Shown here in pieces: positions 1 through 31,404 of a stretch of 31,404 nt of DNA. Below the pieces are notes generated by a model. That model had not been told where the DNA came from and ran no database searches. It was given only the letters and a program-made list of their open reading frames with translations. Numbering within the stretch: position 1 is the stretch's first letter; each line of letters begins with the position of its first letter. The stretch comes from a virus: IMG/VR virus record IMGVR_UViG_3300009098_000221, positions 1-31,404 of that record; one strand, given 5' to 3'. Made by a program: the position numbers and the translations under genes.

Positions 1-66
1 CAGGGCACGCAACAGTTCGCCTATCAGAGCGCACAGGACCGTTTCAGTAGCCCTGTCCGGTGCCAT
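1..66 (-). CDS. Partial open frame running off the left edge
   Basis: An ATG at 66 opens a 22-codon frame that is still open at base 1, beginning MAPDRATETV. It lies 21 bases after the stop of the preceding minus-strand gene. There is no convincing ribosome binding site, so it may be chance. If the molecule is circular, its frame continues in phase into the frame open at base 31404, making it the N-terminus of the glycoside-hydrolase-like protein at the right edge. No function can be read from these residues. Confidence 0.3.
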   Translation of the reverse strand, partial: MAPDRATETVLCALIGELLRAL

Positions 67-87
67 CGACCGTAGCCACGCCGCGGC

Positions 88-2319
88 CTATTCGATGTTC
101 GTTGGCCGCTGGCATTTGACACCACCCGATTCTGAGCCTTCTTTGACCGCGAGCGTTTTGCCTTCCACTTCTTTCAAGATCCCGACCCCGGACCCGCCGC
201 AATACTCGACGGCTTTCATCACTTCGACGTTGCCGGTCATCGGGATTTCTTTGCCGATCGTCAAGCCGCCGAGTTCTTCATAGAATTTCGGACCCGCCGT
301 GTACGGGTTGAACGACGTGAACGCCGTCGCGTCGATCAACGATTCCGCTTCCTGGGCGTAGAGCTGGAACTGCGATTCCGAACGGTCGGTGATGACAGCG
401 CCGTATTCCTTCAGGGCTTCGCAGATCGCGCGCTGCACAGGTTTGGCGGTCGAGCCGGCTTTCGTTTTTTTGCAGTCTGTCGATTCCTTCAGCCGCCAGT
501 GCTCGCCCTCTCGCGGCTTGAAGCATTTGCCTTCTTCCCCGGGGGTTTCGTAGCACGTCCAGGTGGTCGGGGTCGTGCCTTCCGCGTCCGTTTTCATGTT
601 CCCCGACCAGCACGAGCCCGGGGTACACGGCGCACCCTCAGACACCGCCCCGTTGAGGATGTGTTCTTTGCGGACGAGCATCGCGTTCACGAGCGCATGT
701 TCGATCGGGTGGCATTTGTTCGCGCCCGTCCCCGCTTCCGTTTCCAGGCACGTTTTCGCAGCGGCGACTTTGCGGAAGTCTTCGTAGGTGATGATCCCCG
801 CCGCCCTCGGCTGGCCCGCGGTCGTAGAACCCCACCGCCACATTTCTTTGTTGAACGGCGAAGGGGACCAGGAGCCTTCAACGATTTCTTCTTCGAAGTA
901 GCCCGGTTTGTAGACGCTCGCGTTCGCCAGCGCGCCGCCCTGCGCCCAGCGGCGCACGTCGTTGAGCACCCCGACTTTGGTGTTGGTCGTCGCTTCGATG
1001 GCGTGGCCGGCGACTTCGATCGGTGTGCCGCCCGGTGTGGCCGACAGTTCGAAGCTACCTTCGGTCGGTGTGCCGACGACGTAGTAGACAACACCGGGGC
1101 GCGGTGTTGTGACGCTCGCCTGCACAAAGTCGAAGTCCACACGGGCGCCGACTTCGAACCCTTTGGCGAGCGATTCGGTGACGTGGAACACTTTGCCTGC
1201 GACGGCTGTCGTGGACGACACCTGGGACGTGACTTCCGGTTCGGTGTGCTGCATGTCCCACTCGCCTTCGATCGTCCCGTTGTTGACCTGGAGGATCGTG
1301 GAGTGCTTGTCAGGGTTGCCCGGGGTGCTCCCGGTGTTGACCTTCGCCCCGGTGACCCACGGCACCAGCGGGACTGTCGCGAGCGCCGATTCGACTTCGG
1401 CTTTGATGTTTTTGCCGCCCGTGTATTTCTGTTTGTGGGTCGTCAGGCCCGCCGGGACGAAATAGAACGGGGTCGTGTTCGGTTCGTTCTGGACGGTCGG
1501 GTTGCCTTTGGCGTGGTCTTCTTCGATGCCCTTGGCGTACCGTTCCGGTTCGGTGATCAACTGTTCCCCGGATTTCGGGAGTTTCTGGTTCCAGAAGTTG
1601 TCCGAGGCGAACATGCGGCCGTATTTCGGTTCGACACCGACCGTGTAGCCCGTGACCGCAGACCCGAGTTTCCCGGTCTTTTTCGCGATCACTTTCGCCC
1701 GGATGCTGAACCCCGCGTCAGCCGCGACGGGCGTGTAGGTCGAGCTCGTTGCGCTGCTGATCGCGACACATTCCGGTTCGGCCAGCCCGTTCGGTTCGGC
1801 GTCTTTGCAGCGTTCCCATTTGTAGGCGAGGGTCGTGGGGGTTTCCGCCCATTCCCCGGTCGAGGACAGTTCGAGCACGGTGCCCTGCGCGACGATGCCC
1901 GCTTTCATTTTCGGGGGCGCTTCAGCGACCAGCAGCGCCGGGACGATCCCCGTTTCCCCACTGAACGCCGTCGCTTCCCCACCGGCGTTTTTCGCCGTCA
2001 CGCCGACCCGGAGGCGGTGGGACACGTCGGCTTCGACAGCGGTGTATTTGTTCGCGGTCGCACCGCCGATGTTCACGCACGACCCGCCGGCTTCCGCGCA
2101 ACGCTGCCACTGGTAGCTGAAGCTCGTCGGGCTATGCAGCCATGTCCCGTTCGTGGTCGTGAAGACCTCGCTGACTTCCGGTTCGGCTGCGGTGGCGGTG
2201 AACGGGTGCGAAGCCTTCGGCAGCCGGACGTTGACGGGGCTGCTCGTCCCGCCCGACACGAGGACGAGAACAACGATGAGGGCGGCGACGGCACCGGCCG
2301 CCACGATCCAGCGCCTCAC
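88..2319 (-). CDS. Membrane-anchored protein with two Ig-like repeats
   Basis: The 743-residue protein starts with a basic N-terminus and a hydrophobic segment at residues 5-21, so it is probably exported or anchored. Two related Ig-like repeats follow, at about 45-127 and 135-228. Each has GTW/GEW, a YQWQRC or YKWERC strand and a Cys pair (74/81; 171/184). This repeat type is common in large surface proteins of Solirubrobacterales-like actinobacteria. A long region from about 232 begins YGRMFASDNFWNQKL. Around residues 363-440 there seems to be an inserted beta domain (VVYYVVGTPTEGSFELSATP). The GTG start overlaps the upstream stop as GTGA. It sits after the lysis genes, so it could be a receptor-binding or host-surface protein. 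I do not recognise a catalytic site. Confidence 0.85.
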   Translation of the reverse strand: MRRWIVAAGAVAALIVVLVLVSGGTSSPVNVRLPKASHPFTATAAEPEVSEVFTTTNGTWLHSPTSFSYQWQRCAEAGGSCVNIGGATANKYTAVEADVSHRLRVGVTAKNAGGEATAFSGETGIVPALLVAEAPPKMKAGIVAQGTVLELSSTGEWAETPTTLAYKWERCKDAEPNGLAEPECVAISSATSSTYTPVAADAGFSIRAKVIAKKTGKLGSAVTGYTVGVEPKYGRMFASDNFWNQKLPKSGEQLITEPERYAKGIEEDHAKGNPTVQNEPNTTPFYFVPAGLTTHKQKYTGGKNIKAEVESALATVPLVPWVTGAKVNTGSTPGNPDKHSTILQVNNGTIEGEWDMQHTEPEVTSQVSSTTAVAGKVFHVTESLAKGFEVGARVDFDFVQASVTTPRPGVVYYVVGTPTEGSFELSATPGGTPIEVAGHAIEATTNTKVGVLNDVRRWAQGGALANASVYKPGYFEEEIVEGSWSPSPFNKEMWRWGSTTAGQPRAAGIITYEDFRKVAAAKTCLETEAGTGANKCHPIEHALVNAMLVRKEHILNGAVSEGAPCTPGSCWSGNMKTDAEGTTPTTWTCYETPGEEGKCFKPREGEHWRLKESTDCKKTKAGSTAKPVQRAICEALKEYGAVITDRSESQFQLYAQEAESLIDATAFTSFNPYTAGPKFYEELGGLTIGKEIPMTGNVEVMKAVEYCGGSGVGILKEVEGKTLAVKEGSESGGVKCQRPTNIE

Positions 2320-2573
2320 GTTATTTCCGGAGCTTCGACGCTGACGGGAGCTTCCACGGGCGGCGGTGGCGGTGGTGTTTCTTCGTGCGTCGGGATGACC
2401 GGCGCCTGCGTGCTCCCGGTGAAGTTCGACACCCGGCTCGTGTGGCTACGGTGCCTTAGCGCACCGAGCAGGGCGGTCCCACGGGGCATCTGTGCCGCCA
2501 GCAGCGAGAAGGAGTCAAGACCAGGGGGCGTGGCCTGGCCGGGAACGTTCATCGTGGGAGTGTAAGAAGCCAC
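2316..2573 (-). CDS. Proline-rich small protein, unknown function
   Basis: An 85-residue protein with GTG start placed directly after the stop of the muramidase-like gene (TGA then GTG). The N-terminal half is neutral with PGQATPPGLDSF; the C-terminal end is rich in Pro, Val and Glu, including a run of six prolines. It has no membrane segment and no motif I recognise. Its stop overlaps the start of the anchored Ig-like protein (GTGA), so the two are probably translated together. The tail of the protein looks like a disordered linker. Confidence 0.65.
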   Translation of the reverse strand: MASYTPTMNVPGQATPPGLDSFSLLAAQMPRGTALLGALRHRSHTSRVSNFTGSTQAPVIPTHEETPPPPPPVEAPVSVEAPEIT

Positions 2574-3269
2574 TCAGACCACGCTCCAGTCAGTCACCTG
2601 GGCCGTCGCAACATCCATGTAGTGGGCGCAGTAGGCGAAGCCGTTGGCGTAGCCTTTTTCGGTCAGCCACCCGGCGGGTTTGCTCAGCCACGAACTGTTG
2701 CCGGTAGCGATCGACCAAGCCGCCGACGGCCAGTTGTGGTTCAGGGCCGCGAGCCGCCACGCTTCACGGTCGTTGACGAGTCCCTTCACCGCACGGTGGA
2801 ACCCTGCGACTTCCCCGGCGAGCATGTGCGCTGCGGCGTCTGGGTTGAACGCGGCCCGCAACTGCGATTCGGAGGGGTTCAGCAGCGATTCCTGGGTGGG
2901 GCCGTAGTCGTGGGTGCCGTTGCTGTTCACCGGCGACACACAGCACCACGAGTAGGACGACTCGATGTTGCACAGCCCCGCGAGCAGGCCGGGTGGCGTG
3001 ACGTGTTCCTCGGCGTGCTTGCACTTGGCCTTGACGAACGCCTCCTGGGTTTCGGGTCCGGCGATCCCGTCCTGTGTGATCCGCAGCGCGAGCTGCACGT
3101 CCTTGATCGCCTTCTCCGTTGCGGGGCCACAGATCCCGTCGAGCACCAGCGGCGGGGTTTTGTAGTGGCTGTTCAGCGCGATCTGTGCGGCGACGACGAA
3201 CCAGCCCTGCACGCCGAGCTTGTAGGTCGCGTATTCCTTGGGCTGCGCTTCGAGGATGCTGAAGGTCAC
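2574..3269 (-). CDS. Endolysin: peptidoglycan-binding domain plus lysozyme/transglycosylase-like domain
   Basis: The 231-residue product has a peptidoglycan-binding-like helical domain at about residues 15-80 (GVQGWFVV, LDGICGPATEKAIKDVQ, DGIAGPETQEAF). A lysozyme or lytic-transglycosylase-like domain follows from about 92. The likely catalytic glutamate is E103 in LCNIESSYSW, with the supporting motif DYGPTQESLL at 121-130 and ALNHNWPSA at 175. Several cysteines (C47, C83, C100, C109, C110, C214) are unusual for a cytoplasmic enzyme and could form disulfides. I placed the start at GTG 3269, because GTGA overlaps the stop of the M15 peptidase gene. Together the two enzymes would cut sugar and peptide bonds of the host wall. 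The exact glycosidase class is uncertain. Confidence 0.8.
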   Translation of the reverse strand: MTFSILEAQPKEYATYKLGVQGWFVVAAQIALNSHYKTPPLVLDGICGPATEKAIKDVQLALRITQDGIAGPETQEAFVKAKCKHAEEHVTPPGLLAGLCNIESSYSWCCVSPVNSNGTHDYGPTQESLLNPSESQLRAAFNPDAAAHMLAGEVAGFHRAVKGLVNDREAWRLAALNHNWPSAAWSIATGNSSWLSKPAGWLTEKGYANGFAYCAHYMDVATAQVTDWSVV

Positions 3270-3925
3270 CGGCCGTACCTCGAAAAATGCACGGTGTCGT
3301 GTAGCCCTACGTCCTCGGCCCATGTCAGTTCGCGGTGGGGTTTGCGCCGCAGCGCCGCCTCCAGGCTTTCGGGGTTGCTCCAGTCCACAGCGCCCCTAGG
3401 CTTCACATAGCCTTCGTGGTTGCTGTAGCCCGGCCGAGCGGCGATGTTGCCGCCGTTCAGGTAGTTTTCGTACAGCCGTTTCTGTTCGCTGTAGGTCCGG
3501 ACCCCGCTGTTGACATGGCCCTGTGCGCCGCGTGCTACGGCGTCGTGCAGTTCCCTGACGATCCAGTTCGCCAGTTTGCGCCGGTACGGGTTCCAGCCCG
3601 TCGCGGGAACCGACCAGCCTTCGCCCTGCGGGACCGGCGGCGGCTTGGGCTTGAGCTTCGCTATTTCCGCAGCCCGCAGATGCACTTTCGCGTTCGCTTC
3701 CGCCCATTTGTGTTCCCACTTGTGGACGAGCGGCGACAGGCGTTCGATTTGCAGCCGGTCAGATGCCACACCGGCCGCGTTGTGATGTTTTTCGTTCTGG
3801 TCTAGCCAGTAGTGCGCGCGGTCGCCGCGCTGCTTCCATTCCCGGTAGTGGCGCCAGCGGTATTCGGCTTTGCGCTTCCAGGCGCGCAGGCTCACTTCGA
3901 GCAAGCGGACGCGCGCCCACACCAT
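3266..3925 (-). CDS. Endolysin: M15 (VanY-like) D-Ala-D-Ala carboxypeptidase
   Basis: The 219-residue protein has a basic, Trp-rich helical N-terminus (residues 1-95), a proline linker (KPKPPPVPQ) and a C-terminal M15 peptidase domain. Zinc ligands are visible: H170 in PGYSNHE, D181 in GAVDW and H213 in VHF. The conserved substrate-binding stretch SGVRTYSEQ is at 140-148. It should cut peptide cross-links of peptidoglycan. I chose ATG 3925, five bases after the stop of the small membrane protein; the longer upstream frame lies inside that gene. The N-terminal helical part resembles no wall-binding domain I can name. Confidence 0.9.
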   Translation of the reverse strand: MVWARVRLLEVSLRAWKRKAEYRWRHYREWKQRGDRAHYWLDQNEKHHNAAGVASDRLQIERLSPLVHKWEHKWAEANAKVHLRAAEIAKLKPKPPPVPQGEGWSVPATGWNPYRRKLANWIVRELHDAVARGAQGHVNSGVRTYSEQKRLYENYLNGGNIAARPGYSNHEGYVKPRGAVDWSNPESLEAALRRKPHRELTWAEDVGLHDTVHFSRYGR

Positions 3926-3929
3926 CGGG

Positions 3930-4142
3930 CTACTCGCCTTCGGCGGGCGGGGGGCCACCAAACGTGGCCTGGAGCATCCGGCCGAACGTGGTGACAGCAC
4001 CGATGACGGCCGTGGCGATCACACACCACTTGCCCGTCGCGGGAAATTCGTGTTCGATGGCTGACACGATCGCGCCGGCGACACCCGCCCCGGAGAGCAG
4101 ATAGCCGACGATGGTGCCTAGCCCGACTGGTACCTGTTTCAT
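3930..4142 (-). CDS. Small two-helix membrane protein, holin candidate
   Basis: A 70-residue protein with two hydrophobic segments, about residues 6-26 (VGLGTIVGYLLSGAGVAGAIV) and 38-54 (KWCVIATAVIGAVTTFG), and a short acidic tail. Size, topology and position directly upstream of the M15 endolysin fit a holin, the protein that opens the inner membrane so that endolysin can reach the wall. Five other small membrane proteins are encoded just upstream, so holin, antiholin and spanin roles cannot be assigned with certainty. Confidence 0.75.
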   Translation of the reverse strand: MKQVPVGLGTIVGYLLSGAGVAGAIVSAIEHEFPATGKWCVIATAVIGAVTTFGRMLQATFGGPPPAEGE

Positions 4143-4171
4143 GCCGCCAATGTTCGGCGGTGAACCGGACG

Positions 4172-4288
4172 CTAGAGCAGGAAGAACAACAGCAGGGCTA
4201 TGAGCAGCAGCCCGAGGAACCCGATGTGGACCGTCCCGGCGAGGACGATGGCGAGGATGACGATGAGGATGATGAGGGGAATGGTCAC
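4172..4288 (-). CDS. 38-residue hydrophobic membrane microprotein
   Basis: A GTG at 4288 opens a 38-codon frame ending TAG at 4172. The product is almost entirely hydrophobic: a first helix IPLIILIVILAIVLAG, a short VHIGF turn, then LGLLLIALLLFFLL. Codons are strongly GC-ended, with many ATC, CTC and GTC, as in the neighbours. It fills the otherwise empty space between the two flanking membrane-protein genes. The ribosome site is weak (AGAG near -6). The role is unknown; a small lysis regulator is plausible. Confidence 0.6.
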   Translation of the reverse strand: MTIPLIILIVILAIVLAGTVHIGFLGLLLIALLLFFLL

Positions 4289-4333
4289 GGCTCTAACCCT
4301 ACCCGCCGGTTCCACGGACCAACCTTCACCGGC

Positions 4334-4681
4334 TCACGGATGCGGGCCGCCCGCGATACCCCACAGCACGCCGACGGCCGCTATCACCGCGAACAGCAGT
4401 TGCCGCGCGTCCAAGCCGCCTGATCGACGTTCCGCCCGCAGCTCGCGCGTCAGCGCACCAAGATCGTTCTTCGTCGCATACGAACCACGCTCACTCTCGA
4501 TCTGCGACCGCAGCTCGTTCGCCTTCTCGTCCTTGTAGGTCTGGATCTCACGCGCGAGCCGTAACGCCTCCTGGTCGCCCTCGTTCTTGATCCGCAGCGC
4601 TTCCGCCCGCCCCTGCGCTTCGGCGGCGTACCGCCGGTCGCGCTCGTCCATAATCGCTTCGACGTGCCGCACGCGCCACAC
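4334..4681 (-). CDS. Coiled-coil protein with C-terminal membrane anchor
   Basis: A 115-residue protein with a long charged helix (ERDRRYAAEAQGRAEALRI through ELRAERRSG) and a single hydrophobic segment near residues 95-111 (LLFAVIAAVGVLWGIAG). The YATKNDLGALTRELR stretch is typical of a frequent actinophage membrane coiled-coil protein found beside lysis genes. The start is uncertain: GTG 4681 keeps the conserved ERDRRY region, while ATG 4651 is an alternative. Neither has a clear ribosome site. Function unknown; possibly a holin partner. Confidence 0.7.
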   Translation of the reverse strand: MWRVRHVEAIMDERDRRYAAEAQGRAEALRIKNEGDQEALRLAREIQTYKDEKANELRSQIESERGSYATKNDLGALTRELRAERRSGGLDARQLLFAVIAAVGVLWGIAGGPHP

Positions 4682-4709
4682 GACACAAACTTTGCGTGCT
4701 GAGCGGACG

Positions 4710-5042
4710 CTACGCGCAGTCAGCCTCCAGCCGCAGCACCTTCGCTTCCAGATGCTCCACCCGCTTCTCGCGCTGGGCGCCCTCCGCTTCTAAGAACGTG
4801 ATCCGCTGCGACTTGATCGTGTCTGCTTCAGTCAGCGCATGGTTACGAGTCCGCAGCTCCAAGATTTCCGCCCGTAGCGACTGCAACGCATCATCGACAG
4901 CTTCGACCGCCTGGTGCGCCGCCTTGACCGCCATCGCCTCGTCTTCGGAGCGGCCCCACAGCAGACGCCGAGCAATCAAGCCTGCGACCCCCAACAGCGC
5001 AGCCCCCAGCGCGCCCGCAAGACCAGTGATTGCGTCTTTCAT
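4710..5042 (-). CDS. N-terminal membrane-anchored coiled-coil protein
   Basis: A 110-residue protein with a hydrophobic N-terminal segment (residues 5-24, ITGLAGALGAALLGVAGLIA), then a basic RRLLWGR stop-transfer signal and a long heptad-like helix to the end. The topology is one membrane helix with a charged coiled coil, as in inner-membrane spanin-like or antiholin-like proteins. ATG overlaps the stop of the preceding 55-residue gene as ATGA, which supports both genes. Confidence 0.75.
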   Translation of the reverse strand: MKDAITGLAGALGAALLGVAGLIARRLLWGRSEDEAMAVKAAHQAVEAVDDALQSLRAEILELRTRNHALTEADTIKSQRITFLEAEGAQREKRVEHLEAKVLRLEADCA

Positions 5043-5206
5043 CGCAAGACGTGACCGTCAAGCCTCCGTAGTGCCTCGGCCACCGTCTTCTCGGCGGCTT
5101 TCCTGGCAACGTCTTCAGTAACCGGCCGGCGCCGACGCAGCATCAGCACCAGCAGCGTCACACTCAGGACAAGCAGCCCACCGAGAACTATCAACAGCAC
5201 CGTCAC
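5039..5206 (-). CDS. 55-residue single-pass membrane protein
   Basis: A GTG at 5206 opens a 55-codon frame ending TGA at 5039. The sequence begins VTVLLIVLGGLLVLSVTLLV, continues LMLRRRRPVTED and ends in an amphipathic helix. One membrane helix followed by RRRR fits an N-out/C-in anchor. The stop overlaps the ATG of the next gene (ATGA), and the frame starts seven bases after the previous stop, so it fills the gap exactly. An alternative GTG at 5200 is in the same frame. Confidence 0.7.
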   Translation of the reverse strand: MTVLLIVLGGLLVLSVTLLVLMLRRRRPVTEDVARKAAEKTVAEALRRLDGHVLR

Positions 5207-5212
5207 GCACGT

Positions 5213-5653
5213 TCACCCGCAGTTGTGGCGCTTGATGCGTTCATAGACCGCCTGACGTTCCTGCGCTTCCTGCGCTTCGGTCGCCGTTTCGGCTTCCTGT
5301 TCTGCGATGAGCTTGTCGAAGTCCGATTCCGAGAGCCCAAGCCGATCATGCGATTTGGTCTTGAAGTCTTCCGTCCGTTTGCGTTTGACCGCGATCGCAG
5401 CCGTTTCTCTGGCTACCCGTTTGCCGCCGAGTTTCGCCAGTTCGCTGATGCTTTCACAGTTCTGGCGCGTCGCCCCATGCGACAAGACCAGCACGACGGG
5501 GATCGCCACGCCGCAGCCGACGATCACGCCCACCAGCAGCGCCGCCAACGTCGTGCGCCAACGGGTGCGCTTCGCGACCTCCTGCGTTGCGGCTCTCGTC
5601 GCCTGCTCGACCGCGAGCCGAAAGCCCTCCGCGGATTCCCATGTCTCAGTCAC
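5213..5653 (-). CDS. Single-pass membrane protein with charged helical tail
   Basis: A 146-residue protein with a polar N-terminus, one hydrophobic segment at about residues 35-58 (LAALLVGVIVGCGVAIPVVLVL) and a long charged helical C-terminus. The tail contains an Ala/Glu repeat (EAETATEAQEAQERQ) and two cysteines (C85, C145) outside the membrane. It is the first of six consecutive small membrane-protein genes before the endolysins. No specific family is recognised; spanin-like or virion membrane roles are possible. Confidence 0.75.
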   Translation of the reverse strand: MTETWESAEGFRLAVEQATRAATQEVAKRTRWRTTLAALLVGVIVGCGVAIPVVLVLSHGATRQNCESISELAKLGGKRVARETAAIAVKRKRTEDFKTKSHDRLGLSESDFDKLIAEQEAETATEAQEAQERQAVYERIKRHNCG

Positions 5654-5683
5654 CGTGGGGGATTATCCGCAGCAGCGCAGACG

Positions 5684-6868
5684 CTAGCTACGCCCGAGCC
5701 GTTCGATAAACGACTGGAACTGTCGGCCTGCTCGCGTCCGTTCACCCTCCCGGTAGCCGGTCGTGGCTTTCGCGAGCGTCTGGCCGCCCTGGCGTGTCCC
5801 GAACCCGATCTCGATCCCGGTGCCGTGTGAGGCGTACCGGCCGATCCGCTGGCCCGCACGGACCCGCTGCCCCGCACGGACTTCCGGGGCGATCTGCTCG
5901 GCGGTGAAGACGACTTTGCCCTTCGCGGGGCCGTCCAGCAGTTCGTAATAGACGTAGGGCTGTCCCTGAAACCAGTTGGGGCTGATCCCCAGTACCTTCG
6001 CGTTGCCGATCGCCCGGATTGGCGCCCCCGGCTGGGCTGAGTAGTCCACGCCCTGGTCGGTGCGGCCTTTCGCGAACCCCGGCACAGGGTTGACGTAGTG
6101 ACCGCCGTGTTCGCCCGCGACTTCATGCGCCGGCGTCCACGCGCCTTCTTCGCCGCTCTCACCCTGCGGTTCGGTGGCGAGCGAGGCGATAAGCGAAGCC
6201 AGATCGGTGCGCTGCGGTTCGGGTGCGGCCTGCGCCACTTTCGGGGTCGCGAAGCCTTTCGTTTCCGTGGGCCTGGCGACGTGCATCGGAGCGGCCTGTT
6301 CCTTCGGCGCCAACAGCGCCTGTAGCACCTGGAGGTTCACCGGAGACTGCGCTTCAGGTTCACCGCCAGAGGCCGTTTGCGGGCGTTCTGACGCCCCGCG
6401 AGCCGGACCTTCGGCGCCACCCCCGAATCGTTCCCCGCCGAGTTCGTGAAAGCCCGCATGGAGAATCCCGCCACCGTTGTAATGCGAGCTCGCCCACGGG
6501 CTGTTCACGATCGCCTGGATCTGCGCGCCCGGGTCATGCCCGGCCGTTCTCAGGATCGCCATGATCCCCGGCGCCGGCCTACCGTATTCCCTCGCGATCT
6601 GCCCCTGGCCCCTCAGCCATTCCGCTGTCGCCCGCCCGGCGGACTCGGGGTTGGCCCACACGTTCGAGTGAGCGCCGTGCGCGTCGCCGGAATCGGTCCT
6701 GGCGATGTTCAGGAAGTTGTAGTAGCCGCGGCGTTCGTAGCCAGAGGCGGGGCCGCCGGCGCCGCCCTCCTCGGCTTTCGCCCACGCGCCCACCACGCGC
6801 GGGTCAAGCCCTGTGTGTCGGGCGAGAGTCTGCACGAAACGTCGCTGCCCGGAGCCGAGGACAGCCAT
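5684..6868 (-). CDS. Virion-associated wall-degrading protein with lysozyme-like and degenerate M23-like domains
   Basis: The 394-residue product begins with a lysozyme/glucosaminidase-like domain (1-140). A glutamate pair at 33-34 lies in AWAKAEEGG and is followed by YYNFLNIA at 49-56 and a WANPESAGRATAEWL helix. After a flexible Ala/Pro/Glu linker (145-250) comes an M23-like fold at about 258-360: GRTDQGVDYS, PGAPIRAIGNAKV, VRAGQRVRAGQRIG and GTGIEIGFG. In active M23 enzymes the first motif is H-x-G-x-D and the last is HxH. Here D271 replaces the first His and the HxH is absent, so zinc binding and peptidase activity are doubtful. Its place after the ejection-protein genes suggests a virion protein that opens the wall during entry. 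Confidence 0.8.
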   Translation of the reverse strand: MAVLGSGQRRFVQTLARHTGLDPRVVGAWAKAEEGGAGGPASGYERRGYYNFLNIARTDSGDAHGAHSNVWANPESAGRATAEWLRGQGQIAREYGRPAPGIMAILRTAGHDPGAQIQAIVNSPWASSHYNGGGILHAGFHELGGERFGGGAEGPARGASERPQTASGGEPEAQSPVNLQVLQALLAPKEQAAPMHVARPTETKGFATPKVAQAAPEPQRTDLASLIASLATEPQGESGEEGAWTPAHEVAGEHGGHYVNPVPGFAKGRTDQGVDYSAQPGAPIRAIGNAKVLGISPNWFQGQPYVYYELLDGPAKGKVVFTAEQIAPEVRAGQRVRAGQRIGRYASHGTGIEIGFGTRQGGQTLAKATTGYREGERTRAGRQFQSFIERLGRS

Positions 6869-6951
6869 TATGCTGCGCCCCCGTGGAACTCCCGATCACA
6901 CTCGCCGTAGGAATCGTGTTGGTCGGGCTGCTGTTGTGGGCGTGCTCGCAC
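6868..6951 (-). CDS. Candidate 27-residue microprotein between ejection genes
   Basis: A 27-codon frame exactly bridges two genes. Its GTG overlaps the stop of the 1127-residue protein (TAGTG), and its TAA overlaps the next ATG (TAATG). A GGAAGG ribosome site lies six bases before the GTG. The peptide (VRARPQQQPDQHDSYGEC and so on) is polar. The same DNA read on the plus strand gives a short hydrophobic peptide, VELPITLAVGIVLVGLLLW, so the coding strand is not settled. Confidence 0.35.
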   Translation of the reverse strand: MRARPQQQPDQHDSYGECDREFHGGAA

Positions 6952-9900
6952 TAGCGGCCTTCCCTTTCGCGCCTGTGTTCTTCGCGCGCTTCCTGGCGTA
7001 GCGATTCATCGAACAGCGACCGTGCGGACTGTCGTTCTTCCCGGGCTTCGCGCCTGAGCGATTCGGTGAACGGGTCGGACTTGCCGGTGTGCCCCTTCGC
7101 CCCGTGTGCCTTGGACGGGAAGTTGAACCGGGTCGGGCTGAACAGCTTGCCGATCACTTCATCCCAGCCGCGCTCCGTTCCCGGCTTGATCTGCGAAGGG
7201 CCGCCAAGCGCGGCGTCGATCTCGGTCAGCAGGTTCGCCGTCCCATAGGGCTTGCCGCCCTTCGTCAACAGTTTTTCGGTCTGGGTCGCGAACGGCAGCG
7301 GGCCCGCTGTCGTCTGTCCGACAACGTTCAGGATGTTGTCGAGCGCGCCAAGCTCCCTTTTCTTGGCTGTTTCGAGCTTCGCCCCGGTCAGCGGGTTCTC
7401 GTTGCGCGCCGCGGCATAGATGCCCTGGAGTTGGGGGGCGAACTGCTCGGCGAGAGTGTTCCCTAGCTCTGGGCCAAGCGTGCCACCGGGCGAGTAGTAC
7501 GACGGGGCGATCTTGCCTTCCCCGAGTAGCGGCAGCTTGGTGTCGATGCTGCCCTGCAAGAAGTTCGGCACCGGGGATGCCGCACCGAACCCCTGGCCTT
7601 TGCGTCCGCGCTGTTCCTTCGTCGCCTCGTACAACGCTGCCGCCATCGCCGTCTTGATCGGATGGGTGACGGGCAGCCGGTACAGCCAGCGCATCGAGTT
7701 CAGCCACCACAGGCCGAAGGGAACGAACTTGCCGACCGCCTTCCGCACGGCAGGGGTTTGCCGGTTCCAGTTGCCGCCCATGTTGTCGATCGACTCCGCG
7801 AGATGATCGGCCATGTTCGGGGTCATCTTGCCCTTCATCAGCGCCTGCACAGCCTCGTCTGTCTGTTTCAGGACGGCGTGGTAGGACGGGATGAACCCCG
7901 AGTCCCTGAGTGCCTTGCCGAGCAGCGCGTTGCGGGTCTGGTGCTCGACGTGCGCCAAGCTGCCTTCGACCGCTGCCTTCCACGCGCGCCACGGGGCGCC
8001 GATCTTCTCGCCGACGCTCGACTTCAGCGCGCCTTCGGTGCCGTGCGCTATGTAGCCGAGCGCCGAGGTCTGCTGGAACTGGTCGGCCTTGCGGGTCACG
8101 TCCGTCGCCTTCTGTGCGCCGGCGAGGCCACCGCGGTTCGCGAAGGTCGCGTTGATCTCCCGGAAGCGTTCGCCGAGCGGCCCGTCGTCCTCCGCGAGTG
8201 TCTGTAGCGCCCGGGACACCTTGGCACCCGCACGATTGGCTGCCACACCGGCCTGCTCGGCGGCGAGCCGGATTGCCTGCTCCTGCGCGACCCCGACGAT
8301 GTGCGGCATCGACGTGTTCAGCTTGGCCCGTCTGAACGCCTGCTGGTAGAGCTGCAATACCCGGCCGATGCCGCTGTCCGTGTGTAGCGCGTTGTCGTGC
8401 TGCTGGAGACGGTCGGCCACGTTCTTCGGGACAAGCGCCCACTTGCCTAGTTCGCTCGTCTGTGGGGTCGTGTGCTCGCCCAGGCCGAACTGCTTCAAGA
8501 CATCGGAGGTTGGTGCCACGGGGCTGATGTGGCCCTTCTCGATGATCTGTCCCGAACCCAGGTGGATAGGCACGACCTTCCCGAGCGCACCCGCGATCTC
8601 GTGGCCCTCCGCTGTCGCATGGAAGTTGTCGGCCGCTGCTGCCGCCGCCTTCTGTGTGTCGAACGGCCCACCGAAGCTGAGCCGGTTCAGGGTGCGGCGA
8701 CGGACCTCAAGCTGTGCGGCCTCGGATGCCTGCTTGGCGATGTTCCCGACGGCCGCCTCCCACGAGTGGTCTGCCGTGCCCTTCGCGAACGCCTCGCCCG
8801 TGCGATGGAACCGCTCCAGCGAAGGCTGGCGAAGCGTCGAACGGTAGAAGCTGCCCTTCCCCGCGACCCCGGTCTTGTGGCTGATGAACCCCGGGGGCTC
8901 GACCCCGTGCGCTGCCATGTGGTCGAGGATCGCCCTGTTAGACAGTGGCTCCCCATCCCTGCCGACCAGCACCTTGCCGTTGTGGGTCGCCCCCATGTGC
9001 GCCTGCGCGTAGGGAAACAACGATGCGCGCAACTGATCCTCGTTCAGTTTGCCTCCATGCAACAGCGCCAAGGTCAGCGGACGCTGAAGCGCCAGATACC
9101 CGTTCGCCGCATCGAAAGCCTCTTTCGGGTCGGCGAGAAACGTCTTGTCCACGCGGAGGGCTTCGACGTTCTTGAGGTTCGCCTTGTTCGCTTTCAGGTG
9201 CGAACCCTTCAGGTCTGCCTGCGCGGCCTTGAGCTTCGCGGCCTCTTTCGCCAGATCCTCCGAGACGGTGGCCGGCGAGCGCAACACGCGCTGCACGATC
9301 AGCGGGACCGCGTGCTCACCAACCTTCGGCTTCAGGGCTTCAACGGGATGCACCGTGTTCGCCTTGACGATCTGCCTGCGCGTGTCCTCGTTCGCCGCCG
9401 CGATCCGGTCCACGCGCCCGATCTTCGTCGTGCCGCCGACAAGGTTTCGCTTCAGGCGCCAGCCGGTCGCCTGGAACGGGTCGGCCTGCCGTAGCGCGCC
9501 CGGGAGTTTCGTCAGCGACTTCTCGTAGGCGACCTGTGCCGCCTTGCGCGCCGGGTCGGTGTTGTACCGGCGTCCCACGATTTCCTCACCCGGCGTCAGC
9601 CTCAACGGCGCTCGCTCAGTGGATGCGAGCTCTGCCGCACGGTCGCCGAGCACCCCTGTTCGCGCGACCCTGCCGCCGAGCCTGCCGAGCGCGTTCTCGC
9701 CACCGGCGAACAGCAGCGCGGTCGAGAGTGGGGCTTCTTCGAACGATCCGACCGGGTGCTCAAGCTGGCGCAGGACTCCCTTGCCGATCTGGGAGAGCTG
9801 GCGCGGTTCGCCTTCGATCGCTTTACGGCTGCTCGATCCCAGCAGCGCACCGGAAAGGAACGACTGGGCGGGCAGGTCGATCGCTTCGTTCAGCACCTTG

Positions 9901-10334
9901 CTGACGATGTTGCCGCCGGGGAGCAGGTGCGCCGTCGCGAGTTTCGTCACGGCCGGCGTCAGGTTGATGAACCCCAGATTCAGCGCACCGTGCTTTTCGG
10001 CCTGCCGCTTGGCATTTTCGGCATCGACACGTTCTTTGGTCTTGGTCAGCGCACGCTGTTTGATCGTCGCGATTTCACGGGCGAGCGCCGGGTGCTTCGG
10101 CACCACCTGTCGTTCCGCCGTGTGCTGGATCGTCGCGCCTTCCGACAGCGCCCCGCCGATAGAGCGCTGCGGACCAAGCGCTATCCCAGCGTGTTCGATG
10201 TGACGCCGCAGTTCCCTCGGCGCTTTGACCGGGGTCGCGCGCACCGTGCGGATCGGGGGCGCAGGCCGCGCCGCCGCCCGCTGGATCACCCTTGGGTTGA
10301 CACCCTGAGAGCCACGGTTTCCGATCGCGGGCAT
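6951..10334 (-). CDS. Large internal virion / DNA-ejection protein
   Basis: The largest gene, 1127 residues, is rich in Ala, Lys and Arg and mostly helical. There are hydrophobic stretches near residues 120-160 (FINLTPAVTKLATAHLLPGG) and 890-930 (KFVPFGLWWLNSMRWLYRL, then LPVTHPIKTAMAAAL). Such helical giants between tail and lysis genes in podoviruses are packaged in the capsid and ejected with DNA; T7 gp16 is the classic example. The tail end carries a duplicated ESLRREAREE / ESLRQEAREE motif. I see no protease, polymerase or glycosidase motif. The ATG is one base after the upstream gene's stop. Assignment rests on size, composition and position, not on a catalytic signature. Confidence 0.75.
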   Translation of the reverse strand: MPAIGNRGSQGVNPRVIQRAAARPAPPIRTVRATPVKAPRELRRHIEHAGIALGPQRSIGGALSEGATIQHTAERQVVPKHPALAREIATIKQRALTKTKERVDAENAKRQAEKHGALNLGFINLTPAVTKLATAHLLPGGNIVSKVLNEAIDLPAQSFLSGALLGSSSRKAIEGEPRQLSQIGKGVLRQLEHPVGSFEEAPLSTALLFAGGENALGRLGGRVARTGVLGDRAAELASTERAPLRLTPGEEIVGRRYNTDPARKAAQVAYEKSLTKLPGALRQADPFQATGWRLKRNLVGGTTKIGRVDRIAAANEDTRRQIVKANTVHPVEALKPKVGEHAVPLIVQRVLRSPATVSEDLAKEAAKLKAAQADLKGSHLKANKANLKNVEALRVDKTFLADPKEAFDAANGYLALQRPLTLALLHGGKLNEDQLRASLFPYAQAHMGATHNGKVLVGRDGEPLSNRAILDHMAAHGVEPPGFISHKTGVAGKGSFYRSTLRQPSLERFHRTGEAFAKGTADHSWEAAVGNIAKQASEAAQLEVRRRTLNRLSFGGPFDTQKAAAAAADNFHATAEGHEIAGALGKVVPIHLGSGQIIEKGHISPVAPTSDVLKQFGLGEHTTPQTSELGKWALVPKNVADRLQQHDNALHTDSGIGRVLQLYQQAFRRAKLNTSMPHIVGVAQEQAIRLAAEQAGVAANRAGAKVSRALQTLAEDDGPLGERFREINATFANRGGLAGAQKATDVTRKADQFQQTSALGYIAHGTEGALKSSVGEKIGAPWRAWKAAVEGSLAHVEHQTRNALLGKALRDSGFIPSYHAVLKQTDEAVQALMKGKMTPNMADHLAESIDNMGGNWNRQTPAVRKAVGKFVPFGLWWLNSMRWLYRLPVTHPIKTAMAAALYEATKEQRGRKGQGFGAASPVPNFLQGSIDTKLPLLGEGKIAPSYYSPGGTLGPELGNTLAEQFAPQLQGIYAAARNENPLTGAKLETAKKRELGALDNILNVVGQTTAGPLPFATQTEKLLTKGGKPYGTANLLTEIDAALGGPSQIKPGTERGWDEVIGKLFSPTRFNFPSKAHGAKGHTGKSDPFTESLRREAREERQSARSLFDESLRQEAREEHRREREGR

Positions 10335-10335
10335 C

Positions 10336-11388
10336 TCAGCCTTCCAGGGCTTTAGCTACCTGCCTGCCCACCTTCCCCGCGCCGCGTTCGACCTTGCCGG
10401 CCGTGCCTGTGCGCGGGAGCGGAATCCCGAGCTTCGACGGGTCGTAGCCTTCGCGCCTGAGACGAGCGACCGTGTTGCGTGACACGCGGCCTTTTTCGGC
10501 CCAGTCGAGCGCAGCGGCCATCAGCGCGTTCGGCGGGAACTTCGGGATCGCTTTCGTTTTGAACGTTTCGCCGTTGGCTTCTTTGACCGTTTCGGACGGT
10601 TTGCCTTCGCTGAGCAGGGCGACCGCTTCGCCGCGGGACAGGTGGCCCCCGTGCTTGCCGATGATCTGGCGGATCGTGCCGATCGTGTTGACAGCGGTCT
10701 GGAGTTCCTTGCGCGTCGGAGGCTTCGAGCCGTTGCGCGTACCACCGTGCGCTTCCCTGGACGATTCGCGGGTGAGCTGGTGGCCTTCTTTGGCGGTCTG
10801 GTCCGAGCGCAGCGACCGGCGTTCCGCGCCTTCTTCGCGCCGCCGTTCCTTGGCTTCTTCTTTGCGTTCTTTCGCCTGCTGTTCGGACATCTTCGTCCGT
10901 TCCTCGCTCGCGCTGAGCCCTTCGTTTTCCAGCAGCGACCGGAACTTGTTACTGATCGTGTTGCGTTCCGTGTTGAACTGGCCTTCCGCAGCCCTGGCCG
11001 CATACGCCGGGTATTCCCTTGCGGCCTGCTCGCGTGCTGCCACGTCGCCTTCCTGGTGGGCCTGGGAGGCAGCCATCCGTTCGGCCTGCGCCGCACGCTC
11101 CGATTCGGCACCTGCCGCGAGCGGTGAGCCCTGGAGGGCGGCGAGGACAGGGGCCACGACGTTGTGCGCCGCGGCGGCTTCCTTCTGCGCCTGGGCGTAT
11201 GCCTGCTGCACTTCGGGCCTTGCGCGTTCGGCGGCGGCGAGCGTCAGCGCACCGTAGGACTTGCCCGCACGGATCGACTGTTGGCGTCGTTCCCGTGCGG
11301 CCCTGAGCAGGTCTGCCAGTGCTTCGCGTGACGGGTTGTAGCGAAGGAACGCCCGTTCGGCCGCCGTGTCCATGAGCGGACGGGCCAT
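10336..11388 (-). CDS. Coiled-coil internal virion protein
   Basis: A 350-residue, highly charged Ala/Glu/Arg protein with long predicted helices. A dense lysine/arginine/glutamate stretch spans about residues 165-215 (KERKEEAKERRREEGAERR). A C-terminal segment NTVARLRREGYDPSKLG resembles a small DNA-binding or winged helix, but this is weak. ATG overlaps the preceding stop as TGATG, and the next gene starts two bases after it ends. It is likely part of the ejected internal protein set together with its two neighbours. Confidence 0.7.
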   Translation of the reverse strand: MARPLMDTAAERAFLRYNPSREALADLLRAARERRQQSIRAGKSYGALTLAAAERARPEVQQAYAQAQKEAAAAHNVVAPVLAALQGSPLAAGAESERAAQAERMAASQAHQEGDVAAREQAAREYPAYAARAAEGQFNTERNTISNKFRSLLENEGLSASEERTKMSEQQAKERKEEAKERRREEGAERRSLRSDQTAKEGHQLTRESSREAHGGTRNGSKPPTRKELQTAVNTIGTIRQIIGKHGGHLSRGEAVALLSEGKPSETVKEANGETFKTKAIPKFPPNALMAAALDWAEKGRVSRNTVARLRREGYDPSKLGIPLPRTGTAGKVERGAGKVGRQVAKALEG

Positions 11389-12059
11389 CAGAACGCCTGG
11401 TAGACCCGCTGGCGTTTGCCGTTGATGAACTTCATGACGTATTTGCCCGCACCCTTACGCGGAGCCGTCGGCGCTTCGGGTGCTTCATAGCCACGGTCGG
11501 ATGCTTCCTTGGCCTTGAACTTGCCGAGCCCTTCAAGGAACCCGCGTTCGTTCGCCGCGTTGTTGGAGAACGCTTCGCCGTAGCCTTCCTCTTGGCGCTG
11601 GTGCCCTAGCGCCAACTGGCCTTCCTGGTTTCTGAAGCCCGTTTCCAGATCGCCGCGCTGTGTCCCTTCGTTGGCCGCACGGACCTGCGCGGACGCGAGC
11701 GCCGCCCCGCCGGACAGCTCACCGGCCGCGGATAGCGCCTCGCCCTGCCTTGCGCCCAGCCGCCTGAAGGATTCGCCGAGCTGCCGCAACGCTTTCGTGC
11801 GGTTTTCACTGACACGCCCAAGCCCGATCGCGTAGTCCGTGTTGCTGTAGCCTTGGTTGCGAGCGAGCTTGTTGCGTTCCTGTTCGCCGCCGCGCTTACC
11901 TTCGGCTTCTTCAACGTCGTACTGAGGGTTGTAGAAGGACGGCGGGATCGGCGGCTGGGCAAACGGGGCCGCGGCAGCCGGCGGTGCTGGGGCTTTGTAG
12001 GTCCGGTAGCGCGCGCCAGTCGTGCCGGTGGTGTAGCCGTATGAGCCCCCGACAGCCAT
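11388..12059 (-). CDS. Tail/ejection-associated coiled-coil protein
   Basis: A 223-residue protein with a Gly/Tyr/Pro/Ala-rich N-terminus (AVGGSYGYTTGTTGARY) and a helical middle rich in Asn, Gln and Glu. The C-terminus is basic (KYVMKFINGKRQRVYQAF). I chose ATG 12059 because it overlaps the upstream stop as TGATG. It sits between the tail-tip-like gene and the coiled-coil ejection gene. No family recognised; a small internal virion protein is the best guess. Confidence 0.65.
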   Translation of the reverse strand: MAVGGSYGYTTGTTGARYRTYKAPAPPAAAAPFAQPPIPPSFYNPQYDVEEAEGKRGGEQERNKLARNQGYSNTDYAIGLGRVSENRTKALRQLGESFRRLGARQGEALSAAGELSGGAALASAQVRAANEGTQRGDLETGFRNQEGQLALGHQRQEEGYGEAFSNNAANERGFLEGLGKFKAKEASDRGYEAPEAPTAPRKGAGKYVMKFINGKRQRVYQAF

Positions 12060-12472
12060 CAGCCGATCGCGACCCACTGGTAGTTCGTCGTCGCCCCGTC
12101 GCTGATCGTGACGCCGGTGTCAGGCGCCGACAGGAACGTGATTTTCGTCGCGTCCTGCGAGGCGACGCCGACAAAGTGGATCGCGGTGAACGTCGTGCCG
12201 CCGGCGACGAGGGACATCGAGGCGAACGTCGGGGCTTTGCCGAGCCCGTGGTTGATCACGACGTTCAACTGCTGCGAGGCCCACGTCCCGGTGCCGGTGC
12301 CGGTCCTGATTTTCGCGCCGGTCGGGAGCTGTGACAGCAGCGCGAATGTCGCGTCGGCCGTTTCGATCGCTTCGATCGCGGCCTTCAGCGTGTTGAAGTT
12401 TTCGTTGACCTGGACGCCGGACGCCGTTTCGACGCTGCCGTCCTGGAAGACATGCGGGAGAATGATCGCCAT
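12059..12472 (-). CDS. Short tail-tip / fibre-like protein
   Basis: A 137-residue protein. Its N-terminus (FQDGSVETASGVQVNENFNTL) resembles the virion-attachment start of many phage tail fibres and tail-needle proteins. It is followed by a beta-rich domain with GTGTGTWASQQ and TFLSAPDTGVTISDG. It directly follows the stabilisation-protein gene: its ATG abuts that stop. It is too short for a full receptor-binding fibre, so it may be a tip, needle or adaptor to which the glycoside-hydrolase proteins attach. Confidence 0.65.
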   Translation of the reverse strand: MAIILPHVFQDGSVETASGVQVNENFNTLKAAIEAIETADATFALLSQLPTGAKIRTGTGTGTWASQQLNVVINHGLGKAPTFASMSLVAGGTTFTAIHFVGVASQDATKITFLSAPDTGVTISDGATTNYQWVAIG

Positions 12473-14005
12473 CTACTGCCTTCCTGTCAGGCGCACGAAT
12501 ACCTCAAGCGACCTGACCACGAGCTTTGACGTTTTCGCGTTCGACACGAGCCTGAATGTGACGAATCTTCGCTTACGCCGTGGATGCCAGACATGCGATG
12601 TCGTCCCGCCAACATCGACCGTGCCGACCGTTTCCAGCCCTTCGAAGGACAGTTCCGCCGGGGTGCCCCACGTCGCGCCACCCCACTTGAACGCTCCCCA
12701 TTTCGCGCCGCTCACCGGCGCCTGCTCGGATTCCGCCAGCACCTGGGCTTCCACCGTGGGCGCCGAGGCACCCGTAAGCTCGTAGCGGGCGCGTAGACGC
12801 CGCACGAGGTTCGGCACGAGGTTGCCCGTCGTGATCGCCCGGCTGGTGAGGGAGAAGTTGATCTGCGACCCGTCGTGGTCCGTTTCCACGTTCGCTGACG
12901 GTTCCAGGTAGCTACAGGTGATCGGCCTGCTGGTGGGGCTTGAGTAGAGCGCGCCGAGGAGTTCCGGTGTTCGCGACGCGCCACTCACGACCCGTGTTGT
13001 GAGGGCCGCGACCTTCGCGCCGTTGCCCTCAAGCCTCGTCCACGGGCGGCCCGGCAAGTCAAGACGGCACACCAACAGGTCCACGACATCCCCCGCACCG
13101 ATGATCGGCAGCAGATAGTGGCCTTTGTAGACCGTCGCCTGCCCCGGCGTGTAGCCCGAACGCACATAGGAGCGGTATGTCTCCACGATCGGGTCTGAGA
13201 TCCTGGCGAACCCGTGGCGTTCTGAGGACACGCCGAGCGTCATCAGGTAGATCCCGTCCGTGCCCGGGACCACCAGCGCGCCTTCCCACCCAGCGATCCC
13301 GGCGTTACCCCACAGGGTGAAGTTGCTGTTGTAGAGGTCCAGCGACTGCTGGACGTTGCCGACCCCATCGACCAGGGCTTTCGACAGGCCGCTGATCAGC
13401 CAGATCCCGCTGGTGGAGAACACCGCGCAACGGTCACGGATGCCCTCAAGCCCCAGGATTTCGACGCCGCCCGGCAGCTTGTGAAAGTCGTTAGCCGCGT
13501 ATTTGTCCGGTTCGACCGTGACTTTTTCCGGTTCGAACTTGATTTCGGAGAAGAAGATCGTGTCTTTTTCCCCCGCCAGCACACGGTTCCCAGCGGTCGC
13601 ATAGAACGACACCGCCTTTTCGCACGTCCCGAGCGTGGTGCCGTCATAGGTCGAGCCGCCCGGCAGGTACACCTTGCCTTTAAACACCGCCGCGCGCCCG
13701 GGATTAGTCATCCCGGTCCCGTTGATGTTCGTCACCGAGCCCGCCGCGACCGTCCCGAATTTCGAGGGGGTCGCCACGATCGTCTTCTGCCCCGCCGCGG
13801 TCCAGCCATCCCAGATGAACCGCAGCCCAGCCGCTCCGAACGCGCTGGCTAGATAGGCCGTGCCGCCGCGCTTGTAGACGCTGCCGAGCCCGTCGATCAG
13901 CCCGTTCGCCGCGTCATAGAATCCGTTCGGTGGTATCCCGTCACGGCGACCCGTGCGGTACATGCCGGCCGAGAAGTCAACCTGCGCGAGCTTCGCGTCA
14001 GGCAT
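12473..14005 (-). CDS. Head-tail stabilisation protein, P22 gp10-like
   Basis: A 510-residue beta-rich protein with repeated short blades such as GVEILGLEGIRDRCAVFSTS, GIWLISGL and GIYLMTLG, which suggest a propeller-type hub. The opening (MPDAKLAQVDFSAGMYRTG) and overall plan resemble packaged-DNA stabilisation or tail hub proteins of P22-like podoviruses, which plug the portal below the adaptor ring. ATG overlaps the end of the adaptor gene by eight bases. The C-terminus contains KWGAFKWGGATWG, a tryptophan-rich segment. Assignment is by order, length and style of sequence. Confidence 0.7.
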   Translation of the reverse strand: MPDAKLAQVDFSAGMYRTGRRDGIPPNGFYDAANGLIDGLGSVYKRGGTAYLASAFGAAGLRFIWDGWTAAGQKTIVATPSKFGTVAAGSVTNINGTGMTNPGRAAVFKGKVYLPGGSTYDGTTLGTCEKAVSFYATAGNRVLAGEKDTIFFSEIKFEPEKVTVEPDKYAANDFHKLPGGVEILGLEGIRDRCAVFSTSGIWLISGLSKALVDGVGNVQQSLDLYNSNFTLWGNAGIAGWEGALVVPGTDGIYLMTLGVSSERHGFARISDPIVETYRSYVRSGYTPGQATVYKGHYLLPIIGAGDVVDLLVCRLDLPGRPWTRLEGNGAKVAALTTRVVSGASRTPELLGALYSSPTSRPITCSYLEPSANVETDHDGSQINFSLTSRAITTGNLVPNLVRRLRARYELTGASAPTVEAQVLAESEQAPVSGAKWGAFKWGGATWGTPAELSFEGLETVGTVDVGGTTSHVWHPRRKRRFVTFRLVSNAKTSKLVVRSLEVFVRLTGRQ

Positions 14006-14651
14006 TTACGCCGGCGATACGGATCTGGCGCGGCCGGTCAGCCTGCTGTGCGATCCGCCGGCGAACCTCGACACACGCTTCGTTGAAGATCTGCTCCAAC
14101 GGCTGGGCGAGATCCGGGCGTCCTTCAAGGCGCAGCAGGCCCGTCGCGATAGCGCCGGACACGAGCGCGTCGGTGAAGTCCTGCGGGATCACGAGCGTCG
14201 TCTCCTGCCCCACTTCCAGATCGAGTGGCAGGCCCACGACCCACGCCTGGATCGCTGCGCCTTCCCCCGGTGTCGGGTACAGGTTGATCGTGAACGTCGC
14301 CCCTTCGTTGTGCTCTGCCGCGTAGATGCCGCCCGGCCCCGACAGCCGTAGTCGGCCCAGTTCCCCTGCGGTGATGTCCGAGTGGTCGCCGGGGGTCCAG
14401 ACTTCGCCGCCGACCTTCAGCTCAAGGATCTCCGCGACACTGACGAACGCGGGCGCCGGTTCGTTTTCGACCGTGAATTCTTTGGTGACACCATCGCCGG
14501 TGCCGATCGCGATCAGCAGCTTGCGGACCCGGCCACGCACGACCATCGTGCGCTGCCTGCGTGAGAGCCACTTGAGCACGGTGGCTTCGTCAACGTCAAA
14601 GCCGCCCTCTGTTTTGACGGCGCTGACGAGATCGGCAACCGTGTCCGTCAT
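13998..14651 (-). CDS. Head-to-tail adaptor, P22 gp4 / tail-tubular-A-like
   Basis: A 217-residue protein that begins with a helical segment (TVADLVSAVKTEGGFDVDEATVLKWLSRRQ). A beta-rich middle with YPTPGEGAAIQAWVVGLP follows, then a C-terminal helical region. Proteins of this length and pattern just before the stabilisation protein form the ring between portal and tail in podoviruses. ATG immediately follows the upstream TAG, and GAGGG of the upstream gene serves as ribosome site, so translation is coupled. Confidence 0.7.
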   Translation of the reverse strand: MTDTVADLVSAVKTEGGFDVDEATVLKWLSRRQRTMVVRGRVRKLLIAIGTGDGVTKEFTVENEPAPAFVSVAEILELKVGGEVWTPGDHSDITAGELGRLRLSGPGGIYAAEHNEGATFTINLYPTPGEGAAIQAWVVGLPLDLEVGQETTLVIPQDFTDALVSGAIATGLLRLEGRPDLAQPLEQIFNEACVEVRRRIAQQADRPRQIRIAGVNA

Positions 14652-14870
14652 CTAGCCCTCGCCGGCGATCTCCGGCAGCTTGCGGGGTTTGCCGACGCCT
14701 TTCGGCTCCGCTTCGACGCGCTCCTTGATCGTCCTGAACGCCTGGCGTGCCGGGGTCAGTAGCGCCTCGCGTGCCCAGCCGCGTTCCTCCGCGGCCACGA
14801 ACTCCGCGAGCCCCTGGAGGTCGCCGTTGACGGACAGGCTGGTGAGGAGGCTCGTCTCCTGCTCTGACAC
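14652..14870 (-). CDS. C-terminal part of a split post-capsid protein
   Basis: From GTG 14870 this frame encodes 72 residues (VSEQETSLLTSLSVNGDLQGL onward), helical and Ala/Glu-rich, ending at TAG 14652. No ribosome site precedes the GTG. It reads as the natural continuation of the frame that starts at 15154, shifted by one base. The most likely reading is that both are one 167-residue protein interrupted by an indel or a frameshift near 14871-14880. Confidence 0.55.
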   Translation of the reverse strand: MSEQETSLLTSLSVNGDLQGLAEFVAAEERGWAREALLTPARQAFRTIKERVEAEPKGVGKPRKLPEIAGEG

Positions 14871-15154
14871 GTCGGGGCGGGTTCGTGGTGCTCCCAGAAC
14901 CCTTCCTCGCGGTTGCCGAACAGGTGGTGGCTGCGAAGCCACGCAAGATCGTCCTTCTTTGAGCTGCCGACCGTCAGGATGCCCGAGCGGAAGTAGAAGC
15001 GGTCCTCGGGGGTCTGGTCAACCCGCTCGCCAAAGCTGTCCCTGATGTCCTTCACCGCCGTCCTGACGAGGGTCAGATCCTCGCGGCGTGCGAGGAACGT
15101 GACACCCTTCGGAGGCGACTGTAGGACGGGCTTCTCGACTGTCTCTGTGCTCAT
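14756..15154 (-). CDS. N-terminal part of a split post-capsid protein
   Basis: ATG 15154 follows a strong AGGAGG ribosome site in the gap after the capsid gene. The first 94 residues look like real protein: KGVTFLARREDLTLV, then DRFYFRSGILTVGSS and LAWLRSHHLFGNREEGFW. The DRFYF..GILTV..LRSHHLFG..FW pattern is seen in small head proteins of other phages. After EPAP the sequence turns into Ser/Arg-rich residues typical of an out-of-frame reading, overlapping the frame that ends at 14652. A one-base change would join the two into 168 codons including the stop. It is probably a head completion or minor capsid protein. Confidence 0.55.
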   Translation of the reverse strand: MSTETVEKPVLQSPPKGVTFLARREDLTLVRTAVKDIRDSFGERVDQTPEDRFYFRSGILTVGSSKKDDLAWLRSHHLFGNREEGFWEHHEPAPTCQSRRRASSPACPSTATSRGSRSSWPRRNAAGHARRY

Positions 15155-15177
15155 AGCGCCTCCTGTTGGTGGGCGTT

Positions 15178-15202
15178 GGGCGGGGCATCCAGAACCCCGC
15201 CC
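15178..15202 (-). terminator. GC-rich hairpin after the capsid gene
   Basis: GGGCGGGG and CCCCGCCC form a perfect 8-bp stem around a nine-base loop, between the capsid stop (15215) and the next start (15154). The minus-strand RNA has no U-tract after it, so partial termination or 3'-end protection of the capsid message is more likely than full termination. Confidence 0.6.
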
Positions 15203-15214
15203 GTTGCCCGTTGA

Positions 15215-16345
15215 CTAGCCGGTGACTCCCGACAGCACCGCGTGACGGCGCTGGAGGCCGAACTGAAGGCCAGCCTCCGTCAGGAACTCGGCCTTGTGGC
15301 CGTCCTGGTCGGGGGGCTGGATCTCCGTGCGGAGTTTCGTGTCACGGTTGGGGATCGGCCGGTACTTGACCTCATCGAGATCGAGGATGATCCCGTAGCC
15401 GCCGTACTTGCTGCCTTCCAGCAGACGGTGGTAGATGACCCGCACCGAGCCGAACGGGCCACCGTAGGTGGTGACGTTCATGCCGTAGTGCGTCTCGCCG
15501 CTGTTGACGATCTGCTTGGACGCCGGGAACTTGTTCAGCGCCGAAACGACCGTCGCCGAAGCGAGGATCACCTTGTTCGTGCCGCCGTAGCGGAACGCCT
15601 GCTGCAAAGCCGCGTTCCACTCGGTTTCTGACAGGGTGCCCCCGGCATCCGTCTGGTTGGACGTGATGAACGACAGCGCGCCGCCCGTTGTCCGGTCCTC
15701 GGTGGCCCCGGGGTTCGTGGCGGATTTGCGGCCGAACAGCAACGAAAGCTCGATGTCCTTCGCGTGCTCGATCGCGGCGTTCTGGTTCAGCCGGTCCCAC
15801 TCGCGCGGGGACACCATGTACCCCACGTTCTTCGCGGTGTCCGAGATTTCGAACGGCGTCCGGAAGATCTGCGTGTAGTTTTCGACCACCGAAGGGGTCT
15901 TGCTACGCGCAGGCTTGCTGGTGTCGTTCTCCGGCTGGGCGGTCCCGATGATCTGGAGCTCGTCGCCTTCCAGGATCGTCGCCGCCGTCGAGCCGATGCC
16001 GCGTGTCACGGTGAGCGTGTTACCGGCCACCGAGTCCACCCGGACCTGCTCGCCCGTGCGGGTCACGAGCACCTGGTCCCACGACTGGAAGTAGGTGCCG
16101 TGAGACACTTTGACTTCCGTCGCTGACGACGATGCTTCCGCGGTCGTCGTGTCGAACCGGGCCTTCGCTTCGTCCTCGACCCACTTGAACTTCGTGGCCT
16201 GGGTGTCTTCCTTGCCCAGCTCGCGGGTCAGGACCGTCAGAACCTGGACGTCGGGCTCCAACAGGCTGATGCGTTTGCCGATGTCGATGCTGAGCTGGTT
16301 GCTCAGCACGTTGGTTGTGGTCATCGCGCCAGTGACTGTCGCCAT
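15215..16345 (-). CDS. Major capsid protein, DUF5309/SU10-type
   Basis: The 376-residue product begins MATVTGAMTTTNVLSNQL, followed by SIDIGKRISLLEPDVQVLTVL. A beta insertion covers residues 60-130 (VKVSHGTYFQSWDQVLVTRTG). The VENYTQIFRTPFEISDTAKN region and the C-terminal YHRLLEGSKYGGYGIILDLD, typical of the DUF5309 (SU10 major capsid) family, are present. A very strong AAAGGAGG ribosome site lies four bases before the ATG. It is preceded by a scaffold-like gene and followed by a GC-rich hairpin, the usual arrangement for an abundant capsid protein. The family call is from recognition of the sequence style and has not been tested by search. Confidence 0.85.
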   Translation of the reverse strand: MATVTGAMTTTNVLSNQLSIDIGKRISLLEPDVQVLTVLTRELGKEDTQATKFKWVEDEAKARFDTTTAEASSSATEVKVSHGTYFQSWDQVLVTRTGEQVRVDSVAGNTLTVTRGIGSTAATILEGDELQIIGTAQPENDTSKPARSKTPSVVENYTQIFRTPFEISDTAKNVGYMVSPREWDRLNQNAAIEHAKDIELSLLFGRKSATNPGATEDRTTGGALSFITSNQTDAGGTLSETEWNAALQQAFRYGGTNKVILASATVVSALNKFPASKQIVNSGETHYGMNVTTYGGPFGSVRVIYHRLLEGSKYGGYGIILDLDEVKYRPIPNRDTKLRTEIQPPDQDGHKAEFLTEAGLQFGLQRRHAVLSGVTG

Positions 16346-16372
16346 GACGCCTCCTTTACAGACTCAAGGGTT

Positions 16373-17068
16373 TCAGCGGAACAGCTTGTTGCCCTGCCCC
16401 CAGTTCTGGGTCACGAGGTCCGTGAGCTGTTCGCCGGATGGTTGTCCCTGTGAGCCTGCGGGACTCGCCCCGCCCGCCTCCAAGGTCGCTGCGTTCGGGC
16501 TCTCGCGCCCGGTGTCTTCGGCCTGCCTCTGGGCGGCCTTGCTCGCCATGTAGACGAGCTTTATGAAGTCGAAGTTCCCTTCCAGCGAGGGGTCGCCGAT
16601 CATCTGGGCGTACTCGCCGGTCTTTTCGATCACCTGTTTGGCGATCTCGGGTTTCTCAAGCTCTGGGAACTGTGCCGCGAGGTCGTCCGCGGCGCGCTGG
16701 CTGCGGAGTTCCGCTAGCTCCTCGCGCATCGGGCCGAGCTGTTCCTCCAGCGCCTGCTGGGCTGCGCTCTTGCCCTGCTCCTGCATGATTTCCTGGAGGC
16801 GCTGCGCGGCGTTCTCAGGGTCATAGTTCGGGCTGTTCTCATCGAAGGAGGACAGGTCCGGCGGCGGGGGAGCCTGCGGCTCCTCCTCGGCCTGTTGCAT
16901 CCACGGCGCGTTCTGGAGGATCTTGCGGTTTTCCTCCTGCGCTTCCTGGGCTGACTGTTCGAACGCGGAAAGCCGCTCGCCGAGCTGGCCGATCGCGTCG
17001 TGACCCTGATCCTGTGCCTCTCCCTGGCCGTCGCCACTCGCGGCGAGCCCTGCCTGTGAAGCCTCCAT
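16373..17068 (-). CDS. Scaffold-like capsid assembly protein
   Basis: A 231-residue acidic protein rich in Glu, Gln and Ala with long helices (QSAQEAQEENRKILQNAP, EEQLGPMREELAELRSQRAA). A compact C-terminal part ends NWGQGNKLFR. Length, composition and position immediately before the major capsid gene are those of phage scaffolding proteins, which direct capsid assembly and are later removed. Its ATG overlaps the previous stop as TAATG. Confidence 0.75.
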   Translation of the reverse strand: MEASQAGLAASGDGQGEAQDQGHDAIGQLGERLSAFEQSAQEAQEENRKILQNAPWMQQAEEEPQAPPPPDLSSFDENSPNYDPENAAQRLQEIMQEQGKSAAQQALEEQLGPMREELAELRSQRAADDLAAQFPELEKPEIAKQVIEKTGEYAQMIGDPSLEGNFDFIKLVYMASKAAQRQAEDTGRESPNAATLEAGGASPAGSQGQPSGEQLTDLVTQNWGQGNKLFR

Positions 17069-17379
17069 TAGCCAGCCACCTGTTCTGCCTGCCTCTCGGC
17101 CTTGGCGTGTTGCTCTTTGGCCTCACGGATGACCGCTCGTGCGGCCTCCTCAAAGCCCTTTAGGCCGCCCCTTCGCCCGTGCGAAAAGGCGTAGTCCTGC
17201 ACCGCGTCACGCGCGGCACCGTCAAGCTGCCTGTCGATCACCTGGATCTCGCTCCCGATGACATCCTTGACAGCCTGGAACCCCGGGTGTGCGATCAGCC
17301 GTTCGACGTGTTCGCCCATCTCGATCAGCTCGGTGAGCGGCACGTCTTTCAGATGCCGTGTGTACGCGGGGTTCTCCAC
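17068..17379 (-). CDS. Small helical protein at the head of the capsid operon
   Basis: A 103-residue, mostly helical protein (ENPAYTRHLKDVPLTELIE, then EEAARAVIREAKEQHAKAE). The start is GTG 17379 with no ribosome site. A TAGAAT box six bases upstream suggests the message may begin at the GTG itself. Its stop overlaps the scaffold start (TAATG), so it is coupled to scaffold and capsid. Function unknown; possibly a head protein. Confidence 0.65.
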   Translation of the reverse strand: MENPAYTRHLKDVPLTELIEMGEHVERLIAHPGFQAVKDVIGSEIQVIDRQLDGAARDAVQDYAFSHGRRGGLKGFEEAARAVIREAKEQHAKAERQAEQVAG

Positions 17380-17385
17380 GCGCCG

Positions 17386-17391
17386 ATTCTA
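17386..17391 (-). promoter_or_regulatory. Candidate -10 box for a leaderless capsid transcript
   Basis: TAGAAT on the minus strand ends six bases before GTG 17379, the usual distance to a transcription start, so the RNA could begin on the start codon. No ribosome site is present, and the -35 region is poor (TCACTA at 18 bases). Leaderless messages are common in actinobacteria. Confidence 0.35.
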
Positions 17392-17431
17392 GGAACAGAG
17401 GCGGTCGTGTAGTGACCCTGAACCCAAACGA

Positions 17432-17447
17432 CCCCGCCAAGGCAGGG
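17432..17447 (-). terminator. Weak hairpin with short T-rich tail
   Basis: On the minus strand CCCTGC and GCGGGG pair across a CTTG loop (one G:T), followed by TCGTTTGGGTT. It lies between the 60-residue gene and the capsid operon, just ahead of the candidate TAGAAT box. The evidence is weak. Confidence 0.3.
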
Positions 17448-17487
17448 CCGCGAGGGTGCGCCCACGGGGAGGCGCGCGGCAGGAAAG

Positions 17488-17670
17488 CTAGCAGGAGCGG
17501 GGGATCATCTTGTTCTTCGGACGCTTCTTGCGGAGCCCCACGTTCGCCGCGTGCATCAGCGCCGCACCATGAGCGCCTTTGGCCCTACCGGCTCGCATCG
17601 CGTCAAGGATCGGTGACGGTGCGCGCTGCGCGGACTGCCTGTATGGCTGCATCTGGCGTGTCGGCTTCAT
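17488..17670 (-). CDS. 60-residue very basic protein, unknown
   Basis: ATG 17670 overlaps the stop of the HNH gene as ATGA. The product is strongly positive (KPTRQMQPYRQSAQRAP, then GLRKKRPKNKMIP) with one C-terminal cysteine. It may bind nucleic acid or line the capsid. The middle AGRAKGAHGAALMHAANVG is small-residue rich. No family recognised. Confidence 0.55.
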   Translation of the reverse strand: MKPTRQMQPYRQSAQRAPSPILDAMRAGRAKGAHGAALMHAANVGLRKKRPKNKMIPRSC

Positions 17671-18086
17671 TCTCCGGCCACCCCTTCGGCCTTGGCTTTC
17701 TTGCGGGCGAGGTAGCGCTTTGTGGTCGCCCGGTTGCAGGTCCGGCACTGACGACTCCCGTGCGGAGTTTTGTAGGTATTGACCTCGTCGTAGGGATGGC
17801 CCTGCGGACAGTGGGTTTTGGCTTCCTGTTCAGCGATGCGCTGGTTCAGCGGATTCTCGGTATGCCTCAGCCGGTGTTCGTTTCGGCTTAGCGCCTCTAG
17901 GTGCTCCGGGTTGACGCACGCGCGGTTACCGCATTTGTGGTGTACGTGGTAGGTGTCGGGAATGGGTCCGGACACCGATTCGTAGGCGAGGCGGTGCACC
18001 CAGTAGGTCCGTTCGCCGTAATCGCGTTCGATTCGGCCGTAACCCTTGGAGTCAAGCCAGCCCTGCCAGAGAACACAGTCAGCCAT
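17667..18086 (-). CDS. HNH homing-type endonuclease with C-terminal zinc module
   Basis: A 139-residue protein. The N-terminal part (VLWQGWLDSKGYGRIERD, WVHRLAYE) and the catalytic HNH core VHHKCGNRACVNPEHLEAL (residues 48-66; H49/H50, N59, H62) are typical of free-standing phage HNH nucleases. A C-terminal zinc module CPQGHPYDEVNTY..GSRQCRTC spans 93-117. It is inserted between two head genes without disturbing them: its start overlaps the upstream stop (TAATG) and its stop overlaps the downstream start (ATGA). Such enzymes cut DNA to spread their own gene. The same C-terminal module occurs in the plus-strand HNH gene at 21697-22011. Confidence 0.92.
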   Translation of the reverse strand: MADCVLWQGWLDSKGYGRIERDYGERTYWVHRLAYESVSGPIPDTYHVHHKCGNRACVNPEHLEALSRNEHRLRHTENPLNQRIAEQEAKTHCPQGHPYDEVNTYKTPHGSRQCRTCNRATTKRYLARKKAKAEGVAGE

Positions 18087-18694
18087 TATTCGCCAGAGCG
18101 GGGTTTCGGTGTCGGCTTCGACGCTTTCGTAGCTTTCAGCATGTTGGCCTTGGACTTGTTCTTTTCCGACACAGCCTGGGCGGCCGGCGGGAGCTTCACC
18201 CGCGGCGGCGCCTTGAAGTTCCCGGGCAGTTCGAACGCGGCACCGGAGGCGTGCGCGGCCTTGTGCGCTTCCAGGTTCGCTTCATGCGCTTTGGTTTCCC
18301 GGTCGATTTCGGCTTTTGCTTCGATCGGGATGCCCTGGTTGTCCACAGACGGGTCGAGCAGCAGGTAAGCCTGGGAGAGCTCCAGTGCGACCCGGCCCAT
18401 TTCGGCCTTCTTTTCCATCCCAAACGCCATCTGGACGTTCTGGGCGCACACTTCGATCGCGCGCAGCAGCTCGTCACGCACGACCTCCGGGGTCGTTTTG
18501 ATCAGGTTCGCCTGGCGCTTCTCGGGGTCGTCGGGGAACAGGTAGCCCGCGCCGGGGATCTGGCCGCCGAGGATTTCTTCAAGGACGTGCTGGGTCGCTT
18601 CTTCTGACTGCTGGGCCGGGGTCATCGCCCTGCCCGATTCATCGAAGGTGGGCGGGCCTTGACCGTTGCCGTTCTGCGGGGGCTGGTAGGCCAT
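18086..18694 (-). CDS. Portal-adjacent helical protein
   Basis: A 202-residue protein with a disordered Gly/Pro/Gln N-terminus, a helical centre (TTPEVVRDELLRAIEVCAQ, VALELSQAYLLLDPSV) and a basic Lys/Pro/Ser tail (KATKASKPTPKPRSGE). It lies directly downstream of the portal gene: its ATG abuts the portal stop. It could be a portal accessory, minor head or packaging chaperone protein. No family recognised. Confidence 0.65.
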   Translation of the reverse strand: MAYQPPQNGNGQGPPTFDESGRAMTPAQQSEEATQHVLEEILGGQIPGAGYLFPDDPEKRQANLIKTTPEVVRDELLRAIEVCAQNVQMAFGMEKKAEMGRVALELSQAYLLLDPSVDNQGIPIEAKAEIDRETKAHEANLEAHKAAHASGAAFELPGNFKAPPRVKLPPAAQAVSEKNKSKANMLKATKASKPTPKPRSGE

Positions 18695-20587
18695 CTAGTG
18701 CATCCCTTCCGGTGACGGGATCTGCTCCGCAACCTGCTGTGCCGCCGGGCCTTCCTGCGGCGCAGAGACTTCACGCGCCCGCAGGACAGCCTGGATGAGC
18801 CGGTTCGGGTCCACACCATCGTTGAGCAGGAACCGCAGGGCGACCAGCGGCACATTCGGTGTCGGGTCACGCAGCCACGCCTGGGGGTGTTTGATCCCCA
18901 TTTTTTCCATCGCGAACAGACGCGCCTTCGTCGGGTTGATGTACCAGTCGTGCGCCAACGCCTGAAGGATCTGGTTCGCGTCCGCGCGTTCCTGCGGCGT
19001 GTTTTTCGCCGCCATGCTGCCGCCGTCCACTTCGATCGTCCACTCGCCCTCAAGCTGTTCGGGGCCGACCGGGAACCATTTCCACTCCCCCGCCTCCGAC
19101 GCCTCGCTGCGGTCCATCCCTTCCTGGGGCTGGCGCATCTGGCGCTGAGCGGTGATCATCCTCTGGTCCATGTGCAAGAAGCACCGGGCGACTTCACGGA
19201 CAACCTCGATCTCAAACCGGCGAGAGGTCAGCTCGATACGCCGGCCGAGCGAAGCCTGCGAAAGCTGCGCCTCTGTCGCGGTCGAGGACGACGGGCCGGG
19301 GTGGTTGTCCAGCGCGTCGGTCATCCCGGACACCGCTTCGATGTTCGACAGGATCGCCTGCTCCTCCTCATAGCCCGACCCCGGGAGGTCTTTCGCTTCG
19401 ACCCTGCGAAGCGCCGTGTTCACGTCCGCGTTAGCGACCGGGATCGCCTGTTCGGGGCCGAACACAAGATCCTCCGGGTCCACCGAGGCCGAGTCGTACA
19501 CCCACGGGGCGTTCAGCGTCAGGGTGGCGGCGTTGCGGCGCTGTGAGCGCAGGCTGTCGAGCTCGCGCTGCAAGTGCCAGATCGGCTCAAGGCTGCCGAT
19601 CCCGACCATCTCGTGCGGCATCGGGGTGGGCCGAAACACCTGGAACGGGATCTCCCCACACGGGTTCTCGCCTTCCTGGACCAGCACCTGCCGGTCAAGC
19701 ACGGAGAGCACCATGTCGCCGTTGTGGAACTCCAACAGTTCGTGCGGGCGGTCCTGGCCCATGTTCGTCGCGCTGAACGACGGCAGGCCAGCGGTGGTCA
19801 TCCGGCGCTGCCACACTTCGTCATAGTGGGTGTTTGACCCGAGCCCTTTCACCTTGTCTTCATCGAGAAGCTGGGCCGATTCGGTGTTCCACGCTTTCGT
19901 TTCGAGCTGTTTCATGCAGCGGTCCACCGACAGCCAGACCCGGTGAATGACCCACTCGCAGGAGGCGATGTCATAGCCGCGGGAGTCCCACATGAAGTCG
20001 CGTATGTCGATCGCTTCGAAGAACGGGTCATCGAAGTGGACGTACGGTTCGCGGTTTGAGAGGTTGTAGCCGAGGTCCAGCGTGTTGCGCTGCATCCTGC
20101 GGCGGAACTTGACCTCGTGCTTCCAGTAGCTCTTGCCGACCCCCAGGCCGTAGATGTGGCCTGAGCGCATGACCTCCTGGAACGGTAGGTCGATGTTGAT
20201 CTGTTCCTGCTGGGCGTTGATCAGCATCTTGACCGCCCGCACGTTTTCGACCCACTGTTCATCACGGGGCTCGACCAGCAGTTTCGGCATGTTCGCGATC
20301 GCCCTCGGGACGATCGTCTCGACGGTCCTGAAGCTCAGCGGGATGTGGAGTTCCGCACCCCAGGTCTGTTTGGCGTCGTAGATGAGCCCGTCGCGGTCAC
20401 GCGGCCCGGCCTGCACCCAGTTGTTCTGGAACTGCTTGAACCCCCGGTACTGTTCGTAACGCTGGTCGTTCTTGGTACGAAGATCGTTACCGAGTCCTTT
20501 TTCCCAGTCGTGGACCCGTCCGACGATCTGGCCGACAGCCTCAGCCTCGCCGGCGGGTGCCTGGTCCCACTGGATCGGCCCATACAT
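18695..20587 (-). CDS. Portal protein
   Basis: A 630-residue protein of the length expected for podovirus portals. It contains RTVETIVPRAIANMPKLLVE, a long central region with VGIGSLEPIWHLQRELDSLR and NAATLTLNAPWVYDSA, and a C-terminal helical, Gln-rich crown-like part. The portal forms the twelve-fold ring at one capsid vertex through which DNA is packaged and ejected. Its order, after terminase and before scaffold and capsid, supports the call. ATG 20587 overlaps the preceding stop (TGATG). Confidence 0.82.
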   Translation of the reverse strand: MYGPIQWDQAPAGEAEAVGQIVGRVHDWEKGLGNDLRTKNDQRYEQYRGFKQFQNNWVQAGPRDRDGLIYDAKQTWGAELHIPLSFRTVETIVPRAIANMPKLLVEPRDEQWVENVRAVKMLINAQQEQINIDLPFQEVMRSGHIYGLGVGKSYWKHEVKFRRRMQRNTLDLGYNLSNREPYVHFDDPFFEAIDIRDFMWDSRGYDIASCEWVIHRVWLSVDRCMKQLETKAWNTESAQLLDEDKVKGLGSNTHYDEVWQRRMTTAGLPSFSATNMGQDRPHELLEFHNGDMVLSVLDRQVLVQEGENPCGEIPFQVFRPTPMPHEMVGIGSLEPIWHLQRELDSLRSQRRNAATLTLNAPWVYDSASVDPEDLVFGPEQAIPVANADVNTALRRVEAKDLPGSGYEEEQAILSNIEAVSGMTDALDNHPGPSSSTATEAQLSQASLGRRIELTSRRFEIEVVREVARCFLHMDQRMITAQRQMRQPQEGMDRSEASEAGEWKWFPVGPEQLEGEWTIEVDGGSMAAKNTPQERADANQILQALAHDWYINPTKARLFAMEKMGIKHPQAWLRDPTPNVPLVALRFLLNDGVDPNRLIQAVLRAREVSAPQEGPAAQQVAEQIPSPEGMH

Positions 20588-20970
20588 CAGGCGTTCGCGC
20601 GCAGCCCCGGCGGCACGGCAGTTTCGTCAACCTCCGGGTCGCCCTTCTCGTCGCGCACAACCCCATCGTCAGGGACCGCTTTGAGGGGCGTCGGTTCGGT
20701 GACGACCTGCTGTTTGTCGTCTGTCTGCTCGGGCTGGGGTTTGGCGTCCGTGCGGTCCTTCCACGTCGTCACCGCGCCAGTGGTTAGTGCCTCGCCGGGG
20801 ATCTGTGTTCTGGTGCGGTCCACAAGGATCTCGCCGCAGCCGCCGCACTGGTCGATCACGACGGCGAGGTCACAGGCGGCCTTGATCAGCGCCTCTTGGC
20901 TTACGACCTCGTATCGGTCTTCGCCGCGGGCGACTTCGAGGTCTGGGGGGATGAGCTGGCGGCGAATCAC
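20587..20970 (-). CDS. Small protein with CGGCGE motif upstream of portal
   Basis: A 127-residue protein. I chose GTG 20970 because GTGA overlaps the upstream stop; the longer frame upstream lies inside that gene. The N-terminal half (VIRRQLIPPDLEVARGEDRYE, then DLAVVIDQCGGCGEILVD) is ordered. The rest is a charged Pro/Asp/Lys-rich, probably disordered tail. The single CxxC is too little for a zinc site alone. Function unknown. Confidence 0.65.
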   Translation of the reverse strand: MIRRQLIPPDLEVARGEDRYEVVSQEALIKAACDLAVVIDQCGGCGEILVDRTRTQIPGEALTTGAVTTWKDRTDAKPQPEQTDDKQQVVTEPTPLKAVPDDGVVRDEKGDPEVDETAVPPGLRANA

Positions 20971-21218
20971 TGTTCGAGCCGTTTGAACCCCGGCGCTTCG
21001 ATTTCCATCGTCGTACCCGTGGTTTTGTCGATGGTCCAGACCGGACCTTTGTATGGCCACGGCTTGACGACTTCCTGCACCGGGCGCGGGCGCTTGGCCT
21101 CGGCCTTCAGAAGCTCGATGCACTTCTCGACGCCCGGTTTGTCCGAGCCGTGAAGGTGCCAGTCGAGGTCACAGACGGAACAGACGGTCTTGGTCACGAC
21201 GGGCGTGGGTTTCTTCAT
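20967..21218 (-). CDS. Small CxxC protein, unknown function
   Basis: An 83-residue protein from ATG 21218, with an AGGAGG ribosome site nine bases upstream. It contains TVCSVCDLDWHLHGSDKPGV and a later cysteine (C37 region), possibly a small zinc site using Cys and His, then a proline/lysine stretch and WPYKGPVWTIDKTTG. It overlaps the next gene by GTGA. No family recognised; the longer upstream open frame is Arg/Ser-rich and not coding. Confidence 0.65.
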   Translation of the reverse strand: MKKPTPVVTKTVCSVCDLDWHLHGSDKPGVEKCIELLKAEAKRPRPVQEVVKPWPYKGPVWTIDKTTGTTMEIEAPGFKRLEQ

Positions 21219-21348
21219 GCGGACGGTCCTCCTACTCGCCTCAGTTCGCCCACATCTTGCCCTAGACGCCCGACGACCCCGGCGAGAAAGGCAGAAACGC
21301 GCCGAGGTCGTGCGGGCTCTCATGCCCCGAGTAGGTAGCCCGCCAAGT

Positions 21349-21600
21349 CTACATCTCGTTCGCGCGGACCTCTTTGCGTCCTTCGGCTTCCATCCTGTGA
21401 CGCAACCGGACCATGTGGCGCTCGAACTCAGGGTCCGGGTGAGGCCCGAACACTTCCCGTTTGACGGTCGGGTTCTCCCGCGCACACTGGCCGACATGGC
21501 GCTGCCAGCCTTCGACCTCGCGTTCAGCGAACCCCTTGCCGCACGTCAGGCAGATCAGCGAGCGCGGTTCGTCAGGCTCAGGTAGCCAGAGATCGGACAC
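21349..21600 (-). CDS. C2HC-like zinc-finger small protein
   Basis: The supported part is LICLTCGKGFAEREVEGWQRHVGQC, a CxxC...HxxxxC zinc-finger pattern, followed by a charged helix (EFERHMVRLRHRMEAEG). I placed the start at GTG 21600 (VSDLWLPEPDEPRS), which gives 83 residues; there is no clear ribosome site. The open frame continues upstream into the hairpin and the divergent HNH gene, where it is not protein-like. It may bind DNA or RNA. Confidence 0.55.
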   Translation of the reverse strand: MSDLWLPEPDEPRSLICLTCGKGFAEREVEGWQRHVGQCARENPTVKREVFGPHPDPEFERHMVRLRHRMEAEGRKEVRANEM

Positions 21601-21638
21601 GACAGGGGGTGAGGTTACCCTGATGCGGTACTGAAGTT

Positions 21639-21670
21639 TGCCCCCGCGCTGCGTAGAACAGCCGGGGGCA
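21639..21670 (+). promoter_or_regulatory. Strong leader hairpin upstream of the plus-strand HNH gene
   Basis: TGCCCCCG pairs with CGGGGGCA (8 bp). After a one-base bulge, GCTG pairs with CAGC (4 bp) around the loop CGTAGAA. The hairpin ends 14 bases before the AGGAGG ribosome site (21685-21690) of the HNH gene. Neither strand has a U-tract after it, so an RNA-level control or protein-binding role is more likely than termination. Confidence 0.5.
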
Positions 21671-21696
21671 TGGCCGAACCCACTAGGAGGTCCGAC

Positions 21697-22011
21697 ATGC
21701 CGCAGAGTACTGAGTACTACGCCGTTCACGCGCACATGCGCGCGCACCACCCGAAGGCGGGACGGTGCGAAAAGTGCGGACGAGAGGCGCGCACCGACTA
21801 CGCCACGCTCGTCCAGCCGCCTACTCGTCGCCGCGAGGACTACCTAGAGCTATGCCGTAGCTGCCACAAGCGGTTCGACTACGGCGACGAGTGCGCGGTT
21901 GGGCATCCATTCGACGCAGCCAACACCTACTGGTGGGGCGGCCTTCGGCATTGTCGCGCGTGTCGGGCTGCGCGGGCGCGCGAGCGGCGGGAGCGTCAGG
22001 CGAGCGCCTGA
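21697..22011 (+). CDS. Compact HNH-type endonuclease with C-terminal zinc module
   Basis: A 104-residue protein from ATG 21697, with AGGAGG six bases upstream. The N-terminal nuclease-like part has the zinc pairs CEKC (24-27) and CRSC (53-56) around a YATLVQP..YLEL core. The usual first catalytic His is not obvious. The C-terminal module CAVGHPFDAANTYWWGG..HCRAC (66-89) matches that of the minus-strand HNH gene at 17667-18086. It is transcribed against its neighbours, and its last 16 bases overlap the end of the glycoside-hydrolase gene. It is probably a free-standing homing-type nuclease; a packaging-associated HNH role is less likely because of its orientation. Confidence 0.8.
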   Translation: MPQSTEYYAVHAHMRAHHPKAGRCEKCGREARTDYATLVQPPTRRREDYLELCRSCHKRFDYGDECAVGHPFDAANTYWWGGLRHCRACRAARARERRERQASA

Positions 22012-23129
22012 ATCACCGCGAAAGATGGCTTATGGGAGCCATCTTTACGCTCAACGCCATACCAGTTGTTGGGATCGTAGTCCCGCACCTGGAAGTAGAT
22101 GACGGCCTCACAGAACGGGGGCGCCCACCTGATGAACGATTCGATGTTATGGGCCTGTTCCGCCTCCGTCCACTGGAGGCTGTCGCCGGTCGGTGCTGCG
22201 CCCGTGTCTGTCGGCCATCCGATCTCTGTCACCCAGCCGCGCCTGCCGGTCAGGTGGAACGCTTCTTCGACACGCCCACGGCCACCGAGCGCACTTTTGG
22301 CCCGTTCTCCGGTGCCGCCGTAGGGGTGGCATGTCCATGTCACCTTCGGGTGTTCTTTGGCCTGTTTGGACAGCAGCGGCCAGACCTTCGCGCCCCACGA
22401 CGGGATGCCCTTGAACCCGCCGTCGGCGCTCCAGAGCAGGTGCGGAGTGACCGTCAGGTTCGCGGCGACCACCTTCGCCGCCACCGCGTTCACGACCCGG
22501 GCGTAGGCTTCGATGTTCGCCTGCGATTCGCTTCCGCCGAGGTAGGGGTTCTGCGGCTCGTTCAGGATCTCCGTCGCCTCGATCCCGGGGTGCGCTTTGG
22601 CCCTGGTCAACGCTTCGGTCGCGAGGGCTTCCGGGTCGGTTGAGGTCGCCGGGTTGTGGCCGATGAGGTCGATAACCGGGAACCCGTGCGTTTCGTAGGC
22701 CGCGATCTGCGATGTGGGAAGGTTCTGGGAGCGCAGGAGCAGCTTCTTGCCGCCCATGATCGCGCTGTCGTTCGTCAGATACCAGCCGCCCGTGTCCAGG
22801 CCCACGCGCATCCCCAGGATTTCCGGTCCCGGCGGGACAGGTTCAGGCGGCGGTGAAGCTGAGGGCTGGATGGTGCCTTCGGCCGAACGGCTGTTCTGCT
22901 TGACGACAGCCCACACCCTGAACTGCGCCAACGTCGGCACCGTCACCGGATGGTCGATTGTCAGGGTCGTGGTCGCGACAGGGAGCTGGGGCAGCTTTGA
23001 CCATGTGCCGATCTTCTGTTCGACCAGCCAGCCGATCTGGTTCGTCGTGCTGGACCCCGCCGCCCACGCCAGCTTGACCTGTCCCGGAGTCTGGAAGTCG
23101 GCGGTGAAGTTGACGGGTTCGACGCCCAC
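21996..23129 (-). CDS. Fibronectin-III plus glycoside-hydrolase-like protein
   Basis: The 377-residue product begins with an FnIII-like beta domain (residues 5-92: EPVNFTADFQTPGQVKLAWA) and a Pro linker (PPPEPVPPGP). A TIM-barrel-like glycoside hydrolase follows. The acid/base candidate is E191 in ILNEPQNPY, the nucleophile candidate is E302 in WVTEIGWPT, and HPYG (268-271) sits between them, as in clan GH-A enzymes. GTG 23129 starts two bases after the terminase stop; the upstream extension lies within that gene. A sugar-cutting protein between terminase and portal is unusual. It could be a virion depolymerase for host surface glycans. The exact GH family is not assigned. Confidence 0.8.
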   Translation of the reverse strand: MGVEPVNFTADFQTPGQVKLAWAAGSSTTNQIGWLVEQKIGTWSKLPQLPVATTTLTIDHPVTVPTLAQFRVWAVVKQNSRSAEGTIQPSASPPPEPVPPGPEILGMRVGLDTGGWYLTNDSAIMGGKKLLLRSQNLPTSQIAAYETHGFPVIDLIGHNPATSTDPEALATEALTRAKAHPGIEATEILNEPQNPYLGGSESQANIEAYARVVNAVAAKVVAANLTVTPHLLWSADGGFKGIPSWGAKVWPLLSKQAKEHPKVTWTCHPYGGTGERAKSALGGRGRVEEAFHLTGRRGWVTEIGWPTDTGAAPTGDSLQWTEAEQAHNIESFIRWAPPFCEAVIYFQVRDYDPNNWYGVERKDGSHKPSFAVIQALA

Positions 23130-23131
23130 GG

Positions 23132-25057
23132 CTACCAACCTGATATCGGATCGGTGGGACGCCACGCCTGACGCTTGGACTTCGGGCGCGGCGGCTGGTA
23201 CTTGTCCATCACCGCACACGCGATCATCGCGCTCACCAGGCGGTCGTCATGCTCGCCGGCCTGCGCCTCGTGCTTGCCGCGCTCGGTGATCACATAGGTC
23301 TGCAACTGGCGGGCCGTCTTCAGATCCCTCACGCCGTGCGTGTCGTCGCGCAGCGCCTCGGCGAAACTGCCCTCCATCCACGGCTTGCTCTGGGCGTCGG
23401 TCTTCCAACCGGGCTTCTGTTCCTGGTCCTCTTTCAGCGTGCCGAGCCGGGAGCGCTTGATCAGCTTCGGGTAGCGGAACGTGTTCTTCAACGTCTCCAC
23501 CACGTAGATCCCGGGGCCGTTGATCTCGGGGGCCAGCCACGCATTGTTGTAGTAGAGGGCGGTGAGGAGTACGAGTTCCGGCAGCTCGTCCAGGTCCGCG
23601 CGGGACTCGTGGACAGCGGCCTGCTCGCGGGTGCGGTGGTTCCAGACCTGGATCACATGGAAGTCCCCGTCGGTGAACGTGTTCGACCGGCCTTCCGCCA
23701 CATCCACCGCGACAACATAGGCGCCATCCTCGGTGATGTCGTCCGTTTCCCCGGCCTTCTTGGGCTGCTCCCACACATCCAGCCGCGGCATCCCCGGGGC
23801 TAGGTCAGACGGGGGAACCCAGATGGCCTCTGTCGGGACGATCACCGTGCCGCCCTTCGTCCTGCGCTCCGTCTTGGCGCCCGCGCGTAGGCTGCCGGTG
23901 ACGGGTTTCGGGGCTTCCTCGGCGGCACGGATCGCCTTGGACACCAGGATCGAGGAGAACACGGTGCGGCCGGACCCTATGAACGCCTCCTCGTCCGACG
24001 CCGGGTTCTCCTGCTTGAACAGCTCGACGTTCGATTCGTGCTGCTCTCGGATCATCCGCCGGCGCCACAACAGTTGCTCGGGGGTGCAGCCGTACAGGTC
24101 GATCAGTGCCTGCTCGGCCTCCGCGATCTCCCCCAAACGGTTCTCGTCACCGATCGTTTCCACGAACCGTTCACGGTCCTCGACCGTCGGGAAGGCCTGG
24201 GAGCAGTCGGGGTCGCGCCACCACGGGATGAAGATCGCCGCGTAGGACTCGCCGCTGTCGGGGTCTGCCTGCCCGTCGCGTGCGGACAGCCACCGCTTGT
24301 GGAAATGGTTCAGGCCGTTGGCGGTGGACTCGATCACCACGATCGTCTCAGGCACATACGGCACGGCGTTCATCAGCCCGGATACCTTTCGGGTGACGGC
24401 GTTGGGCTCATACCAGGCGTACTCGGACAGGTGAAGCATCGTCGGGGTCAGCCCGCGCCCCGAGTCGGGTGTGCCTGCGGTGTCAACCTCGAACACGCTG
24501 GACCCGGTGCGCCCGAGTTCCCTTGACCGTTTGGACGCCTCCCCGAACGTCATGAACTTCCGGCCGTTCAGGGACTCGGACTGGCCGATGATCGGGGGCT
24601 TGACGTTGAACCCGAGGCCGAACTGCTCGATCGACGGCAGATGCGCCCACGCCGTCTTTGCCATGCTCAGGATGTACCCGGCCGTTTTTACGTCCTGGGC
24701 GACGATGATCCCGTGCTGGTACTCGATCATCGTCAGCCGCTGGAGGAACTTCATCGCGACCCATGTGGACATGCCGGTCTTGCGGGCCTTGCAGATGATG
24801 GCCCGCATCGGTTTGTCCGCGGCGCGCTGGTTCTCCAGGGCTTCGTCTAGCTCAAGCTGCCACGGGCGGGCGACCAAGGGGACGAGTTTGCCGCCCTGCT
24901 TGGGCAGGATTTTGACGAGCCCCTGGAACTCTTTCGGCCCCGGGGTGTGCCACTGGCCGTCGTCGGTGCGGTAGACACCCCCGGCCCAGAAGGGGGTGTC
25001 GTACCTGAACCTGTCTTCGAGGGCTTGGCGCTGCTCGCCGGTTAGCCCTCTGGGCAC
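23132..25057 (-). CDS. terL: Terminase large subunit (packaging ATPase and nuclease)
   Basis: A 641-residue protein with all expected parts. The Walker A variant is CKARKTGMST (89-98), the Walker B-like motif is MLHLSEYAWY (207-216) and the coupling motif is TIVVIESTANG (238-248). The RNase-H-like nuclease domain has D451 in VVAVDVAEG, E510 in APEINGPG and D603/D604 in GEHDDRLVSA. It pumps DNA into the prohead through the portal and cuts it at the end. The GTG start lies five bases after the previous stop, with no strong ribosome site, which suggests coupled translation. The terminase family is clear, though the packaging mode (cos or pac) cannot be read from it. Confidence 0.97.
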   Translation of the reverse strand: MPRGLTGEQRQALEDRFRYDTPFWAGGVYRTDDGQWHTPGPKEFQGLVKILPKQGGKLVPLVARPWQLELDEALENQRAADKPMRAIICKARKTGMSTWVAMKFLQRLTMIEYQHGIIVAQDVKTAGYILSMAKTAWAHLPSIEQFGLGFNVKPPIIGQSESLNGRKFMTFGEASKRSRELGRTGSSVFEVDTAGTPDSGRGLTPTMLHLSEYAWYEPNAVTRKVSGLMNAVPYVPETIVVIESTANGLNHFHKRWLSARDGQADPDSGESYAAIFIPWWRDPDCSQAFPTVEDRERFVETIGDENRLGEIAEAEQALIDLYGCTPEQLLWRRRMIREQHESNVELFKQENPASDEEAFIGSGRTVFSSILVSKAIRAAEEAPKPVTGSLRAGAKTERRTKGGTVIVPTEAIWVPPSDLAPGMPRLDVWEQPKKAGETDDITEDGAYVVAVDVAEGRSNTFTDGDFHVIQVWNHRTREQAAVHESRADLDELPELVLLTALYYNNAWLAPEINGPGIYVVETLKNTFRYPKLIKRSRLGTLKEDQEQKPGWKTDAQSKPWMEGSFAEALRDDTHGVRDLKTARQLQTYVITERGKHEAQAGEHDDRLVSAMIACAVMDKYQPPRPKSKRQAWRPTDPISGW

Positions 25058-25061
25058 ACGC

Positions 25062-25397
25062 TTAGCGGCCTACGCAGTAGAACTGTGCGGCGGCGACGGC
25101 GGTCAGCGAGACACCGGAGCCGGCCTCTTTCGCGACCACTTTTTCGGCTGCGGCGCCGCCGAAGACCTTGACTTTGCCTTCGGTGTATTCCAGTGTCCAC
25201 CCGGCCGTGGGGTTGATGAACATGAAGTCGATCTTTTCCGGCAGTTCGTAGCGGCCTTCGGAGACGCTGACGAGGCTGTTGCCGCCCGTTTTGTATTCCG
25301 AGCCGAGGGCGATCGTGCCGACGTACCCGTAGACGGATTCGCCGAGCTTGAACTTGCGGGTCACGGTGTAGGTTGCTTTTTCGTTTGCTGCGGCCAT
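25062..25397 (-). CDS. Small beta-rich protein upstream of terminase
   Basis: A 111-residue protein with GAGGAG spaced nine bases before ATG. Strand-rich sequence: YTVTRKFKLGESVYGYVGTI, GRYELPEKIDFMFINP, TLEYTEGKVKVFGGA. It has no membrane segment or cysteine cluster, with a single Cys near the end. A compact decoration or head/tail accessory protein is possible because it precedes terL, but no family is recognised. Confidence 0.65.
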   Translation of the reverse strand: MAAANEKATYTVTRKFKLGESVYGYVGTIALGSEYKTGGNSLVSVSEGRYELPEKIDFMFINPTAGWTLEYTEGKVKVFGGAAAEKVVAKEAGSGVSLTAVAAAQFYCVGR

Positions 25398-25400
25398 CGT

Positions 25401-25823
25401 TTACTCCTCTGTTGACGTTGCAGATGGTGCTTCCTGCTGTGCCCCCGAAGGAGCGTTGAAAGACGGGTCCGCCGCCTGCGACTGCGGGATGTCTGAGGCG
25501 ACACCGACGGGTTCGGCGGGGGGTTTGGCGGCGTGGATACCGATCGTGTACGGCGAACGCTGGATGGGGCGCTGCACGACCTCCGGTGCGATGTTGGTCG
25601 TGAGGCGCAGTTCCTGTCTGAGCCCGTCGCGGTCAAAGCCGCGGGCGATGTAGCGAACGTCGTCCTGGGCGCCGGTGAACACAACGTCGCCGTCCTCGGA
25701 TGCGCGTTTGCGGTCTACGCAGGCGTGTGCCGCGCCGGGCCACAGCACTTTGCTGTCGCCTGTCTCGAACAGTTCGACCACTGTGTTCGGCTCGAAGCGG
25801 CCTCCGATGTGGATCTCGGCCAT
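25401..25823 (-). CDS. Small protein with beta N-terminus and disordered tail
   Basis: A 140-residue protein. The first about 90 residues look folded (EIHIGGRFEPNTVVELFETG, VVFTGAQDDVRYIARGFDR) and the last 50 are Pro/Ala/Ser/Gln-rich. ATG 25823 lacks a clear ribosome site. It sits just before the 111-residue beta protein, separated by three bases, and the TAA of this gene lies between the next gene's GAGGAG and ATG. Function unknown. Confidence 0.65.
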   Translation of the reverse strand: MAEIHIGGRFEPNTVVELFETGDSKVLWPGAAHACVDRKRASEDGDVVFTGAQDDVRYIARGFDRDGLRQELRLTTNIAPEVVQRPIQRSPYTIGIHAAKPPAEPVGVASDIPQSQAADPSFNAPSGAQQEAPSATSTEE

Positions 25824-25860
25824 GTGGTCGAACTGTGGCAGAACGACAGGACGCCGTTGG

Positions 25861-26061
25861 TCACTCGCTGCTCCCGGTATCGGCTAGGACGGCCCACCTC
25901 GCCGCGCGCTTTTGCAGTTTCTCGATCTTCCGTTCGGCGCGGGCTTCTTCGCTCGGACTACGACCGGGGAACGGCCTGATCCAATGGCTCAGGTAGTGCT
26001 CGGCGTCGGCTAGCGCCTCCTGTGCCGCCCGCAGCCGCCATCTGCGGAACGCCGCTATCAC
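25861..26061 (-). CDS. 66-residue basic helical protein
   Basis: Starts at ATG 26061, overlapping the previous stop as ATGA. The product (FRRWRLRAAQEALADAEHY, then EEARAERKIEKLQKRAARW) is a charged helix or helical hairpin with a hydrophobic WI in the middle. It has no recognised family. It belongs to a chain of overlapping small genes upstream of the terminase. Confidence 0.6.
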   Translation of the reverse strand: MIAAFRRWRLRAAQEALADAEHYLSHWIRPFPGRSPSEEARAERKIEKLQKRAARWAVLADTGSSE

Positions 26062-26345
26062 GTCGCCTCCCTATCGAGAGCGCGGCGAGCGGCGAAGACC
26101 TTTTTTGCAACGCTTCGCATCGCGCCTGCCGCACCGAAGGCTGGCTCGTCGGGGCCGATTTCGATGTCTTCGATTTCCCTCAAGGCGGCTAGTGCCTCGT
26201 CACGCTCGGCCTCGCAGGCGGTAAGGGCAGACTCGGCAGCGGCGACTCGCTTGCTGATGGCCTGGTCGTATTTCTCGGCGGGGGTAAGGCACTCCCAAGC
26301 CTCGGTCGTCGGCTCGTCCTCCCTGTCCCTGCGCTCAACGGTCAC
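26058..26345 (-). CDS. 95-residue coiled-coil protein
   Basis: I placed the start at GTG 26345, where GTGA overlaps the upstream stop, giving VTVERRDRED as N-terminus. A helix with Ala/Glu/Arg heptads follows (KYDQAISKRVAAAESALTA, then ERDEALAALREIED), and a basic end. The first residues repeat the start of the upstream gene (PVERRERN versus TVERRDRE), and the DNA shares 15 identical bases there. Function unknown. Confidence 0.6.
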   Translation of the reverse strand: MTVERRDREDEPTTEAWECLTPAEKYDQAISKRVAAAESALTACEAERDEALAALREIEDIEIGPDEPAFGAAGAMRSVAKKVFAARRALDREAT

Positions 26346-26848
26346 GCCAGCACCATTTGAGCACCGACAGGTTCCAGCGGCTCGGGCATCGAGTCGGGCG
26401 AGAGTTTGAGCGCGTACAGGCCGCCAGCGGTCATCCCGCACCGTTCCCATCCGGCCCGCAGATAGCAGCGGCCAGGGTCGCGCTTGCGACGGGTCTTAGC
26501 CGCGTTCACGAACGTCACGATGCCGAGCGCGGGCGGGTCGCCGTAGCGCCAGCATGTGACCGCCACCGCCTCGCGGATCAGGTCGCTCGACAGCACCGGC
26601 CCCTCGTTGCGAAACAGCGAGCACACCCACGCACCGGGCCAAGCGTGGCGCACATACTCGGCGAACGGCCAAGACGTCACCCACAGCGCGTCGGCATCCT
26701 CGGTGAGCAGGACAAGGTTCCGGCCGGGCGGGACGAACTGCGGCGAACCGACAGCGCGCCGGTTGTAGTGCCGGTCGGCGAGGGGCAGCGCCCGCACGTC
26801 AAAGCGATTCGACAGCCGCCAGTTCCTCTCCCTGCGCTCAACGGGCAT
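26342..26848 (-). CDS. GNAT-like / possible Mom-family DNA-modification protein
   Basis: A 168-residue protein from ATG 26848, with GAGG six bases upstream. The sequence pattern is NWRLSNRFDVRALPLADRHY, SPQFVPPGRNLVLLT, WVTSWPFAEYVRHAWPGAW, LSSDLIREAVAVTCW, then GIVTFVNAAKTRRKRDPGR and a C-terminal AGWERCGMTAGGLYALKL. I know near-identical patterns from actinobacterial phages and hosts. The last part, TFV..K.RRKRDPGRCYLRAGWE..G.T, resembles the acyl-CoA-binding/core region of Mom-like GNAT-fold proteins that hypermodify adenine. That link is an inference from fold-like sequence order only. It overlaps the upstream gene by 11 bases and the downstream one by GTGA. Confidence 0.7.
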   Translation of the reverse strand: MPVERRERNWRLSNRFDVRALPLADRHYNRRAVGSPQFVPPGRNLVLLTEDADALWVTSWPFAEYVRHAWPGAWVCSLFRNEGPVLSSDLIREAVAVTCWRYGDPPALGIVTFVNAAKTRRKRDPGRCYLRAGWERCGMTAGGLYALKLSPDSMPEPLEPVGAQMVLA

Positions 26849-27683
26849 CAGGAACCTCGAACAACGGCGACGAGATTGTGCCATCGGGGTTGCAGGCTGG
26901 GCACGGCTCGACCCGGATTACTTCGTCGCTCAGTTTGGACTTTGACACCCATGCCTTACCGCCGCAGGTGTCGCAAAGAACCTCGCGCAGCCCCTCTGTC
27001 TCCCGTACAGGAGGGGCGGCGAGGCGGTCCATGATGAACAAGACGTTCGCCTCGGCCTCGCACAGTCGGGACTCGCGTTCCTCGTAGGGCAGGTCAGCGA
27101 AGTCCGTTTCGGAGTCCGCGTTGCCGCATTTGGTGTCCTGCCGATACATCTCCCGCGCCCAAGCAACGACGACGCTCTCGGGGGCTTCTAGCGGCCCCTC
27201 GTCTGCCCGTACAGGAGGCAGCGGGCCTAACTCGACACCATCGGGAAGCGCGAACTCGTCAGGCGGCGGCTCGTCCTCCGCATCGACGGGAGTGCGCCCC
27301 GCGAGAATGTCCGTCACGCGACCGGCAACTAGCGACGGATGCTTTTCCAGCCCCACTCGCCGTTCGTGGTGGACCGCCGCGTACACGGCCCGCTGAATCG
27401 CGTCTGCCCGTACAGGAGGCTCAGATGGCGGGCCGGTTGCGATTTCCGCCGCTGGCTGGCCGGGCGCGGCATTTGGATCCCCGGGCTGTCCAGCACTTAC
27501 GCTCCCCGCGCCCCTTACCTGGCGGTCACGGCCATCTGAAGTTGTTTGCTCTGCCCGTACAGGAGGGGAAGAAGCGGCGAGATAGGCCTCGATGGCGGTT
27601 TCCAACGCGCCTACTTGGTTGCGGCCCCCGATGGCGGCGCCCCACGCCTTCCACGCGGCGTCGAACGCGCTCGCGTCAAGCAT
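26838..27683 (-). CDS. Modular zinc-ribbon protein with four PPVR linkers
   Basis: A 281-residue protein from ATG 27683. Four PPVR segments (residues 40, 89, 156, 224) divide it into five parts: a helical N-terminus (LDASAFDAAWKAWGAAIGG), a disordered Gly/Pro part, a helical part (IQRAVYAAVHHERRVGLEKH), a second helical part (ESVVVAWAREMYRQDT, LCEAEANVLFIMDRL) and a C-terminal zinc ribbon (CDTC at 237-240, CPAC at 261-264). The linkers are nearly identical in DNA as well as protein. The upstream extension of the frame is Arg-rich and probably not translated. Function unknown; it could be an adaptor or an anti-host protein. Confidence 0.7.
   Translation of the reverse strand: MLDASAFDAAWKAWGAAIGGRNQVGALETAIEAYLAASSPPVRAEQTTSDGRDRQVRGAGSVSAGQPGDPNAAPGQPAAEIATGPPSEPPVRADAIQRAVYAAVHHERRVGLEKHPSLVAGRVTDILAGRTPVDAEDEPPPDEFALPDGVELGPLPPVRADEGPLEAPESVVVAWAREMYRQDTKCGNADSETDFADLPYEERESRLCEAEANVLFIMDRLAAPPVRETEGLREVLCDTCGGKAWVSKSKLSDEVIRVEPCPACNPDGTISSPLFEVPDAR
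27002..27566 (-). repeat. Four in-frame copies of CCCGTACAGGAGG within one gene
   Basis: The 13-base sequence occurs at 27002-27014, 27206-27218, 27407-27419 and 27554-27566. The last three share 16 bases (CTGCCCGTACAGGAGG). Spacings are 204, 201 and 147 bases, all multiples of three, so every copy encodes PPVR in the same frame on the minus strand. Confidence 0.95.
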
Positions 27684-27844
27684 CAGGAACCAGCACCTTT
27701 CTCGAAAGATCGGCACCAAGGGAACGCGCATGAGCCTCTGCGCGAAGAACGGCCTCGTCGCGCGTCGGTGCGCCCGAGCGAGTGCCCGCGCGGGGATAGG
27801 TCGTGCGTTCCGCCCGCCACCCCGCACAACCCCTGCACGATCAC
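27683..27844 (-). CDS. Candidate 53-residue small protein
   Basis: A 54-codon frame exactly fills the gap between two genes. GTG 27844 overlaps the upstream stop (GTGA), and its TGA overlaps the next ATG (TGATG). The peptide (VIVQGLCGVAGGTHDLSP onward) is Gly/Arg/Ser-rich and not strongly protein-like, so it may only be a linker in the message. Confidence 0.35.
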   Translation of the reverse strand: MIVQGLCGVAGGTHDLSPRGHSLGRTDARRGRSSRRGSCAFPWCRSFEKGAGS

Positions 27845-28032
27845 TTCGGAGCCTTACCCGAACCGAACGTCACCCCGTCAGCCGGCCTAGGCCCAACCGC
27901 CTGGATCACCGAGTTCCGCCGCCAGTTGCGGGCACGCGCCAGCCTGTGCTCAGGCTTCAACTTCAACACCCTCGCCCGGGTCGCATCATCCAGCCACGCC
28001 AGGTACGCCGTGATGAGCTCGTCGTCGGTCAA
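27841..28032 (-). CDS. 63-residue partner of the ribbon-helix-helix gene
   Basis: ATG 28032 overlaps the stop of the ribbon-helix-helix gene (ATGA). The product has an acidic-then-helical N-terminus (TDDELITAYLAWLDDATRA) and a basic middle (LARARNWRRNSVIQAVG). The coupled pair of a small DNA-binding protein and a tiny partner resembles a toxin-antitoxin or regulator/accessory pair. No toxin fold can be seen. Confidence 0.6.
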   Translation of the reverse strand: MTDDELITAYLAWLDDATRARVLKLKPEHRLARARNWRRNSVIQAVGPRPADGVTFGSGKAPK

Positions 28033-28259
28033 TGCCCCGGCCTCAGATACTCCGGCAGCGCCTCGACCTCGGCCACCGCATCCTCGGCCCGCAGCTTGCC
28101 ATGCAACGTCCGCGCAGGCACCGACCTATCCACAGCATCCACGCACACCCCCAACCGCAACCTCGCCGCCTCCCGCAACCAGTCATTGCGAGACACCCCA
28201 CCACGAGCACCATCAATCGCGACCAGCTCATCCGGCGGCAACCTGAGATTCACCTGCAC
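28029..28259 (-). CDS. Ribbon-helix-helix DNA-binding protein
   Basis: The N-terminus VQVNLRLPPDELVAID followed by SRNDWLREAARLRLG is a clear ribbon-helix-helix (CopG/Arc-type) pattern: one beta strand and two helices. A C-terminal extension of about 40 residues follows, possibly for binding the 63-residue partner. GGAGG lies five bases before GTG 28259, so I favour that start (76 residues); ATG 28262 and ATG 28271 are in frame. The promoter and GGTACC boxes just upstream suggest that it represses its own transcription. Confidence 0.8.
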   Translation of the reverse strand: MQVNLRLPPDELVAIDGARGGVSRNDWLREAARLRLGVCVDAVDRSVPARTLHGKLRAEDAVAEVEALPEYLRPGH

Positions 28260-28272
28260 CATAGCCTCCATA

Positions 28273-28349
28273 TAGCTACCTATGGTACCACCGGCCCCTG
28301 AAGCTGTCAATAGGTACCACTACAGCCCCACCACAGTCATAGGTACCTA
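28273..28349. repeat. 29-bp-spaced GGTACC operator or iteron-like boxes
   Basis: GGTACC occurs at 28284-28289, 28313-28318 and 28342-28347, exactly 29 bases apart each time, within ATAGGTACC or TATGGTACC contexts. The third is a perfect 10-base palindrome, TAGGTACCTA (28340-28349). A one-mismatch relative, TAGCTACCTA, lies at 28273-28282. The boxes overlap the -10 and the upstream edge of the -35 of the RHH promoter. Confidence 0.8.
28282..28310 (-). promoter_or_regulatory. Promoter of the RHH gene
   Basis: On the minus strand a perfect TTGACA (28310-28305) is followed after 17 bases by TACCAT (28287-28282, 4 of 6 match to TATAAT). GGAGG and the start codon follow within 25 bases. Confidence 0.7.
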
Positions 28350-28496
28350 GTGGAACGGGACTCCTACACCAACAACAACACGCATGGGAGCCAGAGACTC
28401 AGCAAGACTTTGCGCGTGAACCTGCGCGAAGGGGCGGCCGGCCCAGGCCGGGACTCTTTGGCTCTACAGCTCGCATCATGCTGCCATCCCCGACCG

Positions 28497-28528
28497 TTGC
28501 GCCTGCCTGGTTAGGGCGCAATTGTGCC
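28497..28528. promoter_or_regulatory. Inverted-repeat cluster TTGCGCC / GGCGCAA / TTGTGCC
   Basis: TTGCGCC (28497-28503) and GGCGCAA (28515-28521) form a perfect 7-bp inverted repeat with an 11-base loop. Directly after it TTGTGCC makes a second near-palindrome, GGCGCAATTGTGCC. This looks like a protein-binding site; no gene on either strand explains it. Confidence 0.45.
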
Positions 28529-28643
28529 TATTTGCAGGGGATTAGACCAGTCATAAGCACAGGTACAACCACGCTAATCGAGCGCGCCGTGCGTTAGCCG
28601 TGCGCCCGTTTAGACGGTGATCGGCTCGTCGTGCTTGGTGTTA

Positions 28644-29117
28644 TTACGTGTGGTGGCGAGGATGCTGTTGGCGAGGGTGCTGCCTATGGGGGCTTCTGCT
28701 GGCTGTGTCGATGGTGCGGTTGAGGCGGCGTTGTTCTTTGCCGGGTATGGCGGCGGCCTCTCTCACACAGCGTGCCCATTCCTTGGCTAGTTTCGGGTCG
28801 CCTTTGCCTTTTCGGCTTTCTAGTGCGGTTAGTTCACGGTCGGCGAGGGAGAGCAGGCGTTGTCTTATGTGCTCGTTTGCGTCTGCTGCGGGCATGGTGG
28901 CGAGTGGGCTTTTGTCTTTGCCGGCCCTGCGTTTCTTGGCTGCCCTGGCGATGTAGGCGACTGAGCTGTAGGGGATTGTGAAGGGCTCTAGCTGGCTGTC
29001 TAAACGGCCGTTTTCGGCTCTGCGTTGGATCTCTGCGAGGGATAGGCGGCCGGATAGGGCGGCTGTCTCGATTGCGTGGCGTTGCTCTGTGGAGTAGACC
29101 GGCGTCCAGTTGCCCAT
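28644..29117 (-). CDS. Terminase small subunit-like helix-turn-helix protein
   Basis: From ATG 29117 the product is 157 residues. The N-terminal part (YSTEQRHAIETAALSGRLSL, AEIQRRAENG, FTIPYSSVAYIARAAKKRR) has the helix-turn-helix layout seen in actinophage small terminase subunits. A helical oligomerisation-like region follows (LLSLADRELTALES, LAKEWARCVREAAAIPG), then a His/Arg/Gln-rich tail (SPHRQHPRQQHPRHHT). TerS recognises phage DNA for packaging. It lies 3.6 kb upstream of terL instead of next to it. No ribosome site precedes the ATG. A general regulator is the alternative. Confidence 0.6.
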   Translation of the reverse strand: MGNWTPVYSTEQRHAIETAALSGRLSLAEIQRRAENGRLDSQLEPFTIPYSSVAYIARAAKKRRAGKDKSPLATMPAADANEHIRQRLLSLADRELTALESRKGKGDPKLAKEWARCVREAAAIPGKEQRRLNRTIDTASRSPHRQHPRQQHPRHHT

Positions 29118-29188
29118 TGTTGTCGGGAGGTTACGGGGGCCGATGGACGCTGATAGTGGCCTGGTGGCTGTTGGGCCTGCAATCTTTA

Positions 29189-29206
29189 TGTCAATGGGCC
29201 TTGACA
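29189..29206. promoter_or_regulatory. Palindrome overlapping the -35 of the plus-strand operon
   Basis: TGTCAA-N6-TTGACA is a perfect 6-bp inverted repeat. Its right arm is the -35 box of the plus-strand promoter, and its left arm gives a TTGACA on the minus strand. A repressor bound here would block the promoter. Confidence 0.5.
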
Positions 29207-29229
29207 AGCATGAGGCGATGGTGTAGAAC
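29201..29229 (+). promoter_or_regulatory. Sigma70-type promoter of the plus-strand operon
   Basis: TTGACA (29201-29206), exactly 17 bases, then TAGAAC (29224-29229). A leader of about 35 bases ends in GGGAGG before ATG 29270. The perfect -35 suggests early expression by host polymerase. Confidence 0.75.
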
Positions 29230-29269
29230 TGCCTCAGTATCCATCCACTACATCGGGAGGCTAGAACCG

Positions 29270-29842
29270 ATGAGCGCATACATGGTCGATAAGGACCACG
29301 TTGATTTCCTGGTCCAGTCGGCAATCGCCGGCGCAACTGACAGCCGGGGCTGGGAGTCGCCTCACGGAGGTTTCTCTTGGTTCCACGATGGGACGCGATA
29401 CAGCGTCAAGGCGCACCTGGACGAGCCCGAGCGGGTATCGGCCTACTCCGTCGAGATCCCGCCGAGCACGTTGGGACAGCGGCTCGCGGATACAAACGCC
29501 GACAGCATCCACGCGCGCTACCCGGACACCGTTGATGATCCGTCAGCGATGCCCGGGCCGCTCGATCACTACTGGGAGCCTTACGTCTTCGAGCCCGTGG
29601 ACACTGGGCGCGAAGTGTTCAGCATCGGCGCGGGGTTGAAGCTCGCGGTCCAGCCCATCGCGTCAACCGCTGTAGTAGCCGCACAGCTCAACCACTACGA
29701 ATACCAGGCCTGCGAGCACGATGGGTGGAAGGACTCGGAGATGCGCGCGTTCATCGACGCGATGCGCGAGCGGCTTCTCTCCACGCTGCCGGGCGCCGAG
29801 GCTGCACCGTGGGGCTTCACGCGGACAGGGCAGGCTGCGTAG
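29270..29842 (+). CDS. Conserved phage protein, first gene of the plus-strand operon
   Basis: A 190-residue protein from ATG 29270, nine bases after GGGAGG. It contains FSWFHDGTRYSVKAHLDEPE, LGQRLADTNADSIHARYPDT and a YVFEPVDTGREVF..LKLAVQPI region. The LGQ.L...N..S..ARY pattern is shared with many actinophage proteins of unknown role that are made early. The acidic, mixed alpha/beta composition has no catalytic signature. It is followed by a 127-base gap with no gene beyond a five-codon frame. Confidence 0.75.
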   Translation: MSAYMVDKDHVDFLVQSAIAGATDSRGWESPHGGFSWFHDGTRYSVKAHLDEPERVSAYSVEIPPSTLGQRLADTNADSIHARYPDTVDDPSAMPGPLDHYWEPYVFEPVDTGREVFSIGAGLKLAVQPIASTAVVAAQLNHYEYQACEHDGWKDSEMRAFIDAMRERLLSTLPGAEAAPWGFTRTGQAA

Positions 29843-29968
29843 GGCAACGGCGAAACCGCGTCTCCGGGCGCGGTCTGCGGCTTATGGCCGTACTGACGAG
29901 CCCAAATCAAGTAGGCGCCGCGACGGGGCTAGACCGTCCGGCGCCATGGACAACGAGGAGTGAACTCG

Positions 29969-30148
29969 ATGCCACAGGCAACGATACAAGAGACGCGCGA
30001 ATACGAGCGCGACCTAGACCGTATCCACGAGCTACGGAGCGCCGTAGACGCGACCCGCAAGGCGCACGAAAACGCCGTCCGGTGCTACGTCTCAGCACTG
30101 GGCGCGTACAACGCCCGCTGGCGTGCCGACTTGGGCGGTGCAGCATGA
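29969..30148 (+). CDS. 59-residue helical protein
   Basis: ATG 29969 lies eight bases after GAGGAG. The product (MPQATIQETREYERDLDRIH, LRSAVDATRKAHENAVRCY) is a charged helical hairpin with one Cys. It overlaps the next gene as ATGA. Unknown function. Confidence 0.65.
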   Translation: MPQATIQETREYERDLDRIHELRSAVDATRKAHENAVRCYVSALGAYNARWRADLGGAA

Positions 30149-30303
30149 GCGCGCTAACAGACGCCGTGAGGCGCTGGCAGGAAAGACAGGAGGAACTAGC
30201 CGCCCTGGAACGTCAGGACGCGCTAGAAGCGCTGCAAATGGTGTCTGACGCTGTGATACGCGCAGAGCACGCGCGGCTAACGGCGCTTACGGGAAGGAGT
30301 TGA
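30145..30303 (+). CDS. 52-residue helical protein
   Basis: ATG 30145 overlaps the previous stop (ATGA), and the frame ends TGA at 30303, immediately before the next GTG. The product (MSALTDAVRRWQERQEELAA, LERQDALEALQMVSDAVIR) is a long amphipathic helix. It may pair with the preceding protein of similar style. Unknown function. Confidence 0.6.
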   Translation: MSALTDAVRRWQERQEELAALERQDALEALQMVSDAVIRAEHARLTALTGRS

Positions 30304-30513
30304 GTGTTGAGCATCGCAAGCCGTGAATGGCACGAACGCGAGATCGCCAAGTGGCAGCGCCTGCTACGGGAGGCCGAAAAGGCTGTCCACGGGCACGAGG
30401 AGCTGCGTGCCAAGGCGATCCGGGATGCGCTGGACGCCGGGTTGAAAGCGCCGGCGATAGCGAAGATCACGGGGCTTTCCAGGCAGCGGATACACCAGCT
30501 AAAGCAGCCGTAG
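30304..30513 (+). CDS. Helix-turn-helix regulator, end of the plus-strand operon
   Basis: A 69-residue protein from GTG 30304, with AGGAG four bases upstream. An N-terminal charged helix (REWHEREIAKWQRLLREAE) is followed by a helix-turn-helix: LDAGLKAPAIAKITGLSRQR then IHQLKQP. The pattern AGL..P.IA..TGLSRQRI is like sigma region 4 and small repressor domains. It could bind the palindrome at 29189-29206 or the dyads at 28497-28528. It is followed by a hairpin terminator. Confidence 0.75.
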   Translation: MLSIASREWHEREIAKWQRLLREAEKAVHGHEELRAKAIRDALDAGLKAPAIAKITGLSRQRIHQLKQP

Positions 30514-30537
30514 CTAGGCGACAACGCAAGACGGTTT

Positions 30538-30561
30538 GAGGCCCGGCTTCGGCTGGGCCTC
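30538..30561 (+). terminator. Hairpin terminator between convergent genes
   Basis: GAGGCCCGGC pairs with GCTGGGCCTC around a TTCG tetraloop (10 bp, one G:T). It lies between the plus-strand operon end (30513) and the convergent minus-strand stop (30583). The plus-strand tail AGTCGTTCC is only mildly T-rich. It may act in both directions. Confidence 0.75.
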
Positions 30562-30582
30562 AGTCGTTCCTAGGCGACCGGG

Positions 30583-31404
30583 CTAGCCGTGCTGTGAGGC
30601 GAACGTCTTATACGTCTGGCCCGCAGGGCGCCCGTGGATCGTCCATTCCCCATCACCATCGTCGTACTCGTAGATCGCGGTCAGCCAGCCTGCGGTCCTC
30701 GCAGCCAACGATTTTTCGAGGAACCCGAGCATGTTGCCGTTCTGTGTCGATTCGCCCTGCCAGCCGAACTCCGTCAGCCACCAGTTGCTATTCCCCCCCG
30801 CACCATTGGAGCTGACCTTCGTCCTGAAGCCTTCCGTGCTGCCCCAGTTGAAGTTGCCTTCGCCGTTCGCGACGCCGAGGTTGCCGTAGGGGTGGTTTGA
30901 CCAGCCGTTGATGTCCGCGGCGAGCGATCGCGTTAGTTCGGTGCCGGCCTGGAACAGCACGCTGCCCTGGTTGAACGTTTCCCATTCCCCGGAGGCCAAC
31001 GCTTCGATTTTTTTGAACGTTTTGCCTTCCCCGGACTCCACATCCCCAGTCCCGAGATTCAGCGTGGACGCCACGTTGTAGTGCAGGTGTTTGCCGGCCG
31101 TGCCCAACGGGAGCAGCACAAGCCAGTATTTGGTGTTGTTCACGACGCTGATCGCTTCCGGGAGCGTGACCGTGACCCAACTGTTCGCCGACGGTTCCCC
31201 CGACGCGGTGGCCTGCCCCAGGATCGCCCCGGGTTTGCCCGCGCTGTCGGCCGCGAGGCCCAGCACGACGCTGCTGACGCCCGTGTTCGCGGTGCTGTTG
31301 GTCCGTAGCCGTAGTTCGCTGACCGGGCCGGACCTGCGGCATGTGAACTGGAAAGCCTCTTGGCGTTCCACGAGCGTTTCGTCAGCCACCGGGTAGGAGC
31401 CGTA
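30583..31404 (-). CDS. Glycoside-hydrolase-like protein, 5' end beyond the window
   Basis: The frame is open to the right edge, and codons before GTG 31389 (YGSYPVADETL) are in frame, so the true start may lie outside. An N-terminal beta-sandwich covers about 120 residues (VSELRLRTNSTANTG, VVLGLAADSAGKPGAIL, YWLVLLPLG). It is followed by a C-terminal glycoside-hydrolase half: DINGWSNHPYGNLG, WWLTEFGWQGE with the nucleophile-type Glu, and AIYEYDDGDGEWTIHGRPAG. These match HPYG and TEIGW of the gene at 21996-23129. The N-terminal barrel half with the Asn-Glu-Pro acid/base motif is missing, so activity is doubtful. It is probably a fibre or glycan-binding protein. Confidence 0.8.
   Translation of the reverse strand, partial: YGSYPVADETLVERQEAFQFTCRRSGPVSELRLRTNSTANTGVSSVVLGLAADSAGKPGAILGQATASGEPSANSWVTVTLPEAISVVNNTKYWLVLLPLGTAGKHLHYNVASTLNLGTGDVESGEGKTFKKIEALASGEWETFNQGSVLFQAGTELTRSLAADINGWSNHPYGNLGVANGEGNFNWGSTEGFRTKVSSNGAGGNSNWWLTEFGWQGESTQNGNMLGFLEKSLAARTAGWLTAIYEYDDGDGEWTIHGRPAGQTYKTFASQHG

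Follow-up and report, generated by a model that had tools for sequence, protein, structure and literature searches.

The window, a 31,404-base stretch (65% G+C) from the record of an uncultured virus, carries a cluster of GGTACC boxes at the promoter of a gene for a short ribbon-helix-helix (RHH) protein. Comparison with diverged relatives suggests that these boxes are very probably operator sites for this protein, which is encoded immediately downstream and would thereby limit the expression of its own operon. Directly established are the boxes and the promoter, the order of the genes, the RHH homologues in diverged relatives and the concentration of GGTACC at the starts of their genes.

Boxes, promoter and RHH protein of the window

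Three GGTACC hexamers lie exactly 29 bp apart at 28284-28289 (box 1), 28313-28318 (box 2) and 28342-28347 (box 3), where the sequence-only reading had placed them. The two further elements of that reading are also present: box 3 lies within a perfect 10-bp palindrome, TAGGTACCTA (28340-28349), and a variant with one mismatch to it, TAGCTACCTA, occupies 28273-28282, its core 9 bp from that of box 1. Relative to the start of the RHH gene, boxes 3, 2 and 1 are found at -88, -59 and -30, and the one-mismatch box at -21. Although the total of GGTACC in the 31.4 kb is at chance level (four, with a mean of 4.2 in shuffled sequences), three of the four are packed within 58 bp (P ~4e-5), and the fourth is far from the cluster, at 4129. 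In addition, among all hexamers of the window, only the boxes at 29-bp steps form an equally spaced triple; by Markov simulation, 0.64 such triples would be expected for any hexamer and 0.07 for palindromes, and, given three boxes in such a span, equal spacing has a probability of ~0.02. The GGTACC cluster of the window is real and not a product of chance.

The promoter, TTGACA-17-TACCAT (28282-28310, minus strand), reads leftward into the RHH gene (28029-28259, minus strand; 76 codons plus stop, starting MQVNLRLPPDELVAIDGAR), the product of which is the presumed binder of the boxes. As described earlier, its hexamers, TTGACA (28310-28305) and TACCAT (28287-28282), are separated by a 17-bp spacer and match the consensus at 10 of 12 positions. 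No other sigma-70-like match was found between 12.5 and 28.4 kb on either strand by a simple consensus scan, which other promoter types would escape. Transcription probably starts near 28275, ~7 nt past the -10, and a likely ribosome-binding site, GGAGG (28265-28269, minus strand), lies 5 nt upstream of GTG at 28259, the probable start codon. The proposal that the boxes cover the -10 and touch the -35 holds in part: box 1 overlaps the -10 hexamer by 4 bp and the variant box lies over the predicted transcription start, whereas the hexamer of box 2 ends 2 bp upstream of the -35 and abuts it only through its TAGGTACC extension (28311-28318), and box 3, ~67-72 bp upstream of the start point, is outside the core promoter. 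Another promoter-like site, TTGACA-17-TAGAAC (29201-29229, plus strand), precedes a rightward gene at 29271, and GGTACC boxes are absent there.

The 76-residue protein (first residues MQVNLRLPPDELVAIDGARGGVSRNDWLREAARLRLG) was accepted as an RHH protein because of its structural pattern and profile matches, without reaching a curated threshold. Its score with Pfam RHH_1 is 13.5 bits, below the cut-off of 20.5, and a homologue described below (L086) reaches 19.4 bits, just under it. The strand-helix-helix order expected of the RHH fold is present in both predicted structures, a single-sequence model of low confidence (strand 2-6, helices 9-15 and 24-33) and a model from a five-member alignment (extended 1-8, helices 9-19 and 24-36, pLDDT ~70-83). 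Among solved RHH proteins, the family profile matched antitoxin Rv0298 (E 0.002) and, more weakly, EndoAI, YiiF and a CopG regulator; Foldseek, queried with a modest-confidence monomer model of an intertwined dimer, returned one non-significant match. Direct searches with the protein yielded no confirmed relative, either in IMG/VR or in bacterial genomes, and elsewhere one weak phage match and ten weak plasmid matches. The sole match of a literature search for RHH proteins with GGTACC concerns Helicobacter NikR.

Most of the phage packaging and structural genes of the window are carried on the minus strand. The gene for the terminase large subunit (TerL, 23132-25057, minus strand) lies downstream of the RHH gene and has the same direction, and the same set includes a portal-like gene (18695-20587) and the major head protein gene (15215-16345). 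Upstream of the RHH gene, a 157-residue gene (28644-29117, minus strand) occupies a small-terminase-like position and served as synteny anchor. On the other side, the TTG start of a 63-residue partner gene (27841-28032, minus strand) overlaps the RHH stop by 4 nt. A toxin-antitoxin operator, one of the options raised earlier, is disfavoured by this partner, a conserved protein without a toxin match: no PHROGs or NCBIfam entry matched it, nor did any Pfam family match its homologue in L091. No near DNA relative was found among annotated phages for the right-hand 6.4 kb of the window, and the TerL and capsid relatives among these phages are below 60% protein identity, at ~25-31% in the matches listed.

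Boxes and RHH genes in diverged relatives

A two-sequence TerL profile was used to scan IMG/VR, and ten relatives with TerL identities of 49-64% were obtained. The same profile found no relatives in bacterial genomes, and the 157-residue gene, alone or as a profile, revealed no further ones; a widespread 180-residue gene led to 78 loci, none with the RHH gene. A pattern search for triplets of GGTACC at exact 29-bp steps recovered only L004, a phage contig encoding a terminase-like protein, in which the boxes (480-570) lie in a repeat-rich stretch; this unrelated contig was rejected as a relative. Where the relatives' contigs extend far enough upstream, the order 157-residue gene, RHH gene, TerL is found. 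RHH homologues with 30-45% identity to the window protein are present in L088, L091, L093 and L095, and the 157-residue protein is 32-39% identical to its homologues in L091, L092, L093 and L095. A 63-residue-protein homologue is encoded downstream of the RHH gene(s) in L091 and L093; L093 also has a second short RHH-like gene (6640-6822), directly before this homologue.

The boxes proved to be tied to the RHH gene, as the sequence-only reading had supposed, and their loss from relatives that keep the gene, named there as grounds for refutation, was not observed. L095 has four GGTACC at -21, -12, +6 and +29 from its RHH start. In L093, one GGTACC is found at -67 of the first RHH gene, and boxes at -47, -37 (one mismatch) and -9 accompany the second; a 1.34-kb stretch that surrounds the RHH genes holds seven of the eight GGTACC in this 49-kb record. 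L091 has a single GGTACC at -86, and L088 has one-mismatch boxes (TGTACC, GGTATC and GGTACA) at -54, -45 and -36. Two of these arrangements count against the RHH protein as owner of the boxes: the lone box of L091 lies 50 bp upstream of its -35, and in L093 GGATATCC occurs twice between the GGTACC and the first RHH start, thus nearer to the start than the GGTACC itself.

As the window prompted the hypothesis, a fair test of enrichment leaves it out. In the relatives alone, 8 of 19 GGTACC fall within the 705 of 109,698 bases (0.64%) near RHH starts (p = 2e-13); as copies that share a contig do not arise independently, this value makes the evidence look somewhat stronger than it is. When all eleven family sequences are included, 11 of 23 fall within 846 of 141,102 bases, with 12 in the other 140,256, and GGTACC is the most enriched of the 64 palindromic hexamers near RHH starts. 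Stated conservatively, three separate relatives have boxes, and L088 has degenerate ones. Chance clustering of this KpnI hexamer, with which its expected-level total in the window would agree, is therefore a negligible prospect, as both the packing in the window and the independent recurrence in relatives speak against it.

The spacing of the boxes differs by lineage: 29, 29 and 9 bp in the window, 9, 18 and 23 in L095, 9 and 9 in L088, and 10 and 28 in L093. The 29-bp step is thus conserved in none of them and is no iteron signature, although the exact spacing had suggested one. It is very improbable that the boxes serve as iterons in an origin of phage replication. The annotated part of the window has no recognised replication gene, so the position of an origin is unconstrained; however, no initiator gene was recognised near the boxes, the palindromic units of 6-10 bp are short for iterons, and the boxes sit on a promoter and track the RHH gene. 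Nothing was found that points to an origin, the other form in which this idea had been put forward.

The boxes also lie between the 157-residue gene and TerL, a frequent place for packaging sites, and might be pac or cos sites for the small-terminase-like protein encoded at 28644-29117. A GC-rich stretch in the same gap, which looks conserved between relatives, would suit this explanation, but we consider it improbable on several grounds. L092 retains homologues of the 157-residue gene and TerL, followed after the former by a different RHH-like gene (read by eye), and GGTACC is absent throughout its 21-kb record; the boxes are thus better assigned to the RHH gene than to the putative small terminase. 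Furthermore, the boxes of L095 extend into the RHH coding start, those of L093 recur at the second RHH-like gene, plasmid RHH homologues with comparable boxes have no terminase among their annotated neighbours, and the 157-residue protein matches no annotated small-terminase family.

Other elements were noted in the same regions. The GC-rich element (roughly GGCACCCCCTGAGCGC), compared by eye between the 157-residue and RHH genes in several relatives (L093 ~6205-6250; L091 ~4415-4450; L092 ~1240; L095 ~2015) and in the window (minus strand, ~28436-28420), is itself a candidate cos or pac site. A CACGTATAAACGTG palindrome shortly after the 157-residue gene is common to L093 (~6081) and L095 (~1783). 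In L092, GTTTACA is repeated 17 bp apart (1310-1345) upstream of the different RHH-like gene, which starts at 1378.

RHH homologues on plasmids and a model for the operon

In a small set of sequences, the RHH profile matched proteins encoded beside C5-methyltransferase genes with E values of ~1e-9, namely in L085 and L086, of which one is a plasmid and one a faecal phage contig; the methyltransferase of L085 was assigned by resemblance, the record being unannotated. Two more plasmids (L100 and L101) again have an RHH gene before a methyltransferase gene, and the hosts of these plasmid genes are Pseudomonas, Burkholderia and Achromobacter. In all four, GGCGCC-ACAAT-GGCGCC is found directly before the RHH start (L085, 1442-1458; L086, 1441-1457; L100 and L101, 641-657). 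Whereas the three plasmids are closely similar, the phage contig has little in common with them upstream of the start apart from the GGCGCC pair, which therefore stands out as conserved and looks like the operator of the methyltransferase operon. These proteins resemble that of the window in a core that is ~46-54% identical and in two GGNNCC palindromes directly before the start; they differ in a box centre of CG instead of TA, a fixed 11-bp spacing and a methyltransferase as the next gene. A changed centre in the same GG...CC frame would fit RHH proteins and operators that vary together.

These homologues also bear on whether another regulator, a host factor or a different phage repressor, controls the RHH gene through the boxes. 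The window does encode a second candidate regulator, a helix-turn-helix protein (30304-30513, plus strand), which has at most one marginal match in the relatives found with TerL (L088). Such control seems unlikely, given that the boxes accompany RHH genes across the relatives, twice in L093, and that similar tandem GGNNCC boxes are found with RHH homologues on unrelated replicons.

Taken together, these observations point to the RHH protein, and we infer that it is the binder of the boxes, that its binding represses, and that the promoter serves genes beyond that of the 63-residue protein. With RHH dimers at the boxes, the start point and the -10 would be occluded and the -35 crowded, and RNA polymerase would thereby be blocked. 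Dimers would probably sit side by side on the variant box and box 1, the 9-bp pair that spans the start point and the -10, and further dimers would occupy boxes 2 and 3. The protein would thus restrain its own production together with the expression of the operon headed by its gene, in which the gene for the 63-residue protein and then the codirectional packaging and structural genes would follow. Autorepression of a promoter that heads a packaging and structural operon fits the anatomy better than a lysis/lysogeny switch, as which the region had also been considered. However, RHH operators account neither for the position of box 3 nor for the exact 29-bp steps.

The regulatory principle, RHH autoregulation, is already well known, and this would be an ordinary kind of gene control. 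Nevertheless, a testable pair of protein and operator is predicted here from sequence alone in a phage group without a near relative among the cultured phages searched, and the boxes sit at the probable point of activation of the packaging and structural genes. The RHH homologues, with boxes that differ from one to another (GGTACC, GGCGCC and possibly GGATATCC), also form a natural series in which shifts in RHH recognition could be studied. A more general hypothesis, which we offer tentatively and regard as rather doubtful, is that a small RHH family, distributed among uncultured phages and plasmids, recognises palindromes of the form GG-N2/4-CC (GGTACC, GGCGCC, perhaps GGATATCC), that its phage branch acts as a timing switch for packaging and structural operons, and that box sequence and spacing re-evolve with the protein in each lineage.

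Comparison with known RHH systems

In the met boxes of MetJ and the heptads of pSM19035 omega, RHH dimers bind several short adjoining sites, with steps of 8 bp and 7 bp, respectively. The 9-bp steps in L088, in L095 and in the 28273/28284 pair of the window resemble these arrays, whereas the main boxes of the window, 29 bp apart, are unlike them.

With the autoregulatory RHH repressors and antitoxins of the MetJ/Arc/CopG superfamily, the window shares a promoter followed directly by the gene for a short RHH protein, short palindromic sites in the -10 and start region and, as would be expected for its protein, readout by a beta sheet in the major groove. The RHH antitoxin MazE6, for example, binds over its own -10 (PMC9477884). 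Unlike the antitoxin systems, the window has no recognisable toxin partner, and it is set apart from the known repressors by GGTACC boxes with variable spacing and by a phage gene that heads a packaging and structural operon.

In AmrZ of Pseudomonas aeruginosa, also an RHH protein, the beta sheet reads GGC half sites, and the dimers on G-rich half sites in the major groove are comparable with what the GG...CC boxes of the window suggest (PMC3325190). Unlike the window protein and its boxes, AmrZ uses two half sites with a 5-bp linker as one operator, carries an additional C-terminal domain and controls many genes (PMC3325190).
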